From Paenibacillus terrigena DSM 21567 (GTDB lineage Bacteria > Bacillota > Bacilli > Paenibacillales > Paenibacillaceae), in the NCBI RefSeq assembly GCF_000374845.1, contig NZ_KB895417.1:249661-313660 (forward strand): 64,000 nt of DNA. The letters are read 5' to 3'. How positions within the stretch are numbered: the stretch's first letter is position 1; each line of letters begins with the position of its first letter. The notes under the pieces are model-generated. The model saw only the letters and a program-made list of their open reading frames with translations, was not told the DNA's origin and did not search any database. Both the position numbers and the translations under genes were made by a program. Shown here one piece after another: positions 1 to 64,000 of the stretch.

Positions 1-1
1 C

Positions 2-1723
2 CTGGCGGGTGCCGTGATTGGACTCGGCCCCCCTCTTGTCATGAAAGTGATTATTGACGATGCGATTCCAGCTGGGGATCGTAAACAATTGCTCGTGATG
101 GCTGCGCTGTTGATCGGGTTGCCAGTCTTTAGCGGCGTCATTGGGGTGTGGCAGAATTATATGAATTTTAAAGTTGCGCAGGGGATTATGCGGGATCTGA
201 GACAAGGATTGTTCAGCAATTTACAGCGGCAGTCGATCGGATTTTTCACGAATTCGCGGTCTGGGGAAGTTATTCAGCGGGTGACCGAAGATGTACAGGC
301 GGTACAAGGCGTGGTAACAAATCTGGTCGTCAATACGATAACGCAGAGTGTGGTTGTCGTGACAACAACGGTTATCCTGTTCGTGCTGGATTGGCGCTTG
401 GCGCTGTTGTCGATGATTATCCTGCCGATTTCGATGATTCCAGTGCGCAAGGTATCTCACCTTCGTAAAAAAATGCGGCAGGAAACGCAGAAGGTGCGTG
501 CACAGATGGCCTCCCAGCTTGGCGAGGTGTTCGGGATTTCGGGCGCGTTGTTGACCCGGATTTACGGGCGCGAACAAAGTCAGGCCGCACAGTTCCAAGC
601 GACGAATAAGCAAGTGATGGACATGGAGCTGAAGGTGAATCTGATGGGCCGTTGGTTCATGATGTTCGTCGGCGTGTTGGGGCCGATCGGCACCGCCATT
701 ATTTATTTGTATGGCGGATTTGCGGTGATTCAAGGAACGATGACGGTAGGGGCAATTGTCGCTTTTGCCGCCTATTTGGGACGGTTATATCAGCCGTTCG
801 GAACTTTGCTCAACTTGCATGTTGAAGTCGTTACGGCACTCGGCGTGTTCGGGCGAATCTTCGAATACATGGATATGAAGCCGGAGATGGAAGATGGGGC
901 GCATGCGAAGGATTTGGACGCGCTGGCAGGTCGGGTCACATTCCAGAATGTAAAGTTCGGTTATGGTGGCGGAGATCGGGGACGTGATGGCGACCATGGT
1001 GATGATCGGCTTGAAGCGGGCTCTAAGGTGCAGGAGGATGAACTCGTGCTGAAGGGTATCACGTTCGAGGCGAAACCAAATGAGGTGGTTGCGGTTGTCG
1101 GACCGAGCGGTGCGGGGAAATCGACGTTGATCAGTCTGATCGCACGGCTCTACGATCCAACCGAGGGCTGCATCGAGGTGGATGATATGGACCTGCGGGA
1201 CGTGAAGCTCGCGGATCTGCGGCGCCATATTGGCTATGTAACGCAGGAATCGTTCTTGTTCCATGCAACATTGCGAGAGAATTTACGATTCGCTCGCGAG
1301 GATGCGACGCAGGAAGAGATCGAAGAGGCTTGTCGTAAAGCCTATATTTATGATTTCATTCAATCGCTGCCGGATGGGTATGACACGATGGTTGGAGAAC
1401 GCGGACATCGCTTGTCAGGCGGGGAGCGACAGCGGATATCGATCGCGCGTGCGATTCTGAAAAATCCGACCATCCTGCTGCTGGACGAAGCGACCTCACA
1501 TCTGGATTCAGAGTCCGAACGGTATGTGCAGGAAGCGCTGCAGGAGCTGATGAAGGGCCGTACGACACTTGTTATCGCGCATCGCCTATCGACGATTCTG
1601 GCAGCGGATCAGATTCTAGTCGTGCAGGACGGCTGCGTGGTGGAGCGTGGGCGGCATCAGGACTTGCTTACGCAGCATGGTTTGTATGCGATGCTGTATG
1701 AGACGCAGTTTGCGAAGGTGTAG
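2..1723 (+). CDS. ABC exporter, fused membrane and ATPase domains (5' end outside window)
   Basis: This is a half-size ABC exporter of the MsbA/LmrA/YheI type. It lacks its N-terminus because the frame is already open at the window edge; the GTG at 14 has no ribosome binding site. Roughly the first 280 visible residues are the transmembrane domain. The remainder is the nucleotide-binding domain with Walker A (GPSGAGKST), Q-loop (VTQES), signature (LSGGERQR), Walker B (ILLLDEATSHLD) and H-loop (AHR), so the ATPase looks intact. Members dimerise in the cytoplasmic membrane and extrude lipids, peptides or drugs; the substrate cannot be told here. An oddity is a Gly/Asp-rich hydrophilic insertion at about visible residues 315-345, after the first strand of the ATPase domain. 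The gene converges on the small membrane-protein gene downstream. Confidence 0.93.
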   Translation: MAGAVIGLGPPLVMKVIIDDAIPAGDRKQLLVMAALLIGLPVFSGVIGVWQNYMNFKVAQGIMRDLRQGLFSNLQRQSIGFFTNSRSGEVIQRVTEDVQAVQGVVTNLVVNTITQSVVVVTTTVILFVLDWRLALLSMIILPISMIPVRKVSHLRKKMRQETQKVRAQMASQLGEVFGISGALLTRIYGREQSQAAQFQATNKQVMDMELKVNLMGRWFMMFVGVLGPIGTAIIYLYGGFAVIQGTMTVGAIVAFAAYLGRLYQPFGTLLNLHVEVVTALGVFGRIFEYMDMKPEMEDGAHAKDLDALAGRVTFQNVKFGYGGGDRGRDGDHGDDRLEAGSKVQEDELVLKGITFEAKPNEVVAVVGPSGAGKSTLISLIARLYDPTEGCIEVDDMDLRDVKLADLRRHIGYVTQESFLFHATLRENLRFAREDATQEEIEEACRKAYIYDFIQSLPDGYDTMVGERGHRLSGGERQRISIARAILKNPTILLLDEATSHLDSESERYVQEALQELMKGRTTLVIAHRLSTILAADQILVVQDGCVVERGRHQDLLTQHGLYAMLYETQFAKV

Positions 1724-1737
1724 TGGGGCGATCGGGG

Positions 1738-1941
1738 TTACATGGAACAACCTGAGATTATCACGAACAACCCCATAATGATGGCAACGACGCCGCCAAA
1801 CCGGGTTAGTGCGAGGTAGGTATCGCTCGGTTCGGAGTCCCCACTAACCTTCCAACCTTCTTTGAGGTACCAGGCGAGGGATGGTTTGAAGATATTCATT
1901 AGACCGATGGCAATGATGATTAAACCGAAGAAAAAGAACAT
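1738..1941 (-). CDS. Small two-helix membrane protein (DUF6199-like)
   Basis: This 67-residue protein has two hydrophobic segments, about residues 2-20 and 47-65, joined by a polar loop containing the pattern W-Y-L-K-E-G-W-K-V. I associate this architecture with DUF6199 proteins of Bacillales, whose function is unknown. The start is supported by an AAGGAGAT ribosome binding site 6 nt upstream. It is convergent with the ABC exporter, only 14 nt apart, and I see no clear terminator between them. It is likely an integral cytoplasmic-membrane protein; I do not assign a function. Confidence 0.75.
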   Translation of the reverse strand: MFFFFGLIIIAIGLMNIFKPSLAWYLKEGWKVSGDSEPSDTYLALTRFGGVVAIIMGLFVIISGCSM

Positions 1942-2007
1942 GAGATCATCTCCTTTGTATATTGTACGTCAGTTGGAGGTAAGCGGTTTCGGTTGAGGGG
2001 GGTTAAT

Positions 2008-2268
2008 GTGGGGTTTGAGTATCTGAGTGCCAGTCCGCGGCTAACGAATCGTATAGTGCTTATTCGTGAGAAAACGGGCTTTTTTCGAGCTAACGAACTC
2101 CAGAAGCGTTATTGTGCCTATTTTGGTTGTTTTACGAGGAATAGCGCCGCTGGAGTTCGTTAGAATTCGAAAAGGCGGGATTTTGAGCAAATAAGAGTTA
2201 CTGGGTTCGTAAGCCGTATGTACGATAACGCTGATTGCCGCGGACCACTTATACGAACAAAAATACAA
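2008..2268. repeat. Tandem ~261-bp repeat, copy 1
   Basis: This is the first of two head-to-tail copies with about 90% identity by eye. The unit has nested inverted repeats. CCGCGGC near its left part (2035) is mirrored by GCCGCGG at about 2237-2243. Inside, a perfect 14-bp arm CTAACGAACTCCAG is mirrored by CTGGAGTTCGTTAG, giving a hairpin of about 90 nt. No convincing gene lies in it; short open frames run across it but are not shared with copy 2 in a sensible way. Confidence 0.85.
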
Positions 2269-2530
2269 GTGGGATTTGGGTATCTGAATACCAGTCCGCG
2301 GCTAACGAATCGTATAGTGCTTATTCGTGAGAAAATGGGCTTTTTTTCGAGCTAACGAACTCCAGAAGCGTTATTGTGCCTATTGTAGGTGTTTTGAAGC
2401 ACTTTTACGAGGAATAGCGCCGCTGGAGTTCGTTAGAATTCTAAATCGCAGTTTTTTGAGCAAATAAGAATTACTGGGTTCGTAAGCCATATGTACGATA
2501 ACGCTGATTGCCGCTGATCACGAACAGAAG
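2269..2530. repeat. Tandem ~261-bp repeat, copy 2 (overlaps a gene's 3' end)
   Basis: This second copy sits 261 nt after the first. It keeps the same inner 14-bp inverted arm but carries a short insertion (GAAGCACTT) in the hairpin loop, and its outer CCGCGG end is degraded to CCGCTG. Its last ~60 bases encode the C-terminal residues and stop codon of the minus-strand gene that follows. The matching frame (GNQRYRTYGLRTQ-stop) is also readable in copy 1, so the repeat appears to carry, or to have captured, the tail of such a gene. Confidence 0.85.
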
Positions 2531-3124
2531 TTGGAGCTCGACTAGCTTATGAAGGATTCGTCTCGCATGTGGGTCTGTCACGCGCAGATGGGTTGCTAGT
2601 TCTTGAGGTGTAAATGGACGAAGAAGTCGTATCGCATAGCGTAGGGTCTCGGCTTCGAGCCAGGCCAATTGCTCAGGCACATCCGTTGAAATGAACTTAC
2701 CGATAAAAGAAAGGACGAGTTGCTGACAACGCTTAGGTTCGTCAGTTATCGATAGATAGGCAATGGGCAGGAATAGCCAGTCGTCCAGTGCTAACAGACA
2801 ATGGCGCCAGCACAAGTCCTTAAACCGTCGTACGTCGAGATCCCTGGCATGAGGACCATAGCCTTGAATCTCGATCCCACCTTTGACATCGCCGCCAGGT
2901 ATATAGGCAAGATCCAGATATCTATAGCCGTTATGGAAATCACGGACTTCCCATTCTGGTTGCAGATGATCGAAGTTTTTCACGGCAGGAAACCAGACAC
3001 TTCGCAAAAATTCAATGGTACCGTGACCAAGTCCTTTCTCAAGTATTTCACGTCTTCTATGATTTTGCTCTTGCGTGATGCTAGTATGCATCCACTCTTC
3101 GAATGCTTGGTCAAATCTTGACAT
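2471..3124 (-). CDS. Putative PD-(D/E)XK-like protein with C-terminal winged helix
   Basis: This 217-residue protein is of a type I recall as common in Paenibacillus and of unknown function. The centre (about residues 60-135) resembles the DUF559/Vsr nuclease fold: an acidic residue in YLDLAY, then GIEIQGYGPHARD, then a conserved R-F-K-D helix and a W-strand. The canonical E-x-K or E-x-D pair reads E-I-Q, so catalysis is doubtful. The C-terminal ~65 residues look like a winged helix (TPQELATHLRVTDPHARRILHKLVE), suggesting DNA binding. The start MSRFDQAF was chosen by family resemblance; a GTG 12 nt earlier is possible, and no strong ribosome binding site is visible. Its last residues are encoded inside repeat copy 2. 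A terminator-like hairpin sits about 40 nt upstream, with no room for a promoter in between. Confidence 0.7.
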   Translation of the reverse strand: MSRFDQAFEEWMHTSITQEQNHRRREILEKGLGHGTIEFLRSVWFPAVKNFDHLQPEWEVRDFHNGYRYLDLAYIPGGDVKGGIEIQGYGPHARDLDVRRFKDLCWRHCLLALDDWLFLPIAYLSITDEPKRCQQLVLSFIGKFISTDVPEQLAWLEAETLRYAIRLLRPFTPQELATHLRVTDPHARRILHKLVELQLLFVISGNQRYRTYGLRTQ

Positions 3125-3165
3125 GGCTTCACACACAGCTTTCGAGGATCATGGGTGGAGGACGC

Positions 3166-3222
3166 AAAAAAGCCGCTCTGACACATACTGACCCACAAAG
3201 GCGAAGTATGGTACAAAGCGGC
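3166..3222 (-). terminator. Intrinsic terminator or attenuator in the leader of the downstream minus-strand gene
   Basis: On the minus strand an ~18-bp imperfect stem (GCCGCTTTG...CAGAGCGGC with an inner TACCATACT/AGTATGTGT pairing) is followed by TTTTTT. It ends only ~42 nt before the start of the PD-(D/E)XK-like gene. A weak minus-strand -10 (TATACT) is visible about 30 nt upstream of the hairpin, so attenuation of a short leader is possible. Confidence 0.65.
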
Positions 3223-3281
3223 GTGTGCTTCACGACCTGCAATATATGGTTAGTATAACTTGAAAATATGAAAAGGAAAAG

Positions 3282-3307
3282 GGAGTTCCCAGGAAAAGGG
3301 GAACTCC
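3282..3307 (-). terminator. Terminator after cvfC
   Basis: A perfect 9-bp stem (GGAGTTCCC/GGGAACTCC) with an 8-nt loop lies 75 nt past the cvfC stop. T-rich sequence follows on the minus strand (CCTTTTCCTTTT), so it suits termination of cvfC. Confidence 0.6.
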
Positions 3308-3382
3308 TTTATTTGAATATGCAGGCAGGTAGATCGAGCGAAATGTGTGCGAATGGGAGTCTAAGTCGGCGTACTAGGTGAT

Positions 3383-4519
3383 TTACGCTTCGTCCCCGCG
3401 ACGTGCCATCTGCTGCCAGACGGTACCTGCTGCGGCCTCGCCGGATTCGATGCGTTCGACCGCCATTTTGGCCTGCAGGCTGACCTCGAACTCGGGGTCA
3501 GCCGTCGCGATTCTAAGCGCGTCGAGCGCGGATTCGTCGCCGGCTTCATATAAGAAGCGGGCGGCGCGCCAGCGAACGAGCTTGTTCGAGTCGCTCAGCG
3601 CTTCAAGCATCGGTCCGATCGCGGCGGGATCGCCTAGATCGGACAGGGTGTCGCCTGCCGTCCGCCGCACGGCTGCGGACGAATCACGCAATGCCGCGAA
3701 AAGGAGCGGCATCGCTTCAGGCGCACGCAGCTCGCCGAGGTACACCACGGCGAGGCGGCGGATCGAGCTTTGCGCATCGCGCAAAGCTTCCGCCAAGAGC
3801 GGCAGCCGGGCCAGGCTCGGCTGCATGCGGTCTAGCGCGGCGTACCGCACGCGCCAGTCCGCGTCACGCAGGAGCGCTTCGAGCTCGCTGTCCGTCAGCT
3901 CTCCGCGCTCTTCAATCAGAGGCTCCTCGCTCGCACCGAGCGCGATCGCCTTCTCGACAAGCCCTTGCAATCGCTCAGGCGGATAAGCCGCCTCGAGCTC
4001 TTGCTCCACCTCACGTGCGATGTCGGCAAGCTCGCCATAGCGCACGCCAAATTCAACCAATCGGCGCTCCTTGATCATCGTCGCGCTTGCCACCGCTGTG
4101 ACCGCCTGCGTGAAGCGGTCACCTAGCCCGATCCGCTCCTCGCTGACGCCAGCTTTGACGCGGATCTGCATCGGAATGCTGCGGAAATATTGCACGAATA
4201 CCTGTGCCTCACCGTAGCTTACCGCCGCATTTGGGTCCCATGCGGCGAGCGGCGCGCCGTCAGCAGCGCCGAAAATATCGCGCACCTCGCCGAGAATCGC
4301 GGCCCAGTCTCCCCGCGGGTGGCGGTCAAGCGCCACAAAGTCCGCAGTGTGGAACACACTTTTCACACCGTTAATCGCCAGCATGCGTTGAATAAAGGGT
4401 GGTGCAGAGCGTTCATTTTCATGCGTATACGTTTTACGAACGCCATGCGCAAGACTCTCATCCAAATGAAGCTTCATGGAATTCGGACTTGGCGTGGGTT
4501 CAATCGATATTAATTTCAT
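3383..4519 (-). CDS. cvfC: CvfC-like protein: NifU-N-type domain plus HEAT repeats
   Basis: This 378-residue protein matches the conserved virulence factor C family. The N-terminal ~85 residues (KLISIEPTPSPNSMKLHL) are the Nfu/NifU N-terminal scaffold-like domain. A middle domain follows, and from about residue 210 there are tandem alpha-helical HEAT repeats rich in Leu/Ala (for example WRVRYAALDRM and SSIRRLAVVYLGEL). In Staphylococcus aureus CvfC affects virulence gene expression; the molecular role is unknown, and HEAT repeats suggest protein-protein contacts. The ATG at 4519 was chosen because AGGAGG lies 8 nt upstream; a longer frame would place that site inside the gene. The repeat part is visibly GC-richer than the neighbours. 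The gene is divergent from the metallo-hydrolase gene. Confidence 0.88.
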   Translation of the reverse strand: MKLISIEPTPSPNSMKLHLDESLAHGVRKTYTHENERSAPPFIQRMLAINGVKSVFHTADFVALDRHPRGDWAAILGEVRDIFGAADGAPLAAWDPNAAVSYGEAQVFVQYFRSIPMQIRVKAGVSEERIGLGDRFTQAVTAVASATMIKERRLVEFGVRYGELADIAREVEQELEAAYPPERLQGLVEKAIALGASEEPLIEERGELTDSELEALLRDADWRVRYAALDRMQPSLARLPLLAEALRDAQSSIRRLAVVYLGELRAPEAMPLLFAALRDSSAAVRRTAGDTLSDLGDPAAIGPMLEALSDSNKLVRWRAARFLYEAGDESALDALRIATADPEFEVSLQAKMAVERIESGEAAAGTVWQQMARRGDEA

Positions 4520-4701
4520 TGTTCTTCCTCCTATGGATGTACAACGTTCTTTGTTTCGCACTAAAAAGTATATATTTTCGAGGCCCCCTGCAAAGTACCT
4601 GAATCAGCTTCGAAGCCAGGTCTGCACTTTGTGGGGTTATCTTATTATACCCCGCCCCGGTATCTTTACGTAAGTGAATTCTGAGGGAGATGCGGATTTT
4701 T

Positions 4702-4729
4702 TTGTTTTGCGTCCAAATTTTGCTATAGT
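4702..4729 (+). promoter_or_regulatory. Candidate sigma-A promoter for the MBL-fold gene
   Basis: TTGTTT (4702-4707) and TATAGT (4724-4729) are separated by 16 nt. The -10 ends 28 nt before the chosen start codon. Confidence 0.5.
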
Positions 4730-4757
4730 AGAATTACGGGAAAGGAGCGCAGAACGC

Positions 4758-5711
4758 ATGGCAAAAGAACGATTCCACAATTTAGACTTCAAGAAGATGA
4801 ACAATGACCTCAAGAGCTTAAGACAGTGGCAGAAAGAACGGCGCGCGAAGAAGAAAGATTATACCTTCGTCGTTCCGAATGTCGAACCGGACATTGAATA
4901 TTTAAAGGGAAATCGCACCGAGCCGACGGTGACTTGGATCGGGCACTCCACTTTTTTCATCCAATATGCTGGTTTAAATATCGTGACGGACCCTGTGTGG
5001 GCGAAGCGTATGGGTCTCCAACGTCGCCTCTCAGAACCGGGTGTGCCGCTTGCAGCGCTCCCGACAATGGACGTGATCTTAATATCGCATTCGCATTATG
5101 ATCATCTGCATATCAGTTCCGTTCGGAAATTGTATAACGAGAAGACGATGCTCGTCGTACCTGCCGGACTCAAGAGCAAAATGCTGCGCAAAGGCTTCCG
5201 CAACGTGACGGAGCTGCATTGGTGGGAAGCGTTGACCCTGGGCGAAGTGCAGATCACCTTCGTGCCGACGCAGCACTGGACAAGACGTACCTTAACCGAT
5301 ACGAACACGTCCCATTGGGGCGGATATATGATTGAACCGATTCCGTCTTCGACGGCACCGTATCCAACGATTCATTTTGTGGGGGACACGGGGTATTTTC
5401 GTGGATTCAAAGAAATTGGCGAACGGTTCAACATTGATGTCTCACTCATGCCGATTGGCGCGTATGAGCCTGAATGGTTCATGCAAACGCAGCATGTTAC
5501 GCCGGAAGAAGCGCTGCGAGGGTTCGTTGAATCGCGTGCAAAAGTGTTGATTCCGATGCATTATGGGGCATTCCGATTAGCAGATGATACGCCTAAGGAA
5601 GCACTCGATCGACTGGAAACGGAACGCAGACGCAAAAATATTGCGAAAGAGCGAATTATTGTGCCCGCACACGGCGAAACAGTACGTTTATCGGACCATT
5701 TTGTGCTATAA
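4758..5711 (+). CDS. MBL-fold metallo-hydrolase (NAPE-PLD-like)
   Basis: This 317-residue cytoplasmic hydrolase has the metallo-beta-lactamase fold. The metal-binding signature HSHYDH lies at about residues 111-116. Further metal ligands are the H in PTQHW, the D in VGDTGYF and the H in PMHYG. The region WIGHSTFFIQYAGLNIVTDPVW is typical of the branch related to N-acyl-phosphatidylethanolamine phospholipase D and UlaG-like enzymes. Activity is probably phosphodiester or lactone hydrolysis, but the substrate is not evident. The start at 4758 follows AAAGGAG by 11 nt and directly begins the conserved part; a longer frame starting at 4674 lacks a ribosome binding site and overlaps the promoter. 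It is followed after 52 nt by the ABC-F gene, possibly in one transcript. Confidence 0.88.
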   Translation: MAKERFHNLDFKKMNNDLKSLRQWQKERRAKKKDYTFVVPNVEPDIEYLKGNRTEPTVTWIGHSTFFIQYAGLNIVTDPVWAKRMGLQRRLSEPGVPLAALPTMDVILISHSHYDHLHISSVRKLYNEKTMLVVPAGLKSKMLRKGFRNVTELHWWEALTLGEVQITFVPTQHWTRRTLTDTNTSHWGGYMIEPIPSSTAPYPTIHFVGDTGYFRGFKEIGERFNIDVSLMPIGAYEPEWFMQTQHVTPEEALRGFVESRAKVLIPMHYGAFRLADDTPKEALDRLETERRRKNIAKERIIVPAHGETVRLSDHFVL

Positions 5712-5760
5712 TAGGGATTTGGTAAGGATTTTGGGTTTATTTTAAGGGAGGACGGATTAA

Positions 5761-7380
<1,620 letters not shown>

Positions 7381-7390
7381 GCTTTTTAGA

Positions 7391-7428
7391 AAAGAGTGCA
7401 GGGCCAGCAATGGCTTGCGCTCTTTTTT
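7391..7428 (+). terminator. Terminator after the ABC-F gene
   Basis: The stem AAAGAGTGCA/TGCGCTCTTT (one G-U pair) is followed by a run of seven T, 11 nt after the stop codon. Confidence 0.85.
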
Positions 7429-7435
7429 TGTTCTC

Positions 7436-7478
7436 TTGCAGGATTCTTATTCTAAATTTATAATGAAAATGATTCTCA
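7436..7478 (+). promoter_or_regulatory. Promoter of the AraC gene overlapped by a Fur box
   Basis: TTGCAG (7436-7441) and TATAAT (7459-7464) are spaced by 17 nt, a near-consensus sigma-A promoter. Starting at the last base of the -10 is TGAAAATGATTCTCA (7464-7478), which matches the 7-1-7 Fur box TGATAATNATTATCA at 13 of 14 defined positions when the central base is ignored and one A/T and one C/A change are allowed. Iron-bound Fur would block this promoter. Confidence 0.75.
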
Positions 7479-7525
7479 ATTAGGTGTTCGGTCAGAATCG
7501 GATTTAGACAGGAGATGAACTACGA

Positions 7526-8515
7526 ATGAGCAGTGCGCAAGAGATTGCTGCTTTTCATCATACGTATAACAACTATGTATCTCAACTCGGCCCAGTGCTC
7601 TGCACGGATGGTGGTATTGAGACGATGACCATACCCTCTGCTATAGGGGAAGGGCTCTTAGCAAGGATGAAGCTGCGTGACGGCATGGAGATGATTACGT
7701 CCAGCTATCGGCTAGCACAGGATAAGGTATTGGATTTTCGTTCCGCGGAACCGGCGATTGAGCTGACTTTCTGCTTGAAAGGTCGATATCATTGCGGTAT
7801 TCAGGGGCGCGAAATCATCATGCTGGAGCACGAATGTCGGATTTCGATCATCCAACAGGTGCATGCGGTGGTGGAGTTGGTGCGTGAGATTGATACCGAA
7901 TTTCTGGAGCTGCGCATGGAGCTTTCCCTTATGAAACAGTATCTGGAGGGCGTTGGGCTGGGTCAGGGGTTCGATATTCAGCGCTGGATTGGGCAGCAAG
8001 GCTACCGGATGGTTCAACATCCGATGGATGCCCATGTGGAACGGCTTTTGTATGAAATTCGGCATTGTGATTATCCGCAGCCGCTTCGCAAAATGGTGCT
8101 GGAGAGCAAGATGCTCGAGCTGTTCGCCTACTATCTGCAGCGGTATGTGATGGAATCGTCTGTGCAGGAATCTGCTGTTTCTGTGCTCCGGCATGACGAT
8201 CGGGACCGTATTCTGCATGCCCGGGATGTGCTCCTCGCGCATATGGATCATCCGCCCTCTACGATTGAAATGGCTAGGATTGTCGGGTTGAATGATTACA
8301 AACTAAAGGCTGGTTTTAAGGAAGTATTCGGCACGACCTTGTTCGGTTATTTACGCAATCAACGATTGGAGCATGCGATGCAGCTATTGCAGCAGGGAGG
8401 AATGAATGTTGGAGAAGCTGCTTGCGCTGTAGGTTACTCCAATCCAAGCCACTTCACGGTTGCCTTTCGGAAGCGATACGGGGTGAATCCGGGTGAGATG
8501 ATTGCACGAAAATAG
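7526..8515 (+). CDS. AraC-family transcriptional regulator, probably iron/siderophore-linked
   Basis: This 329-residue protein has a ~200-residue N-terminal sensor region and a C-terminal AraC/XylS double helix-turn-helix (about 225-325: ARDVLLAHMDHPPSTIEMARIVGLNDYKLKAGFKEVFG and VGEAACAVGYSNPSHFTVAFRKRYGVNPGE). The arrangement resembles PchR/YbtA-type regulators, which activate siderophore uptake or biosynthesis genes when the siderophore is bound. A strong Fur box sits on its promoter, and the next gene is an MFS exporter with its own Fur box, so control of siderophore export is the natural inference. The GTG/ATG choice is simple: ATG with AGGAGATG upstream. Confidence 0.88.
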   Translation: MSSAQEIAAFHHTYNNYVSQLGPVLCTDGGIETMTIPSAIGEGLLARMKLRDGMEMITSSYRLAQDKVLDFRSAEPAIELTFCLKGRYHCGIQGREIIMLEHECRISIIQQVHAVVELVREIDTEFLELRMELSLMKQYLEGVGLGQGFDIQRWIGQQGYRMVQHPMDAHVERLLYEIRHCDYPQPLRKMVLESKMLELFAYYLQRYVMESSVQESAVSVLRHDDRDRILHARDVLLAHMDHPPSTIEMARIVGLNDYKLKAGFKEVFGTTLFGYLRNQRLEHAMQLLQQGGMNVGEAACAVGYSNPSHFTVAFRKRYGVNPGEMIARK

Positions 8516-8650
8516 AATTGTGATCGATGATGGAGGAGTTCTTCGATTGGCCAATGCCGAGCGAAGGGCTTTTTGGTATGCAGACTGTCAGTCAGACTCC
8601 CTCTCGGGGGATAAAAAATCCATCCTGGGGGAGATCATCATTCCTCTAAA

Positions 8651-8665
8651 TGATAATGTTTCTCA
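8651..8665 (+). promoter_or_regulatory. Fur box upstream of the MFS gene
   Basis: TGATAATGTTTCTCA fits the 7-1-7 Fur consensus with two mismatches in the right half. It lies 40 nt before the MFS start codon. A convincing -35 is not seen, though GATAAT within the box could act as a -10. Confidence 0.65.
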
Positions 8666-8704
8666 TAGGGAGAGAAGAGAAATCCATCAAGGAGGAATAA
8701 AAGG

Positions 8705-9913
8705 ATGACAAGGTCTGTGAAAATGACGAAAATATTGATTTTTATATGCGCGTTTATCGCCTCTCTGGGGGTATCCATTATTATGCCGGTCCTATCACCA
8801 ATTGTTCGGGAGCTGCATTTGACAGAGAGTCAGGCGGGCTTCATGGTGACTTTCGGAGCTATTGGGACGGCTTTAATGGGACCGATATGGGGAAGATTAA
8901 GTGATCGATTCGGCCGCAAAGCGATTATTTTGGTGGGGCTAATCGGCTTGTGTGCAAGCTATGCGATTTACACGTATCAGATCCAACTGGGCTTCAGCGG
9001 AACATTATCAGTTACGACGATATTTGTCTTGATTAGTATTGGGCGGTTCTTGGTGGGGGCTTTCATACCTGCTGTACCGTCGGCTTCGCAGGCCTATATG
9101 GCAGATATTACGGAGGTAGGAGATCGATCCTCCGGCATGGCGATTATTAGTGCATCAAGTGGGATGGGGCTCGTGTTCGGGCCGGCGCTTGGCGGGCTGC
9201 TTGTCCTGATCGGCTTGATCTGGCCGATGTATGCGGGGACGATTCTCCCGTTGATTGCTTTTATTACGGTCATCTTTATTTTGCCGCCATCGAAAGTGAG
9301 AATGGTCAAGAAACCGCAGCGGCTGATGCCTTGGCATCGAGGAGTACGCAAGTTCCTGACACTTGGTCTATTCGCACTTATCGCAATTGTGTCCATTCAG
9401 GTGAATACCGGCTTTTACTTCCAGGATCGCCTGGGGCTATCGGTTGCTGCAACGGCCAAAATGCTCGCGCTGGCATTGACCTTAACCGGTGTTGCGATGC
9501 TGATAACGCAGCTCATTTTGATGAGAAAGCGGATATTTACCCCTTTGCAGATGATCTGGATCGGGGCTTTGATGACCATGATAGGTTTCGTTATTTTGCT
9601 TGTCACGGAATCGCATTGGACCTATTATTTGGCGTTCTTTATCTTCGGCATCGGCAGTGGGCTGCAATTGCCAGGCTATATGACGGGGGCGTCGCTAGCC
9701 GTCTCACAAGAGCAGCAAGGGGCTGTGGCAGGACTGACGCAATCCGTGAATGGTGTCTCGGCGATCATCGCTCCTGTCGTGAGCACACTTTTGTATCAGG
9801 TGAATCATCTGCTTCCATTTGCACTCTGTATTCTCTTGTTATGCGGTTCGATCTGGATCGCTTTGACGCCGGACTCGGCTCACAAATCAGAAACCGTCAG
9901 TCCTAGTGCTTAA
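8705..9913 (+). CDS. MFS transporter, probable siderophore exporter
   Basis: This 402-residue integral membrane protein has about 12 hydrophobic helices. It carries the major facilitator motif A between helices 2 and 3 (GRLSDRFGRKAI) and a motif-C-like Gly-rich stretch in helix 5 (SGMGLVFGPALGG), the pattern of 12-TM drug:proton antiporters. It starts 10 nt after AAGGAGG. The upstream Fur box and the AraC regulator suggest iron-starvation control, as for the bacillibactin exporter YmfD of B. subtilis. No siderophore synthesis genes are in the window, so the substrate is an inference. A multidrug role remains possible. Confidence 0.87.
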   Translation: MTRSVKMTKILIFICAFIASLGVSIIMPVLSPIVRELHLTESQAGFMVTFGAIGTALMGPIWGRLSDRFGRKAIILVGLIGLCASYAIYTYQIQLGFSGTLSVTTIFVLISIGRFLVGAFIPAVPSASQAYMADITEVGDRSSGMAIISASSGMGLVFGPALGGLLVLIGLIWPMYAGTILPLIAFITVIFILPPSKVRMVKKPQRLMPWHRGVRKFLTLGLFALIAIVSIQVNTGFYFQDRLGLSVAATAKMLALALTLTGVAMLITQLILMRKRIFTPLQMIWIGALMTMIGFVILLVTESHWTYYLAFFIFGIGSGLQLPGYMTGASLAVSQEQQGAVAGLTQSVNGVSAIIAPVVSTLLYQVNHLLPFALCILLLCGSIWIALTPDSAHKSETVSPSA

Positions 9914-9978
9914 GTCTCCTATTGATTCGACAGGATTAGTCTGATTCACCCAACTTTCGACTTTTGTGGCTATTATGC

Positions 9979-10008
9979 TTGACCGTCTGATTTTGAGGCA
10001 GGTAGAAT
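9979..10008 (+). promoter_or_regulatory. Candidate promoter of the SLH-protein gene
   Basis: TTGACC (9979-9984), an 18-nt spacer, then TAGAAT (10003-10008), 63 nt before the start codon. Confidence 0.5.
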
Positions 10009-10071
10009 GTGTTCGGTAGGCCTACTCCCATGCGGGATTGGGTGGAAGAACATGACAATGGAGGTCAAGGT

Positions 10072-11109
10072 ATGAAAACGCTTTACAAAGTTTTTTCGGC
10101 TATCGTTTTAGGAGGATTGCTCTTGGCAGGTAATGCATCTGCGGCGAGCAGTGTTACTTTTAACGACATACAGAATCATTGGGCGAAGACGACGATTGAA
10201 TGGGGCGTTGAGAAAGGAATCGTGAAGGGCTACGCGAATGGGATGTTCATGCCGAATCAGAACGTGACGGAGGCGGAATTCATTCGGATGCTCGTTGTGG
10301 GGATTACGGGCAAGGACTTGGAAGATAATTTCATTACTGACAACTGGTCAGACAAATATTATGATTTTCTTCATTTTAAGAACTATCCGGTGGATGGGTA
10401 TGATAATCCGAAAAACCGGAATAGCTACGTCAATCGAGCGCATGTAGCAGAGCTCGTCTCGAGCAGCGATGGCGTGAATTTCTCAGGTGATCAAGCTATT
10501 CAATATGTACTGGGTAAAAAATATGCGAACGGCCGCATCAAAGGCGAGAATACTATCCAGGGCTTCATGGGTGGAGCGACGATTACACGCGCCGAAGTGC
10601 TGCAATTGATTCGTAATCTGGTGGATCACGGCACGCAGGAGATGTATGATCGACCGCTCGAAGTGACGTCAGAGGCTCGATTACCGAAGCTGCCGACGGC
10701 ATGGGATACGTACCGAGATGAGATGTATCTAGCGATTCGGAAAAAAGTATTCCCGAATTACACCGGGTACCGGATGTACGATGACGGCGTGAACAAGATC
10801 ATTCTGACGAAAACATTGCAGCAGAACCAGACGGATACGTCGGTTGCCGTTCAATTCGAACAGCAGTTGAAGGGCTTCAGCGGGGTATCTTTATCCAACT
10901 GTACGGATATTGTGCAGCGCAACATGATGCTCGATATTCTGAATTTGTACGGCTTTAAGGTGGATAACACTTTCTTCAAGAAGATCGAAGAGGCCGAGAA
11001 GAACAAGAAAGAGGTCTCCGTTACCGTTGGCGGTAAGACACTCGTTATCGATCCACAGATTACAAGCCCAACCTCTTACACGACGGTATATTATAAGTGG
11101 TGGAACTAA
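10072..11109 (+). CDS. Secreted S-layer-homology domain protein
   Basis: This 345-residue protein has a classical signal peptide (MKTLYK, hydrophobic core, cleavage likely after NASA). Directly after it is an SLH domain (about residues 27-70: FNDIQNHWAKTTIEWGVEKGIVKGY ending in VTEAEFIRML) and a weaker second one around 105-185. SLH domains anchor proteins to pyruvylated secondary cell-wall polymers. The C-terminal ~160 residues (from PTAWDTYRDEMYLAI) match no domain I recognise. The ATG at 10072 was chosen because GGAGG lies 7 nt upstream and the signal peptide begins there; an in-frame start 63 nt earlier is unlikely. A terminator follows. Confidence 0.87.
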   Translation: MKTLYKVFSAIVLGGLLLAGNASAASSVTFNDIQNHWAKTTIEWGVEKGIVKGYANGMFMPNQNVTEAEFIRMLVVGITGKDLEDNFITDNWSDKYYDFLHFKNYPVDGYDNPKNRNSYVNRAHVAELVSSSDGVNFSGDQAIQYVLGKKYANGRIKGENTIQGFMGGATITRAEVLQLIRNLVDHGTQEMYDRPLEVTSEARLPKLPTAWDTYRDEMYLAIRKKVFPNYTGYRMYDDGVNKIILTKTLQQNQTDTSVAVQFEQQLKGFSGVSLSNCTDIVQRNMMLDILNLYGFKVDNTFFKKIEEAEKNKKEVSVTVGGKTLVIDPQITSPTSYTTVYYKWWN

Positions 11110-11122
11110 TCTATTGCTGAAA

Positions 11123-11167
11123 AAGGCTTACCCGAATTCGGATACGAATAAGGGTGAGCTTTTTTTG
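11123..11167 (+). terminator. Terminator after the SLH gene
   Basis: The stem GGCTTACCC/GGGTGAGC(T) closes an ~18-nt loop and is followed by a run of T about 50 nt after the stop. Confidence 0.75.
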
Positions 11168-11253
11168 CGTGATGAGGTTTTTAAGCGTGATGAAGCTTCT
11201 GTTGCGCGTGGCATGACGGTTTTGCCGTGCCACGTTGATTCGGTGCTCTTTAT

Positions 11254-11340
11254 GCATCGCATTGAGTGATCAACGCACTTTCATCCAACATCGTATTAAA
11301 TGATCAACGCATCTTCATCCAACATCGCATTTAAGATGCC
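11254..11340. repeat. Degenerate ~35-bp direct repeats
   Basis: The phrase ATGATCAACGCATCTTC followed by ATCCAACATCGCATT occurs in two adjacent degenerate units and begins a third. A related pair sharing TCTATACTGGATTC follows at about 11352 and 11404. These are decayed direct repeats with no coding signal. Confidence 0.55.
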
Positions 11341-11891
11341 CTCTGCGGCGTCTATACTGGATTCCATCCAACATTGCGATGTGAAAAGGGCAGTGCGCCT
11401 CATCTATACTGGATTCCTGCAGGATAGCATGCCCAATATCACCTCTACATTGCTCAAATCGACCGTAGTTCGTGCAAAAATCCACTGTAGCAGCTCAATC
11501 GCCGCATTTCGAGCCGAAGTTACTGCAAATATCCAACATAGCCGCGCGGTGCAGTAGTCGAGAGGCATTGCCAAACATATCACATGGATGACGAGATATA
11601 GAAGGTTGGTGAAAGATGGAGCAGGTGAAGGAGTACGGACTCCCGTCATCTTGTAAGTAATGTAACCCGAAGGTGACGTGGACGGAGCGCTCAGCACCAA
11701 CCTCGCCCGAAAGGCTCATCTGATTTCTGTCCTTACAAGCCGCCACCCCGTCGCACAGCCGAGTACGCTCCCAACAAAGCCGCCTCACCGAGCGCAGCCG
11801 TGTACGAAACCAACAATATCGCACCCCGTCGCGCAGCTGGGAGTGAACACTGCTTTGCCCTCCCCCGACCGGGAAACGGGCGGTTTTCACT
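11341..11891. other. Non-coding stretch, no gene recognised
   Basis: Open frames here have no ribosome binding site or recognisable protein. The stretch contains further degenerate ATCCAACAT motifs and a local hairpin TACTGCA/TGCAGTA around 11520-11558. The 11700-11880 part is GC- and C-rich and reads as non-coding, and the hairpin element annotated next follows it. Confidence 0.5.
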
Positions 11892-12046
11892 CTGTCGTGT
11901 GAATCAAGGGGAGATGGGTATAGCCGATGGAGAGCGGAAGCGATCGCCTTTGAAAACAGGAAAACACCATTATCGTCAAATTCAACTTTCCTGTTTTCAA
12001 CAGCGATGGAATCGGATATACCCACTCCAGAACCTTCACACGACAG
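11892..12046. repeat. Structured hairpin repeat element, copy A
   Basis: The whole ~155 nt folds back on itself. The outer arm CTGTCGTGTGAA/TTCACACGACAG is a perfect 12-bp match. A second arm is GATGGGTATAGCCGAT/ATCGGATATACCC. The inner 13-bp arm TGAAAACAGGAAA (11951-11963) pairs perfectly with TTTCCTGTTTTCA (11987-11999). Read on the minus strand, the skeleton ATCGCTGTT - stem - loop with TTGAAT - stem - AAGGCGATCGCTTC recurs in copy B near 22.7 kb with a different stem sequence. Confidence 0.75.
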
Positions 12047-12072
12047 GGTCCCACGCCTCCCGCACAAAAAGA

Positions 12073-12094
12073 AAAAAGACCGTTTCCCGGTCTT
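12073..12094 (-). terminator. Terminator of the small basic-protein gene
   Basis: On the minus strand AAGACCG-loop-CGGTCTT is followed by TTTTCTTTTTG, just after the stop of the 61-residue gene. Confidence 0.85.
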
Positions 12095-12099
12095 CCCTC

Positions 12100-12285
12100 C
12101 TACGATCCGCCTGTACGACGTCTCTGATTATTTGGCTTTTTATTATTTTGCGATACGAGCTTTTTCCCACCGCCAGCACCATTAAATTGATTCTTCTGCT
12201 GGGATTGCTGTTCCTTTTTTTGGGCAAGCTTTTGTTTGATGGCATCAGCCAAGTTTATTTTTTTCGGTTCATTGGTTTCGGACAT
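12100..12285 (-). CDS. Small, basic, Gln/Asn/Lys-rich protein of unknown function
   Basis: This 61-residue protein begins MSETNEPKKINLADAIKQKL, has a polar Lys/Gln-rich helix (about 14-32) and ends in a Gly/Asn/Arg-rich, probably disordered tail (NNKKPNNQRRRTGGS). I believe similar short proteins are widespread in Bacillales without a known role. It has a good AGGTGG ribosome binding site 6 nt upstream and an ideal terminator immediately downstream, which support it as a real single-gene transcript. The composition suggests RNA or ribosome contact, but that is only an inference. Confidence 0.75.
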   Translation of the reverse strand: MSETNEPKKINLADAIKQKLAQKKEQQSQQKNQFNGAGGGKKLVSQNNKKPNNQRRRTGGS

Positions 12286-12455
12286 TTCGTTCCACCTGCC
12301 TTCAATATATCGAAGCTTGTGCTTCGGTACGATAGGGTTTTGTTACCTTTTCATTGTATACGTTTTTGAGGTCCGCTTCAAGGAGACAATGATAAAGAAT
12401 GTATTCAAATTCGAATATTGATGAATAGATTAGAAAGGTGATTGGAGGTGTTGTT

Positions 12456-13337
12456 CTGGACGCATACTCAGATATAAAAAAAGGCGAGCGTGGTGCGTGG
12501 ATTAGCATCATCTCATATTTGATCTTATCTACATTCAAGTTGATCAGCGGGGTGATCTTTGGTTCGAGCGCGCTGACTGCAGACGGTTTAAATAACTTAA
12601 CGGATATCATTGCGTCGGTGGCGGTACTCGTTGGACTTCGAATTTCGCAGAAGCCACCGGATCTAGACCATCCCTATGGTCATCTAAGGGCAGAGACTGT
12701 TGCAGCGCTGCTCGCTTCGTTCATTATGGCGACAGTCGGCATTCAGCTCTTTATCGAGACGATACGTAATTGGGTGGCAGGCGGAGGCTCGCAGGTGCCG
12801 AATATGAGCTCGGCGTGGGTAGCGCTGATCTCTGCGGTGTTCATGTATCTTGTCTATCGGTATAATCGTAAGCTCGCCATTCAGATTAATAACCAAGCGT
12901 TAATGGCTGCGGCCAAAGATTCTCGTTCCGACGTCTTCGTCAGTATTGGTGCGGCGATGGGAATAATTGGTGCACAGTTTGGGCTTCCATGGCTCGATCG
13001 GGTTGCTGCGCTGTTCGTGGCTGTATTGATCTGTAAAACCGCTTGGGATATTTTCACAGATGCTACACTGGTGTTGACGGATGGATTCGATGAGAAGCAA
13101 CTGTTAAATTTCCGTACGAGTGTTGCCCGAATTCCAGGTGTCGAGACGATCAAAGATATGAAAGCGCGGGTGCATGGAAATAAAGTGCTCGTCGATGTTG
13201 TGGTTCAAGTGAATCCGGGATTGAACATTGCGGAAGGGCATCGAATTAGTGATGAAATCGAACGAAGAATGATGAAGAAACACAATATTATGAATGTCCA
13301 TGTTCATATGGAGCCTTACGAGCACCACGGGGAATAA
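12456..13337 (+). CDS. Cation diffusion facilitator (metal efflux), apparent CTG start
   Basis: This ~293-residue CDF transporter probably exports Mn, Zn or Fe by proton antiport. About six membrane helices precede a cytoplasmic domain from about residue 205. The metal-site motifs in helices 2 and 5 are visible as ADGLNNLTD and SRSDVFVS, with the linker sequence DHPYGHLRAET also typical. The C-terminal domain shows VHVHMEP. The start is unusual. The ribosome binding site GGAGGTG (12444-12450) lies downstream of the only upstream in-frame GTG (12438). The first usable codon after it is CTG at 12456, giving MDAYSDIKKGERGAW, which matches the N-terminus I expect for B. subtilis YdfM/YeaB-type proteins. 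A terminator follows. Confidence 0.88.
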   Translation: MDAYSDIKKGERGAWISIISYLILSTFKLISGVIFGSSALTADGLNNLTDIIASVAVLVGLRISQKPPDLDHPYGHLRAETVAALLASFIMATVGIQLFIETIRNWVAGGGSQVPNMSSAWVALISAVFMYLVYRYNRKLAIQINNQALMAAAKDSRSDVFVSIGAAMGIIGAQFGLPWLDRVAALFVAVLICKTAWDIFTDATLVLTDGFDEKQLLNFRTSVARIPGVETIKDMKARVHGNKVLVDVVVQVNPGLNIAEGHRISDEIERRMMKKHNIMNVHVHMEPYEHHGE

Positions 13338-13344
13338 CGACGAG

Positions 13345-13392
13345 AAACCTTAATTCTTTTCAGATAAGCTGAAAAGGGTTAAGGTTTTGTTG
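13345..13392 (+). terminator. Terminator after the CDF gene
   Basis: A long stem AAACCTTAA..TTTTCAG/CTGAAAA..TTAAGGTTT with a 5-nt loop is followed by TTTTGTTG. Confidence 0.85.
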
Positions 13393-13433
13393 TTTATGGG
13401 ATCTAACCAATTCGATAGAATTTATTGGGCAAT

Positions 13434-13486
13434 GAAAAAAGGCCGTCCTGAAAGGTTTGTAAGACCTTGTTCGGATAGCCTTTTAT
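13434..13486 (-). terminator. Terminator after the glucosyltransferase gene
   Basis: On the minus strand AAAGGC.../...GCCTTTTTTC with inner pairing GAACAAGGT/ACCTTTC directly follows the stop codon. Confidence 0.75.
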
Positions 13487-14608
13487 TTATAAAAGATCAA
13501 GTACCGCTTGCGAGCAGTGAGAAGGGTGGTCGAATGAGGATGCGGTCAACTGCTGTGTCAACTGAATACGGCGGCTTGTGACGGCCTCGTAATCATTTAC
13601 AAGGAGCGAGAACCACCTATCCAGTGTATCGGTCGATGTGAGTATTTCAGCATGTCCATTTTGAACAAAATATTCGCAGTTCTCTTCTTCCTGCCCAGGA
13701 ATGGGATCATAGAAGAGCATAGGGATTCGTTTGACAAGTCCTTCCGTACACGTCATTCCACCGGGCTTCGAGATCAGCAGATCGGAGACATCCATAATTT
13801 TGTGCACCTCGTGCGTATAACCGAGAATGTGGATGTTCGGATGTTGATAATTCGGATCGGCTTGCATCTTCTGAATCATTTTCTGGTTGCTGCCCATACA
13901 GAAGATGAACTGGATCTTATCTTTCCACTGCGCCATATAGGTAAGCAGCCCTTCATCGAATACGAGCCCCCATCCGCCGCCCATGACCATTACGGTCGGC
14001 ACGGCTTGGAATCCGAACTCAGCACGAATTTCATCGCGATTATGCGGCTTCCAGAAGTTCGGATGTACCGGAATGCCGGTTACTTCGATCCGGCTCTGAT
14101 GAATGCCTCGTGCGAGCAGCAGCTCTCTAACTCTCGGTGTTGAGACGAGAAATTTATTCACTTCCGGATTGATCCAAGTACCGTGGGCATCATAATCCGT
14201 AATGAGCGTAAATAATGGAATATCCAGCCCGAGGCGTTTGAGCCTTGAAATTACAATGTTCGGGAACGGATGTGTGCATACAATCATATCCGGTTTTAAA
14301 TGACGAACCACACTCGCGGCTTGCGCGTAGAAAATTCGGTGCAGCGCGAGCTGGGTAATACGGTTTAATGGTTTTTTATATTTATTACGGTATAGTTTAC
14401 CGACTAATTCAGGCCTCGTACTCACAGTCTTCCTGTAGGCAGAGACGATTAAGGGACCTACCGTAGGATTTAGGAATTTACCGAGTTCTATAACCCGCGT
14501 ATGCACTTGGGGGGACAGTTGCTTAAGGCCAACAGCTAAGGCATAAGCAGCTTGGGTATGACCCGTTCCGAATGCTTCGGATAAGAGAAGGACCCGTTTC
14601 TTTCGCAT
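13487..14608 (-). CDS. GT28 diacylglycerol glucosyltransferase-like (MGDG synthase family)
   Basis: This 373-residue protein has the two-domain GT-B layout of the MGDG-synthase/UgtP family. The N-terminal domain carries SEAFGTGHTQAA and the acceptor-binding region CTHPFPN; the C-terminal UDP-sugar domain carries MGGGWG and the conserved SKPGGMTCTE with PIPGQEEEN. Such enzymes transfer glucose from UDP-glucose to diacylglycerol at the inner membrane face, making glycolipids or lipoteichoic acid anchors. It is cytoplasmic and membrane-associated, with no transmembrane helix. The ATG is preceded by AGGTGA at 4 nt. It is divergent from the TetR gene. Confidence 0.87.
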   Translation of the reverse strand: MRKKRVLLLSEAFGTGHTQAAYALAVGLKQLSPQVHTRVIELGKFLNPTVGPLIVSAYRKTVSTRPELVGKLYRNKYKKPLNRITQLALHRIFYAQAASVVRHLKPDMIVCTHPFPNIVISRLKRLGLDIPLFTLITDYDAHGTWINPEVNKFLVSTPRVRELLLARGIHQSRIEVTGIPVHPNFWKPHNRDEIRAEFGFQAVPTVMVMGGGWGLVFDEGLLTYMAQWKDKIQFIFCMGSNQKMIQKMQADPNYQHPNIHILGYTHEVHKIMDVSDLLISKPGGMTCTEGLVKRIPMLFYDPIPGQEEENCEYFVQNGHAEILTSTDTLDRWFSLLVNDYEAVTSRRIQLTQQLTASSFDHPSHCSQAVLDLL

Positions 14609-14737
14609 GTTTTCACCTACTTCTTATACTCCATTGTAACGAAGGATTGCTGTATTGGATAGACCATTCAATGTAAAATATCCATAAATATATAAATATG
14701 TAAGAGAAAGAATGAATGAAAAAAGAATTTGTTTTGC

Positions 14738-14799
14738 TTGCAATTGGTAAAAAGGCATGGTAAAGTAATGAATGACCAATTGACCAATTTCGAATTCCG
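14738..14799 (+). promoter_or_regulatory. Promoter of the tetR gene with candidate TetR operators
   Basis: TTGCAA (14738-14743) and TAAAGT (14761-14766) are 17 nt apart. Immediately downstream are AATGACC (14771-14777) and TGACC...GGTCA with a 13-nt spacer. The AATGAC half-site recurs as an inverted repeat at the yhgE-like promoter, so both are likely bound by the TetR protein. Confidence 0.5.
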
Positions 14800-14855
14800 G
14801 TCAGTCCGTTCTCGGTTCCATTATATTATACACGAAAGAAAGGAGTGTTTGTACG

Positions 14856-15434
14856 TTGATCATTGATCGAAGGAAACAAGTAGTTCTAGCAGCATCCAAA
14901 TCATTTGCGCTGTTCGGGTACAAAGCGACGACAATGGATCAGATTGCGAAAATTGCGAACGTTGGAAAAGGGACGATCTATACTTTTTTCGCAAATAAAG
15001 AAGAATTGTTCGATGAGATCTTGCAGCAGGTCATTCAAGAGATGAAACATATCGTTGAAGGTGAAATTCAGGAAGATAAGCCGTTCTTCGATAATCTGTA
15101 TCGTGTTCTAGATCGATTGCTGGATTATCGCAGTCATCATGAGTTGATCATTCAGCTGTCTCATGAAGTACGGGATTTCGGGACCCAGAAGGCGAACGAA
15201 GGCTTAAGCAAGATTGAATCGATGATTCTTCATTATATAGAACAAGATATTCGCCTGGGCATAGCGAAGAAAGAATTGCGAGAATGCGATCCAGCGGTTA
15301 CCTCCTTTGTCATGTTGAAGCTGTATGTGGCTTTGACAGCAGACTGGCGAAAAACACATGAACCGCTTGAGAAGGAAGCTATCAAAGAGTATTTTCGGTT
15401 GTATTTTATAGAAGGATTGTCGCCTAAAGCGTAG
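14856..15434 (+). CDS. TetR-family transcriptional regulator
   Basis: This 192-residue regulator has an N-terminal TetR helix-turn-helix (about residues 8-52: AASKSFALFGYKATTMDQIAKIANVGKGTIYTFFANKEELFDEIL) and an all-helical ligand domain. The TTG start is supported by AAAGGAG about 11 nt upstream. It lies just before a YhgE/Pip-type membrane protein gene, a frequent pairing in Bacillales. Shared AATGAC half-sites upstream of both suggest it represses itself and its neighbour; the inducer is unknown. Confidence 0.92.
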   Translation: MIIDRRKQVVLAASKSFALFGYKATTMDQIAKIANVGKGTIYTFFANKEELFDEILQQVIQEMKHIVEGEIQEDKPFFDNLYRVLDRLLDYRSHHELIIQLSHEVRDFGTQKANEGLSKIESMILHYIEQDIRLGIAKKELRECDPAVTSFVMLKLYVALTADWRKTHEPLEKEAIKEYFRLYFIEGLSPKA

Positions 15435-15444
15435 GTTGTAAGAG

Positions 15445-15472
15445 CGTCATGAATCGATGACGTTTTTATTTT
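15445..15472 (+). terminator. Terminator after tetR
   Basis: CGTCAT-6 nt-ATGACG is followed by TTTTTATTTT, 10 nt after the stop. Confidence 0.75.
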
Positions 15473-15487
15473 CACCAAGATTGACTA

Positions 15488-15515
15488 AATGACAATAGTG
15501 GTCATTCAGTATAAT
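15488..15515 (+). promoter_or_regulatory. Inverted-repeat operator on the yhgE-like promoter
   Basis: AATGAC (15488-15493), 7 nt, GTCATT (15501-15506) is a perfect inverted repeat. It overlaps the -35 to -10 interval of a promoter whose -10 is TATAAT (15510-15515). Confidence 0.6.
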
Positions 15516-15549
15516 CTTATTATATAAAAGATAGAGGAGAGAAAGAAAT

Positions 15550-17547
15550 ATGAAAGGTTTGTCGGTGTTGTCTAAAGAGATTTCCACGATCGTGAGAAGT
15601 CCAAAAGTTTTAATTCCTGTTATTGCGATTTTGTTCATTCCATTACTGTATAGCGGGATCTTCCTCGGAACGTTCTGGGATCCTTACGCGAAGTTGAACG
15701 AGCTCCCTGTTGCAGTCGTTAACGCAGATAAGGGTGCGAATTATGAAGGAAAATCACTTGATGTCGGTTCGGATGTCGTGAAGAAATTGAAAGAAAATCC
15801 GTCCTTTGAGTGGCATTTCGTCGATGAAGCGGAAGCGGAAGATGGACTTCGAAACAACCGCTATTATCTGACGGTAAAGCTTCCTGAAGATTTCTCGAAG
15901 AAAGCAACGACGCTCATGGACGATCAGCCGCAGCAAGCAGAAATTACTGTCGAGGCTAATGAAGGACATAACTTCTTAGCGGCTCAAATTGGTGGTTCGG
16001 GGATGCAGACCCTTAAGTCGGAAGTATCTGCAGAAGTGACGAAATCTTATACAGAGTCCGTATTCGAACAGTTGACGGAAGTTTCTGATGGATTTACGAC
16101 AGCTGGAGACGGTGCAACGAAGTTAACGAACGGCGTCAATGATGCGGAATCTGGTGCGAATTTACTCAAGAAAAATTTAGGCTTGCTCGTCTCGGGAACA
16201 AGTCAATTGAAGACAGGTGTAGATAAGCTCCATAGTGGAGCTCAAGCTGTAGATCAAGGTGCAAAAGGACTTCAAAAGGGTGCGTCGCAGCTATCAGGCG
16301 GTCTTGCACAATTGAACGGAGCACAACAACAGCTGCTGCAAGGGGCGAATAAGGCCAAAGCAGGGGCAGATCAATTGGCACAAGGCTTGAACGCTTCGGT
16401 GGACGGCAGTGCAAAATTGTCGGGCGGCGCGGAGCAGCTCTCGAAAGGTCTTGAACAATATATTCAAGCGACGAAGGGTGAACAGAACCCTGCGTTGCAG
16501 CAGCTATTAGCAGCGAGCCAAGCGCTTGCGAAAGGAACAGCGGATCTGCATGAAGGCCAAGTCAAGCTAAGCCAAGGGGCTACACAGCTTGAAGCAGGGC
16601 AAGCACAACTGCAAGGCGGCATGACGCAATTTGGTACGAAGTTATCTGAAGCGGCTGCTGGTGGTAAGGCACTCGCTGCAGGGACAGAGAAGCTCGCGGC
16701 AGGAACATCGCAGCTCCCTGGAGGAATTAAACAAGTTGGCGATGCAGTTGTTAAATTATCTAGCGGTTCAATGCAATTGAATGACGGTGCTGGGAAATTA
16801 ACAGAAGGACTTGTGAAGTTGAAAGACGGTTCTAGTGAACTGGCAACCAAATTGAATGAAGCAGCAGACAAAACATCGGGTATTCAAGGTACAGACCAAC
16901 GTGTAGATATGTTCGCGTCGCCAGTAACGCTCGTTGAGAAGAGCATTAATAAAGTGCCGAACTATGGTACTGGATTTGCGCCTTACTTCCTATCGCTAGG
17001 ATTATTCGTTGGCGCATTGATCTCTACCATTGTTATCCCACTGCGTGAAAGCCCAGTTGCGAATGCATCAGGCTGGGGGCGTTTCGTAAGTAAAACGTTT
17101 ATTTTGATTGGTATAGGTGTGCTTCAAGCGTTATTCGCAGATGCTATTCTTCTGTACGGATTAGGATTAGAAGTGGAAAGTGTGTCCTTATTCGTGGTAT
17201 TCAGTATTATCACGAGCTTAACGTATATGTTCATTGTTCAAGGTCTTGTTACAACGCTGGGTAACCCTGGACGATTCGCTGCGATTGTGATCTTGATTCT
17301 ACAATTGACAACTTGCGGAGGTACGTTCCCTGTGGAATTGACACCGAAGTTCTATCAAGTGTTGGGCGCTTGGCTGCCAATGACGTACTCTGTAAATGGG
17401 TTTAAAGCGATTATTTCGATGGGCGATCATGCTATGATGTGGAATAATGCAGGGATCTTATCCATTTTCGCGATCATTTTCTTGATCTTGACATTCGTAT
17501 TCTTCCAAGCCGTGTATGGTAATAAAAAGGAAAATGCGTTAGTATAA
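15550..17547 (+). CDS. YhgE/Pip-type membrane protein
   Basis: This 665-residue protein has one N-terminal membrane helix (about residues 20-40), a large extracytoplasmic region and about five C-terminal helices (from about 475), ending in an ABC-2-like membrane part. The middle (about 190-440) consists of many repeats of the type G-A-x-x-L-x-x-G, typical of the YhgE/Pip family and predicted to form long helical rods. Relatives include phage infection protein (Pip) of Lactococcus and the YhgE-like part of type VII secretion component EsaA. They may act in export or as surface receptors, but the function here is unknown. The gene has AGAGGAGAGA upstream, an operator-like inverted repeat on its promoter and the tetR gene in front, which suggests inducible export. 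Confidence 0.87.
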   Translation: MKGLSVLSKEISTIVRSPKVLIPVIAILFIPLLYSGIFLGTFWDPYAKLNELPVAVVNADKGANYEGKSLDVGSDVVKKLKENPSFEWHFVDEAEAEDGLRNNRYYLTVKLPEDFSKKATTLMDDQPQQAEITVEANEGHNFLAAQIGGSGMQTLKSEVSAEVTKSYTESVFEQLTEVSDGFTTAGDGATKLTNGVNDAESGANLLKKNLGLLVSGTSQLKTGVDKLHSGAQAVDQGAKGLQKGASQLSGGLAQLNGAQQQLLQGANKAKAGADQLAQGLNASVDGSAKLSGGAEQLSKGLEQYIQATKGEQNPALQQLLAASQALAKGTADLHEGQVKLSQGATQLEAGQAQLQGGMTQFGTKLSEAAAGGKALAAGTEKLAAGTSQLPGGIKQVGDAVVKLSSGSMQLNDGAGKLTEGLVKLKDGSSELATKLNEAADKTSGIQGTDQRVDMFASPVTLVEKSINKVPNYGTGFAPYFLSLGLFVGALISTIVIPLRESPVANASGWGRFVSKTFILIGIGVLQALFADAILLYGLGLEVESVSLFVVFSIITSLTYMFIVQGLVTTLGNPGRFAAIVILILQLTTCGGTFPVELTPKFYQVLGAWLPMTYSVNGFKAIISMGDHAMMWNNAGILSIFAIIFLILTFVFFQAVYGNKKENALV

Positions 17548-17561
17548 TCGTATAGAACGTG

Positions 17562-17608
17562 AAAAATGCTCTAGAATGCACAGTGATGCGCTTCTAGAGC
17601 ATTTTTTC
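17562..17608 (+). terminator. Terminator after the yhgE-like gene
   Basis: The stem AAAATGCTCTAGAA/TTCTAGAGCATTTT is a nearly perfect 14 bp and is followed by TTTTCTTTT. Confidence 0.9.
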
Positions 17609-17701
17609 TTTTTATTTTCCATGTACATTTTTGCACAAACTTTAGATTTTTTTGCCGAAAATAGTATAAACTTTCTTATCACGACCATAAAAAGAATTAA
17701 A

Positions 17702-17731
17702 TTGTGTTGACCTTTTTGCGGGTGATACAAT
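17702..17731 (+). promoter_or_regulatory. Candidate promoter for gltB and its leader
   Basis: TTGTGT (17702-17707), an 18-nt spacer and TACAAT (17726-17731) lie about 250 nt before gltB. If used, the 168-nt inverted-repeat element would be in the 5' leader. Confidence 0.4.
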
Positions 17732-17778
17732 GATTGAACAATATTGAGACTGTATACGTTTTTGACACTTTAAATCAT

Positions 17779-17946
17779 GTTCAAAAATCAGATTTTCAGC
17801 ACCGAGAAGGTTGGGAGAACCTGAAGGAGGAGGAACGGAGTTTAGGCAAAACCTAAATGAGTACCGGACTTCGAAGGTGAGCGCAAGATTCGATGTCGAA
17901 TCCCGCTACTTGAATCACTTCGTGATCAAAAGCTGATTTTTTGAAC
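17779..17946. repeat. Multi-hairpin element bounded by inverted repeats, upstream of gltB
   Basis: The element is framed by GTTCAAAAATCAG (left) and CTGATTTTTTGAAC (right), a terminal inverted repeat extending to ~24 nt with mismatches. Inside are several small perfect hairpins: AGGTT-loop-AACCT, TTTAGG-loop-CCTAAA, GATTCGA-TG-TCGAATC and ATCAC-TTC-GTGAT. There is no coding sequence. It ends 36 nt before the gltB start, so it may be a structured leader. The framed form also fits a small mobile or repeated element. I recall similar sequences in Paenibacillus intergenic regions but cannot verify this. Confidence 0.75.
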
Positions 17947-17982
17947 AACCTCTATTACTCTTTGAAAGGTTGCGATGCTACG

Positions 17983-20900
17983 ATGATACAGAACGGTATT
18001 GGCCTGCCCCCAAAACAGGGATTATACGATCCACAATATGAAAAAGATGCCTGTGGTATGGGGTTCGTTGCGCACATCAAAGGTCAGAAGTCGCACGAAA
18101 TTGTACGACAAGCGCTAACCGTCTTGGTGAACATGGAGCACCGTGGCGGTCAAGGAAGTGAACCGAATACAGGCGATGGCGCAGGGATCATGATTCAAAT
18201 CCCGCATCGTTTCTTAGCTCGAGAAATGGGCGCGATGGGTGTAACGCTTCCTGAAGCGGGACAATATGGCGTAGGGATGCTGTTCATGTCGCAAGACGCA
18301 GCGTTACGGGAGAAGCATGAAGCGATTCTTGCGTCGATCGTACAAGAGGAAGGACAGCAGCTGTTAGGTTACAGAACAGTTCCAACGAACGACGAGAAGT
18401 TAGGAAAATCGGCAAAGGCAGTTAAACCTTATGTGCGTCAAGTGATGATCGGACGTTCCGAGGCGCTTGCTGCAGCGGATGATCTTGCATTTGAACGGAA
18501 ATTGTATGTGATTCGTAAACGTGCTGAACAAGCGATCCGTTATGCGGGTGGCGAAGGTGAGGATACATTCTATATTTCAAGCTTCTCCTGCCGTAAGGTT
18601 GTCTATAAAGGGATGCTTACGACAGAGCAAGTCGGAGATTTCTATGTGGATCTACAGGATTCGGCGTTGGAGTCAGCGATTGCGCTGATTCACTCAAGGT
18701 TCAGTACGAACACATTCCCGAGTTGGGAGCGGGCGCATCCTTACCGTTATTTGATTCATAACGGGGAGATCAACACGCTTCGCGGGAACGTGAACTGGAT
18801 GCATGCGCGTCAGACGCTGGTTGCATCGGATATGTTCGGTGAAGATACAGCCAAGATTATGCCGATCATTAACCAGGACGGTTCGGATACGGCGATGTTC
18901 GATAATACGCTAGAGTTCTTATATTTGGCGGGGCGCCCCCTGACTCATGTTGCGATGATGATGGTGCCGGAGCCATGGTCGAATCATGAGAGTATGGACC
19001 CTGCGAAACGTGCATTCTATCAATATCACAGCTCGTTAATGGAGCCGTGGGATGGTCCTGCGGCAATGGCCTTTACGGATGGTGTTCAGATCGGTGCGAT
19101 TCTTGATCGGAACGGGCTTCGCCCGGCACGTTATGTCGTCACCAAAGATGATATGATCGTGCTTGCGTCGGAGGCAGGCGTACTGGAGCTAGATCAAGAA
19201 CAAATTCTCTATAAAGAACGTCTGCGTCCAGGTCGGATGCTACTCGTGGATACGGCGCAAGGCCGCATTATCTCGGATGAGGAAGTCAAAGCGCAAATCG
19301 CTGCCGAGCACCCGTATCAGGAATGGCTAGATGAGCATTTGGTGGCCCTTGAGGATCTGCCGGATGCGAAGGAAATGCCTGAACCGGACCGTGTAGCGGT
19401 TCACCGCCGTCAGCTTGCCTTCGGGTACAGCTATGAAGAGCTGCGCAAAGTGCTCGAACCGATGGCGACAACTGGTCAGGAAGCAATTGGATCCATGGGA
19501 TACGATGCACCGCTGGCCGTGTTATCGGATCGTCCACAACGATTGTATAACTATTTCAAGCAAATGTTCGCGCAAGTGACGAACCCGCCGATCGATGCGA
19601 TCCGTGAAGAAATCGTCACCGCGACAGGAACGACAATCGGACCAGAACGCAATCTGCTTAACCCAGAGCCGGAGAGCTGCCGCCAGATCCATCTGAGCAC
19701 CCCGGTGTTATCGAATGAAGAGTTCGCGAAGCTGCGTCATCTGCATCGTCCAGGCTTTAAGTCGATTACGATTCCGATGTTCTTCCTTGCGAATGAAGGC
19801 AGTAATGGACTGCGCGATGCGCTCCAAGTGATGTGTGAAGCGGCGGATCGTGTCATTGCCAAAGGTCACAATATCATTATTCTGTCCGACCGTGGGATTG
19901 ATGTGGAGAATGCTGCAATTCCGGCACTACTCGCCGTATCGACGCTCCATCATCACTTAATTCGTCAAGGAACAAGAACGAAAGTCAGCATCCTGCTCGA
20001 ATCCGGCGAGCCGCGTGAAGTACATCATTTTGCCCTGTTATTAGGTTATGGTGTCAGTGCGGTGAATCCGTATCTGGCGTTCGAGACGCTCGATGATATG
20101 ATCCGTCAAGGATTGCTGCGCGGTGTAACGCATGAGAAAGCCGTGAAGAACTTCATCAAGGCCGCGACGAAGGGTGTCGTGAAGATTCTATCCAAAATGG
20201 GCATCTCGACGATTCAATCGTACCGTGGAGCGCAAATTTTCGAAGCTGTTGGATTGAAAGAAGAGTTTGTTGATGCATATTTCACATGGACGCCTTCTCG
20301 CATTGGCGGGATTGGTCTTGAGGAAATTACGGAAGAAGCGCTTGCGCCCCATCGCCGTGCTTTTGAGGAAGGAACAGCGAATGATCTAACGCTCGATTCG
20401 GGCGGTGAGTATCAATGGCGTAAAGACGGTGAAGACCACTTATTTAGCCCACAGACGATTCATACGCTGCAGCATGCGTGCCGCACGAATGATTACAAAT
20501 TATATAAGAAATTCTCGAACCTTGTGCAGGGTGAGAACAAGAAGCATCTAACGCTTCGTTCGCTGCTAGACTTCAAGCATGCAGGGACGCCTGTACCGAT
20601 TGATGAAGTGGAGTCCATTGAGTCGATCATGAGCCGCTTCAAGACGGGGGCGATGTCCTTCGGTTCGATCAGTAAGGAAGCGCATGAGAGTCTTGCGATT
20701 GCGATGAACCGTATTGGCGGGAAGAGCAATACAGGTGAAGGCGGCGAAGACCCAGCACGATTCATTCTGGATGCGAATGGGGATTCAAGGCGTAGTGCGA
20801 TCAAACAAGTTGCTTCTGGCCGATTTGGTGTAACATCGAATTACCTCGTGAATGCCGATGAGATTCAGATCAAGATGGCGCAAGGCGCGAAGCCGGGAGA

Positions 20901-22584
20901 AGGCGGTCAGCTGCCAGGACGTAAAGTTTACCCTTGGGTTGCTGAAGTTCGTGGTTCAACGCCAGGCGTAGGTCTGATCTCGCCGCCGCCACATCATGAT
21001 ATCTATTCGATTGAAGATTTGGCTGAATTGATCTATGACCTGAAGAACGCCAATCCACGTGCTCGCATCAATGTGAAGCTCGTCTCCGAAGTTGGAGTAG
21101 GTACAATTGCGGCAGGGGTTGCTAAAGGACGTGCAGATGTCATTCTCGTGAGTGGCTATGATGGCGGAACTGGAGCTTCGCCGCAGGGATCGATCCGCCA
21201 TGCGGGGATGCCTTGGGAGTTAGGACTTGCAGAGACGCACCAGACGCTCATGATTAATAACCTCCGGGATCGCGTCGTTGTCGAGACGGACGGGAAGATG
21301 ATGAACGGACGCGATGTGGCGATTGCCGCATTGCTAGGTGCTGAGGAATATGGCTTCTCGACATCTCCGTTAATCGTCCTTGGTTGTATCATGATGCGTG
21401 TCTGCCAGTTGGATACGTGCCCTGTAGGGGTAGCGACACAAAATCCAGAGCTGCGTAAGAACTTCACAGGGGACCCTGAACATGTGGCAAATTACATGCG
21501 GTTCATTGCTCAGGAATTCCGCGAGATTATGGCTGAACTCGGATTCCGTACCGTGAATGAAATGGTTGGACGTACGGAATATCTGGATTCGAAGCAAGCG
21601 GTTATGCATTGGAAATCCAAAGGCGTCGATCTCTCATCGATGTTATATCAACCGGAAATGGCTGAGGACAGCGAACGTTATTGCGTACAGTCGCAGAATC
21701 ATGGTCTAGAGCTGACGCTCGATATGAAGAAGCTGGTTCCGCTTGCGGAGCAGGCGCTTGTAACGGGTACGCCGGTTGAAGCGACGCTTCCGATCACGAA
21801 CGTGGATCGAGCAGCGGGTACGATTCTTGGCAGCGAAGTGACGCGCCGTTATGGTGCGGCAGGCTTGCCGGAAGATACGATCCGGTTCAACTTTGTAGGT
21901 ACGGCAGGCCAGAGTCTTGGCGCCTTCATTCCGAAGGGGATGACCTTAGCCGTGGAGGGTGACTCCAATGACTATGTTGGTAAAGGATTGTCCGGCGGTA
22001 AGTTGATCGTCAGACCGTCGACGAAGGCGACATTCAAGGCAGAAGAGAACGTCATTATCGGAAATACGGCTTTCTACGGCGCGACATCCGGTAAGGCCTA
22101 CATTAACGGGATTGCTGGGGAACGATTTGCTGTTCGGAATTCCGGTGCACATGTTGTCGTTGAAGGTGTTGGTGATCATGGATGCGAATATATGACGGGT
22201 GGTCGTGTTGTTGTTCTTGGTGCTACAGGACGTAACTTCGCAGCCGGGATGTCCGGCGGGGTTTCGTATGTACTCGATACGGATCAGTCTTTCGTGAACC
22301 GTGTGAACCTGGAGATGGTCTTGCTCGAACGTGTTGAAGATGCGGATGAAGTCAAGGAACTGCGCACGATGATCGAAGAGCACGTCCGTTACACGGGCAG
22401 TGAGCTTGGTCAACGGATCCTCTCCAATTGGGATGCAACACTTCCGAAATTCGTACGGATCATTCCGAAGGATTATAAGAAAATGCTTGAATACATCGCG
22501 AAGGCTGAAGCGAAGGGCCTTGAAGGCGAGAGCGCATTAATGTCGGCTTTCGAGACCAGTATGCGTGAAGTTCTGAAGGTGTAG
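17983..22584 (+). CDS. gltB: Glutamate synthase (NADPH/ferredoxin) large subunit
   Basis: This 1533-residue enzyme transfers the amide of glutamine to 2-oxoglutarate, yielding two glutamates. It has an N-terminal class II glutaminase domain whose nucleophile Cys follows a short propeptide (KDA-CGMGF), a central domain, an FMN/TIM-barrel domain ([33 protein letters not shown]), a 3Fe-4S Cys cluster (CQLDTCPVG) and a C-terminal GXGXG beta-helix. The ATG at 17983 gives a 23-residue propeptide before Cys. An in-frame TTG at 17941 would lie inside the inverted-repeat element and has no ribosome binding site. The only Shine-Dalgarno candidate for the ATG is a rather distant GAAAGG. No gltD small subunit follows; a terminator does. 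Confidence 0.95.
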
Positions 22585-22596
22585 TCGAGATAGAGA

Positions 22597-22632
22597 AACC
22601 TCAATCCGTTTTGAACGGGTTGAGGTTTTTTG
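22597..22632 (+). terminator. Terminator after gltB
   Basis: AACCTCAA(T)CCG/CGGGTTGAGGTT is followed by TTTTTTG, 13 nt after the stop. Confidence 0.88.
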
Positions 22633-22643
22633 TGTTGATTATA

Positions 22644-22753
22644 GTGTGGAGAAGCGAAGCGCTCACCTTAAAGTCGTGTCCAAAACCGCTATTACATCCA
22701 TTCAAGTAGACACGATTTTAACAGCGATTGGAACCCTATACCCATCCCTCCAA
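22644..22753. repeat. Structured hairpin repeat element, copy B
   Basis: This is a relative of copy A at 11.9-12.0 kb. On the minus strand it reads GGGTATA..TTCCAATCGCTGTT, then the arm AAAATCGTGTC, a loop containing CTTGAAT, then the arm GACACGACTTT, then AAGGTGAGCGCTTC. The arms (22670-22680 with 22709-22719) pair, but their sequence is unrelated to copy A's arms, while the flanking and loop motifs are kept. It lacks copy A's outermost 12-bp arm. Confidence 0.7.
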
Positions 22754-23009
22754 TTGAGCAAACGCAGGGGTTTATCTAATATTTTTTTGGTCGAAGCATC
22801 TCCTCTAACTGCACTTTAACACTTTAAACTAAACCTAAATGGATTCGACAAAAAAAGAATGAAAATCCTCTGCATCCCTTCCAGATAACGACAACATCCT
22901 GTGATCGCTTCCCTTATAATAAGGCTTGTGCTTCATTAGGAAGCCCAAAATGCTGCCAGATGATGATACGTGATACATAGAAATATATTAAAAAGCGAGG
23001 GTACATAAT
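22754..23009. other. Intergenic region before the 54-residue gene
   Basis: No gene is seen here. A 13-nt palindrome CCTTATAATAAGG (22912-22924) contains a perfect TATAAT and may be a -10 with an overlapping operator for the small gene downstream. No good -35 is present. Confidence 0.4.
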
Positions 23010-23174
23010 ATGAGCGAAGAGCAAGCTTTTGAAACCGTATCGGTTCACAAGGAAGCGAATGCACCGGCTAAGATTGAGATCGATGTCATTAAGATGCTAC
23101 ATCAGCTCGGAATTGAGGAAGAACGGTGGCCCTTGGAGATCATTCAGAAGCGTGTGCTGCCAGATCCTTCTTAA
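23010..23174 (+). CDS. 54-residue protein of unknown function
   Basis: The frame encodes MSEEQAFETVSVHKEANAPA followed by an amphipathic stretch with IEIDVIKMLHQLGIEEERWPL and the end QKRVLPDPS. A GCGAGGG ribosome binding site lies about 9 nt upstream, and the stop is followed within 6 nt by a strong terminator, so the transcription unit looks complete. The composition is acidic, with no signal peptide, membrane helix or Cys. I do not recognise the family. Confidence 0.6.
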   Translation: MSEEQAFETVSVHKEANAPAKIEIDVIKMLHQLGIEEERWPLEIIQKRVLPDPS

Positions 23175-23180
23175 CAAACG

Positions 23181-23240
23181 AACAATCCTCAGTCAAATGA
23201 ATGGCGAGAGATTATATTCACTTGATTGAGGATTGTTATG
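23181..23240. terminator. Bidirectional terminator between the 54-residue gene and the XRE gene
   Basis: AACAATCCTCAGTCAA pairs with TTGATTGAGGATTGTT (23222-23237), with a 25-nt loop. T-rich sequence follows on the plus strand (ATGTTTTCTTCTT), and TTCGTTTGTT follows on the minus strand, where the convergent XRE gene ends. Confidence 0.75.
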
Positions 23241-23248
23241 TTTTCTTC

Positions 23249-23620
23249 TTATGATTTCATCATACGTTCGGCGCGAACAAATGCGATGAAGCGACGGGCT
23301 TCATCATCCGTTAATTGTTGTCCATCGACGGTTAGATTAAATCGTTCTAAGAGTTCCGAATCGGCGAGCTCTAATTGCTCCGTAAAGTGTTCGATTTCAG
23401 GATCTAGAACATGCTGTGAGGTATTCGTTCTACCGATGAGGTAGTCGATGGATACCTGGAATAGATCGGCTAGCTGTGTCAACGTCTCAAAATCTGGCTT
23501 TCTGCGGTTCTTCTCATAGTGTGACAGTGCTGCTCGGCTGATGCCGATCATCGTTGCCAACTCCTCTTGCGTCCACCCTTTTTGCTCCCGCAGTTCTGAG
23601 ATTCGATTCCCGTTTTTCAT
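23249..23620 (-). CDS. XRE-family repressor, candidate regulator of the EPS locus
   Basis: This 123-residue protein has a typical HTH_3 domain (residues 5-60: ISELREQKGWTQEELATMIGISRAALSHYEKNRRKPDFETLTQLADLFQVSIDYLIG) and a ~60-residue acidic helical tail ending LTDDEARRFIAFVRAERMMKS, probably for oligomerisation. The gene begins with AGGAGG about 9 nt upstream. It is transcribed away from the PilZ gene and EPS operon, and the ~210-nt divergent region holds two 15-nt operator-like sites. The same paired sites occur before ugd inside the EPS locus. By analogy with SinR in B. subtilis, it probably represses EPS genes and itself; this is inferred from context, not shown. Confidence 0.9.
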   Translation of the reverse strand: MKNGNRISELREQKGWTQEELATMIGISRAALSHYEKNRRKPDFETLTQLADLFQVSIDYLIGRTNTSQHVLDPEIEHFTEQLELADSELLERFNLTVDGQQLTDDEARRFIAFVRAERMMKS

Positions 23621-23676
23621 ATGTTTTCCTCCCCAAGGATGCTATGCAATCTAAAATCGACAACGATAAAAAACGC

Positions 23677-23735
23677 TTGACATGTTACAAATTGTATCGT
23701 AAATTAATAGTGTCATCTATGATACAAAATGTATC
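23677..23735 (+). promoter_or_regulatory. Divergent promoter/operator: TTGACA-N17-TAAATT with two 15-nt operators
   Basis: The -35 TTGACA (23677-23682) and -10 TAAATT (23700-23705) are spaced by 17 nt and point to the PilZ/EPS genes. Operator 1, GTTACAAATTGTATC (23684-23698), fills the spacer. Operator 2, GATACAAAATGTATC (23721-23735), starts 37 nt later, downstream of the -10. Both are built on TACA-N3-TGTA dyads. Binding would occlude RNA polymerase; the sites also lie 64-115 nt upstream of the XRE gene. Confidence 0.75.
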
Positions 23736-23830
23736 GTAAAGCGATGTTTTGAAACAACAAGTAGCATTATTCCCTTTTTTAAGCTAGGTTAATCCTGCTC
23801 ATTCCCATGAATAAAAGAAGGAATCGGTGT

Positions 23831-24265
23831 ATGCAACATAAACAAAAACCTATTGGAAGAAAGAATATCAGACTTCGGCTCATCCCACCTCTGATCGGCC
23901 AATTGTGTATTGAAGCCGTAAATGGCGAGCCTGTGAAGAGCAATGCACATCCCGTGCTTATCGTCCACATGAGTCCTTCAGGATTGCGAATTTGCTCGCA
24001 CCTCAAGTTCCCTGTAGAGTCCCACTATGAATTACGAATTGAAATGCGAATACTTCAGGTTCATTTGGAACTGAGGGGCGCTGTTGAGTGGAGGACTGAA
24101 GAAGAGAACTTGTACGAATACGGCGTTACGCTGCTTCAGACTGAGGCTGAGAGGCTCCTCTTAAGTAAATTACTCCATGACTATCTAAGATCAATCATTC
24201 CTGAGCAAGAGCGAATTCATCAATTATATAGCACATTGTTACGAAGTGTGTCATCGGATCACTAG
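23831..24265 (+). CDS. PilZ-domain protein (probable c-di-GMP receptor)
   Basis: This 144-residue protein appears to be a stand-alone PilZ domain. The c-di-GMP-binding RxxxR element is seen near the N-terminus (GRKNIRLRL). The second motif, normally [DN]xSxxG, reads HMSPSG, with His in place of Asp/Asn. Beta strands follow (ELRIEMRILQVHLELRGAVEW) with a C-terminal helix. The ATG at 23831 follows AGAAGGA by 9 nt; the ATG at 23807 lacks a ribosome binding site. It is the first gene behind the operator-controlled promoter, and no terminator separates it from the CpsB gene 75 nt later. It may therefore couple c-di-GMP level to EPS production or export. Confidence 0.75.
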   Translation: MQHKQKPIGRKNIRLRLIPPLIGQLCIEAVNGEPVKSNAHPVLIVHMSPSGLRICSHLKFPVESHYELRIEMRILQVHLELRGAVEWRTEEENLYEYGVTLLQTEAERLLLSKLLHDYLRSIIPEQERIHQLYSTLLRSVSSDH

Positions 24266-24340
24266 AATATCATTTTACTATATTTCTGACAGCTGTGCAT
24301 TAGTGAAATAGTCGCAAAAATAGGGAATCAGGTGAGAGGT

Positions 24341-25048
24341 ATGATCGATACGCATTGTCACATTTTGCCGAATTGTGATGATGGGGCGCAGACGATTCAA
24401 GATTCTCTTCGGATGGCCGCAGTAGCCGTTACGCAAGGAATACATACAATTATTGCGACACCCCATCATGGAACGAAGCGATATAGTAATACTGCAATAA
24501 AAATACAAGAAGGTGTTATCAAGTTAAATGAAAGGCTAAAACTGAACGGGATTCAACTTACGGTTTTGCCTGGGCAAGAATTTCGATTAAATGAATTCTA
24601 CAAGGTGGATCATCAAACAGGTAGATTACAGACGATGGCTGGAACATCCTATTTGCTTGTCGAACTTCCCACTCGAATGATACCGTCATATTTTTTTGAA
24701 TTTATTAACTATATGTCCCATAACCATATAAAAGTTGTAATCGCACATCCCGAGCGGAATGTTGGCGTAATTCGAAATTCAAAACAGTTATACGAGTGGA
24801 TTGAGGCGGGAGTGATGTTGCAAGTTACATCGCAGTCATTAGTAGGTGTTTTTGGGAAAAAAGTCCAAAAAATTGCGGCTCTTATATGCAAACGTAAATG
24901 GGCGCACTTCCTTGCATCAGATGCTCATAATACGTTGAAGCGAAGTTTTTATCTACGCGAAGGTTACGCAGCAATTGAGCAGTTGTGTGGAAGGAAGTAT
25001 GTAAATTCAATATTACAAAATGCTGAGGGGCTTGTCATCAGGAAGTAA
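24341..25048 (+). CDS. Protein-tyrosine phosphatase of the CpsB/YwqE type (PHP fold)
   Basis: This 235-residue manganese-dependent phosphatase dephosphorylates the BY-kinase encoded two genes on. PHP-fold metal ligands are visible: DTHCHIL at the N-terminus, DDGAQT, ATPHH, a Glu in PGQEFRL, AHPER and SDAHN. The ATG at 24341 was chosen because it begins the conserved MIDTHCHILP, with AGGTGA 5 nt upstream; a GTG 9 nt earlier overlaps that site. The order phosphatase, Wzc-type membrane protein, kinase is the standard head of Gram-positive capsule/EPS operons. Confidence 0.92.
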   Translation: MIDTHCHILPNCDDGAQTIQDSLRMAAVAVTQGIHTIIATPHHGTKRYSNTAIKIQEGVIKLNERLKLNGIQLTVLPGQEFRLNEFYKVDHQTGRLQTMAGTSYLLVELPTRMIPSYFFEFINYMSHNHIKVVIAHPERNVGVIRNSKQLYEWIEAGVMLQVTSQSLVGVFGKKVQKIAALICKRKWAHFLASDAHNTLKRSFYLREGYAAIEQLCGRKYVNSILQNAEGLVIRK

Positions 25049-25093
25049 CTGTCGGAATGAATCCATTTAGCGGAAAATATTGGGGGTGGGACC

Positions 25094-25843
25094 GTGGAAC
25101 TGAGACAATTTTTACAATTACTAAGAAGAAAAATGTGGCTTATTTCCTTTATTGTCATACTTGTTACAGCATCGGCGGGTATTTATACAGTATTTTTTGT
25201 ATCTCCTACTTATGAGGCCACCAATAAACTCGTTGTGAATAAATCTGATGTAGATAGGTCCGGAAACTCATTATTGGATGTCAACTCTATCAATACGAAT
25301 ATTATGTTAATCAATACCTACAAAGAAATTATTAGTTCAGGAGCGATCTTAGACAAGGTTGTAGAACGATATCCTGACATGAATATCTCTGCAGAGGAAT
25401 TATTTTATCGAATAAAAGTATTAACGACACAAAACTCACAGATTATTACGCTGAAAGTGACGGATGGATCTTATCAAAAGGCTGCGACATTAGTAAATGC
25501 TATTTCAGAAGTGTTCAAAGAAGAAGTTCCTAAAATAATGATGGTTGATAATATTACAGTTCTAGACTCAGCGAAACTCAATGATCATGCGGTAAAGGTG
25601 GGTCCAGCGCTCAAATTAAATCTTGTGATGGCTTTTGTGCTCTCGTTCATGTTGTCAGCTGGAGGAGTTCTATTGTTAGATTTTTTGGATGACTCCGTGA
25701 AAACAGAAGTTGAAGTTAAGCAATTATTTGGATTAGAGACCATAGGGGTGATATCAAGAATCCGAAAGAAAGATTTAAAGAAAAAGTGTAACAAAACATC
25801 CAAAAAACAAGCGGGTGAAAATTATGTCACGATTAGCCAGTGA
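25094..25843 (+). CDS. Wzz/Wzc-type chain-length membrane protein (BY-kinase activator)
   Basis: This 249-residue polysaccharide co-polymerase has an N-terminal membrane helix (about 13-34), an extracytoplasmic domain (PTYEATNKLVVNK onward) and a second helix (about 172-195). A short cytoplasmic tail (from LDDSVKTEVEVKQLFGLETIGVI) would contact and activate the separate kinase. B. subtilis EpsA/YwqC and staphylococcal CapA share this layout. It controls polymer length and export. Its 3' end overlaps the kinase gene by 20 nt, so the two are translationally coupled. The start is GTG with a GGGGGTGGG purine stretch upstream. Confidence 0.9.
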   Translation: MELRQFLQLLRRKMWLISFIVILVTASAGIYTVFFVSPTYEATNKLVVNKSDVDRSGNSLLDVNSINTNIMLINTYKEIISSGAILDKVVERYPDMNISAEELFYRIKVLTTQNSQIITLKVTDGSYQKAATLVNAISEVFKEEVPKIMMVDNITVLDSAKLNDHAVKVGPALKLNLVMAFVLSFMLSAGGVLLLDFLDDSVKTEVEVKQLFGLETIGVISRIRKKDLKKKCNKTSKKQAGENYVTISQ

Positions 25844-26513
25844 AACAAAACTTATCATGGAGATTAACCCTAACTCACCTATTGCAGAAGCTTATCGTAC
25901 TTTGAAACTTAATATTCAATTTTCGGAATGGGATAGGAAGCTACAAGTTATTGCTGTGACATCAAGTATTCCTGGAGAAGGCAAAACGACAACAATTAGT
26001 AACCTTGCTGTTTGTTTCGCTAAAGAAGGCAAGAAGGTTCTGATAATGGATGCTGATTTACGAAAAGCCTCTTTGCACCGTATATTTTCAATGGCAAATA
26101 AGGTTGGTTTGTCTAATGTACTTGTCAATCAATATCATGCAAGTGATGTGATTCGAACCACAGGGGTAGATAACTTATCCATTCTAACATCGGGATCCAT
26201 ACCTCCAAACCCTGCAGAGCTATTAACCTCACCTAATTTCATGGAAATGATTGATGAGTTAAAGAACAGCTTTGATATCATCCTAATCGATACACCTCCC
26301 ATTCTAACGGTCTCAGACGGACTAATTGTTACAACTTTATGTGATGGTGTCGTTTTCGTTATTCAAGCGGGAAAGGCAAAGCGTCATTTGATAAAAAAAT
26401 CAAAAGAAAAATTAGATTATGCAAAAGCACCTCTCCTAGGTGTCGTGTTAAACAATAAAAAACTGAACAAATCTGAATCACAATATTACGATTACGAACT
26501 TAAAGAAGAGTAG
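25824..26513 (+). CDS. BY-type tyrosine kinase (CapB/EpsB/YwqD type)
   Basis: This 229-residue cytoplasmic autokinase has Walker A (SSIPGEGKTTT), Walker A' (VLIMDADLRK) and Walker B (IILIDTPP). It ends with the Tyr cluster QYYDYELKEE that is autophosphorylated in these enzymes. It works with the upstream membrane protein to regulate EPS chain length; the CpsB phosphatase reverses its phosphorylation. The ATG at 25824 follows GGGTGA by 6 nt. A structured RNA region follows, as in the eps operon of B. subtilis after epsB. Confidence 0.93.
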   Translation: MSRLASETKLIMEINPNSPIAEAYRTLKLNIQFSEWDRKLQVIAVTSSIPGEGKTTTISNLAVCFAKEGKKVLIMDADLRKASLHRIFSMANKVGLSNVLVNQYHASDVIRTTGVDNLSILTSGSIPPNPAELLTSPNFMEMIDELKNSFDIILIDTPPILTVSDGLIVTTLCDGVVFVIQAGKAKRHLIKKSKEKLDYAKAPLLGVVLNNKKLNKSESQYYDYELKEE

Positions 26514-26519
26514 TTGTTG

Positions 26520-26645
26520 AGTTCAGGTAATGTCTATTGAACCTTTATCACTGTAGGCACTCGGTCATGCTGTGGGTATGAGAATACCTTAGACGTTTAT
26601 CGTCAAGGGTGTGATGTGAGGACGGGTTTAATGCCCATTCTATTT
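26520..26645 (+). ncRNA. Probable EAR (eps-associated RNA) antitermination element
   Basis: The 244-nt gap between the kinase gene and the PglF/EpsC-like gene is where Bacillales eps operons carry the ~120-nt EAR element (Irnov and Winkler), which promotes readthrough of downstream terminators. The sequence has several short helices, for example GGGTAT-GAGA-ATACC and GACG-TTTAT-CGTC, and a plausible terminator sits just behind. The identification rests on position, size and hairpin content; I could not run a covariance search. Confidence 0.65.
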
Positions 26646-26665
26646 GATTTCTAAATAAAAGTATG

Positions 26666-26713
26666 AGCTATATAAACTCGGCATAACGAGTCGATATAGC
26701 TGTTATTTTTATT
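26666..26713 (+). terminator. Intrinsic terminator inside the EPS operon, after the EAR region
   Basis: AGCTATAT...ACTCG-GCATAA-CGAGT...ATATAGCT forms a long near-perfect stem followed by GTTATTTTTATT. A terminator in mid-operon makes sense if the preceding EAR element antiterminates. Confidence 0.75.
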
Positions 26714-26756
26714 ATTTAAGCAAATGATAGATTATTCCTACGAAAGGAAGTAGTCA

Positions 26757-28637
26757 ATGAATTATTACAGTAAAAAAATAATATTGATGACAACGGATAT
26801 CGCCATGGTTTGGGTGAGTATTTATTTTGCATATTTCTCCAGAATGAGCGGTCATGTCCCTCCAGAATTCACAGCGCAGCGTATATTTTTTTCCGTATCG
26901 ACGACATTGTTCTGCTTGGGGGTTATGTATTATTTCAAACTGTATAATCGAATTTGGCAATATGCTAGTGTGCCAGAAACCCTTGCTATTATGAAAGCTG
27001 TGATATTTTGCTGCGGTGCATCATATCTGATGACCTATTTTTTCCTGCATGAAGCAATCCCACTATCCATCATGATTCAATCGGTGGAGACCATGATGCT
27101 TCTAATTGGTGGCGTGAGGTTCATGTGGAAATACAAGCACTATTATGATTTTAAAAGGAAGACCAATGCGCAAAAGGTACTTATCATTGGAGCTGGAGAT
27201 TGCGGAAGTATTATCGCGAAAGAATTACAAGCGAATCGTATGTCTAATATGAATCCTGTAGGATTCATAGATGATGATACGACGAAGCATAAGTATCAAA
27301 TTCATGGGGTTCCGGTTCTTGGGGCGAGAGATAATATCATTCATACCGTATCTAAATTGAACGTGGAACATATTATTATTGCTATGCCATCTGCATCCTC
27401 AAATGCGATTTCAGAGATTATTGAGATCTGTAAAAAAACCAAGGCAAAGCTTAAAATAATTCCTATTTTGAGTGATGTGATTGAAGGTAAGGTAGCTATC
27501 CAACAAATACGTGATGTGGAAGTTGAGGATCTCTTGGGTAGAGAGTGCGTGAATGTTGATCTAGAGGGTATCGCCAATTATGTTGAGCGAAAAATAGTGC
27601 TTGTTACGGGAGCAGGAGGATCGATTGGTTCGGAACTCTGTCGTCAAATATCATCATTTCATCCAAGTACACTTCTATTACTAGGGCATGGTGAAAATAG
27701 TATTTATACCATCGAGATGGAATTACGTACAAAGTTTCCCCACATAAGATTGGAGAGTATTATCGCTGATGTGCAAGACCGAGATCGTATAGAGCAAATT
27801 TTTAAAGAATATCGGCCACAGGTCATCTTTCATGCTGCAGCTCACAAGCATGTCCCATTAATGGAACAAAACCCAGCAGAGGCTATTAAGAATAATGTGT
27901 TCGGGACGAGAAATGTAGCAGAATGCGCGGATCTATATGGTGCACAACGATTTGTTCTTATTTCAACGGATAAAGCTGTTAACCCAACGAGTGTTATGGG
28001 AACAACAAAACGGATCGCTGAGATGATTATTCAAAGCTTAAGTCGTAGCAGCAGTACGGTTTTTGCAGCTGTTCGATTTGGAAATGTTCTAGGGAGTAGA
28101 GGGAGTGTTATTCCACGATTTAAAGAACAAATAAAAAATGGTGGTCCTGTTACGGTTACGCATCCAGAAATGACACGTTATTTTATGACCATTCAAGAAG
28201 CTGTTCAATTGGTTATCCAAGCTGGAGCTTTCGCTGAAGGTGGAGAGGTGTTTGTCCTTGACATGGGCGCGCCTGTAAAAATTGTTGACTTGGCTAGTGA
28301 TTTAATACGATTGTCGGGATTCGAGCCCGAGGTTGATATCAAAATAGCTTATTCTGGTATTCGACCTGGAGAGAAATTATATGAGGAATTGTTGACGAAC
28401 GAAGAAGGCCTAAGCTCAACAATACATAATCGGATATTTATTGGAAAGGCTCAAGAAGTAGATTGGAGTCAATTACAGGTTGATATGAGTCGCCTAAGTT
28501 TGATATTAGATCAAGATAAATCAGATATACATCGTTATCTATCGTACATTGTACCAAGTTTTAATTCTCTTGTTATGGAGGAGCAATCTCAAGCAAGTAA
28601 GGAAATAAATCCAGAGTGGGTCTTTGCAGGTGTCTAA
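26757..28637 (+). CDS. PglF/EpsC-like UDP-GlcNAc 4,6-dehydratase
   Basis: This 626-residue membrane-anchored enzyme has four N-terminal helices (about 5-115), a first Rossmann domain (IGAGDCGSIIAKEL) and a C-terminal SDR catalytic domain. The latter carries GAGGSIGSEL and the altered catalytic segment STDKAVNPTSVMGTTKR, in which Met replaces Tyr as in PglF/FlaA1-type dehydratases. These convert UDP-GlcNAc to the 4-keto-6-deoxy sugar. With the PglE-like and PglD-like enzymes further down it would make a UDP-bacillosamine-type sugar. AAAGGAAG precedes the ATG. Base composition is clearly AT-richer than outside the locus. Confidence 0.92.
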   Translation: MNYYSKKIILMTTDIAMVWVSIYFAYFSRMSGHVPPEFTAQRIFFSVSTTLFCLGVMYYFKLYNRIWQYASVPETLAIMKAVIFCCGASYLMTYFFLHEAIPLSIMIQSVETMMLLIGGVRFMWKYKHYYDFKRKTNAQKVLIIGAGDCGSIIAKELQANRMSNMNPVGFIDDDTTKHKYQIHGVPVLGARDNIIHTVSKLNVEHIIIAMPSASSNAISEIIEICKKTKAKLKIIPILSDVIEGKVAIQQIRDVEVEDLLGRECVNVDLEGIANYVERKIVLVTGAGGSIGSELCRQISSFHPSTLLLLGHGENSIYTIEMELRTKFPHIRLESIIADVQDRDRIEQIFKEYRPQVIFHAAAHKHVPLMEQNPAEAIKNNVFGTRNVAECADLYGAQRFVLISTDKAVNPTSVMGTTKRIAEMIIQSLSRSSSTVFAAVRFGNVLGSRGSVIPRFKEQIKNGGPVTVTHPEMTRYFMTIQEAVQLVIQAGAFAEGGEVFVLDMGAPVKIVDLASDLIRLSGFEPEVDIKIAYSGIRPGEKLYEELLTNEEGLSSTIHNRIFIGKAQEVDWSQLQVDMSRLSLILDQDKSDIHRYLSYIVPSFNSLVMEEQSQASKEINPEWVFAGV

Positions 28638-28668
28638 ACCGATATTCACAATAGGCGGAGGATAGATC

Positions 28669-29874
28669 GTGAGAATACTTTTCTTAACATTGTCGTATCC
28701 AGAAGAAGGAAATGATAGGAATATATATACGGATCTCATGCATGAGTTCTACGAGCAGGGAGATGAAGTATATGTCCTGTGCCAAAGAGAACGCCGTTCA
28801 GGAAAACCAACGACATTCAATTTCGAAAAGGGTGTAAATGTTCTTAGGGTACGTACAGGAAATATAACTAAAACGTCATTAGTTGAGAAAGGGATCTCAA
28901 CACTACTCATTGAGAAGCAATATGTAAATGCGATCAAAAAGTATCTGCAAGGGGTCAAGTTTGACCTCTTGATTTATTCTACACCGCCAATTACGTTCGA
29001 GAATGTCGTGAAACATATTCAACGGCGTGATAGATGTAAAAGCTATTTGCTCTTGAAAGATATTTTTCCACAAAATGCAGTCGATATCGGAATGTTGAAG
29101 CCAAATGGATTGCTTTGGCGTTATTTTAGAAATAAAGAAAAGCGCCTATATGAAGCCTCGGATTTCATTGGTTGTATGTCTCGAGCCAACGTGGAATATG
29201 TGTTGAAACATAATCCAGAAATAAGCCGCAGTAAAGTTGAGGAGTGTCCGAATTGTATTAATCCATTACCTCTTCGGAGGAGTCATAACAAGCGTAATGA
29301 TATTCGACTTCGATACGGGATCCCTCAGGATTCCGTTGTTTTCATTTATGGCGGTAATTTGGGCAAACCACAGGGGATGGATTTCTTTCTTGAGGTCCTT
29401 GAGGTCGTAAAAGATCGAACAGATCTCTATTTCCTCATCGTTGGTGCAGGAACAGAATATGATCGGATTCATTCTCGTTTACATGATGGAAAGTTTTCAA
29501 ATGTTATGATCAGACGATTTCTACCAACAGCAGAATATGATGAGTTGTTAGAAAGCTGTGATGTGGGATTGGTTTTCTTAGATTCGAGATTCACGATCCC
29601 CAATTTCCCGTCGAGACTAACATCCTATATGGAATCAGGTCTACCTGTTGTATGTGCAACGGATGTCAACACAGATCTCAAGGATGTGATTCATGAGGCG
29701 GGCTGCGGAATGTGGACGGAAAGTAATGATGTTCTTGGGTTTATTGAATTGATAAATACAATAGCGTTAGCCGATCCAGAACTTCGAGCTCGAATGGGGT
29801 TAAATGGTCGAGCGTATTTGGAGAAGCATTATACGGTTTCAAGAGCTTATCAAATTATTACTGCGCATGTATAA
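28669..29874 (+). CDS. Glycosyltransferase family 4 (WbuB/CapL-like)
   Basis: This 401-residue GT-B enzyme has the GT4 C-terminal pattern (IYGGNLGKPQGMDFFLEVL, FPSRLTSYMESGLPVV). It resembles WbuB/WbjE/CapL enzymes that transfer N-acetyl-L-fucosamine. The three genes that follow make UDP-L-FucNAc, which supports that donor. It starts with GGCGGAGGATAGATC before GTG. Cytoplasmic; the exact linkage is unknown. Confidence 0.85.
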   Translation: MRILFLTLSYPEEGNDRNIYTDLMHEFYEQGDEVYVLCQRERRSGKPTTFNFEKGVNVLRVRTGNITKTSLVEKGISTLLIEKQYVNAIKKYLQGVKFDLLIYSTPPITFENVVKHIQRRDRCKSYLLLKDIFPQNAVDIGMLKPNGLLWRYFRNKEKRLYEASDFIGCMSRANVEYVLKHNPEISRSKVEECPNCINPLPLRRSHNKRNDIRLRYGIPQDSVVFIYGGNLGKPQGMDFFLEVLEVVKDRTDLYFLIVGAGTEYDRIHSRLHDGKFSNVMIRRFLPTAEYDELLESCDVGLVFLDSRFTIPNFPSRLTSYMESGLPVVCATDVNTDLKDVIHEAGCGMWTESNDVLGFIELINTIALADPELRARMGLNGRAYLEKHYTVSRAYQIITAHV

Positions 29875-29912
29875 GTCTAGTCGAAATTAGAATATGTGGG
29901 GGTTGGTAGGGA

Positions 29913-30938
29913 ATGTTTGAAGGGAAATGTCTTCTAATTACCGGCGGTACAGGTTCATTTGGTAATGCTGTGTTACATCGATTTCTGAATACAAACATCC
30001 GTGAAATCCGAATCTTCTCGCGGGATGAGAAGAAGCAAGATGATATGCGGAAAGAACTGCACCATGAGAAAGTTAAGTTTATTATTGGTGACGTTCGTGA
30101 TTACTCAAGTATTGAGTCAGCGATGCGTGGGGTCGATTACATTTTTCATGCAGCGGCGTTGAAGCAGGTGCCTTCTTGTGAATTTTTCCCGTTGGAAGCA
30201 GTTAAGACGAATGTTATAGGAACTGAGAATGTACTAAATGCAGCAATTGCACACGGCGTAGAAAAGGTTGTATGCCTATCAACGGATAAAGCCGTGTATC
30301 CAATCAACGCTATGGGTATTTCCAAGGCAATGATGGAAAAGGTTATGGTGGCTAAATCTCGCACTGTATCTCCTCAGCAAACGCTAATTTGCGGTACGAG
30401 GTATGGAAATGTGATGTGTTCAAGAGGCTCCGTAATACCATTATTTATCCAGCAGATCAAGAATGATCAACCATTAACGATAACCGACCAGTCGATGACA
30501 CGGTATTTAATGTCACTCGAAGAAGCCGTTGAACTTGTTTTATTTGCATTTGAGCATGCGAAGCAAGGTGATATTTTCGTACAAAAAGCACCGGCTTCGA
30601 CGATTGGAGACTTAACTTTTGCCTTACGGGATTTATTTGAAGCAAGGAACGAATTAAAGATCATTGGAACGCGTCATGGGGAAAAATTATATGAAACGCT
30701 CTTAACGCGTGAGGAAATGGCTCATGCAGAGGATTTAGGTTTATATTATCGGATTTCTGCGGATACAAGAGATCTGAACTATGATAGTTACTTTACACGG
30801 GGTGAACAGGTCATTAGTGAGAGCTTTGAGTATAACTCGCATAATGCTGAGCGTTTAGATATCCCTCAGATCAGAGAGCTACTTTTAACATTGGATTACG
30901 TCAGAGCCGAAATTAAAAATTGGAGTGTACGGGTATGA
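29913..30938 (+). CDS. capE: CapE-like UDP-GlcNAc 4,6-dehydratase / 5-epimerase
   Basis: This 341-residue soluble SDR enzyme has GGTGSFGNAVL for NAD(P) and the catalytic region STDKAVYPINAMGISKAMMEK. It catalyses the first step from UDP-GlcNAc towards UDP-N-acetyl-L-fucosamine. The length matches staphylococcal CapE. It overlaps the next gene by ATGA, forming a capE-capF-capG pathway unit with the preceding fucosaminyltransferase-like gene. Confidence 0.92.
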   Translation: MFEGKCLLITGGTGSFGNAVLHRFLNTNIREIRIFSRDEKKQDDMRKELHHEKVKFIIGDVRDYSSIESAMRGVDYIFHAAALKQVPSCEFFPLEAVKTNVIGTENVLNAAIAHGVEKVVCLSTDKAVYPINAMGISKAMMEKVMVAKSRTVSPQQTLICGTRYGNVMCSRGSVIPLFIQQIKNDQPLTITDQSMTRYLMSLEEAVELVLFAFEHAKQGDIFVQKAPASTIGDLTFALRDLFEARNELKIIGTRHGEKLYETLLTREEMAHAEDLGLYYRISADTRDLNYDSYFTRGEQVISESFEYNSHNAERLDIPQIRELLLTLDYVRAEIKNWSVRV

Positions 30939-32050
30939 AAACAGTATTGATTACAGGCGTCAATGGGTTTATCGGGAGCAATTTAGCCACCTCTCTGAGC
31001 CAGACTGGTAATGTCGAAATTCTGAAATTCGGCAAGGAAAATACACCAGAGCAGTTGAGAGAGTTGATTGCCAAGGCAGATTTTGTATATCATCTTGCAG
31101 GAGACAATCGTCCTCTGAATCCTCAAGAATTTGATTCTGGCAATAGAGGGCTTACCGAGCTGCTGTTGGATTGTATTCAAGAAAATGGAAGGAATATTCC
31201 AGTCCTTTTGTCCTCATCGATCCAAGTTTCTTTAGATAATGCTTATGGTATGAGCAAAAAAGATGCTGAAGAACTTGTGAAGAATTATGCAGTAAAGACT
31301 GGTGCCAAAGTATATGTGTATCGCTTGCCTAATGTATTTGGTAAATGGTGCAGGCCCAATTATAATTCGGTCGTGGCGACATTCTGCCACAATATTGCCA
31401 CCCATCAACCGATTCAGATCCATGATCGCAACACGGAGTTAAATCTTGTCTATATCGATGATGTGATTGAGGAATTTACAAGAGTACTCAATGAAATAGA
31501 TCATCGGGATGTTAGCGGTCATTGTTCCGTGGAACGTACGTTTAAGGTGAAGTTGGGCGATTTAGCAGATACATTGTATTCTTTTCAAGGCAGCAGGGAT
31601 TCTCTGGTCGTACATAATCTAGCTGGTGATTTTGAGAGATTCTTATATGCGACCTATCTATCTTATTTGGATGAAAGTAATTTCAGTTACGCCCTTGAGA
31701 TGAAGCAAGACCATCGCGGCTGGCTTGCTGAGTTTATTAAATCGGATCATTTGGGCCAAATATTTATTTCACGCACCAAACCAGGAATTACACGTGGCAA
31801 CCACTGGCATCATACGAAAGTAGAGAAGTTTCTTGTAATCGATGGAGAAGCTATCATTAAATTCCGGCATGTTAATGCGGATTTTGACATTGAATATCAT
31901 GTTACTGGAAATGAGTTGAAAGTTCTAGATATACCTCCGGGTTATGCGCACTCTATTACAAATATTGGTGACAGCGATGTGTTAACGTTGTTCTGGGCCA
32001 GTGAAATATTTGATACTGCGAAATCGGACACTTATTATTTGGAGGTTTAA
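30935..32050 (+). CDS. capF: CapF-like bifunctional epimerase/reductase
   Basis: This 371-residue protein pairs an N-terminal SDR domain (TGVNGFIGSNLA) with a C-terminal cupin (about 255-371: SRTKPGITRGNHWHHTKVEKF with metal-binding His). In S. aureus CapF the cupin performs C3 epimerisation and the SDR domain reduces the 4-keto group, giving UDP-6-deoxy-L-talose derivatives. The start ATG overlaps the capE stop (ATGA); an in-frame codon 15 nt earlier is not needed. Confidence 0.92.
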   Translation: MKTVLITGVNGFIGSNLATSLSQTGNVEILKFGKENTPEQLRELIAKADFVYHLAGDNRPLNPQEFDSGNRGLTELLLDCIQENGRNIPVLLSSSIQVSLDNAYGMSKKDAEELVKNYAVKTGAKVYVYRLPNVFGKWCRPNYNSVVATFCHNIATHQPIQIHDRNTELNLVYIDDVIEEFTRVLNEIDHRDVSGHCSVERTFKVKLGDLADTLYSFQGSRDSLVVHNLAGDFERFLYATYLSYLDESNFSYALEMKQDHRGWLAEFIKSDHLGQIFISRTKPGITRGNHWHHTKVEKFLVIDGEAIIKFRHVNADFDIEYHVTGNELKVLDIPPGYAHSITNIGDSDVLTLFWASEIFDTAKSDTYYLEV

Positions 32051-32053
32051 CTT

Positions 32054-33184
32054 GTGAATAAATTGAAATTGATGACGATTGTAGGTACGAGACCCGAAAT
32101 TATTAGACTATCCGAGTGTATTAAAGCTTGTGACCAATATTTTGAACATGTACTTGTACATACAGGTCAGAATTGGGATTACACGTTGAATGAAGTTTTC
32201 TTTAAAGAATTAGGTTTACGGGAACCTGATTATTATTTGAATGCGGTCGGTGAACATCTAGGGGAGACCATGGGCAATATCATTCACAAATCTTTTTCCG
32301 TTCTGCAACAAGAAAGACCGGATGCATTATTAATTCTCGGAGACACCAATAGTGCACTAAGCGCAATTGCTGCAAAACGTCTTAAGGTACCAATATTTCA
32401 TATGGAGGCTGGTAACCGCTGTTTTGATCAAAATGTTCCCGAAGAGATTAATCGTAAAATTGTAGATCATATCAGTGATATTAATCTGCCTTATACCGAG
32501 CATAGTCGAAGATATCTTCTATCCGAAGGGATTCGTAAAGAGCATATTTTTGTTACAGGATCACCGATGACTGAGGTTTTAGATAAGAATAGGGATAACA
32601 TTGAGAAGAGCAAGGTGCTTCATGAATTAGGCTTGGAAGCTGGGAAATATATACTAGTCTCGGCTCATCGTGAAGAAAATATAGATCATGCACGCAATTT
32701 CCTTTCGCTCATGAATGCACTTAACCGCATAGCAGATCAATATGAGCTGCCTATTATTTATTCAACACACCCAAGAAGTTGGAAACGAATCGAAGAGTCG
32801 GGGTTCAAGTTCAATCCATTGGTTAGACAATTGAAGCCGTTCGGTTTCTTTGACTACAACCACTTGCAACTTCATTCATTCTGTGTGTTATCCGATAGCG
32901 GTACCTTATCCGAAGAGTCAGCAATCTTAAGATTCCCGGGTGTGCTTCTTAGAACATCAACAGAACGCCCTGAGGTGTTGGATAAGGGGACTGTCATTAT
33001 AGGCGGGATAACGGAGCGGGATCTTGTACAAGGTATCGATTTAGCAAGACAAATGTGGACGAATGAAGAACGTGTTAAATTAGCAACGGATTATGCTGAT
33101 GATAATGTATCGATTAAGGTTGTCAAAATTATTCAAAGTTATACCAAAATCGTCAACCAGTTCGTATGGTCAAAAGGCGAGTAG
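32054..33184 (+). CDS. capG: CapG/WbjD-like UDP-GlcNAc 2-epimerase-family enzyme
   Basis: This 376-residue non-hydrolysing 2-epimerase-type protein has GTRPEIIRLSE, the catalytic His regions (HTGQNWD, HMEAGNRCF) and SDSGTLSEESAILRFPGVLLRTSTERPE. In the FucNAc pathway it converts UDP-N-acetyl-L-pneumosamine into UDP-L-FucNAc. The GTG start has GGAGGT 7 nt upstream, and the gene begins 3 nt after capF. Confidence 0.92.
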   Translation: MNKLKLMTIVGTRPEIIRLSECIKACDQYFEHVLVHTGQNWDYTLNEVFFKELGLREPDYYLNAVGEHLGETMGNIIHKSFSVLQQERPDALLILGDTNSALSAIAAKRLKVPIFHMEAGNRCFDQNVPEEINRKIVDHISDINLPYTEHSRRYLLSEGIRKEHIFVTGSPMTEVLDKNRDNIEKSKVLHELGLEAGKYILVSAHREENIDHARNFLSLMNALNRIADQYELPIIYSTHPRSWKRIEESGFKFNPLVRQLKPFGFFDYNHLQLHSFCVLSDSGTLSEESAILRFPGVLLRTSTERPEVLDKGTVIIGGITERDLVQGIDLARQMWTNEERVKLATDYADDNVSIKVVKIIQSYTKIVNQFVWSKGE

Positions 33185-33200
33185 AATAAGGGGATGGGTC

Positions 33201-34310
33201 ATGCATATCGTTGTTGTAGATGTACCTGCAGATCGCGGGGGGGCATTATCGATTCTTAACGATTTCTACAATTTCGTAAAGGATCATGGTCAGCGTGATC
33301 AATGGACTTTCATTGTGAGTACGCCGGAGCTTGAGGCGTGTGATCATATTCAAGTGGTTCGGCTGCCTTGGATAAGAAAGAGCTTATTACATCGATTAGG
33401 ATGGGATTATTGTCTGGCAGGCCGAAGAATTAAGAAATACCGTCCCGATGTTATTTTCTCGCTGCAAAATATTCCGATCCCCTTCTCCCAAGTACCCAAT
33501 ATCGTATATGTTCATCAATCACTCCCATTTCAAAATGTAAAACGTTATTCGTTCTTCGATCGCAGAGAGCGTAGTATGGCATTCTATCAGCACGTGATTG
33601 GTCGACTGATTAAAGCCGGAGTACGTCGAGCCAACCAAGTCATCGTGCAGTCATCCTGGATGAAACTAGCTATGATAGATCAGACACAAATTCAGGAGAA
33701 CAAGGTTGCTGTTATTCCACCCGAATTAATTATGCCTGAAATAGACCGATGTTCGCTTAAAACTGGTTATCCCATTCAAATGAATCGTTTTTTCTACCCT
33801 GCGGGTGCGAGTCATTATAAAAATCACCATTGTATTCTACAAGCGGCACGTATTTTATTAGATCGGGGTTATAAGGATTTTACGATCGAGTTCACAATGA
33901 ATAAAGATGATAATTCATTAGCGAGAGAATTGTATACTGATGCGCAGCAGTTAGAGGACTGCATTCGATTCATTGGACCCTTAGCAAGAAGTGACGTGTA
34001 TAAGAAATTCGCAGAATCAGTACTGTTGTTTCCTTCTTATATCGAAACTGTAGGACTTCCACTGATCGAAGCGAGAATGATTGGAGGCGTTATTCTTGCG
34101 TCGAACTGTAACTTTTCTCAGGAGAATTTAGCGGGTTATGAAAATGCAAGGTTTTTCGATCCTATGGATCCCCTTGCGTTGACCCAAGAAATGGAGTTCA
34201 TTATGCAAGGGGGATGGAGCTACTCGTTACCTTCTGGTACACCTTCCAGAGTCAACAGCGGGTGGCAACCAGTGCTTAATCTAATAAAAGAATGTGTAGT
34301 CCCTACATAG
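33201..34310 (+). CDS. Glycosyltransferase family 4
   Basis: This 369-residue GT-B glycosyltransferase has the E-x7-E type donor motif near the C-terminus (ETVGLPLIEA) and an N-terminal IVVVDVPADRGGALSIL. The ATG at 33201 follows AAGGGGA and begins the first strand. Longer in-frame starts would overlap capG. It presumably adds one sugar of the repeat unit; donor and acceptor are unknown. Confidence 0.87.
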   Translation: MHIVVVDVPADRGGALSILNDFYNFVKDHGQRDQWTFIVSTPELEACDHIQVVRLPWIRKSLLHRLGWDYCLAGRRIKKYRPDVIFSLQNIPIPFSQVPNIVYVHQSLPFQNVKRYSFFDRRERSMAFYQHVIGRLIKAGVRRANQVIVQSSWMKLAMIDQTQIQENKVAVIPPELIMPEIDRCSLKTGYPIQMNRFFYPAGASHYKNHHCILQAARILLDRGYKDFTIEFTMNKDDNSLARELYTDAQQLEDCIRFIGPLARSDVYKKFAESVLLFPSYIETVGLPLIEARMIGGVILASNCNFSQENLAGYENARFFDPMDPLALTQEMEFIMQGGWSYSLPSGTPSRVNSGWQPVLNLIKECVVPT

Positions 34311-34334
34311 GTTGAGAATAAAGGAGCAAATATC

Positions 34335-35597
34335 ATGAATGGAGATATAATCAACAAGATTGATGATGGAACCAACGATAAATTGACTTTTGTTAGCCTA
34401 TTCATACTATGTAGTCTATTTATATTTGGGCTACAGATTAAGACCATCTCATCATTAATGCTGCCTGCTGCATTCGTTGTATCTTTATTTATGAAAGGTT
34501 TAAATATACGTATGAAGCTGGTTATTGATGTGGCACTCGTCTTTCTTTTCTGTTTTATCTATTATGGCATTATGATTAGCTATAGATTAGCGGTACTTGA
34601 TAAAGAAATGATATTAATTACGGTGAATTTTTGTATCGCCTATTATTTAGGAGCAATCCTCTCGCATACATATAAAAATGTACATGTGACAATCATTATT
34701 GTGATTTCTGGATTTGTTATCTTCAGTAATCTCTCAGTATATAAAAATATTCTTATGGATGGAAATACATTTGGATCAGGCTCTATTGTATTAGATAACA
34801 GAAACGTTCCTTCGATTTGGAGCTCAGATGAATCGCAGAGGATTTCCGCTACAGGATTAGGACTTTATTTGTCTTTAGGGATTACTTTAATTACATCTTT
34901 GTTTGATCGAATGAATCGATACTGGAAAGTTTATGGGGTTACGATCTCACTATTTAGTATTTTTGCGACGTTGGCGATTCAGAGCAGAACGCCTCTTCTT
35001 ACGGGGATAATTACGATTCTCATAGTTGTAGCGCTATTTCTGGGTCACTCCTTTATCACACAAGAAGGTTTGATCAAACGGATATTTATATTTGGGTGTA
35101 TTATTCTAGGGATCACAATATTTGCAAATCAAATTATCGAATATATTGTCAGCAGTCCTTTGTTTCGTCGTCAAGTTGAGATGGGGGTTGAAGATGTTAG
35201 ATATAGTGTATGGCTCGAAGGGTTGCGTGGGCTAATAGAATTTCCAATGGGAGGACAAAAGTCTCAAAGTATATCGGCTAGCTTCTATCATAATCTTTGG
35301 TTAGATATTGGCTGGTACGGAGGAATTATTCCTGTCCTGATCCTTTTGATGATTCAAATTAAGCATATGAAGCCATTTGCACAGGCCATATTCAAACAGA
35401 AAAATTATATCGTACTTGGGACCTTGATGTCTTTCTCAACAGGGATGATGTTAGAACCCATCATGCAAGGCTATAATTATTATTTTATTCTCTCTTTTTT
35501 TATTCTGGGCTACATTCGATATTCGATGAATCAAACCGATGTCAAGGAATGGGAGTGGGCTGATGGAGCTCAAAAAAGTACTCATTATATGCTATGA
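34335..35597 (+). CDS. Wzy-type polysaccharide polymerase
   Basis: This 420-residue membrane protein has about ten hydrophobic segments and a larger extracytoplasmic loop containing RTPLLTG and a later YHNLWLDIGWYGG region. That is the Wzy/O-antigen ligase-like pattern (RxPxLTG, HNxxLD). It would polymerise lipid-linked repeat units outside the membrane. AAAGGAG precedes the ATG. The 3' end overlaps the next glycosyltransferase by 35 nt. Confidence 0.87.
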   Translation: MNGDIINKIDDGTNDKLTFVSLFILCSLFIFGLQIKTISSLMLPAAFVVSLFMKGLNIRMKLVIDVALVFLFCFIYYGIMISYRLAVLDKEMILITVNFCIAYYLGAILSHTYKNVHVTIIIVISGFVIFSNLSVYKNILMDGNTFGSGSIVLDNRNVPSIWSSDESQRISATGLGLYLSLGITLITSLFDRMNRYWKVYGVTISLFSIFATLAIQSRTPLLTGIITILIVVALFLGHSFITQEGLIKRIFIFGCIILGITIFANQIIEYIVSSPLFRRQVEMGVEDVRYSVWLEGLRGLIEFPMGGQKSQSISASFYHNLWLDIGWYGGIIPVLILLMIQIKHMKPFAQAIFKQKNYIVLGTLMSFSTGMMLEPIMQGYNYYFILSFFILGYIRYSMNQTDVKEWEWADGAQKSTHYML

Positions 35598-36873
35598 TTA
35601 TTTGCCGATTGGTTCCCCCCATGCATATCGATGGTCTGCTATTGCTGAGAAGTGGGTCGAGAATGGGCATCAAGTTGATATTGTATCTGTTCGTAAACCG
35701 GGTTTGCTGCAACAAGAAAAAATGAAGGGTGTTAACGTTCATCGCGTAGCCGGAGGATTATTAGAAAGAGTAAGGAAGCGTGTTACATCCAAAGTTCATG
35801 CAGCGCAAGACCAAAAAGAAAATCAGACAACATTGAAGTCATCTGCTAAGAAAATGATCGTGAAAACATTGAAAATGCTTCATGATATGACCTGGAAAAA
35901 AATATATTGGCCAGATTACGCTTGCCTATGGTTCTACCCTGCCTATCGGAGAGCAAAAAGCTTACAGGTAAAGCATGGATATGATTTTGTTGTCAGTGTG
36001 TCGCATCCATTCACCAGTCATGTGGTCGCTAATCGACTAAAAACCAAGAATCCTGAACTCACTTGGTTAGTTGATGTTGGCGATCCTTTTTGTATTCTCG
36101 AAGAGACGCCTACGAATAATGTACTCCTGTATCAACGTTTGAACTATAAATATGAACGTCTAATATTCCAGAATGCCAACGCGGTAGGGATTACGCCAGA
36201 AGCCATCGCATCCTATATAACGATTTTTCCAGAGAGTGAAAACAAAATGCATGTCATCCCTCCCATGTTAACGATTCAAAAAGCGCCTGAGTCATTGGAT
36301 GTATTTAAAGAGGATGGGAAAATAAGATTTGTTTTCATCGGAACGTTATACCGTAAAATACGGAATCCGGATTTTCTGCTCCAATTATTTCGTCGAATGC
36401 TAGATACTCCTTATGGCGATAGGCTAGAGCTCCATTTTTTTGGGAATGTGCATGATTGTGAAGCTAGTTTTACGTCGTATGAAGATCTCCTTCATACCCA
36501 TATATTTATGCATGGTGTTGTAGAGCATCATGTCGCATTAAATGCCATGCAACAGGCCGATGTCCTCGTGAATATCAGTAATCGGACACCGCTTCAGCTA
36601 CCAAGTAAAGTGGTTGAATATGCAAGTACGGGCAATCGTATCCTGAATATCGCGGATATTGATCATGATAATTCAGAAATATTTTTCAACCGTTATCCTA
36701 GCGCAATCACCATACGCTCAAATCTAGCTATTCTTGATGAAGAGGTAGTGTCTTTACTGGAGAAATTGTTCGGAATGTCTAATCTTAAAGGAGAGACCCT
36801 CTCCGATTGGATGAGGCCCTATCAACTAAATACGATATCAGATCAATTCATGGGAATTTTGTCACATAGCTAA
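35563..36873 (+). CDS. Glycosyltransferase (GT4-like)
   Basis: This 436-residue cytoplasmic protein has an N-terminal MELKKVLIICYDYLPIGSPHAYRW and a C-terminal GT4-like domain (RFVFIGTLYRKIRNPDFL, LQLPSKVVEYASTGNRIL). The ATG at 35563 was preferred because it opens the first beta strand and has AAGGAATGGGAG upstream. It overlaps the Wzy gene by 35 nt, suggesting coupled translation. Donor and acceptor are unknown. Confidence 0.83.
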   Translation: MELKKVLIICYDYLPIGSPHAYRWSAIAEKWVENGHQVDIVSVRKPGLLQQEKMKGVNVHRVAGGLLERVRKRVTSKVHAAQDQKENQTTLKSSAKKMIVKTLKMLHDMTWKKIYWPDYACLWFYPAYRRAKSLQVKHGYDFVVSVSHPFTSHVVANRLKTKNPELTWLVDVGDPFCILEETPTNNVLLYQRLNYKYERLIFQNANAVGITPEAIASYITIFPESENKMHVIPPMLTIQKAPESLDVFKEDGKIRFVFIGTLYRKIRNPDFLLQLFRRMLDTPYGDRLELHFFGNVHDCEASFTSYEDLLHTHIFMHGVVEHHVALNAMQQADVLVNISNRTPLQLPSKVVEYASTGNRILNIADIDHDNSEIFFNRYPSAITIRSNLAILDEEVVSLLEKLFGMSNLKGETLSDWMRPYQLNTISDQFMGILSHS

Positions 36874-36893
36874 AGGGTGCAGGAGGGAACTCA

Positions 36894-38972
36894 GTGCGCA
36901 TTTATGTCTTCAAAAAAAGAAACAAGAGGTTTCTGTTCCCCCTTATAGGTTTCACTGTTCTATGTGTTCTCATTATGACTTGGTTGAGTTGGAAACGTTC
37001 TGTCCTTATTGTAGACAACGGTCGGGCGAATGCCATTATCGTCATTCCGACCGATGCAGATAATCAGCTCATGGAAGGGGCGAATTTTTTATCTGAGTAT
37101 GTGTGGAAATCCACGAAGGTGAAGTTACCCATTAAGTATGTAACGGAGTTGGAGCCTTCCGATCAGGAACTAACCCATATAATGATTGGGGACATTCGAA
37201 GCATAGAGAATGGAAACGTCAAGAAAGAGCTCCGAGAAATCGATGAGGATGGTTTTCTGATTGAAGTGCAAGACAAGATTATCACCATATTGGGAGGCAC
37301 ACCTTATGGGGCCCAATTCGGAGTATATGAATTCCTTGAGCGATATGTTGGTGTGAGCTGGTTGATGCCAGGTCCTGATGGGGAAGATGTAATTGCGAGA
37401 TCAAGTTTATCGATTCCATATGTAAAAATACGTGAGGAGCCAGCATATCAATCGCGTGTCTTGTTTGGGCTGCAGTTATCGGAACTCATCATTCAGGATA
37501 ATGGTCCGAATTATACATGGGGGATTCGGAATCGATTACATCAACGGATTTCTGGATATCAGCATCATATGTGGAGTCTATTCCTCCCTCAAAAAGGATT
37601 GCCGAGTGAAAAATATCCGATAACCCATCCAGAATTTTATCCGCTTCGGAATGGAGAGCGATTTATTCCGACCACGCAGATCGGCTGGCAACCATGTTTT
37701 TCGGAACCAGGGACGATAACAGCAGCAATAGATACAATTGTGGATTTTTTTAATAACCATCCCGAGATTTCTTCGTTCTCACTAGCAATTAATGATAACG
37801 GTGGTTTCTGCGAAACGGAACTAGATCATCCGAAGAATCCGCATCGACTGAATTCAATCGGAGAACCCGATATGTCTGAAATCTATTACGCGTGGGTTAA
37901 TCGAGTCGTAGAAGGAGTCCTCAAGGTTCATCCCGATAAATGGTTCGGCTTACTTGCGTATGGCAGTGTAATGGATCCACCATCATTTAAGTTGAATTCG
38001 CGAATTATCCCTTATTTCACCAAAGATCGGATGGGCTGGATTGATGATCGCGTAAGGGAAAAAGATCAGCAACAAATACAGGCTTGGAACAGAGTTTCAA
38101 GCCAATTGGCTTATTATGATTATATTTACGGAACTCCGTATAAGCTTCCACGATTTTATCCTCATCAAATGGCGGAATATTTAAAGTATGGCGAGGAACA
38201 AGAGGTCATCGCATACTTTGGGGAATTGTACCCGAACTGGGGGGAAGGACCTAAAGCTTGGGTTATCGCAAAACTACTCTGGGATCCAGGCAGAAATGTG
38301 GATGAGCTTTTGAACTTTTGGTATGAACATGCTGTTGGAAAAGACGCTGCTCCGGCATTAAGAGCCTATTTCGATCATTGGGAGGAGTTCTGGACAACAC
38401 GGATTAAAGAGACCGAATGGTTTCAAGAAGGGAAAGATTTAACGTATTTTCTATTTCATTCGGATTCGTATCTCGAGTCATTATCAGAAGAAGAAATGAA
38501 AGAAATGAGGTCATTACTGGAATCTGTTGTTGCAAGGACGGAGACAGCGCAGCAGAAATCACGTGCTATGATCCTGATGAAGCAATTCGAATATTATGAG
38601 GCCTCTGTATTGAGTTATCCCCGAGCGATTCAGCAACCAGTTGATACAAATACAGCAATGAACTTATTGGATCACGTACTTAGTGGGAGAACACAAGCGG
38701 ATTATGCACGGAAGAAGCAAGATCTAATAGAACAGTATAGAACCGATCCCAATCATGCGCTTTTAGAGCATATGACAGGTTCTGTTATGACGCAGGAAGA
38801 GCAACAGGAGAATTCATTTGTGGAGTTTTCCTTAGTAGTAGATTACTTAAATACATATGAGACAAAAGGCGGGCCTGTGTACGATATGCTCATTCAATCC
38901 GCTGCTGGTCAGGACACGATGGCAAGAGAGCGTGCAAATCATATACTGAAGGTTGTGAGGATTGATCCATGA
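36894..38972 (+). CDS. DUF4838-type protein with membrane anchor
   Basis: This 692-residue protein has one N-terminal membrane helix (about 12-32) and should face outside. Residues about 40-150 resemble the alpha-glucuronidase N-terminal-like domain (ANFLSEYVWKSTKVKLPI, YGAQFGVYEFLERYVG). The middle (about 185-480: RSYQ-like YQSRVLFGLQ, WQPCFSEPG, FSLAINDNGGFCE) resembles DUF4838, a TIM-barrel glycoside-hydrolase-like domain. Being inside an EPS locus that also makes UDP-glucuronate, it may trim or modify uronate-containing EPS; this is inference. The GTG start has GGAGGG 7 nt upstream. It overlaps the next gene by ATGA. Confidence 0.75.
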   Translation: MRIYVFKKRNKRFLFPLIGFTVLCVLIMTWLSWKRSVLIVDNGRANAIIVIPTDADNQLMEGANFLSEYVWKSTKVKLPIKYVTELEPSDQELTHIMIGDIRSIENGNVKKELREIDEDGFLIEVQDKIITILGGTPYGAQFGVYEFLERYVGVSWLMPGPDGEDVIARSSLSIPYVKIREEPAYQSRVLFGLQLSELIIQDNGPNYTWGIRNRLHQRISGYQHHMWSLFLPQKGLPSEKYPITHPEFYPLRNGERFIPTTQIGWQPCFSEPGTITAAIDTIVDFFNNHPEISSFSLAINDNGGFCETELDHPKNPHRLNSIGEPDMSEIYYAWVNRVVEGVLKVHPDKWFGLLAYGSVMDPPSFKLNSRIIPYFTKDRMGWIDDRVREKDQQQIQAWNRVSSQLAYYDYIYGTPYKLPRFYPHQMAEYLKYGEEQEVIAYFGELYPNWGEGPKAWVIAKLLWDPGRNVDELLNFWYEHAVGKDAAPALRAYFDHWEEFWTTRIKETEWFQEGKDLTYFLFHSDSYLESLSEEEMKEMRSLLESVVARTETAQQKSRAMILMKQFEYYEASVLSYPRAIQQPVDTNTAMNLLDHVLSGRTQADYARKKQDLIEQYRTDPNHALLEHMTGSVMTQEEQQENSFVEFSLVVDYLNTYETKGGPVYDMLIQSAAGQDTMARERANHILKVVRIDP

Positions 38973-39667
38973 CAGGTTTAGTGAAAAGAATGATTAAGAA
39001 ATTCCGGAAGGTATGGATTTCTCGCACGAAAAAGGTAGTTTTTAAGCCGGGTTGTAACATCAGTCTTAATAGCATATTCCTAGGGAATAACGTGATAAAT
39101 GAAAAAGTGGTCTTTCAAAACAGTTCTATTGGTTTTGGGTCATTTATTGGCGGTGAGTCTTTCATGGATGGTACAAAAATTGGTAGATATTGCTCCATTG
39201 GACCGAGAGTGAAGGTTGTAGCCGGTATGCATCCAACACATACCTTTGTGTCGACACATCCAGCATTTTATTCTCTTCTGAAGCAGTCTGGTTTTTCTTA
39301 TGTGAATAAACAACGATTCGAAGAAATAAAATACGCTGCGCAGGATGGTTGTTATGTCTCCATTGGAAATGATGTGTGGATTGGTGCGGACGTTCGTATC
39401 CTAGGAGGAGTATCCATTGGCGATGGAGCTATTGTGGGGGCAAACGCCTTAGTTACAGCGGATGTCGAGCCTTATTCTATTGTGGCAGGTACTCCTGCTA
39501 AACATATACGCTATCGGTTCACCCAAGATGAAATTGAATTTTTAGTATGCCTTCAATGGTGGAATAAGTCCGAAGCGTGGCTTATGGAGCATGTGGAATA
39601 CTTTCATGATATTGAGTTATTACGAGCTGTCGTTCAAGGCGATAACAAAGAGGTGGAATATGCATGA
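38969..39667 (+). CDS. Hexapeptide-repeat O-acetyltransferase (CatB/Vat type)
   Basis: This 232-residue left-handed beta-helix acetyltransferase has hexapeptide patterns (IGRYCSIGPRVKVVAG, YVSIGNDVWIGADVRILGGVSIGDGAIVGANALV) and the catalytic-His region MHPTHTF. It should transfer acetyl from acetyl-CoA onto a sugar hydroxyl of the repeat unit. ATGA overlaps occur at both ends, so it is embedded in the operon. Confidence 0.88.
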   Translation: MTGLVKRMIKKFRKVWISRTKKVVFKPGCNISLNSIFLGNNVINEKVVFQNSSIGFGSFIGGESFMDGTKIGRYCSIGPRVKVVAGMHPTHTFVSTHPAFYSLLKQSGFSYVNKQRFEEIKYAAQDGCYVSIGNDVWIGADVRILGGVSIGDGAIVGANALVTADVEPYSIVAGTPAKHIRYRFTQDEIEFLVCLQWWNKSEAWLMEHVEYFHDIELLRAVVQGDNKEVEYA

Positions 39668-40836
39668 GTAATCTAGCTCTCGTTGCAGTCGGATATAACC
39701 GGCCAAAGTCATTACAAAGATTGTTAGAATCACTGACAAATGCGATTTATGACGGCGATGCAGTTCCGTTAATCATAAGCATTGATCAAAGTGGAAACTC
39801 GGAGGTCGAATCCATTGCGAAAGAATTCAATTGGCCTTATGGTGAGAAGGTTGTTGTGATTCAACCTGAACGTCTGGGGCTCCGCAGACATATTCTCCAG
39901 TGCGGCGATTATGCATTACAGTATGGAGCTGTAGCTCTATTGGAGGATGATTTGTTTGTCTCTCCCTATTTTTATCGATATCTCACACAAGCGATTCAGA
40001 AGTATAAAGATGAAGAATCCGTTGCAGGTATCTCACTTTATTCCCATTTGTGGAATGTGAATTCAAATAGGCCATTCATACCCATGGATGATGGGATGGA
40101 TGGCTATTTTTTTCAATTTGCTCAGTCATGGGGGCAAGTGTGGACAGCAAGAATGTGGCTCGATTTTAAATGCTGGTATGAACAAAATAATGGAATGATT
40201 TCGAATGAGGATGGCCTTCCCAAAGCGATCATTCAGTGGCCAGAGTCTTCATGGCTTAAATATTATATTAAATACATTGTTCAATCTAACAAATTCTTTG
40301 TATACCCGAGGGCTTCATTGACAACCAACTTTGGTGATATTGGTCAACATGCTCAAATCTCTTCGACAAGTTATCAAGTTCCATTACTATACGGTAAAAT
40401 GAATGATTTTAGCCTGCCGGCATTTGATAAGGAAAGTTTGAAATACGATGTATATTTTGAACGAATTGGGATGGGCAAAACGCTTGGATTCTCTGATCAA
40501 GATCTTTGCGTTGATTTGCATGGTGAGAAAGGAAGGGATCCTTCTAGACGCTATTGGCTTACCATGGAAATTGCTGATTATCATATTCTATCTTCCTATG
40601 GACTTCAACTGAGACCCCATGAAATGAATGTAATCACTAATAATCCAGGGAAAGAAATATTTCTCTATGATACAAGGGTTATTGAGGGCAATCCATACAA
40701 CAGGAAACGAGCTAACTTACAATTGTTAAAAAGTATCTATGATATCAGAGATATTCGTAGGCAAGAAATTATCCGATTGGCTTATTATCAAGTGTATTCT
40801 TCATTTAAAAGACGGGTTCGTAGAATTTTTAGGTAA
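39664..40836 (+). CDS. GT-A-type glycosyltransferase (GT2/GT13-like)
   Basis: This 390-residue protein has an N-terminal GT-A-like nucleotide-sugar fold (LALVAVGYNRPKSLQRLLESL, IISIDQSG) and an acidic metal-binding motif LLEDDLFVSPYFYRYL near residue 97. The C-terminal half is longer than in typical GT2 enzymes. It likely adds one residue of the repeat unit; the donor is unknown. It overlaps the acetyltransferase gene by ATGA. Confidence 0.8.
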   Translation: MSNLALVAVGYNRPKSLQRLLESLTNAIYDGDAVPLIISIDQSGNSEVESIAKEFNWPYGEKVVVIQPERLGLRRHILQCGDYALQYGAVALLEDDLFVSPYFYRYLTQAIQKYKDEESVAGISLYSHLWNVNSNRPFIPMDDGMDGYFFQFAQSWGQVWTARMWLDFKCWYEQNNGMISNEDGLPKAIIQWPESSWLKYYIKYIVQSNKFFVYPRASLTTNFGDIGQHAQISSTSYQVPLLYGKMNDFSLPAFDKESLKYDVYFERIGMGKTLGFSDQDLCVDLHGEKGRDPSRRYWLTMEIADYHILSSYGLQLRPHEMNVITNNPGKEIFLYDTRVIEGNPYNRKRANLQLLKSIYDIRDIRRQEIIRLAYYQVYSSFKRRVRRIFR

Positions 40837-40857
40837 CGGCGTAATTATGGAGGCACT

Positions 40858-42159
40858 ATGCGGATTAGAAAAAGTAAAGTATTTAACAATATTAGCTGGA
40901 TTCTTGCAGAACGTATTGTGCAGCTTGTAATTGCGTTATTTGTAGGCATCATGTCAGCGAGATTTTTAGGACCTTCAAATTTTGGATTGATTAACTATAG
41001 TATCTCAATCATGAGTTTGTTTTTTGCGTTTTGTGAGTTAGGGATCGCAGACATTTTTATTCGAGACGTCCTAAATGAACCTTCAACGACTGGGGTGCGA
41101 CTCGGATCTGGAATAATGATGCGATTTATTGCAGGTTTTATCTCGATGATCTTAATGATAGTAACAGTCATTGTGATTGATCCTACGAACGAGATTGTTA
41201 TTTATGTATCGATCGTCTTGTCTTTTTCGCTTATTTTTAGATCGATTGAATTGATTGATAGTTGGTTTCAATCACGGCTTCAATCCAAATATGTGTCTAT
41301 ATCGAAGATTCTAACGGGTGTCTGCATAGCCATTTGGAAAATTTCGTTATTAATGATGAATGCACCAGTGATATGGTTTGCATTCTCAACGACGTTAGAG
41401 GCAATGCTAGTATCTGCTATATTGTTGTTCATGTATGTCAAAAAAGGCGGCGTAAAATGGGAATTTTCCATGCAAATATCTAAAGGAATGCTGTCACAGA
41501 GCTACCATCTTATTATTTCCGGATTGCTGGTATCTCTTTATACCAAATTAGGTCAAATCATGATTGGAAGTATGATTGGGGAGGTGGATGTAGGGATTTA
41601 TTCTGCTGCTATTCGCTTATCTGATATGTGGTATATTATCCCACTTGCAATAATTAATTCCGTAACCCCAGTCATCATTGAACAGAGAAAACATGACTAT
41701 GAAGCGTACATTAGGAAATTAAAGCAGTTGTATGCCGTGATCATTTGGATGGGGATTGGCGTGGGGATTATCTTCTCCATTTTTTCTTTATTTATTGTAC
41801 ATACGTTATACGGGGAAGCCTATTCCAGAGCAGCTGGTGTTCTCAATATTAATATTTGGGCAGGGACGTTTGCGATGTTAGGATCTGCACGTTCTATTTG
41901 GATTGTGTGTGAAAACTATCAGAAATACGTTAAGCATTACATCATTTTTGGGACGGTTATCAATGTTGTATTGAATTGGATATTGATACCTAAATTAGGT
42001 ATATATGGGGCATCCTGGTCTACGCTAATAGCTCAAATTGTTGTTGCGATTATTGCACCGTTGTTCTACAAACGAACACGCGCTTCATCATTATTGATGT
42101 TTGATGCACTTCTTTTAAGAGGTGTACTGCAACAACGTGTTCGCAGTAGTGCTTTATAA
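40858..42159 (+). CDS. Wzx-type flippase (polysaccharide repeat-unit exporter)
   Basis: This 433-residue membrane protein has about 12 helices in the MOP/PST arrangement, opening with NISWILAERIVQLVIALFVGI and a conserved FLGPSNFGLINY motif. It would flip the lipid-linked repeat unit to the outer face for the Wzy polymerase. GGAGGC precedes the ATG at 6 nt. Confidence 0.9.
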   Translation: MRIRKSKVFNNISWILAERIVQLVIALFVGIMSARFLGPSNFGLINYSISIMSLFFAFCELGIADIFIRDVLNEPSTTGVRLGSGIMMRFIAGFISMILMIVTVIVIDPTNEIVIYVSIVLSFSLIFRSIELIDSWFQSRLQSKYVSISKILTGVCIAIWKISLLMMNAPVIWFAFSTTLEAMLVSAILLFMYVKKGGVKWEFSMQISKGMLSQSYHLIISGLLVSLYTKLGQIMIGSMIGEVDVGIYSAAIRLSDMWYIIPLAIINSVTPVIIEQRKHDYEAYIRKLKQLYAVIIWMGIGVGIIFSIFSLFIVHTLYGEAYSRAAGVLNINIWAGTFAMLGSARSIWIVCENYQKYVKHYIIFGTVINVVLNWILIPKLGIYGASWSTLIAQIVVAIIAPLFYKRTRASSLLMFDALLLRGVLQQRVRSSAL

Positions 42160-42205
42160 CGATATTTCTATCTTGACCATCCCACTATAGAGGAGATTGA
42201 AATCC

Positions 42206-43138
42206 ATGCAAGCATTGAAAGAAACCATTCGACGTCAAGAGTCATTAATGAACATGTACAAATTTTTGAACCAGAGAATCAACAATGCCATATATCAAAT
42301 CTCTCCCGTACTATTAACAAAGAAATTATATAAAGAAACGATGGGGACGAGACTGGATTTAGTGAATCCAAAAGATTTCAATGAAAAACTGCAATGGCTC
42401 AAGTTGTATTGGCAACATCCGCTTGTTGCAAAATGTGCGGATAAATATACCGTTCGGGAATATATTGAAGAGTGCGGTTATTCAGAGATTTTGAATGAAT
42501 TATATGGTGTGTATGATCAAAGTCAAGACGTTGATTTTGGGGCATTGCCGAATCAATTTGCTATAAAGTGTACCCATGGCTGTGGGTTTAACATTATTTG
42601 TAGTGATCTGAGTGCGGTGAATACGGAAGAGATGAGAGAGAAATTAGATGGATGGATGAAAACGAGATATAGTCTAGTCGCAGCAGAAGTTCAATACGAT
42701 AAGATGAAACCAAGAATTATATGCGAGAAATACCTCGGAGATGCTGCTGGTAATACGCCGGCTGATTTCAAGGTCTACTGTTTTCACGGAAAAGCGGTAT
42801 TCATATTGGCTTGTACAGATCGGAATACAGGTGTTAAATTCAGTCTGTATGACAAAAATTGGGAATTATTCCCCTATCGAAAGTGGAATAGCTCGAAAAA
42901 CATTGATAAACCAATAACATTAGACCAAATGCTTCGTGTATCAGAAGCGCTATCACAGCCATTTCCCTTTGTACGGATTGATTATTATGAATACGAAGGT
43001 CAACTAATATTAGGAGAGATGTCCTTCACGCCAACAGGTTGTTTGGATAGTCAATTAGAAGAGGAAACAAGTCTCTATATGGGAAATCTCATTACACTAC
43101 CGGGAAAGTATAAACCAAATAGCGTGAAAAATAATTGA
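42206..43138 (+). CDS. TupA-like ATP-grasp protein
   Basis: This 310-residue protein resembles TupA-type ATP-grasp proteins named after a gene for teichuronopeptide synthesis in alkaliphilic Bacillus. Visible features are NPKDFNEKLQWLKLYW, KCADKYTVREYI, FAIKCTHGCGFNIIC, the ATP-grasp-like EKYL, ADFKVYCFHGKAVF and VRIDYYEYEGQLILGEMSFTPTG. In TupA the family is thought to link amino acids to uronic acid residues; here the next gene is ugd, which makes UDP-glucuronate, a fitting substrate supply. The ATG at 42206 with GAGGAG ~8-10 nt upstream was chosen over a TTG at 42197. Its stop overlaps the -35 of the ugd promoter. Confidence 0.78.
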   Translation: MQALKETIRRQESLMNMYKFLNQRINNAIYQISPVLLTKKLYKETMGTRLDLVNPKDFNEKLQWLKLYWQHPLVAKCADKYTVREYIEECGYSEILNELYGVYDQSQDVDFGALPNQFAIKCTHGCGFNIICSDLSAVNTEEMREKLDGWMKTRYSLVAAEVQYDKMKPRIICEKYLGDAAGNTPADFKVYCFHGKAVFILACTDRNTGVKFSLYDKNWELFPYRKWNSSKNIDKPITLDQMLRVSEALSQPFPFVRIDYYEYEGQLILGEMSFTPTGCLDSQLEEETSLYMGNLITLPGKYKPNSVKNN

Positions 43139-43193
43139 CATGTTACATTTTGTATCGTAAATTGAATATGTGCCCAACGATACAAAATGTATC
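43135..43193 (+). promoter_or_regulatory. Second copy of the XRE-type promoter/operator, before ugd
   Basis: The -35 TTGACA (43135-43140), 17-nt spacer and -10 TAAATT (43158-43163) reproduce the promoter at 23.7 kb. Operator 1, GTTACATTTTGTATC (43142-43156), lies in the spacer. Operator 2, GATACAAAATGTATC (43179-43193), is identical to operator 2 at 23.7 kb and again starts 37 nt after operator 1. The surrounding sequences differ, so the pattern is conserved by function rather than by recent duplication. Confidence 0.78.
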
Positions 43194-43233
43194 TTTATTT
43201 TGATTCGTATTACATGTCGAGGAAGGTGAAATA

Positions 43234-44613
43234 TTGGTAATGGAGAAAATCGCTGTAATTGGAACGGGATATGTGGGACTAGTGTCAGGGACTTGTTTTG
43301 CGCATGTTGGAAACCATGTTGTTTGCTGCGATATTGATCGCTTCAAGATAGAACGATTGAATCAAGTTGATCTCCCGATCTATGAGCCAGGGTTAGAAGA
43401 GATGGTAAGGGAGAATATGGATCAGGGAAGGCTTGTTTTCACTGCCGATATCCCCACAGCGATACGAGAAGCAGATATTATCATGATTGCTGTGGGCACA
43501 CCAATGTCTTCTTCAGGTGAAGCGGATCTGCGTTATGTAAAGGAAGTTGCAAAGACGATCGGAGCGAATCTGATATCCAATAAAATTATCGTTACGAAGA
43601 GTACGGTCCCCCTCGGGACAGGGAAACTTATTGAAGCGATCATTCGCGAGAATTTAGAGAATCATAATCTGTCATTTGATGTGGTCTCGAATCCAGAATT
43701 TCTAAGAGAAGGATCAGCGTTATTTGATTGCTTTAATATGGAACGCGTTGTCATTGGGGCAACAAATGATCAAGCCGCCGATAGAATTGCACAATTGTAT
43801 AAACCTTTTCAAGCACCAATAATTAGGACGAATTTGGAAAGTTCAGAAATGATTAAGTACGCTTCAAATGCTTTTTTAGCGACAAAAATTTCATTTATTA
43901 ATTCGATTGCGAATATATGCGAACGGCTTGGAGCAGATATTACGGATGTCGTTGCCGGGATGGGTCTTGACAGTCGAATCGGCCGTAAGTTTCTACAGGC
44001 GGGAATTGGATATGGAGGATCATGCTTTCCTAAAGATACACAGGCACTCAAACATATAGCTCAGCAGTCGGGATATGAATTTAAAATTTTAGATGCAGTG
44101 ATACATACGAATGAGATGCAAAGGGTATTGGTTCTTGAGAAGCTGGAAGATGCGTTAAGTGAAATGAAAGGGAAAGAGATTGCGATTCTGGGCGTTTCAT
44201 TCAAACCGAATACGAATGATGTGAGAGAAGCGCCATCTGTAACTTTAATTCCAGCTTTGTTAGCAAAAGGTGCACGAATTCGGGTTTATGATCCCGTAGC
44301 AATAGAAGAAATTAAGAAAATATTTGATGATCGAATCACGTATCATGAAGATCTCTATGAGACACTTCAGCATTGTGAAGCATGTGTAATCCTGACGGAA
44401 TGGGAAAGTATCGTAGGCATGGATCTTGCCAAAGTACGACAAGCGCTTAAATATCCTAATATTATCGATGGACGGAACTGTTTTGAGACGAATGAAATGA
44501 AAGCATTGAAATTTAACTATTATTCGATCGGTAGAGCAGCAATTCTGGCGAATGAAGAGGAGAGTCCAACTTCACGGATGAACAAATGGTCTATTGAACC
44601 AGTTGCTAACTAA
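43234..44613 (+). CDS. ugd: UDP-glucose 6-dehydrogenase
   Basis: This 459-residue NAD-dependent enzyme oxidises UDP-glucose to UDP-glucuronate. It has GTGYVGLVSGTCFAHVGN, the catalytic Cys in GIGYGGSCFPKDT, EFLREGSA and the C-terminal GVSFKPNTNDVREAPS. The TTG at 43234 has GGAAGGTG 5 nt upstream; the ATG two codons on is the alternative. It has its own promoter with the paired operators, making it a separately controlled branch of the EPS locus. It converges on the beta-helix gene. Confidence 0.95.
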   Translation: MVMEKIAVIGTGYVGLVSGTCFAHVGNHVVCCDIDRFKIERLNQVDLPIYEPGLEEMVRENMDQGRLVFTADIPTAIREADIIMIAVGTPMSSSGEADLRYVKEVAKTIGANLISNKIIVTKSTVPLGTGKLIEAIIRENLENHNLSFDVVSNPEFLREGSALFDCFNMERVVIGATNDQAADRIAQLYKPFQAPIIRTNLESSEMIKYASNAFLATKISFINSIANICERLGADITDVVAGMGLDSRIGRKFLQAGIGYGGSCFPKDTQALKHIAQQSGYEFKILDAVIHTNEMQRVLVLEKLEDALSEMKGKEIAILGVSFKPNTNDVREAPSVTLIPALLAKGARIRVYDPVAIEEIKKIFDDRITYHEDLYETLQHCEACVILTEWESIVGMDLAKVRQALKYPNIIDGRNCFETNEMKALKFNYYSIGRAAILANEEESPTSRMNKWSIEPVAN

Positions 44614-44639
44614 ACTAAGAATAACTCGTGCTTGAAAAT

Positions 44640-44670
44640 AAAAAAAGACGTGAAACAAGCCTCACGTCGA
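44640..44670 (-). terminator. Terminator after the beta-helix gene
   Basis: On the minus strand GACGTGA-8 nt-TCACGTC is followed by TTTTTTT, 13 nt past the stop. The same hairpin may also serve ugd from the other side. Confidence 0.85.
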
Positions 44671-44682
44671 TTTGTATACATA

Positions 44683-45957
44683 TTACCCACTGATAGGGGT
44701 GAGACGAAGTTTTGTCATTTTTAAAGTTGCTATAGTAACAGCAGATGACTCTTCATTTTTTATGGTGGCGATGACGTTCTTTTTATTCGTATTATCTCGG
44801 TAATAGCTACATATCGTTACATTCTTATTATTGGTGACAAAAGTTTGAATCGAAATGACGTCGTCGATTGAAACATCATGCTGAAATGAGAAAGTTACTT
44901 TTTTTATTTGATTGGCGTTAAGGCTAATATTCGTTAATGTATCAGTGGATTTCCGTAACGGCCCAAAATCAACTTCCAAATCGTTGATCGGTGTTGTTTT
45001 TGAAATAATGGGAGATAAGCGATAGATCGGAATATTTCCAGCTATGATTGTTGGATCATACGTTGCTGTTTGCCCATATTGCGTAAAATCATTGACGGAT
45101 GTAATCTCGCTGCCAGCGATAAGTCCGGTTGTGTTATGAATGGCAATGTTCTGAGCTGTATTGTTATATGAGAAGCCCTTAATATATCCGTTCCATACGA
45201 TAAATGCAGGTACATCGACACCACCATGTCTACAATTCGATATGGTAATGCTTTTTGTCGATTCGGAGTTAATAATAATGTGACCGCCGGTATTTGCTTC
45301 AAAGTAACAACCATCGATGACAAGGTTGGTGGAATTCTTAATTTGTATGGCTGTACCCGAAAGTCCTTCCAAAACAGAGTCTCTTATTCTGCAATTATAT
45401 ATATCTGGATCCGTCCCTGACTCTCGATGAATAAATCCGTGTTCTCGTTGTTCAATGACAACATTATTCCAACTGCAATCATATGCTCCGCCGAAATCAA
45501 ATGCGTAACCTTTACCACCCGTGATGCTCTCGTTGGAAAATCTCATCGATTGCATATATCCACGATCTTCGGTTTTTACGATTGTATCCATATTGTTGTA
45601 TGAACATAAATTGGAGTGAATTCGAATAATACTTGGAGCTTTATACACGATCGTACCCGCACCTGGAACACTCTCGAACGTCATTCCATCTACGAAAATA
45701 TCACCCGTATTCATATTGCTTGCGATAAAGATATAACCTGAATCCGTTTTTCGAATTCCCCCGTTAGAGTTACTGTAAAATCGTAACGGAATTCGATTCC
45801 CAAGCGTTTTGTTAATCGTCACGGTACTTCCTGTAATATCATACAATCTATCAAACTCAACACCTCGTCTTTGTGTTACGGCATCATTTATTGCAGATTG
45901 TACTTTTTGATAATCCGATCCGTTATAGCTGTCCGGTATTATTGCGTTCATTGGCAT
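44683..45957 (-). CDS. Right-handed beta-helix protein (pectate-lyase-like), no signal peptide
   Basis: This 424-residue protein begins with the element common in Pectate_lyase_3/tailspike proteins (YNGSDYQKVQSAINDAVTQRRGVEF) and continues with Asn/Ser-rich parallel beta-helix rungs (NCRIRDSVLEGLSGTAIQIKN, NLVIDGCYFEANTGGHIIIN). The C-terminal ~120 residues form a beta-rich domain. It may cleave or bind the EPS made by the surrounding genes. The ATG at 45957 follows AGAGGTG by 6 nt. There is no signal peptide or membrane helix, so its site of action is puzzling. It is the only gene on the minus strand within the EPS locus and has its own terminator. Confidence 0.8.
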   Translation of the reverse strand: MPMNAIIPDSYNGSDYQKVQSAINDAVTQRRGVEFDRLYDITGSTVTINKTLGNRIPLRFYSNSNGGIRKTDSGYIFIASNMNTGDIFVDGMTFESVPGAGTIVYKAPSIIRIHSNLCSYNNMDTIVKTEDRGYMQSMRFSNESITGGKGYAFDFGGAYDCSWNNVVIEQREHGFIHRESGTDPDIYNCRIRDSVLEGLSGTAIQIKNSTNLVIDGCYFEANTGGHIIINSESTKSITISNCRHGGVDVPAFIVWNGYIKGFSYNNTAQNIAIHNTTGLIAGSEITSVNDFTQYGQTATYDPTIIAGNIPIYRLSPIISKTTPINDLEVDFGPLRKSTDTLTNISLNANQIKKVTFSFQHDVSIDDVISIQTFVTNNKNVTICSYYRDNTNKKNVIATIKNEESSAVTIATLKMTKLRLTPISG

Positions 45958-46077
45958 CGTTTTCACCTCTCAAGCTAAATTTTCTATTCATTATATGCAA
46001 GACTTTATAGGTTGGATTGAACGAACTTTCTGGTGAAAAAGTGGAATATACTAAAACCTTAAATAAGGAGACTTACA

Positions 46078-47130
46078 ATGCTGAAAATTATGAAGGGGAG
46101 CAATGAATGGGAGGACTGTCTGAAAAAATTCTCAAACCATGTTTTCTGGAAGTATAGGTATTATCTGCTTTATAAAGATGAAGGAGTACCGGAGGCCGTT
46201 TATTACGAAGATGATCGAGGTATTGTATTCTATCCGTACCTGAAAAGAAAAATTAACTTGAACGAATTAGGGTTGAATAGAAGCGAGAGCTTCTTCGATA
46301 TTACGACAGCTTATGGATTTGGTGGCCCTCTTATAGATTGTAGAGATAATAGGGATAGCGAAGCTCTATTCGCAGCCTTTAGGGTCGAATTTGATCGATA
46401 TTGTCAAGATTCGCAAATTGTATCGGAGTTTATCCGATTCCAGCCATTCATTGTGGATAAAGAAATAATGGACAAATTTATCGATATAGATGTTAAAAAT
46501 ATGAACTTGTACGTTGAATTGGACGCAGAGTTGTCATCAGATGATTATTTAAAAACGTATAAATCAACGAATCGTAATCGGATTAAGAAAGCGATGAATC
46601 ATGGCGTTGAGATCGTTATTGACGAAGAAAAGAAATTCTTGGATGAATTTATTCATATATATAAGCATACGATGGATCGAAACCATGCCAATGAGTTCTA
46701 TTATTTTAATGAAGACTACTTCAGAGAATTGATTGAATATTTACACTCGAATTGTGTATTGGCACATGCGGTGCATGACCATAACATTATTTCTACGGAG
46801 TTATTACTTTTTGATGAGAGCTGCGTTTATTTCTATTTAGGAGGGACATTGTCAGATTATTTTAATCTTTGTCCGAATAATCTGCTTAAACACCATATCA
46901 TATTATGGGCCAAGGAAAAGGGGATATCCCGATATTTATTGGGCGGAGGTTATAAGGCTAACGATGGGGTCTATCAATACAAGAAGTCTTTTGCACCAAA
47001 ACACGAGATAGAATTCTTGGTAGGTAAAAAAATACATAATCCATCCATGTACTCCTTACTATGTACGCATGCAGTGAATCTAAATCCATCCCTAAATACA
47101 GACTATTTTCCACTCTATCGTGCGAATTAA
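46078..47130 (+). CDS. FemAB-like aminoacyl/acyl transferase, copy 1
   Basis: This 350-residue protein has the double-GNAT FemAB-like fold (YGFGGPL, EFIRFQPF, STNRNRIKKAMNHGVEIVI, YLLGGGYKANDGVYQYKKSFAP). FemAB-type enzymes transfer amino acids from aminoacyl-tRNA to peptidoglycan precursors, and relatives in EPS loci acylate sugar amines. A paralogue lies 5 kb downstream. Amino sugars are made in this locus (FucNAc, bacillosamine type), so it may aminoacylate them. AAGGAG precedes the ATG. Confidence 0.82.
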   Translation: MLKIMKGSNEWEDCLKKFSNHVFWKYRYYLLYKDEGVPEAVYYEDDRGIVFYPYLKRKINLNELGLNRSESFFDITTAYGFGGPLIDCRDNRDSEALFAAFRVEFDRYCQDSQIVSEFIRFQPFIVDKEIMDKFIDIDVKNMNLYVELDAELSSDDYLKTYKSTNRNRIKKAMNHGVEIVIDEEKKFLDEFIHIYKHTMDRNHANEFYYFNEDYFRELIEYLHSNCVLAHAVHDHNIISTELLLFDESCVYFYLGGTLSDYFNLCPNNLLKHHIILWAKEKGISRYLLGGGYKANDGVYQYKKSFAPKHEIEFLVGKKIHNPSMYSLLCTHAVNLNPSLNTDYFPLYRAN

Positions 47131-47160
47131 GATATCTATTTTGAGTATGGAGATAAAAAG

Positions 47161-48453
47161 ATGAAACGATTATTCGATATCATTGTAGCTTTCGTAGGGC
47201 TAGTCATCTTATTGCCAGTCATGATCCTCGTTGCGATATTAATCAGAATTAATCTGGGTTCTCCAATTATGTTCAATCAATTAAGACCAGGGCTACTCGG
47301 AAAGCCGATTCGAATTTATAAATTTAGAACAATGACTGACGAATACAATGAAGCAGGAGAACTGGTTCCAACTTTTGAACGGATTACAAAGTTTGGCCAA
47401 ATCATTCGTCGGCTTAGTTTAGACGAATTACCACAGCTTTTGAATGTTTTGAAGGGAGATATGAGTATTGTTGGTCCTCGACCTTTGTTAATGGAATATC
47501 TTGATCGTTACTCTCCTGAGCAAGCACGGAGGAATGAGGTACGGCCTGGAATTACAGGATGGGCACAAGTTAATGGTAGAAATGCGATTAGTTGGGATGA
47601 GAGATTTAAGTTAGATGTGTGGTATGTAGATAATCAATCTCTATTACTAGATTTCAAAATCATATGGAGTACGTTGATCAAAGTGATTCGATCGGAAGAT
47701 GTGAATCAGGCAAGTAATGTAACGATGCCCATTTTTATGGGGAACAACGATCCAGATACGGAACAAGAGGAGTTTAACAAAATCATCATTATTGGTGCTG
47801 GCGGGGTAGGTAAGGGGATTTATCAGATTATTGAAGATATTAACAAAGTGAAAAAGACTTGGGACATCATCGGATTTATTGATGAGAACGAAGAGAAGTC
47901 GAAGGGAATGCTTTTTAATCTCCCAGTATTTGGGTCAATCGATGTATTGAATGATCCTTTTTATGCAGGAGTCCATGTAACGTTTGCTATCGGAAATCCT
48001 GTTGAGAAAATGAAGCTTATTGAGAAGTTTCGAGTTAAATATCCGAAGGTTACTAGTCCAACTTTAATCCATCCTACAGCTATCGTATCAAATGAAGCGA
48101 AAATTGGAGTTGGGACCGTGGTTAATGCCTTAGTTGTCATTGAGCCACATTCCTATATTGGCGATTTTGTCTTGGTCTATTATGGATGCATGATTGGGCA
48201 TGATTCAATGATTGAAGATTATGTTTCACTTTTACCCCAATCCAATGTATCTGGGGATGTTGTAGTAAAAAAATGTGCTAGTCTCGGATCCAATTCTACG
48301 ATTATCCAAGGGATTGAGGTGGGTGAATATACAGTTGTAGGTGCTGGTGCTGTTGTTTTGAAATCACTTCCTGCGCAATGTACAGCGGTTGGTGTGCCAG
48401 CAAAAGCAATCAAATTTCATCATGAGATGAAAGTAGGAATGTTAAATGGATGA
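47161..48453 (+). CDS. Fusion of phosphoglycosyl transferase (PglC-like) and sugar N-acetyltransferase (PglD-like)
   Basis: This 430-residue fusion has residues 1-195 as a monotopic phosphoglycosyl transferase: an N-terminal re-entrant helix, KFRTM, the DELPQLLNVLKGDMSIVGPRPLL catalytic region and RPGITGWAQVNGRNAISWDERF. Residues ~210-430 are a PglD/NeuD-type acyltransferase with an N-terminal Rossmann part (IIIIGAGGVGKGIYQII) and hexapeptide repeats (HPTAIVSNEAKIGVGTVVNALVVIEPHSYIGD, catalytic-His region GCMIGHDS). These two steps are adjacent in bacillosamine assembly and separate genes elsewhere (EpsL and EpsM in B. subtilis). The fusion would acetylate UDP-4-amino sugar and transfer the sugar phosphate to undecaprenyl phosphate. 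Confidence 0.9.
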   Translation: MKRLFDIIVAFVGLVILLPVMILVAILIRINLGSPIMFNQLRPGLLGKPIRIYKFRTMTDEYNEAGELVPTFERITKFGQIIRRLSLDELPQLLNVLKGDMSIVGPRPLLMEYLDRYSPEQARRNEVRPGITGWAQVNGRNAISWDERFKLDVWYVDNQSLLLDFKIIWSTLIKVIRSEDVNQASNVTMPIFMGNNDPDTEQEEFNKIIIIGAGGVGKGIYQIIEDINKVKKTWDIIGFIDENEEKSKGMLFNLPVFGSIDVLNDPFYAGVHVTFAIGNPVEKMKLIEKFRVKYPKVTSPTLIHPTAIVSNEAKIGVGTVVNALVVIEPHSYIGDFVLVYYGCMIGHDSMIEDYVSLLPQSNVSGDVVVKKCASLGSNSTIIQGIEVGEYTVVGAGAVVLKSLPAQCTAVGVPAKAIKFHHEMKVGMLNG

Positions 48454-49669
48454 GAAAGGGACGATTGTTGTGTCACAGAACGAGAATAAAATCTATCTCT
48501 CCCCCCCACATATGGGGGAATACGAGCTATACAATATTCAAGATGCATTTCAAACGAATTGGATTGCTCCACTTGGACCCCATGTTGATGGATTTGAACG
48601 TGAAATAGCGGAATACACGGGCGCAAATGGTGCGCTTGCTTTGAGTTCAGGGACTGCAGCGATACATATGGCTCTAAAGCTTATTGGTGTTCGTGAAGGA
48701 GATATCGTATTTTGTTCCTCTCTAACGTTTGTAGCTAGTGCGAATCCGATTTTGTATGAAAAGGCGATTCCAGTGTTTATTGATTCAGAGCCAAGCACGT
48801 GGAATATGTCTGTCACTGCATTACAACGTGCATTTGAAGATGCGGATAAAGCCGGGAAATTACCTAAAGCTGTAATCATTGTGAATTTATATGGTCAAAG
48901 TGCAGACTATGAGAACCTACTTGCCATATGTAATCGTTATGAAGTACCCGTTATCGAAGATTCAGCAGAATCACTCGGAGCCATGTATTGTGGGAAACCT
49001 AGCGGTACATGGGGGAAGTTTGGGATATTTTCATTTAATGGGAATAAAATTATTACGACTTCAGGAGGTGGGATGCTTGTATCCAATGATCTTGAGGCAC
49101 TTGAGAAAGCTCGCTTCTGGTCGACTCAAGCTAGGGATGCTGCTCCACATTATCAGCATAGCGAGGTAGGATATAACTACCGAATGAGTAATATCCTTGC
49201 GGGTATTGGTCGAGGTCAATTGAAAGTATTAGATAGTCGGGTGAACATGCGACGTTCCGTATTCGATCGATATGTTCAGAAGCTAGGAGGGGTTCCAGGG
49301 ATCGAATTTATGCCGGAATCATCCCTCGGAAGATCGACAAGATGGTTGACGTCTTTGATTGTAGATCCCCTTAGAGTTGGAGTTACGAGTAAACATATCA
49401 TAGAACGATTAACAGCGAATCATATCGAAGCTCGTCCCGTATGGAAACCATTACACCTGCAACCGTTATTTGTTGATTGCCTCTATTATTCTCATAACGA
49501 GGATGAAAGTGTCTCCGACAACTTATTTATGCAAGGGGTCTGTCTCCCTTCGGGGTCTAACTTATCTATATCGGATCAAAATCGAGTCATTGGAACACTG
49601 TTAGACATTCTAGAACAAGGAGAGAATGATATCCACCCGTTCAGAGAAATCTTAAATGGAAGTGTATAA
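48446..49669 (+). CDS. PglE/EpsN-like sugar aminotransferase (PLP)
   Basis: This 407-residue DegT/DnrJ/EryC1-family aminotransferase is PLP-dependent, with ALSSGTAAIHMAL, EDSAESLGAMYCGKPSGTWGKFGIFSFNGNKIITTSGGGML (PLP Lys in NGNK) and YNYRMSNILAGIGRGQL. It would aminate the 4-keto sugar from the PglF-like dehydratase. The ATG overlaps the preceding gene by 8 nt; a GTG 24 nt later with AAAGGGA upstream is also plausible. With its neighbours it completes the bacillosamine-type route. Confidence 0.92.
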   Translation: MDEKGTIVVSQNENKIYLSPPHMGEYELYNIQDAFQTNWIAPLGPHVDGFEREIAEYTGANGALALSSGTAAIHMALKLIGVREGDIVFCSSLTFVASANPILYEKAIPVFIDSEPSTWNMSVTALQRAFEDADKAGKLPKAVIIVNLYGQSADYENLLAICNRYEVPVIEDSAESLGAMYCGKPSGTWGKFGIFSFNGNKIITTSGGGMLVSNDLEALEKARFWSTQARDAAPHYQHSEVGYNYRMSNILAGIGRGQLKVLDSRVNMRRSVFDRYVQKLGGVPGIEFMPESSLGRSTRWLTSLIVDPLRVGVTSKHIIERLTANHIEARPVWKPLHLQPLFVDCLYYSHNEDESVSDNLFMQGVCLPSGSNLSISDQNRVIGTLLDILEQGENDIHPFREILNGSV

Positions 49670-50266
49670 ATGAAGAGATGTGTGGATTGTTTCGTTTCTG
49701 TTCTATTGATGCTCATGTCACTTCCTGTTTGGTGTCTGATTTATATTTTAGTTCGGTTGAATATGGGTAAACCGGTCCTGTATAGACAAGAGAGAGCAGG
49801 ATTGCAGATGAAGACCTTTTATATTTATAAATTTCGAACTTTGACCATGGACGTAGATGAAGGAGGGGAACTACTCGCCGATGAAATGAGATTAACCCCA
49901 TTAGGCAAGTGGTTGCGTAGACTAAGTCTGGATGAATTACCACAGCTTATTAATGTTCTTAAGGGAGATATGAGTCTTGTTGGTCCGAGGCCTCTTCTAG
50001 TACGTTACAACCCTTACTATAGCAAGGAGGAGAGGAAAAGATTCAGGGTTAGACCTGGAATAACGGGACTTGCACAAGTATCTGGGAGGAATTTGTTAGA
50101 TTGGGATGCTCGTCTAGCTTTAGATGTGTTGTATGTTGAAGATTGGACGCTGTGGCTCGATATCCAAATTGTATTTCGTACGGTTATTCAAGTCATTCAG
50201 CGTAAAGATATCGCAGATGTTCCGAGCTTACTAATGAAAGATATGGATATTGAACGGGGATTGTGA
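49670..50266 (+). CDS. Second monotopic phosphoglycosyl transferase (EpsL/PglC-like)
   Basis: This 198-residue stand-alone PGT has a re-entrant N-terminal helix, KFRTLTM, DELPQLINVLKGDMSLVGPRPLL and RPGITGLAQVSGRNLLDWDARL. It is clearly homologous to the N-terminal half of the fusion 2.5 kb upstream. Two initiating-type transferases in one locus are redundant unless they use different sugars, for example bacillosamine-type and a formylated or FucNAc sugar. The start directly follows the aminotransferase stop. Confidence 0.9.
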   Translation: MKRCVDCFVSVLLMLMSLPVWCLIYILVRLNMGKPVLYRQERAGLQMKTFYIYKFRTLTMDVDEGGELLADEMRLTPLGKWLRRLSLDELPQLINVLKGDMSLVGPRPLLVRYNPYYSKEERKRFRVRPGITGLAQVSGRNLLDWDARLALDVLYVEDWTLWLDIQIVFRTVIQVIQRKDIADVPSLLMKDMDIERGL

Positions 50267-50280
50267 GGAGATTGCATCCA

Positions 50281-51045
50281 ATGAGCGTAGTTAAAACACG
50301 TGTTGTCTTATTTGGAAGTTTAGGTGTTGCAGTGGAATGTCTTTATTGGCTTTTGAAGCAGCCGTCGATAGAACTCATTGGTGTTGTCTGCAGTCAGAAT
50401 CCGAAATCAAGCTGGCGTGAAGCTGTTTACGACCCCGACATGCAAGAAATTGCACCACAACTAGGAATCCGTATGCTTACTTTGGATGATTTGCTGGATA
50501 TAGATGCGGATATTGGTATTAGTGTGCGTTTTCATGAAGTCCTTAGGCAGGAGCATTTAGATTGTTTCAAATTAGGCGTTATTAACCTGCATGCCGCTCC
50601 ATTACCGGAGATGAAGGGATCCATGTGCGTTGTGGCGGCAATCATTGAGGATCGGAAGGAATATGGAACGAGTATTCACTGGATGAATACGAAGGTAGAT
50701 GCGGGTGATGTTCTGGCTGTACACCGATTCGATATTTCTGAGAATGATACATCATATGATCTATTTTTGAAATGTAATCATCACGGACTCCTGCTAATTA
50801 AAGAGCATCTATTTTCAATTATCGATGGAACAATTCAAGGCCAGCCCCAGCAAGTATTAGCAGAACAATGGGGTATTTCAAGCAAGATGTATCTTAAAAA
50901 AGATGTTTTGCAATATAAAGAGGTTACTTCTAACCTATCTGAAGAGGAACTCTGGAATCGAACTAGGGCATTTCAATTTCCTGGGCATGAGCCAGCCTAC
51001 GTTACCACACCTAGGGGAAGAATTAATTTGACTGTTCAAGTTTAA
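50281..51045 (+). CDS. Formyltransferase-family protein, probably sugar N-formyltransferase
   Basis: This 254-residue protein has the formyltransferase catalytic elements: the Asn and His of INLHAAPLPEMKGS and the Asp of KVDAGDVL. The fold is that of methionyl-tRNA formyltransferase, but it is shorter and lacks the usual tRNA-binding tail. Together with an amino-sugar pathway this points to N-formylation of a UDP- or lipid-linked amino sugar from N10-formyl-tetrahydrofolate. The ATG at 50281 with AGGAG 10 nt upstream was preferred to the GTG at 50263, which overlaps the PGT gene. Confidence 0.82.
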   Translation: MSVVKTRVVLFGSLGVAVECLYWLLKQPSIELIGVVCSQNPKSSWREAVYDPDMQEIAPQLGIRMLTLDDLLDIDADIGISVRFHEVLRQEHLDCFKLGVINLHAAPLPEMKGSMCVVAAIIEDRKEYGTSIHWMNTKVDAGDVLAVHRFDISENDTSYDLFLKCNHHGLLLIKEHLFSIIDGTIQGQPQQVLAEQWGISSKMYLKKDVLQYKEVTSNLSEEELWNRTRAFQFPGHEPAYVTTPRGRINLTVQV

Positions 51046-51073
51046 ACCATATGGAGTGACGGAGGTCTTGAAT

Positions 51074-52132
51074 ATGCAAGTGAAAGTACTGGGTGTGGAT
51101 CAGTACGAGGAATGGCATAAGTATCTTACACAGTTACCGGAAGCAGATATTTATTTCACACCTGAATATTGTAGGATCTATGAAGAGAATGGCGAGGGAC
51201 TAGCGCAACTGTTTGTTTTTTATAGAGAGAACAAATTTATATGCTATCCGTTTTTATTGCGAAAAATAAATTTGGACCCTCGTATATCTTCACAATTGGA
51301 TACTGATTTGTATGATATTACGACACCATATGGTTATGGTGGGCCGCTGTCGAATATTACAGACGAAGATGAGAAGCGACATGCATTTGAGAATTTTGGT
51401 AGTATATTTCATGAATATTGTATTGAAAATAATATCATTACAGAATTTGTGAGATTTCATCCGATGCTTAAAAATAATGTGGACTATAGAGCTGTCAATC
51501 CAACGTTTGTTCGGAACACGATATATATCGATTTAAGATGTTCTGTAGAAGAGATATGGGAACGATTTTCTAAGAATAATAGAAATCGTATTCGGAGATC
51601 ACAGCGGGAAAATTTAATGATTAAACATACAGATCGCGGGGGAATTGATAACTTTACAAAACTATACTATTCGACGATGGAAAAGAAGCAAGCTAATGAT
51701 TATTACTACTTTAGTCCGCAATTTATTATGAACACACTGACCTTCCTAAAAGGTAGTATTGAGTTGATTGAAGTGCAGTGTGGTAATCAAGTTATTGCAT
51801 CATCCTTATTTATGTATTATAACGACTTTGTTCATTATCACTTAATGGGCTCTGACAAACAATTTCTAAGTGCTTGTCCTGTGAATTTCTTAATTCATTA
51901 TGCAGTACTTTGGGCGAAAGAAAAGGGCTTTAAGTTTTTGCATTTAGGCGGAGGTTACGAGGGGGATGATAATCTGCTCCGATTCAAGAAAGGATTTAAC
52001 ACAGGGGAACCTGCTGATTTCTATATCGGGCGAAAAATCCATTGTAACTATACTTATAATATGTTGTTGAATAAATTACAATGTAAATCCCAAGAACAAG
52101 AAGATTATTTCCCAGCATACCGCCTCAGTTAA
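51074..52132 (+). CDS. FemAB-like aminoacyl/acyl transferase, copy 2
   Basis: This 352-residue paralogue of the FemAB-like protein 5 kb upstream shares DITTPYGYGGPLSN, EFVRFHPML, NRNRIRRSQRENL and FLHLGGGYEGDDNLLRFKKGF. Two divergent copies suggest transfer of two different groups or to two positions on the polymer. The ATG at 51074 has GGAGG 9 nt upstream; an earlier GTG overlaps that site. Confidence 0.82.
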   Translation: MQVKVLGVDQYEEWHKYLTQLPEADIYFTPEYCRIYEENGEGLAQLFVFYRENKFICYPFLLRKINLDPRISSQLDTDLYDITTPYGYGGPLSNITDEDEKRHAFENFGSIFHEYCIENNIITEFVRFHPMLKNNVDYRAVNPTFVRNTIYIDLRCSVEEIWERFSKNNRNRIRRSQRENLMIKHTDRGGIDNFTKLYYSTMEKKQANDYYYFSPQFIMNTLTFLKGSIELIEVQCGNQVIASSLFMYYNDFVHYHLMGSDKQFLSACPVNFLIHYAVLWAKEKGFKFLHLGGGYEGDDNLLRFKKGFNTGEPADFYIGRKIHCNYTYNMLLNKLQCKSQEQEDYFPAYRLS

Positions 52133-52196
52133 AGGAAGAGATACATAACAACCATCATCGGCAAGGCACATTAGAAATGTCGAAATGGAGCGTGGA

Positions 52197-53294
52197 ATGA
52201 TGAGTGAGGCTAAAACGATCCAAGAAGTATTTTTTCTACGATGTATGGCTTGTCTTTCGATTGTACTCTTGCATGCAATTGATCGTATATATGGACATGT
52301 AAATACCGTGCCTGAGCTAATAACCCTATTATTAACTTTTGGGACACCCGCGTTTGTGTTCATTTCGGAATTTGTCATTTCTCGTTCATATCCCATTCAT
52401 ACACCAAGGAAGTTTTGGGAGAAAAGATTAAAATACATTTTACTTCCCTACGTGTTCTTTGGTATCTTCTACGCATTATCCAAAGCAATTGAAGATTGGT
52501 TATTCCAACAAGCTTCCTTTTTTCAGACATTTTTCACTTTGGTTTGGAGGCATCTATTGATTGGTGACTTCCAAGGTTATTTTATTCTTATTATTTTTCA
52601 ATTTTATCTATTGCATATGTTATTTCAAAGATACATCCATCGGTTTGATCCAAAATGGGTTATTGCGATATCACTAATTGTCAATATTTTATATTTAGGC
52701 ATTTTTAATTTTACTGAGATTCCGAATACACCAGTGTTGCAATACATTTGGCTTCAGGGGCACTGGCTGCTATTTTTAGGTTGGATTTTCTATTTTAGCG
52801 TAGCTTATTATTGTGGGCGTAATTATCAAAGATTTATTCAATGGTTAGTGAAAAGGCAATTTTGGATTTACTTGTTTACGCTAATTTATTCGCTCATTCC
52901 ACTTGTGCTCACCTACAAGGATATTCTCGTTGTTCACTCCTCCAAACGAATCGATATGATATTTTTTACTCTAAGTATGATTCTTACACTCTATCTCCTC
53001 GCACATAAAATAAAAAATATTCCATATTCAATCGTTCGAATTAGCAAATATTCGTTCGGTATTTACCTCCTTCACCCGTTTTTTATGGGGGTTATGATCA
53101 TCGGCATCTCCAAAATACCCTTGCTGAATCATAGTATGCTCGGCATGATATTCCTCTTTATTGGCTCCATAGGGCTATCTATCATTACAACATATTTATT
53201 GAATAAAGTACCTGGAGGGGCTTTCTTTATCGGCAAAATAGGAATAGGTAGTCGCCCTGATAAGAGCGTATCGCTAACGCAAGTAAATGTGTAG
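52197..53294 (+). CDS. Membrane acyltransferase (acyltransferase 3 family)
   Basis: This 365-residue integral membrane protein has about ten helices and the acyltransferase-3 opening FFLRCMACLSIVLLHAIDRI, whose His is catalytic in the family. A later FGIYLLHPFF matches the conserved C-terminal helix. Such enzymes O-acylate extracellular polysaccharides. It starts at ATG ATG with GGAG upstream. It is the last AT-rich gene of the EPS run. Confidence 0.85.
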   Translation: MMSEAKTIQEVFFLRCMACLSIVLLHAIDRIYGHVNTVPELITLLLTFGTPAFVFISEFVISRSYPIHTPRKFWEKRLKYILLPYVFFGIFYALSKAIEDWLFQQASFFQTFFTLVWRHLLIGDFQGYFILIIFQFYLLHMLFQRYIHRFDPKWVIAISLIVNILYLGIFNFTEIPNTPVLQYIWLQGHWLLFLGWIFYFSVAYYCGRNYQRFIQWLVKRQFWIYLFTLIYSLIPLVLTYKDILVVHSSKRIDMIFFTLSMILTLYLLAHKIKNIPYSIVRISKYSFGIYLLHPFFMGVMIIGISKIPLLNHSMLGMIFLFIGSIGLSIITTYLLNKVPGGAFFIGKIGIGSRPDKSVSLTQVNV

Positions 53295-53321
53295 GGATTA
53301 ATTTGAAAGGCGTGAAAACAC

Positions 53322-54425
53322 ATGAGAACAATGATCGGCTTAGTCAAAGAACACCGAGGGCCCGGCGCTGTACTGAAGGAAGTGCCTGTGCCGGATATTA
53401 GACCGGACGAGGTGCTCGTACGTGTCGTAGCGAGCTCAATCTGCGGAACGGATATGCACATCTATAACTGGGATGCGTGGGCGGAGAAGTCCGTGGTGAC
53501 GGGCAATGTATTCGGACATGAGTTCGCAGGGATCGTGGAAGAGATCGGCAGCGGGGTCTCCCATGTGAAGATTGGCGATCACGTGTCTGCGGAAGGGCAT
53601 ATGGTATGCGGGATTTGTAAGCCGTGTCGGACGGGAAAGTCGCACGTATGCTTGAATACGCGGAGTTTCGGCATTACGGCGCCAGGATGTTTTGCGGAAT
53701 ATGCGGTCGTGAAGGCGAGCAATGTGATTCATAACCGTAAGGATATGCCATTCGAGATTGCCTGTCTGCAGGACCCTCTTGGAAATGCGGTACAGACGGT
53801 GTTATCAGGCGATATTGTCGGCAAGTCGGTTGTCATTATTGGAGCGGGTTTAATCGGACTGATGTCGATTGCCGTAGCGAAGGCATGCGGTGCGGCGCAG
53901 ATCATCGCGGCAGATATTAATCCCTATCGATTGGACATGGCACATCGTATGGGCGCGGATGTATTGATACATAGCGGAGAGGTGAAGCTGTCGCAGGCGA
54001 TACTTGATCATACGAACGGCGAAGGCGCGGAGGTTGTGCTTGAAATGTCAGGCCACCCGGATGCGATTCGCGAAGGTTTCGAGGGTGCAGCGAACGGAGC
54101 GCGTGTATCGTTGTTAGGGATTCCGACGCAGGATGTTCCTCTGGATATGGGGCAGATCATCTTCAAAGGGATTCGTGTTGAAGGCATTACAGGCCGCCGG
54201 ATGTATGAGACATGGTATCAGATGAAAGGGTTGCTGGATCGCGACGTGCTTCATTTGGATCGATTGGTGACACATACGTTCACACTGGACCGTTATGAAG
54301 AAGCCTTCGAACTCATGCGCGAGGGGCGCTGCGGCAAAGTAGTTTTCCTTCATGAGTTATCAAAGCCGGGAGGCATCGCATATAACAGTACAGACCCTGC
54401 ATTGCAGGCTATCTCATCGATATAG
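53322..54425 (+). CDS. tdh: Zinc alcohol dehydrogenase, L-threonine 3-dehydrogenase-like
   Basis: This 367-residue MDR-family enzyme has catalytic zinc ligands in SSICGTDMH and GHEFAG, structural-zinc Cys in CGICKPCRTGKSHVC, and the NAD fold VIIGAGLIGLMS. It is closest in pattern to threonine dehydrogenase, which oxidises threonine to 2-amino-3-ketobutyrate. No kbl ligase gene follows. Base composition rises sharply from the EPS gene before it, marking the edge of the AT-rich block. A sugar-nucleotide oxidation role cannot be ruled out. Confidence 0.85.
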   Translation: MRTMIGLVKEHRGPGAVLKEVPVPDIRPDEVLVRVVASSICGTDMHIYNWDAWAEKSVVTGNVFGHEFAGIVEEIGSGVSHVKIGDHVSAEGHMVCGICKPCRTGKSHVCLNTRSFGITAPGCFAEYAVVKASNVIHNRKDMPFEIACLQDPLGNAVQTVLSGDIVGKSVVIIGAGLIGLMSIAVAKACGAAQIIAADINPYRLDMAHRMGADVLIHSGEVKLSQAILDHTNGEGAEVVLEMSGHPDAIREGFEGAANGARVSLLGIPTQDVPLDMGQIIFKGIRVEGITGRRMYETWYQMKGLLDRDVLHLDRLVTHTFTLDRYEEAFELMREGRCGKVVFLHELSKPGGIAYNSTDPALQAISSI

Positions 54426-54441
54426 CGGAGGAGGGTGAACC

Positions 54442-55002
54442 TTGCGAGTTATTCCTACGAAATTAGAAGGCGTCGTATTGATTGAACCGGATGTCTTCGG
54501 CGATGCACGTGGATTCTTCATGGAGAGCTATCATGCGGAGAAGTACGCAGCAGCGGGACTTCCGTATCAATTCGTGCAGGATAATCATTCCTTGTCTGAA
54601 CCTGCAGGGACGCTGCGAGGCCTTCACTATCAACTCTCACCCAAAGCACAGACGAAGCTGGTGCGTGTGTTGGTAGGGGCGATTTATGATGTCGCTGTCG
54701 ATATTAGGCCAGGTTCAGAGACCTTCGGTCAATGGGTCGGATACGTGCTGAGCGCTGCGAATAAACGCCAACTGCTCGTCCCTCAAGGGTTCGCGCATGG
54801 CTTCTGTACGATTGTTCCGAACACTGAAGTTAGTTATAAAGTGGATCAGTTCTACGCGCCTGCACATGATCGGGGCATTCGCTGGGATGATCCCGCACTC
54901 GCCATTCCATGGCCGACGGATCGACCGCTGCTGTCGCCCAAAGACGAACAGCACCCTTACCTTGCGGATGCGCAGCTCGAACTGGAGGGTGAAGAAGGAT
55001 GA
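54442..55002 (+). CDS. rfbC: dTDP-4-dehydrorhamnose 3,5-epimerase
   Basis: This 186-residue cupin-type epimerase has catalytic LRGLHYQ and conserved DVRPGS-like DIRPGSETFG, VPQGFAHGF. The TTG start follows GGAGGGTG by 6 nt. It forms an ATGA-overlapping pair with rfbD, but the rfbA and rfbB genes for the first two steps of dTDP-L-rhamnose synthesis are not in the window. Confidence 0.93.
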   Translation: MRVIPTKLEGVVLIEPDVFGDARGFFMESYHAEKYAAAGLPYQFVQDNHSLSEPAGTLRGLHYQLSPKAQTKLVRVLVGAIYDVAVDIRPGSETFGQWVGYVLSAANKRQLLVPQGFAHGFCTIVPNTEVSYKVDQFYAPAHDRGIRWDDPALAIPWPTDRPLLSPKDEQHPYLADAQLELEGEEG

Positions 55003-55850
55003 GTTCTCGAAGAAGAGTGTTAATAACCGGAGCACAGGGACGATTAGGCACAGCTTTCCGTAAAGCTTGGACGTCTCATGATGATGAGGTGATTGCACTA
55101 AGCAGACAAGAGCTTGATGTGAAAGACGCGGAGTCGGTTATGAAGCAATGCGAGCGGTATCAGCCGAACATTATCATTCATACGGCTGGATACACCGATA
55201 TCGATCTTGCGGAGGAGGAGCCGGAGGAAGCGTATCGCATCAATGCTTATGGTGCAAGGCATGTTGCACTGGCTGCGAGAGCGGTCGGTGCACAATTGGT
55301 GCATTTCAGCACCGATCAAGTCTTCCAAGGGTCATCGGAGCAGTCGTATGAGGAGACATCTTATCCACTGCCAGTGCATACTTATGGGGCTTCCAAAGTG
55401 GCTGGCGATCGATTCGTACAGGCTATTCATCCCCAGCATTTGATCGTTCGAACAGCCTGGCTGTTCGGTACTTCTTCGATTAAGGAAGAGATCAGTAGTG
55501 CAGCATGCTCCAGCCGTTCATCGATATGGCACGCCGAATCTACTGTAATTGGTTGTCCGACCTATGTGCCAGATTTGATCCACCATGTCGAAGAGATGCT
55601 AGGGCAACGTTGTCACGGTCTCTACCATGTTACAAGTAGCGGTTCCTGTTCCATGCAAGAGTTCAGAGATGCCATTGGGGCGCTTACCCCCGCGATTGAT
55701 TGGCAGCAGAGCTCATCTGATCAAGCGCAGCGGCGCGCTAGACGGCCTGAACGGGTTGTATTAGAACCCGCAGCACTAATACGAACAGGAATCCCGCCGA
55801 TGCGTCATTGGTATGAAGCATTAGCGGACTGGATGAATCGAAATGTATGA
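54999..55850 (+). CDS. rfbD: dTDP-4-dehydrorhamnose reductase
   Basis: This 283-residue SDR enzyme reduces dTDP-4-keto-L-rhamnose. It shows TGAQGRLGTAF for NADPH, FSTDQVFQG, and the YGASKVAGD catalytic Tyr-Lys pair. The middle is shorter and slightly divergent after RTAWLFG. It overlaps rfbC by ATGA. Confidence 0.9.
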   Translation: MSSRRRVLITGAQGRLGTAFRKAWTSHDDEVIALSRQELDVKDAESVMKQCERYQPNIIIHTAGYTDIDLAEEEPEEAYRINAYGARHVALAARAVGAQLVHFSTDQVFQGSSEQSYEETSYPLPVHTYGASKVAGDRFVQAIHPQHLIVRTAWLFGTSSIKEEISSAACSSRSSIWHAESTVIGCPTYVPDLIHHVEEMLGQRCHGLYHVTSSGSCSMQEFRDAIGALTPAIDWQQSSSDQAQRRARRPERVVLEPAALIRTGIPPMRHWYEALADWMNRNV

Positions 55851-55867
55851 AACTTTATCCCTATGAA

Positions 55868-55917
55868 TTGACAATTTGAGAGAAATGGTGTAACGTTGAT
55901 ACGATACATATTGTAAC
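55868..55917 (+). promoter_or_regulatory. Third XRE-type operator, with promoter, before the CxxC gene
   Basis: TTGACA (55868-55873), a 17-nt spacer and TAACGT (55891-55896) form a candidate promoter. GATACATATTGTAAC (55903-55917) directly follows; its reverse complement GTTACAATATGTATC has the same form as operator 1 of the two other sites. Only one operator is seen here. Confidence 0.55.
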
Positions 55918-55964
55918 ATTAGACCATTGTAAGTATCATTGGAAGTCTGCTCATTGGGGGTTGA

Positions 55965-56183
55965 ATGAAGGTGAGAACCATCCATACGGATTCCGCGGAA
56001 TCCATCTATTGTTTGGCATGCAATACGAGACAAAGTGTACAGCGTCAGCGTATTGTTTTCACAACAGGGTATTATCGTGTTGGCGTACCACTCGGCTGCT
56101 GCGAGGCGTGTTATTCTCTTTCTCAGATTCAAGAGCAGTTCGTAAATTTTGTGAATCACCAGAGTCCCCCTGTCCTGAAGTGA
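55965..56183 (+). CDS. Small protein with two CxxC motifs
   Basis: This 72-residue protein contains CLAC near residue 16 and CCEAC near residue 45, spaced like a small zinc ribbon. The region between reads VQRQRIVFTTGYYRVGVPLG. A GGGGG stretch lies 5 nt before the ATG, and a candidate operator-controlled promoter lies upstream. No family is recognised; a zinc-stabilised regulator or adaptor is possible. Confidence 0.6.
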   Translation: MKVRTIHTDSAESIYCLACNTRQSVQRQRIVFTTGYYRVGVPLGCCEACYSLSQIQEQFVNFVNHQSPPVLK

Positions 56184-56185
56184 AC

Positions 56186-56227
56186 CAAGACCTCCTAAGC
56201 AGTTATGGCGGGAACCGGGAGGTCTTG
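56186..56227. terminator. Candidate terminator between convergent genes
   Basis: CAAGACCTCC and GGGAGGTCTTG form a 10-bp stem between the CxxC gene and the convergent bactofilin gene. T-tracts are short on both sides. Confidence 0.5.
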
Positions 56228-56252
56228 CCCAGCCAGCAGTCTCTCAGACGCT

Positions 56253-56663
56253 CTATCCGGCTTGCTTCTTATTCTTCTTCGCAACCGGTAATTCCGAATC
56301 TTGGACAATGGACCGAGGTTCTAGTTTCTCCATCCGACTTTCACCACTGAAGATTCCACCCTCATGAATAATAATGGAAGAGCCATGGTAATTACCGTGA
56401 AATTGGCCCTTGCTGGTAATGATTAATTTTCCCTTTGTCGTCACATCGCCATAGACTTTGCCCGCAATAATAAGTTCTCTGGCCTGAATGTTGGCCGTCG
56501 CAACGCCTTGCTCCCCGATGGTGATCGTCCCGCTCGCTTCAATCTCCCCTTGGAAATGTCCTTCGATTCGTAAATTGGTCTGACATGTCAGATGTCCATC
56601 CATTGTCGTTCCTTGTCCTATTAATGTATCGGTGAGACGTAATTTCTTCTGTCGCCGCATCAT
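56253..56663 (-). CDS. Bactofilin
   Basis: This 136-residue polymer-forming cytoskeletal protein has a bactofilin core (about 20-105) of short beta-helix rungs (LRIEGHFQGEIEASGTITIGEQGVATANIQARELIIAGKVYGDV) and flexible basic tails. Bactofilins form membrane-associated filaments that guide cell-wall enzymes or motility. The M23 peptidase gene lies 3 nt upstream in the same transcript, and its stop overlaps the GGAGGAGGAA ribosome binding site. That is a common bactofilin-peptidase pairing. Confidence 0.92.
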   Translation of the reverse strand: MMRRQKKLRLTDTLIGQGTTMDGHLTCQTNLRIEGHFQGEIEASGTITIGEQGVATANIQARELIIAGKVYGDVTTKGKLIITSKGQFHGNYHGSSIIIHEGGIFSGESRMEKLEPRSIVQDSELPVAKKNKKQAG

Positions 56664-56666
56664 GAA

Positions 56667-57647
56667 TTATTCCTCCTCCGGATTCGTAATGTAAGGCAAT
56701 GGATCGATGAGCTGATCTTCCCGAGCGATTTGAAAATGAAGATGAGGGCCTGTGCTTCGTCCCGTATTGCCGAGCCGCCCAATCCGATCCCCTTTGACAA
56801 CAACGTCCTGTTCATTCACTTCAATCCGATTTAAATGCATATACCAGGTGTCATAGCCCTTCGCATGCGCTATCACAATATATTTGCCGCGGGAATTGTC
56901 GGACCCGGTCGTAATCACTTTCCCATCTGCCGCTGCAAAGACAGGATCCCCTACTTTACCCGCAATATCGACACCGGCATGATAGGCTGCTCTTCCTGTC
57001 ATGGGATCACGACGGTAACCGAAATTCGAGGTCAGGCGATGGGATGTCGTCGGCCAGCCTGTAGGCATATTCTGGAACACATCCTGTACGCGCTCAACGG
57101 TCTTCGAGACGTTCTGCTGCATGATCGCAATGACGGCTTCCATTTGCTCCAAATCAATGGCTGTATCCTGTGCGAGCCGAATAACCTCTTCATTGCTAAC
57201 CGGAAAATATTCACCGCCGACATCTTCCATAGCATCCCATGGCAGTTGCGTAACGCTTGAATCGCTTGTCGACTCCGTCTTGCCGTATTTGCGGATCAGA
57301 CCTTGCAGTGTCTTCTCCATCTTATGTATACGTTCCATGCCTTCTTTCATCATTTGCGCATCCGAAGAGAGTTCAATGACTTCATTTTGGAGAGAAGTAA
57401 TGGCGTGGTCTTTTTGCTGAATGGTATTTGCACTTGCAGTAACATTGGCAGATATTCTTCCTTGCAGCCCTTCAATCTGAGATGAAGAGCGCATTTGGAG
57501 TCCGAGGACAAAACTTGTTAGGGACACAGCAGTAATGAGAGGAACGGAGATGACTAGCAACTTCGGCACTTCGATTTGTCTGACCGACTGATCGGCATTA
57601 CGAATCACGAGCAGCGTTATCTTGCTAGTAAACCATCGTTTCTTCAA
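56667..57647 (-). CDS. Membrane-anchored M23 metallopeptidase
   Basis: This 326-residue protein has an N-terminal membrane helix (about 28-50), a coiled coil (about 60-125) and a C-terminal LytM/M23 endopeptidase domain (about 205-320). Zinc-site motifs are YHAGVDIAG (HxxxD) and HLHF. It probably cleaves peptidoglycan cross-links outside the membrane, positioned by the adjacent bactofilin. The TTG start follows AAAGGAGA at 4 nt. Confidence 0.92.
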   Translation of the reverse strand: MKKRWFTSKITLLVIRNADQSVRQIEVPKLLVISVPLITAVSLTSFVLGLQMRSSSQIEGLQGRISANVTASANTIQQKDHAITSLQNEVIELSSDAQMMKEGMERIHKMEKTLQGLIRKYGKTESTSDSSVTQLPWDAMEDVGGEYFPVSNEEVIRLAQDTAIDLEQMEAVIAIMQQNVSKTVERVQDVFQNMPTGWPTTSHRLTSNFGYRRDPMTGRAAYHAGVDIAGKVGDPVFAAADGKVITTGSDNSRGKYIVIAHAKGYDTWYMHLNRIEVNEQDVVVKGDRIGRLGNTGRSTGPHLHFQIAREDQLIDPLPYITNPEEE

Positions 57648-57878
57648 GGGTTCTCCTTTCTACCGGAAGAAAAGCACCGATTCGATTGGAATAGACTGCT
57701 ATAGATGGGATTCTATTCGGTTGTCCGCCAAAACATGCCGAAAAAATATTGTGAATCCTGTGCAAAGATGGTTGTACCTGCGTATAGGTTAAGGGAATTG
57801 TTGTTATAAATAAGAGTAGCGTGATCGAAAGCGATCATATCCTCTGAGCGGGGACGAAGGCGAGGGGGAATCAGAAGT

Positions 57879-59309
57879 ATGGCATGGCTCGCACTGGCGT
57901 TAGTTGTATTTATATTTCAAATCGCGACGATCCTTATCGTGGAATTCCGGCATCCATCGAAGACGGTGGCGTGGCTGCTCATTCTATTCTGTTTTCCGGT
58001 GATTGGATTTGCGGTCTATTATTTCGTAGCCCAAGATTATAAGAATCGGAGGAAGGTTCGGAAGAAAGGGACTACGATTTTTCGGAAAAAAAGAAAGCTG
58101 ATCTGGCAGAATTCTTCCATTGTGACCCGGCATTTCCAGAGCAATAATTATGAACTGCGCCGAGAAGGACGATTGTTCCGGCTGCTGACGCATTTATCCG
58201 AAAGCCCGATTAGCGGCTGTAATGAGACGGTGGTGCTCACGAATGGTGAGGCAACCTATGAGGCGATGTTTAAGGCGATGGAGCAGGCTAAGCATCATAT
58301 TCATTTGGAATTTTATATTTTTCGCGGTGATCGGATCGGTACAAGGTTTCAGCAACTGCTGTTGGAGAAGGCTAAGCAGGGCGTGAAAGTACGAATTATC
58401 GTGGACGGACTTGGGAGTTATGGATTGAATGATCGGTTTGTGAAGCCGCTGAAGGACAGTGGGATTGAATTCTATAGCTTCCTGCCGCCGCTGTTCGCCT
58501 TGTATCATAAGAAGCTGAACTTTAGGAATCATCGTAAAATCGTCGTGGTTGACGGGAAAATTGGTTTTGTCGGCGGCATCAACATTGGTGATGAATATTT
58601 AGGGAATGATAAAAAGCTCGGATTTTGGCGTGACACACAGATTCAGGTACGCGGCGATGCCGTCTATTTTCTACAAAATACGTTCGTAAATGACTGGTTT
58701 GTCGTATCGAATCGAGAACTCAGTGATCTTGACTTATATCCGCAGCATGAATGCCAAGGCTCCGAGCAGGTGCAGATGATTGCGAGTGGCCCAGATTCCC
58801 ATTGGGATGCCATTCAGGAGATGTTCTTTGGGGCGATATCGGTGGCGAAGCATCGCATCTATATACAGACGCCTTATTTCATTCCGGATTTGAGCATTTT
58901 TACGGCTCTGAAGACAGCCGCAGTAAGTAAGGTAGACGTTCGAGTTATAATTCCGGGTGTAAATGATTCGAAGCTGGTGAATCTTGCGACCTTGTCTTAT
59001 GTAGAAGAGCTTATGCAGGCGGGTGTTCGGTTCTATCAGTATAAAAAAGGATTCATGCATGCCAAGGTTGTCCTGATCGATCGGATGCTGGCTTCCGTGG
59101 GAACAGCGAATATGGATATGCGGAGTCTATTTAGCAACTTTGAGTTAAATGCGGTATTGTTCGATCGCGGTACGATTGACCGGCTCTATGCCGATTTCGA
59201 GCAGGATTTGAAAGATAGTAAGGAATTGATTCTGAAGGAATTCGAGCAGCGTTCCCGGATTCAGAAAGGCAAAGAAGTATTGGCACGCATGCTGTCACCG
59301 TTGTTATAG
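57879..59309 (+). CDS. cls: Cardiolipin synthase
   Basis: This 476-residue enzyme condenses two phosphatidylglycerols to cardiolipin. Two N-terminal helices (about 2-20 and 30-50) anchor it. Two phospholipase D HKD motifs are intact (HRKIVVVDGKIGFVGG near 220 and HAKVVLIDRMLASVGTANMD near 395). It is preceded by GAGGGGGAA and divergent from the M23 gene. The ~230-nt divergent interval has no clear sigma-A consensus. Confidence 0.94.
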   Translation: MAWLALALVVFIFQIATILIVEFRHPSKTVAWLLILFCFPVIGFAVYYFVAQDYKNRRKVRKKGTTIFRKKRKLIWQNSSIVTRHFQSNNYELRREGRLFRLLTHLSESPISGCNETVVLTNGEATYEAMFKAMEQAKHHIHLEFYIFRGDRIGTRFQQLLLEKAKQGVKVRIIVDGLGSYGLNDRFVKPLKDSGIEFYSFLPPLFALYHKKLNFRNHRKIVVVDGKIGFVGGINIGDEYLGNDKKLGFWRDTQIQVRGDAVYFLQNTFVNDWFVVSNRELSDLDLYPQHECQGSEQVQMIASGPDSHWDAIQEMFFGAISVAKHRIYIQTPYFIPDLSIFTALKTAAVSKVDVRVIIPGVNDSKLVNLATLSYVEELMQAGVRFYQYKKGFMHAKVVLIDRMLASVGTANMDMRSLFSNFELNAVLFDRGTIDRLYADFEQDLKDSKELILKEFEQRSRIQKGKEVLARMLSPLL

Positions 59310-59323
59310 CTCTTACACCGAAT

Positions 59324-59353
59324 TGAATGGGAACTGGGTGAAACGGGTATATT
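59324..59353 (+). promoter_or_regulatory. Possible sigma-G/F promoter of sspH
   Basis: TGAAT (59324-59328), an 18-nt spacer and GTATATT (59347-59353) loosely fit forespore promoters. The product is a spore protein, which favours the call, but the -10 match is partial. Confidence 0.35.
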
Positions 59354-59393
59354 GTAGAGGACTACGAAGAACCATCAAGGAGGACTAGTAACA

Positions 59394-59576
59394 ATGGATG
59401 CACGTCGTGCGCAAGAAATTTATAAGAGCCAAGATACCATTGCGGTGAAGCTTGATACTGGTGAATCCGTCTGGATTGAGAATGTAGATGAAGCCAATCA
59501 GATGGCGACCGTACAAATCGGCTCTCGTCCGACGGATACGCAGACGGTGTCTGTGGGACGGCTGAGTGAACATTAA
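59394..59576 (+). CDS. sspH: Small acid-soluble spore protein, H type
   Basis: This 60-residue protein matches the H-type SASP family: MDARRAQEIYKSQDTIAVKL, a central ESVWIENVDE and an ending GRLSEH. H-type SASPs are minor DNA/spore-core proteins made in the forespore. AAGGAGG precedes the ATG. This is the clearest sign that the organism forms endospores. Confidence 0.88.
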   Translation: MDARRAQEIYKSQDTIAVKLDTGESVWIENVDEANQMATVQIGSRPTDTQTVSVGRLSEH

Positions 59577-59617
59577 GCAGAAATGCTGAAATAAGAAGAT
59601 GGTATGAGATGGAACCG

Positions 59618-59669
59618 GCCCGAACCCAAGATGCGAGCAAGTACGCAGACTTATGGTTCGGGCTTTTTT
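59618..59669 (+). terminator. Terminator after sspH
   Basis: GCCCGAACC and GGTTCGGGC pair around an inner helix (TGCG...CGCA) and are followed by TTTTTT. Confidence 0.88.
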
Positions 59670-59804
59670 CGAATCGCGAGGGCTATGCCTGAATATTGCA
59701 GGCAGGGAAGAGGGCCGATATAATAAGAGCATTATGCAATATGTATCAGGCAGATCAGGCAGATAGGTATGCTTGAATCATACGGAGAAGAACTGGAGTT
59801 GAAA

Positions 59805-60287
59805 GTGGTGTTTAATACGTATACATTCCGTTCCATGCAAGAAGCAGACACTGAACGGCTTGCTGCAAGGCTGGCGGATTGGATTCAGCCGGGGACTGTT
59901 ATTGCGCTGGACGGTGATTTGGGAGCGGGGAAGACGCGATTCTCTCAGGCGCTAGCTCGCGCGATTGGCGTGCCTGATGTCGTGAATAGTCCGACATTTA
60001 CGATTATCAAAGAATATGAAGGAACAACACTTCCTTTCTATCATATGGATGTCTACCGTCTGTCCATCGAAGAAGCGGACGAGCTTGGACTCGATGACTA
60101 CTTCTTCGGGCAAGGGTTGACGGTTGTGGAATGGTCGAGTTTGATTACGGAGCTGCTGCCTGCGGCGTACTTGCACATTTATATTGAATACGCCGGGATG
60201 ACAGAACGGGTATTCCATGTGCGTGCATATGGCTCTCCCTATGAGGCATGGTGTGAGGAACTGAACAAGGAGGGGGCGTCATCATGA
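59805..60287 (+). CDS. tsaE: tRNA t6A biosynthesis ATPase TsaE
   Basis: This ~160-residue P-loop protein has Walker A (GDLGAGKTRFSQAL), SPTFTIIKEY, and HMDVYRL. It drives the TsaB-TsaD-TsaE complex that makes N6-threonylcarbamoyladenosine in tRNAs. The GTG at 59805 has TGGAG 6 nt upstream and gives an N-terminus of normal length; a longer frame from ATG 59769 has a weak site. It overlaps tsaB by 4 nt. Confidence 0.9.
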   Translation: MVFNTYTFRSMQEADTERLAARLADWIQPGTVIALDGDLGAGKTRFSQALARAIGVPDVVNSPTFTIIKEYEGTTLPFYHMDVYRLSIEEADELGLDDYFFGQGLTVVEWSSLITELLPAAYLHIYIEYAGMTERVFHVRAYGSPYEAWCEELNKEGASS

Positions 60288-61114
60288 TGAGCAAAGAAGC
60301 ACCGCGTAAGCGGTTTTTGGCAATCGATACATCGACTGCGATGTTAAGTGTTGCTGTTGTTGAAGGTACACGTGTACTGAAAGAGGTCTCTTCATCAGCA
60401 GAACGCAATCATTCACTTTATTTAATCCCGACGGTGAAAGAGGTCCTTCATGCATTGGATCTGGGAGAGCAGGATTTGGATGGCATTATCATAGGCCGCG
60501 GACCAGGCTCCTATACAGGTGTACGTATTGGTGTGACGGTTGGAAAGACACTGGCATGGGTATGGAAAAAGCCGATTGTCGGGGTCTCAAGTTTGGAAGG
60601 TCTAGCACTCGCGGGGTGGCAGCACGGATTGCATGCGGAAGGAGCCGAAGCTTCGGCTGGTGAATTAGACATGCTCCCATTAAGTTCAATCGATGCGCAG
60701 CAGGATCAGCACTGGATCGTCCCGTTGATGGATGCCCGTAGAGGACAAGTCTATACTTCCCTGTGGTGCGGCGAGGTGGCTGCGGATTCGACCCCATGGG
60801 CCAATCTCGAAGAGGATCGGGTTCGGCTCATGAAGGAGTGGGTTAATCAGCTAGCGGAAAAGGCTGAAGTTGAAGGAACGCCATCTTCGATATGGGTCGT
60901 GGGTGACGTGGAATTGCATCGAGCTGAAGCGGAGCGTCTAGGCACGCTAGTCCGTTGTCCGGTGCAGATCGTTGGTCATACGATAGAAGCAAGATGGCTT
61001 GGCCTTACGGGCGGCAAGAGACTGATGCAAGGGGAGTATGATGATGCGCATCGATTGGAGCCGAATTATACACAGCTTGCAGAAGCGGAAGCGAAGCTGC
61101 TCGGGAAATCGTAG
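60284..61114 (+). CDS. tsaB: tRNA t6A biosynthesis protein TsaB
   Basis: This 276-residue protein has ASKHA-fold motifs (AIDTSTAMLSVAVVEG, RNHSLYLIPTVKEVL, GRGPGSYTGVRIGVT). It partners TsaD in threonylcarbamoyl transfer. It is longer than many TsaB proteins because of a hydrophilic insertion around residues 112-145. GGAGGGGG precedes the ATG, and the order tsaE-tsaB-rimI-tsaD matches B. subtilis ydiB-ydiC-ydiD-ydiE. Confidence 0.92.
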   Translation: MMSKEAPRKRFLAIDTSTAMLSVAVVEGTRVLKEVSSSAERNHSLYLIPTVKEVLHALDLGEQDLDGIIIGRGPGSYTGVRIGVTVGKTLAWVWKKPIVGVSSLEGLALAGWQHGLHAEGAEASAGELDMLPLSSIDAQQDQHWIVPLMDARRGQVYTSLWCGEVAADSTPWANLEEDRVRLMKEWVNQLAEKAEVEGTPSSIWVVGDVELHRAEAERLGTLVRCPVQIVGHTIEARWLGLTGGKRLMQGEYDDAHRLEPNYTQLAEAEAKLLGKS

Positions 61115-61130
61115 AGGGGGAATGCGAATC

Positions 61131-61673
61131 ATGGATGAGTATAAGGACCAGGCAACAGACGGGCTTTGCTTTCGGCTAATGCAGCTGAATGATATTCCGG
61201 ATGTCGTAGAATTAGAGAAACAAGCGTTTACGCTTCCTTGGACAGCAAAAGCGTTCCGGAATGAGTTAGCGCACAATCATTTTGCTAAATATATGGTTAT
61301 GGAATGGAATAGCCAGATTATTGGCTATGGCGGGATGTGGTTCATCATGGATGAAGCGCATATTACGAATATTGCCGTTCGCTCGGGATATCGCGGTCGG
61401 AAGTTGGGTGCTAGACTGCTTAAGGAAATGATGAAGACAGCAAGTTTTGTCGGGATGAAGAAGATGACACTTGAAGTCAGAGTGTCGAATCATGTCGCGC
61501 AAAATTTATATCATAAATTTGGTTTCTCGGCAGCGGGCGTTCGTCCGGGTTATTATTCCGATAATAATGAAGATGCACTTATTATGTGGGCGGATATTCC
61601 AGAGCATTGGGAATCCATCGAATCTGGGGAAACAACCCCTGGATCGAAGGAAGCAGGTGACAGTCATGAGTAA
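61131..61673 (+). CDS. rimI: Ribosomal protein alanine N-acetyltransferase RimI
   Basis: This 180-residue GNAT acetyltransferase carries the acetyl-CoA-binding stretch [24 protein letters not shown] and the C-terminal [29 protein letters not shown]. In E. coli RimI acetylates ribosomal protein S18. The ATG at 61131 lies 10 nt after GAGGGGG; the ATG at 61122 would be too close. It overlaps tsaD by 8 nt. Confidence 0.9.
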
Positions 61674-62715
61674 TCTAGGCGGCGAAGAAGGAAAGCCGAA
61701 TTATATATTAGCCATAGAGACAAGCTGTGACGAGACAAGCGTGGCAATCATTAAAGACGGCAAAGAAATATTGTCGAATATCGTTGCGAGTCAGATCGAG
61801 ACACACAAACGCTTCGGCGGTGTCGTGCCGGAGGTGGCATCACGCAAGCATGTGGAGACCATTACGATCACGACGGAGGAAGCGGTGGAGGAGGCAGGCA
61901 TCGCCTTAACCGATTTGTCTGCGATTGCGGTGACCATGGGACCTGGCCTTGTCGGGGCGCTGCTCGTCGGGATTGTAGCGGCCAAAGCGCTCGCAATGGC
62001 ATTGGATTTGCCTTTGATCGGAACACATCATATTGCAGGGCACATTTATGCGAATCAGCTCGTACATGAGTTGGAATATCCATGTATGGCGCTCGTTGTA
62101 TCCGGTGGGCATACGGAACTTGTGCTGCTCGAGAGCGAAGGTGTATTTCGTGTGATCGGGCGAACGCGAGATGATGCGGTGGGCGAAGCGTATGATAAAG
62201 TCGCGCGAGCGCTGCAGTTCCCATACCCGGGGGGACCGCATGTGGACCGTCTTGCGCATGAAGCGGAAGCAGCAGTTCCATTGCCGCGTTCCTGGTTAGA
62301 ACCGGATTCCTATGATTTCAGCTTCAGTGGTCTGAAGTCTGCGGTGCTGAATGTGATTAATCAGACGAAAATGAGGAACGAAGAATTAAACTTCACGCAT
62401 GTTGCACGTGGATTCCAAGAGTCGGTCATTGACGTCTTGACGGAGAAAGCGATTCGCGCGGCGAAGGAGTTCGAAGTAAAGCAGCTGCTCATATGCGGTG
62501 GCGTAGCCGCCAATCGGGGTTTACGTGAAGCGTTGACGGCTCGATGCGCAGCAGAAGGCTTGCCGCTCCTTATTCCGCCGTTCGCGTTATGCAGTGATAA
62601 TGCGGCGATGATTGGTGCGGCGGCGTACCTGAAGTGGAAGCGCGGTGAGTTTACAGCGCTGGATCTGAAGGGGGAGCCGACATTGTCGCTCGAAGCTTGG
62701 TCCGTTCAAAGCTAG
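61666..62715 (+). CDS. tsaD: tRNA t6A transferase TsaD
   Basis: This 349-residue ASKHA-fold enzyme transfers the threonylcarbamoyl group to A37 of ANN-decoding tRNAs. It has [15 protein letters not shown], the metal-binding HIAGH, GGHTELV, and [10 protein letters not shown]. The ATG at 61666 overlaps the end of rimI and has AGGTGA 6 nt upstream; an upstream in-frame extension lies inside rimI and is not used. Confidence 0.95.
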
Positions 62716-62725
62716 TCCATATACG

Positions 62726-62775
62726 AAAGGCTGTATCGATTCTCTTCATGGAAGAGTGTCGATACAGCCTTTTTT
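62726..62775 (+). terminator. Terminator after tsaD (also serves ccdC)
   Basis: AAAGGCTGTATCGA...TCGATACAGCCTTTTTTG forms a ~14-bp perfect stem with an inner TCTTC/GAAGA helix, between the convergent tsaD and ccdC-like genes. Confidence 0.9.
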
Positions 62776-62776
62776 G

Positions 62777-63265
62777 TTAAATACGAACATTTGTATGCTG
62801 TAGCTTACGGTACTGCATCAACATGGCGATACGCCATGGAAGCAGCATGCCGAACGCGAGAATGAAGAAGAGACCTGCGCTTTGTGGGACCGTGATGTAT
62901 TTTTCAAGCACATCATGAAGGATGACGCGAAGCACAAGGAGTCCAACAATGACGAAGATGAACATATTGGAGCGTTTCAAATAGATCAGCTCATCCTTTT
63001 GCTCGAATCGTGATGTAAGGATCAGCGGATAAGAGAAGAGAATTGCCCCGACGAGAAATGAGGCTAGAGCCCAAGTTAGCGGGACTCGAAACTCAGGTAC
63101 CACGAACATGAAGAAGCCGGATACCATACCGATCGGTGGCATAATAATTTTTTTCATATTCGTAGGTTTGTTCGTAGCGCGCAGTCGTAGGAAGATAACG
63201 GCGGACCCGCCTAATATGGTTGCAAGAATGGAAAGGCCGTGCATAGAGAATAAAGAGCCAGCCAA
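62777..63265 (-). CDS. ccdC: CcdC-like membrane protein
   Basis: This 162-residue protein has about five hydrophobic helices and the motifs RATNKPTNMKKIIMPPIGMVSGF and YPLILTSRFEQKDELIYLKRS that I associate with CcdC of Bacillales, linked to cytochrome c maturation but not essential. The TTG at 63265 was chosen because AGGTGA lies 6 nt upstream; the ATG seven codons on lacks a ribosome binding site, and the longer frame to 63307 has none. Confidence 0.78.
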   Translation of the reverse strand: MAGSLFSMHGLSILATILGGSAVIFLRLRATNKPTNMKKIIMPPIGMVSGFFMFVVPEFRVPLTWALASFLVGAILFSYPLILTSRFEQKDELIYLKRSNMFIFVIVGLLVLRVILHDVLEKYITVPQSAGLFFILAFGMLLPWRIAMLMQYRKLQHTNVRI

Positions 63266-63383
63266 GACAATCACCTCATTGTGGAATATAGAGTGCGTGC
63301 AATGCATTAAGTCGTATTATAGCACAAAGCATCTGGAGAAATCTCCTGTTCCTTAGAGCTGGTTTGGGGGGTGACTTTAAACT

Positions 63384-63632
63384 TGTGGACAAAGTTATCC
63401 ACATATCCGACGAGAGCTGTGCATAACCGTTGTAACGCTATGGCGCGCAGTGATGCGGGTTTTATGGAAATCGGGGATAGCTTTTTCATGTCGAATCGGT
63501 TATTTCTGTGGATAATGTGGATAAAAAAGTGAATAATTATGGAAATTGCATGTTACCCCCTCGTATATCAATAAAAAAAGCGGCCATATAGGCCGCAAGG
63601 AGGATAAAGTTATTCACTTTATTTGTGGATAA
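63384..63632. other. DnaA-box cluster between ccdC and ydiF
   Basis: Eight 9-mers matching or nearly matching TTATNCACA lie in ~250 nt of non-coding sequence. TTATCCACA is at 63395 and, reversed, at 63507, 63516 and 63624; TTATGCACA is reversed at 63418. One-mismatch versions are at 63384 (TTGTCCACA), 63528 and 63610 (TTATTCACT). The rest of the 63266-63652 gap shows only the ydiF terminator. The tsaD(gcp)-ydiF interval is, as I recall, a DnaA-box cluster in B. subtilis too. Confidence 0.75.
63573..63596 (-). terminator. Terminator of the ydiF-like gene
   Basis: On the minus strand GCGGCC-loop-GGCCGC is followed by seven T, about 57 nt past the stop codon and within the DnaA-box region. Confidence 0.88.
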
Positions 63633-63652
63633 GGCTGTGTACAAGCGTATGC

Positions 63653-64000
63653 TTAAGCCATTGTCTCTTCCCATTGCTCGTACGTTAACGCCAGACGGGA
63701 CTTTTTCTCATCGATTTGGGTCTGAGCTTCCTGTACGGCAACGTAATCTTGATAGACTTCAGGAAGCGTGAGTTTGTGCTCCAGCTCCGTAATTTCCGTT
63801 TCAAGCTGCGCGATATCGGCTTCGAGCTGTTCTTGTTTGCGCTGTCTGTTTCGTTCATCGCGTTTTACTTGTTTGTTGTCTTCGAAGGAAGAGGCACCGC
63901 CGGATGATTTGTCTCCCGATCCGTTATTTGTTACGGATTCTTTGTTAGTCGCAGCTGCAGCTTCGGCTAACATTTCAGCAATTTCTTGCTTTTTCTCGAC
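63653..64000 (-). CDS. ydiF: ABC-F protein C-terminal part (YdiF-like, 5' end outside window)
   Basis: Only the last ~115 residues are visible, and the frame stays open to the window edge. The visible part is a Ser/Gly/Asn-rich linker followed by a charged coiled coil (RKQEQLEADIAQLETEITELEHKLTLPEVYQDYVAVQEAQTQID) ending WEETMA, the C-terminal domain of Uup/YdiF-type ABC-F proteins. The position after tsaD and ccdC matches ydiF in B. subtilis. The ATP-binding domains are not in the window, so identity rests on the tail and gene order. Confidence 0.75.
   Translation of the reverse strand, partial: VEKKQEIAEMLAEAAAATNKESVTNNGSGDKSSGGASSFEDNKQVKRDERNRQRKQEQLEADIAQLETEITELEHKLTLPEVYQDYVAVQEAQTQIDEKKSRLALTYEQWEETMA

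Follow-up and report, generated by a model that had tools for sequence, protein, structure and literature searches.

Which protein controls an exopolysaccharide (EPS) operon that resembles the eps operon of Bacillus subtilis when the regulatory gene beside it is not sinR? The question is raised by a 64,000-nt stretch of DNA from Paenibacillus terrigena DSM 21567 (contig NZ_KB895417.1), called the window below, in which a small gene for an XRE-class protein, xre (xre1), lies back to back with the first gene of such an operon. In B. subtilis, SinR, with SinI and slrR, is the repressor of the eps operon. According to the original prediction, the XRE protein plays the part of SinR, repressing a PilZ gene, the EPS genes that follow it and its own gene. 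Among Paenibacillus, Cohnella and their relatives are EPS producers of soil, of plant roots and of industry, and the open-access literature searched yielded no paper on a repressor of EPS operons in these bacteria.

From comparisons of sequences across relatives, we conclude that XRE1 probably recognizes a pair of dyads in this control region and represses near-consensus EPS promoters; we put the probability of this reading at about 0.85.

Promoter and putative operators

The features of the locus, and of related sites elsewhere in the genome, are collected in Table 1.

Table 1. Features of the xre/EPS locus and related sites (window coordinates unless a locus or contig is named)
Feature	Position	Strand	Evidence or remark
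s54, conserved 54-aa protein, convergent with xre	23010-23174	+	Profile search of relatives
xre (xre1), 123-aa HTH_3/XRE putative repressor	23249-23620	-	Pfam HTH_3
-35 box TTGACA of pilZ-EPS promoter	23677-23682	+	Hexamer scan
Operator O1 (putative), GTTACAAATTGTATC	23684-23698	+	Fills promoter spacer
-10 box TAAATT of pilZ-EPS promoter	23700-23705	+	N17 spacer from TTGACA
Operator O2 (putative), GATACAAAATGTATC	23721-23735	+	Reverse complement is GATACATTTTGTATC
pilZ-like gene, first of EPS operon	23807-24265	+	Pfam PilZ E 3.7e-4, below cut-off
cpsB/capC-like gene	24341-25048	+	Pfam CpsB_CapC 1.5e-49
wzz/EpsA-like chain-length protein	25094-25843	+	Pfam Wzz 4.7e-16
Probable tyrosine kinase, EpsB-like (position and P-loop domain)	25815-26513	+	Pfam AAA_31 6.5e-19
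epsC RNA (EAR, eps-associated antitermination RNA)	26525-26637	+	Rfam RF01735, 100.3 bits, cut-off 42
EpsC/CapD-like nucleotide-sugar dehydratase	26757-28637	+	Pfam Polysacc_synt_2 1.6e-125
O1 of second pair	43142-43156	+	-35 TTGACA 43135-43140, -10 TAAATT 43158-43163
O2 of second pair	43179-43193	+	37 nt from O1, upstream of ugd
ugd, UDP-glucose/GDP-mannose dehydrogenase	43234-44613	+	Pfam UDPG_MGDP_dh_N 5.8e-68
xre2, second xre gene, 110 aa	L021:4567-4899; C2:484740	-	Operator site L021:4944

The divergent xre and pilZ-like genes are separated by 186 nt (23621-23806). The predicted arrangement, a promoter with one dyad in its spacer and another further on, proved exact in coordinates and sequence, with O1 and O2 lying 37 nt apart from start to start. 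On their own the hexamers mean little, because shuffled versions of the region 22500-28500 give a mean of 18.1 promoter-like matches; the region itself has 19, among which TTGACA-N17-TAAATT is the joint best (10 of 12 bases). The dyads clearly exceed shuffles: at one mismatch or fewer the window holds 10 strand-matches to GWTACANNNTGTATC, while 100 shuffles average 0.55 and never exceed 4. Four of these ten form a second pair, at ugd, and two are one weaker site at 55903. In the 6.36-Mb genome, the exact pattern GATACANNNTGTATC is found at 8 places and its reversed form at none; two exact dyad sites fall within genes (C1:9216 and C17:17176). When one mismatch is allowed, the excess is smaller (31 forward and 35 reverse matches against 9 and 11 for the control), and since the reversed control matches too, lone weak dyads elsewhere are not trustworthy. 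Single weak genomic dyads were excluded from the regulon count.

The sites had been predicted to represent a regulator-operator pair different from SinR, and this was half right. SinR-type GTTCTYT sites have no match in 23621-23806, as stated in that prediction. The operator, however, is not new: the DBTBS consensus for the operator of Xre from the B. subtilis prophage PBSX is given in an excerpt of PMC4243335 as GATACATTTTGTATC, the reverse complement of O2. Judged by sequence and as far as that excerpt goes, the operator class is already known and is of the PBSX-Xre type.

The EPS operon and its first gene

Nothing terminator-like was found on the + strand in the gap between the pilZ-like and cpsB-like genes (24266-24340), again as predicted. 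Further downstream, to ~55.9 kb, reading the sequences suggests epimerases, glycosyltransferases, a flippase-like protein and sugar transferases; one reading frame, after ugd (44683-45966), is on the opposite strand. The EAR RNA lies between the kinase gene and the EpsC-like gene, and is also present in 13 of the 14 related loci chosen for Rfam search. In an excerpt of PMC10653937, the B. subtilis EAR RNA is placed between epsB and epsC.

The claim that a c-di-GMP receptor heads the operon was not supported as worded. PilZ proteins bind c-di-GMP through two motifs, RxxxR and [DN]xSxxG. The window protein, which probably starts at ATG 23831 behind AGAAGGA, scores 21.2 bits against a Pfam PilZ cut-off of 22.5; it keeps RxxxR and has HxSxxG, without D or N, in place of the second motif. 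Of 34 homologues that were aligned, 22 give a match to PF07238 at E<=0.01, the best at 4e-13. Among 97 distinct homologues (fragments L065 and L217 were left out of the motif count), 21 have both motifs, 12, including that of the window, have RxxxR only and 64 have neither. The copy from P. selenitireducens is one in which the motifs are intact. Reception of c-di-GMP is thus possible in some species and doubtful in the window copy, which is not among the 21 with the motifs intact. The gene evolves fast: outside the genus, identity is 21-38% for the PilZ-like protein and 55-75% for XRE. Control of the operon by a c-di-GMP riboswitch was also considered and rejected, there being no such riboswitch in the window at Rfam gathering scores. 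Separately, P. ottowii has a c-di-GMP-I riboswitch ~4.5 kb from xre (L234:9871-9952, - strand); it heads a gene on the side of xre away from the EPS operon.

Conservation of the control region

Homologues of pilZ are present in 68 of 117 genomes, the window's own included, and the loci were fetched from 60 of the other 67. After 32 of the 60 had been dropped (one gene without a match or, in 4, genes not adjacent), 28 remained, giving 29 divergent, adjacent xre-pilZ intergenic regions with that of the window. A dyad with at most one mismatch is found in 28 of the 29, and a pair spaced 33-39 nt (at most two mismatches each) in 24; 50 shuffles gave no pairs. We also scanned named genomes and kept, of 277 loci, the 80 best, which belong to Paenibacillus, Cohnella, Thermobacillus and unclassified relatives. 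In the 500 nt upstream of xre, 77 of these 80 have a dyad with at most one mismatch and 67 have a pair spaced 33-39 nt; L229, recorded as P. polymyxa ISL-58, is one locus with the pair.

Joining the two sets gives 109 regions, with some species in both; 96 have a pair spaced 30-39 nt and 13 do not. Removal of 20 duplicates from the 96 leaves 76 distinct promoters, which were chosen by dyad pair, the promoter boxes being no criterion for selection. All 76 have TTGAC 1-2 nt before O1 (hexamer TTGACN) and a TA...T -10 box at 16-18 nt, and in 75 the start of O1 is ~50-270 nt from that of xre. The layout in relatives is thus near-invariant: -35 box, O1 filling the spacer, -10 box, and O2 30-39 nt on. 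In P. ottowii and P. farraposensis this arrangement precedes wzz-kinase genes. A spacing that varies from 30 to 39 nt does not keep the two dyads in fixed helical phase and so gives no sign of cooperative binding.

Of 30 pair loci that were fetched, 27 were judged, by reading, to lie before xre and/or EPS genes; L127, L128 and L134 could not be placed. Targets in the 27 are xre/pilZ or, in other families, genes for wzz-kinase, cpsB, galU or a glycosyltransferase. The pilZ-like gene is not in the regulon everywhere, since no dyad precedes four closer homologues (L067, L069, L083, L096) that are not beside xre. Where xre is not next to pilZ (26 loci), a dyad with at most two mismatches lies within 360 nt upstream in 9 cases and is missing in 17; at the same settings, distant homologues with no EPS head genes near them (L101-L119) have it in 0 of 13. 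Fragments or short genes that match only the HTH of xre (~62 aa matched; G101:C23:466432-466617 and G111:C1:7520689-7520874) were seen within 300 nt of an operator pair in a further family, in two of its genomes.

XRE1 and its association with the dyads

XRE1 matches PF01381 (HTH_3) with an E-value of 9.9e-21 and 74 bits, against a cut-off of 23. Its AlphaFold model (mean pLDDT 88.6) has an HTH followed by a C-terminal helix-helix-hairpin-helix domain. Among the fold matches listed for this model, at least a fifth cover residues 1-70 alone, and because these stop there, the C-terminal domain is not placed by fold; one structure, 9sf2, aligns with XRE1 by sequence through the C terminus. The recognition helix, SRAALSHYEKNRR, is nearly invariant (XRE of L065, whose start looks frame-shifted, was left out of alignment A1).

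At E<=1e-30, an xre1 orthologue is present in 87 of 117 relatives and in 8 of 11 families; five genomes in this search were identified by subtraction. In a draw of 250 genomes from the class, 14 have it at the same threshold, all from the window's own family and the window genome among them. Looking for dyad pairs near XRE orthologues in related genomes had been suggested as a check. Of 117 genomes, 57 have the tandem pair pattern and none has the reversed control pattern; all 57 are among the 87 with xre1, against 0 of the 30 without (Fisher 1.9e-11, kinship ignored). By the pattern used, the other 30 of the 87 have no exact pair. O1-type promoters, searched for in 68 genomes, occur in 45 of 50 with xre1 and in 0 of 18 without. 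Some of the genomes lacking xre1 (G018 and G031 in g17, G045 in g4, G058 in g6) belong to genera in which it is otherwise present. Because the genomes share ancestry, none of these tallies consists of independent cases.

The best-surviving alternative is that the dyads belong to another XRE protein with the same class of operator, be it that of xre2 or the repressor of a resident prophage, and that xre1 is an incidental neighbour. Going by the excerpt on PBSX Xre, its operator type is presumably common to other repressors. The second gene, xre2, encodes a recognition helix similar to that of xre1, and in 24 of the 25 genomes that have it (of 68, at E<=1e-22; each of the 25 also has xre1) its own promoter shows the identical promoter-operator layout. 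Moreover, G011 and G045, both drafts with xre1 undetected, keep single dyads near EPS-type pilZ genes, which speaks against strict coupling of xre1 and dyads. Against this alternative, pairs are present in 10 of the 43 genomes without xre2 at that threshold, so that xre2 is not needed to explain them; they are absent from all 30 genomes without xre1. Even in two genomes where xre lies apart, ~18 kb from the pilZ-cpsB promoter (G004 and G022), dyads stand upstream of xre1: loci L212 and L224, from P. sambharensis and P. tarimensis, which we take to be the species of G004 and G022, have one dyad there. We therefore regard a different owner of the dyads as improbable and XRE1 as their likely ligand. 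With its similar recognition helix, the xre2 protein could conceivably share the sites of XRE1.

Candidate regulon

The full promoter-operator layout occurs four times in the window's genome: between xre and pilZ, before ugd, before an operon at C6:327069 and before xre2. The second pair of the window, at ugd, is 19 kb from the first and has the same layout and 37-nt spacing, which makes ugd a likely second regulon member in the EPS locus. The C6:327069 operon (O1-type promoter L022:14070-14095) encodes a small membrane-like protein, a cupin protein and a LytR-CpsA-Psr protein.

These sites bear on a second, still less probable alternative, in which XRE regulates only its own gene, pilZ and the EPS genes share the dyads through back-to-back promoters and EPS control lies elsewhere (EAR, kinase or c-di-GMP). 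Most dyad occurrences are indeed at divergent xre/EPS promoters. Yet the layout recurs at ugd and at wzz-kinase operons of other families, the pair is kept at the pilZ-cpsB promoter in both genomes where xre is distant, and the -35 and -10 boxes in register with O1 point toward EPS and not toward xre. Autoregulation is nevertheless likely alongside repression of EPS by XRE1, because the dyads are also upstream of the divergent xre gene. The original proposal that XRE represses pilZ, the EPS genes and itself thus has comparative support as regards dyad recognition, promoter occlusion, EPS targets and, probably, its own gene.

Several other dyads were noted in passing. The space between the genes for a multicopper oxidase and a very large, secreted, glycosidase-like protein holds exact dyads at C7:275807 and 275912 (L024:5008 and 5113), 105 nt apart. 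The single weaker dyad at window positions 55903-55917, GATACATATTGTAAC, is upstream of a small Cys-rich reading frame (from ~55965 on, by eye), and in L043, L045 and L054 dyads lie just before similar small Cys-rich genes.

A linked 54-residue protein

Convergent with xre is s54, whose profile (E<=0.01) matches in 73 of the 87 genomes with xre1 and in 1 of the 30 without (Fisher 8e-16, kinship ignored); some of the matches are weak, with E up to 0.01. It lies less than 1 kb from xre1 in 56 of the 73 and less than 50 kb in 70. The gene adjoins xre where gltB is not found nearby (L063 and L078, for example), and in G004 and G022, with xre apart, it adjoins the EPS promoter. Substitutions relative to the nearest homologue number 5, 4 and 15 by codon position, and a motif filter was passed by 66 of 70 candidates, the window's included. 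Searches gave no match in Pfam (E<=1) or NCBIfam (E<=0.01) and none credible in the PDB (best E 0.35). As a candidate role we would guess at a small anti-repressor or cofactor.

The idea that s54 mimics the XRE C terminus was tried and rejected. By eye, its core (DIxKIL-QLGI) resembles XRE residues 72-91 (DPxVRxFxDQLELSD), and hhalign picks the same stretch. The hhalign probability is 0.2-0.5% (E 0.28 and 0.12), 15 of 150 column shuffles score as high, and the controls against s54 give E 0.25 over one column (PilZ) and E 0.13 (the HTH part of XRE).

Comparison with known systems

The locus shares with SinR of B. subtilis a small XRE repressor at an EPS operon, a wzz-kinase head and an EAR RNA before an EpsC-like gene; another xre gene behind the same operators is also reminiscent of slrR, and by this analogy xre2 is possibly an SlrR-like partner. 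The differences lie in the parts. Besides having another operator, XRE1 lacks a SinI-type domain (PF08671 is absent among the 23 Pfam families listed for it at E<=1), and its C-terminal domain is modelled as the helix-helix-hairpin-helix described above. The window genome has no SinI family match: at E<=0.001, no PF08671 genes were found in the three genomes of the genus that were searched (G000-G002). In 16 of 68 relatives PF08671 exceeds the cut-off, and among 14 control genomes it does so in B. subtilis only.

PBSX Xre is likewise an XRE-class repressor, and its operator, in the excerpt cited, is the reverse complement of O2; upstream of xre in the best 80 of 277 loci, the 77 matches with at most one mismatch are of this 15-nt GATAC-N5-GTATC type. 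The present gene differs from PBSX Xre in being chromosomal, at one locus across many genomes, with EPS genes rather than a prophage as its probable targets. In phage records, 490 of 50,697 hold XRE1 homologues, all less than 60% identical. PBSX itself has several 15-nt operators per control region, as here. Another mobile-element repressor, ImmR of ICEBs1, has operators that differ from these dyads.

Proposed mechanism and significance

We propose that XRE1 is a dedicated repressor of EPS genes in Paenibacillus and relatives. One XRE dimer would sit on O1, over the spacer of a strong sigma-A promoter, and another on O2, over the region of the transcription start (~+16, estimated), as an extra block. 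RNA polymerase would thereby be kept off pilZ, cpsB, wzz, the kinase gene and the genes beyond, with the EAR RNA presumably antiterminating further along the operon; ugd and other EPS-related promoters would also be repressed. That XRE instead activates the EPS promoter is scarcely credible: some HTH_3 regulators do act as both activator and repressor, but O1 lies between a near-consensus -35 box and a -10 box at ~17 nt, a position from which a bound dimer would be expected to obstruct polymerase, and occlusion fits better than activation because hexamers and spacer are already near-optimal in all 76 distinct promoters. Binding, repression and autoregulation, like the signal and the roles of s54 and xre2, are what we infer from these comparisons.

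By analogy, XRE1 most likely does for EPS in Paenibacillus what SinR does in B. subtilis, and a B. subtilis-like eps operon seems to be run here by a repressor other than SinR. We offer a wider version only tentatively, at well below even odds: a SinR-free matrix switch in which XRE1 would repress both EPS genes and the SlrR-like xre2 through PBSX-type operators, with s54, a neighbour of xre1 that is inherited together with it, as the anti-repressor that lifts the block.

The analysis puts names to an EPS regulator, its putative operators, a small regulon and a small linked protein. It suggests that a repressor other than SinR, with an operator of prophage type, can govern an eps operon that has the B. 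subtilis layout and an EAR RNA. If the wider version is true, the circuit logic of SinR, SlrR and SinI would have two origins, with non-orthologous parts put to use on similar eps operons.
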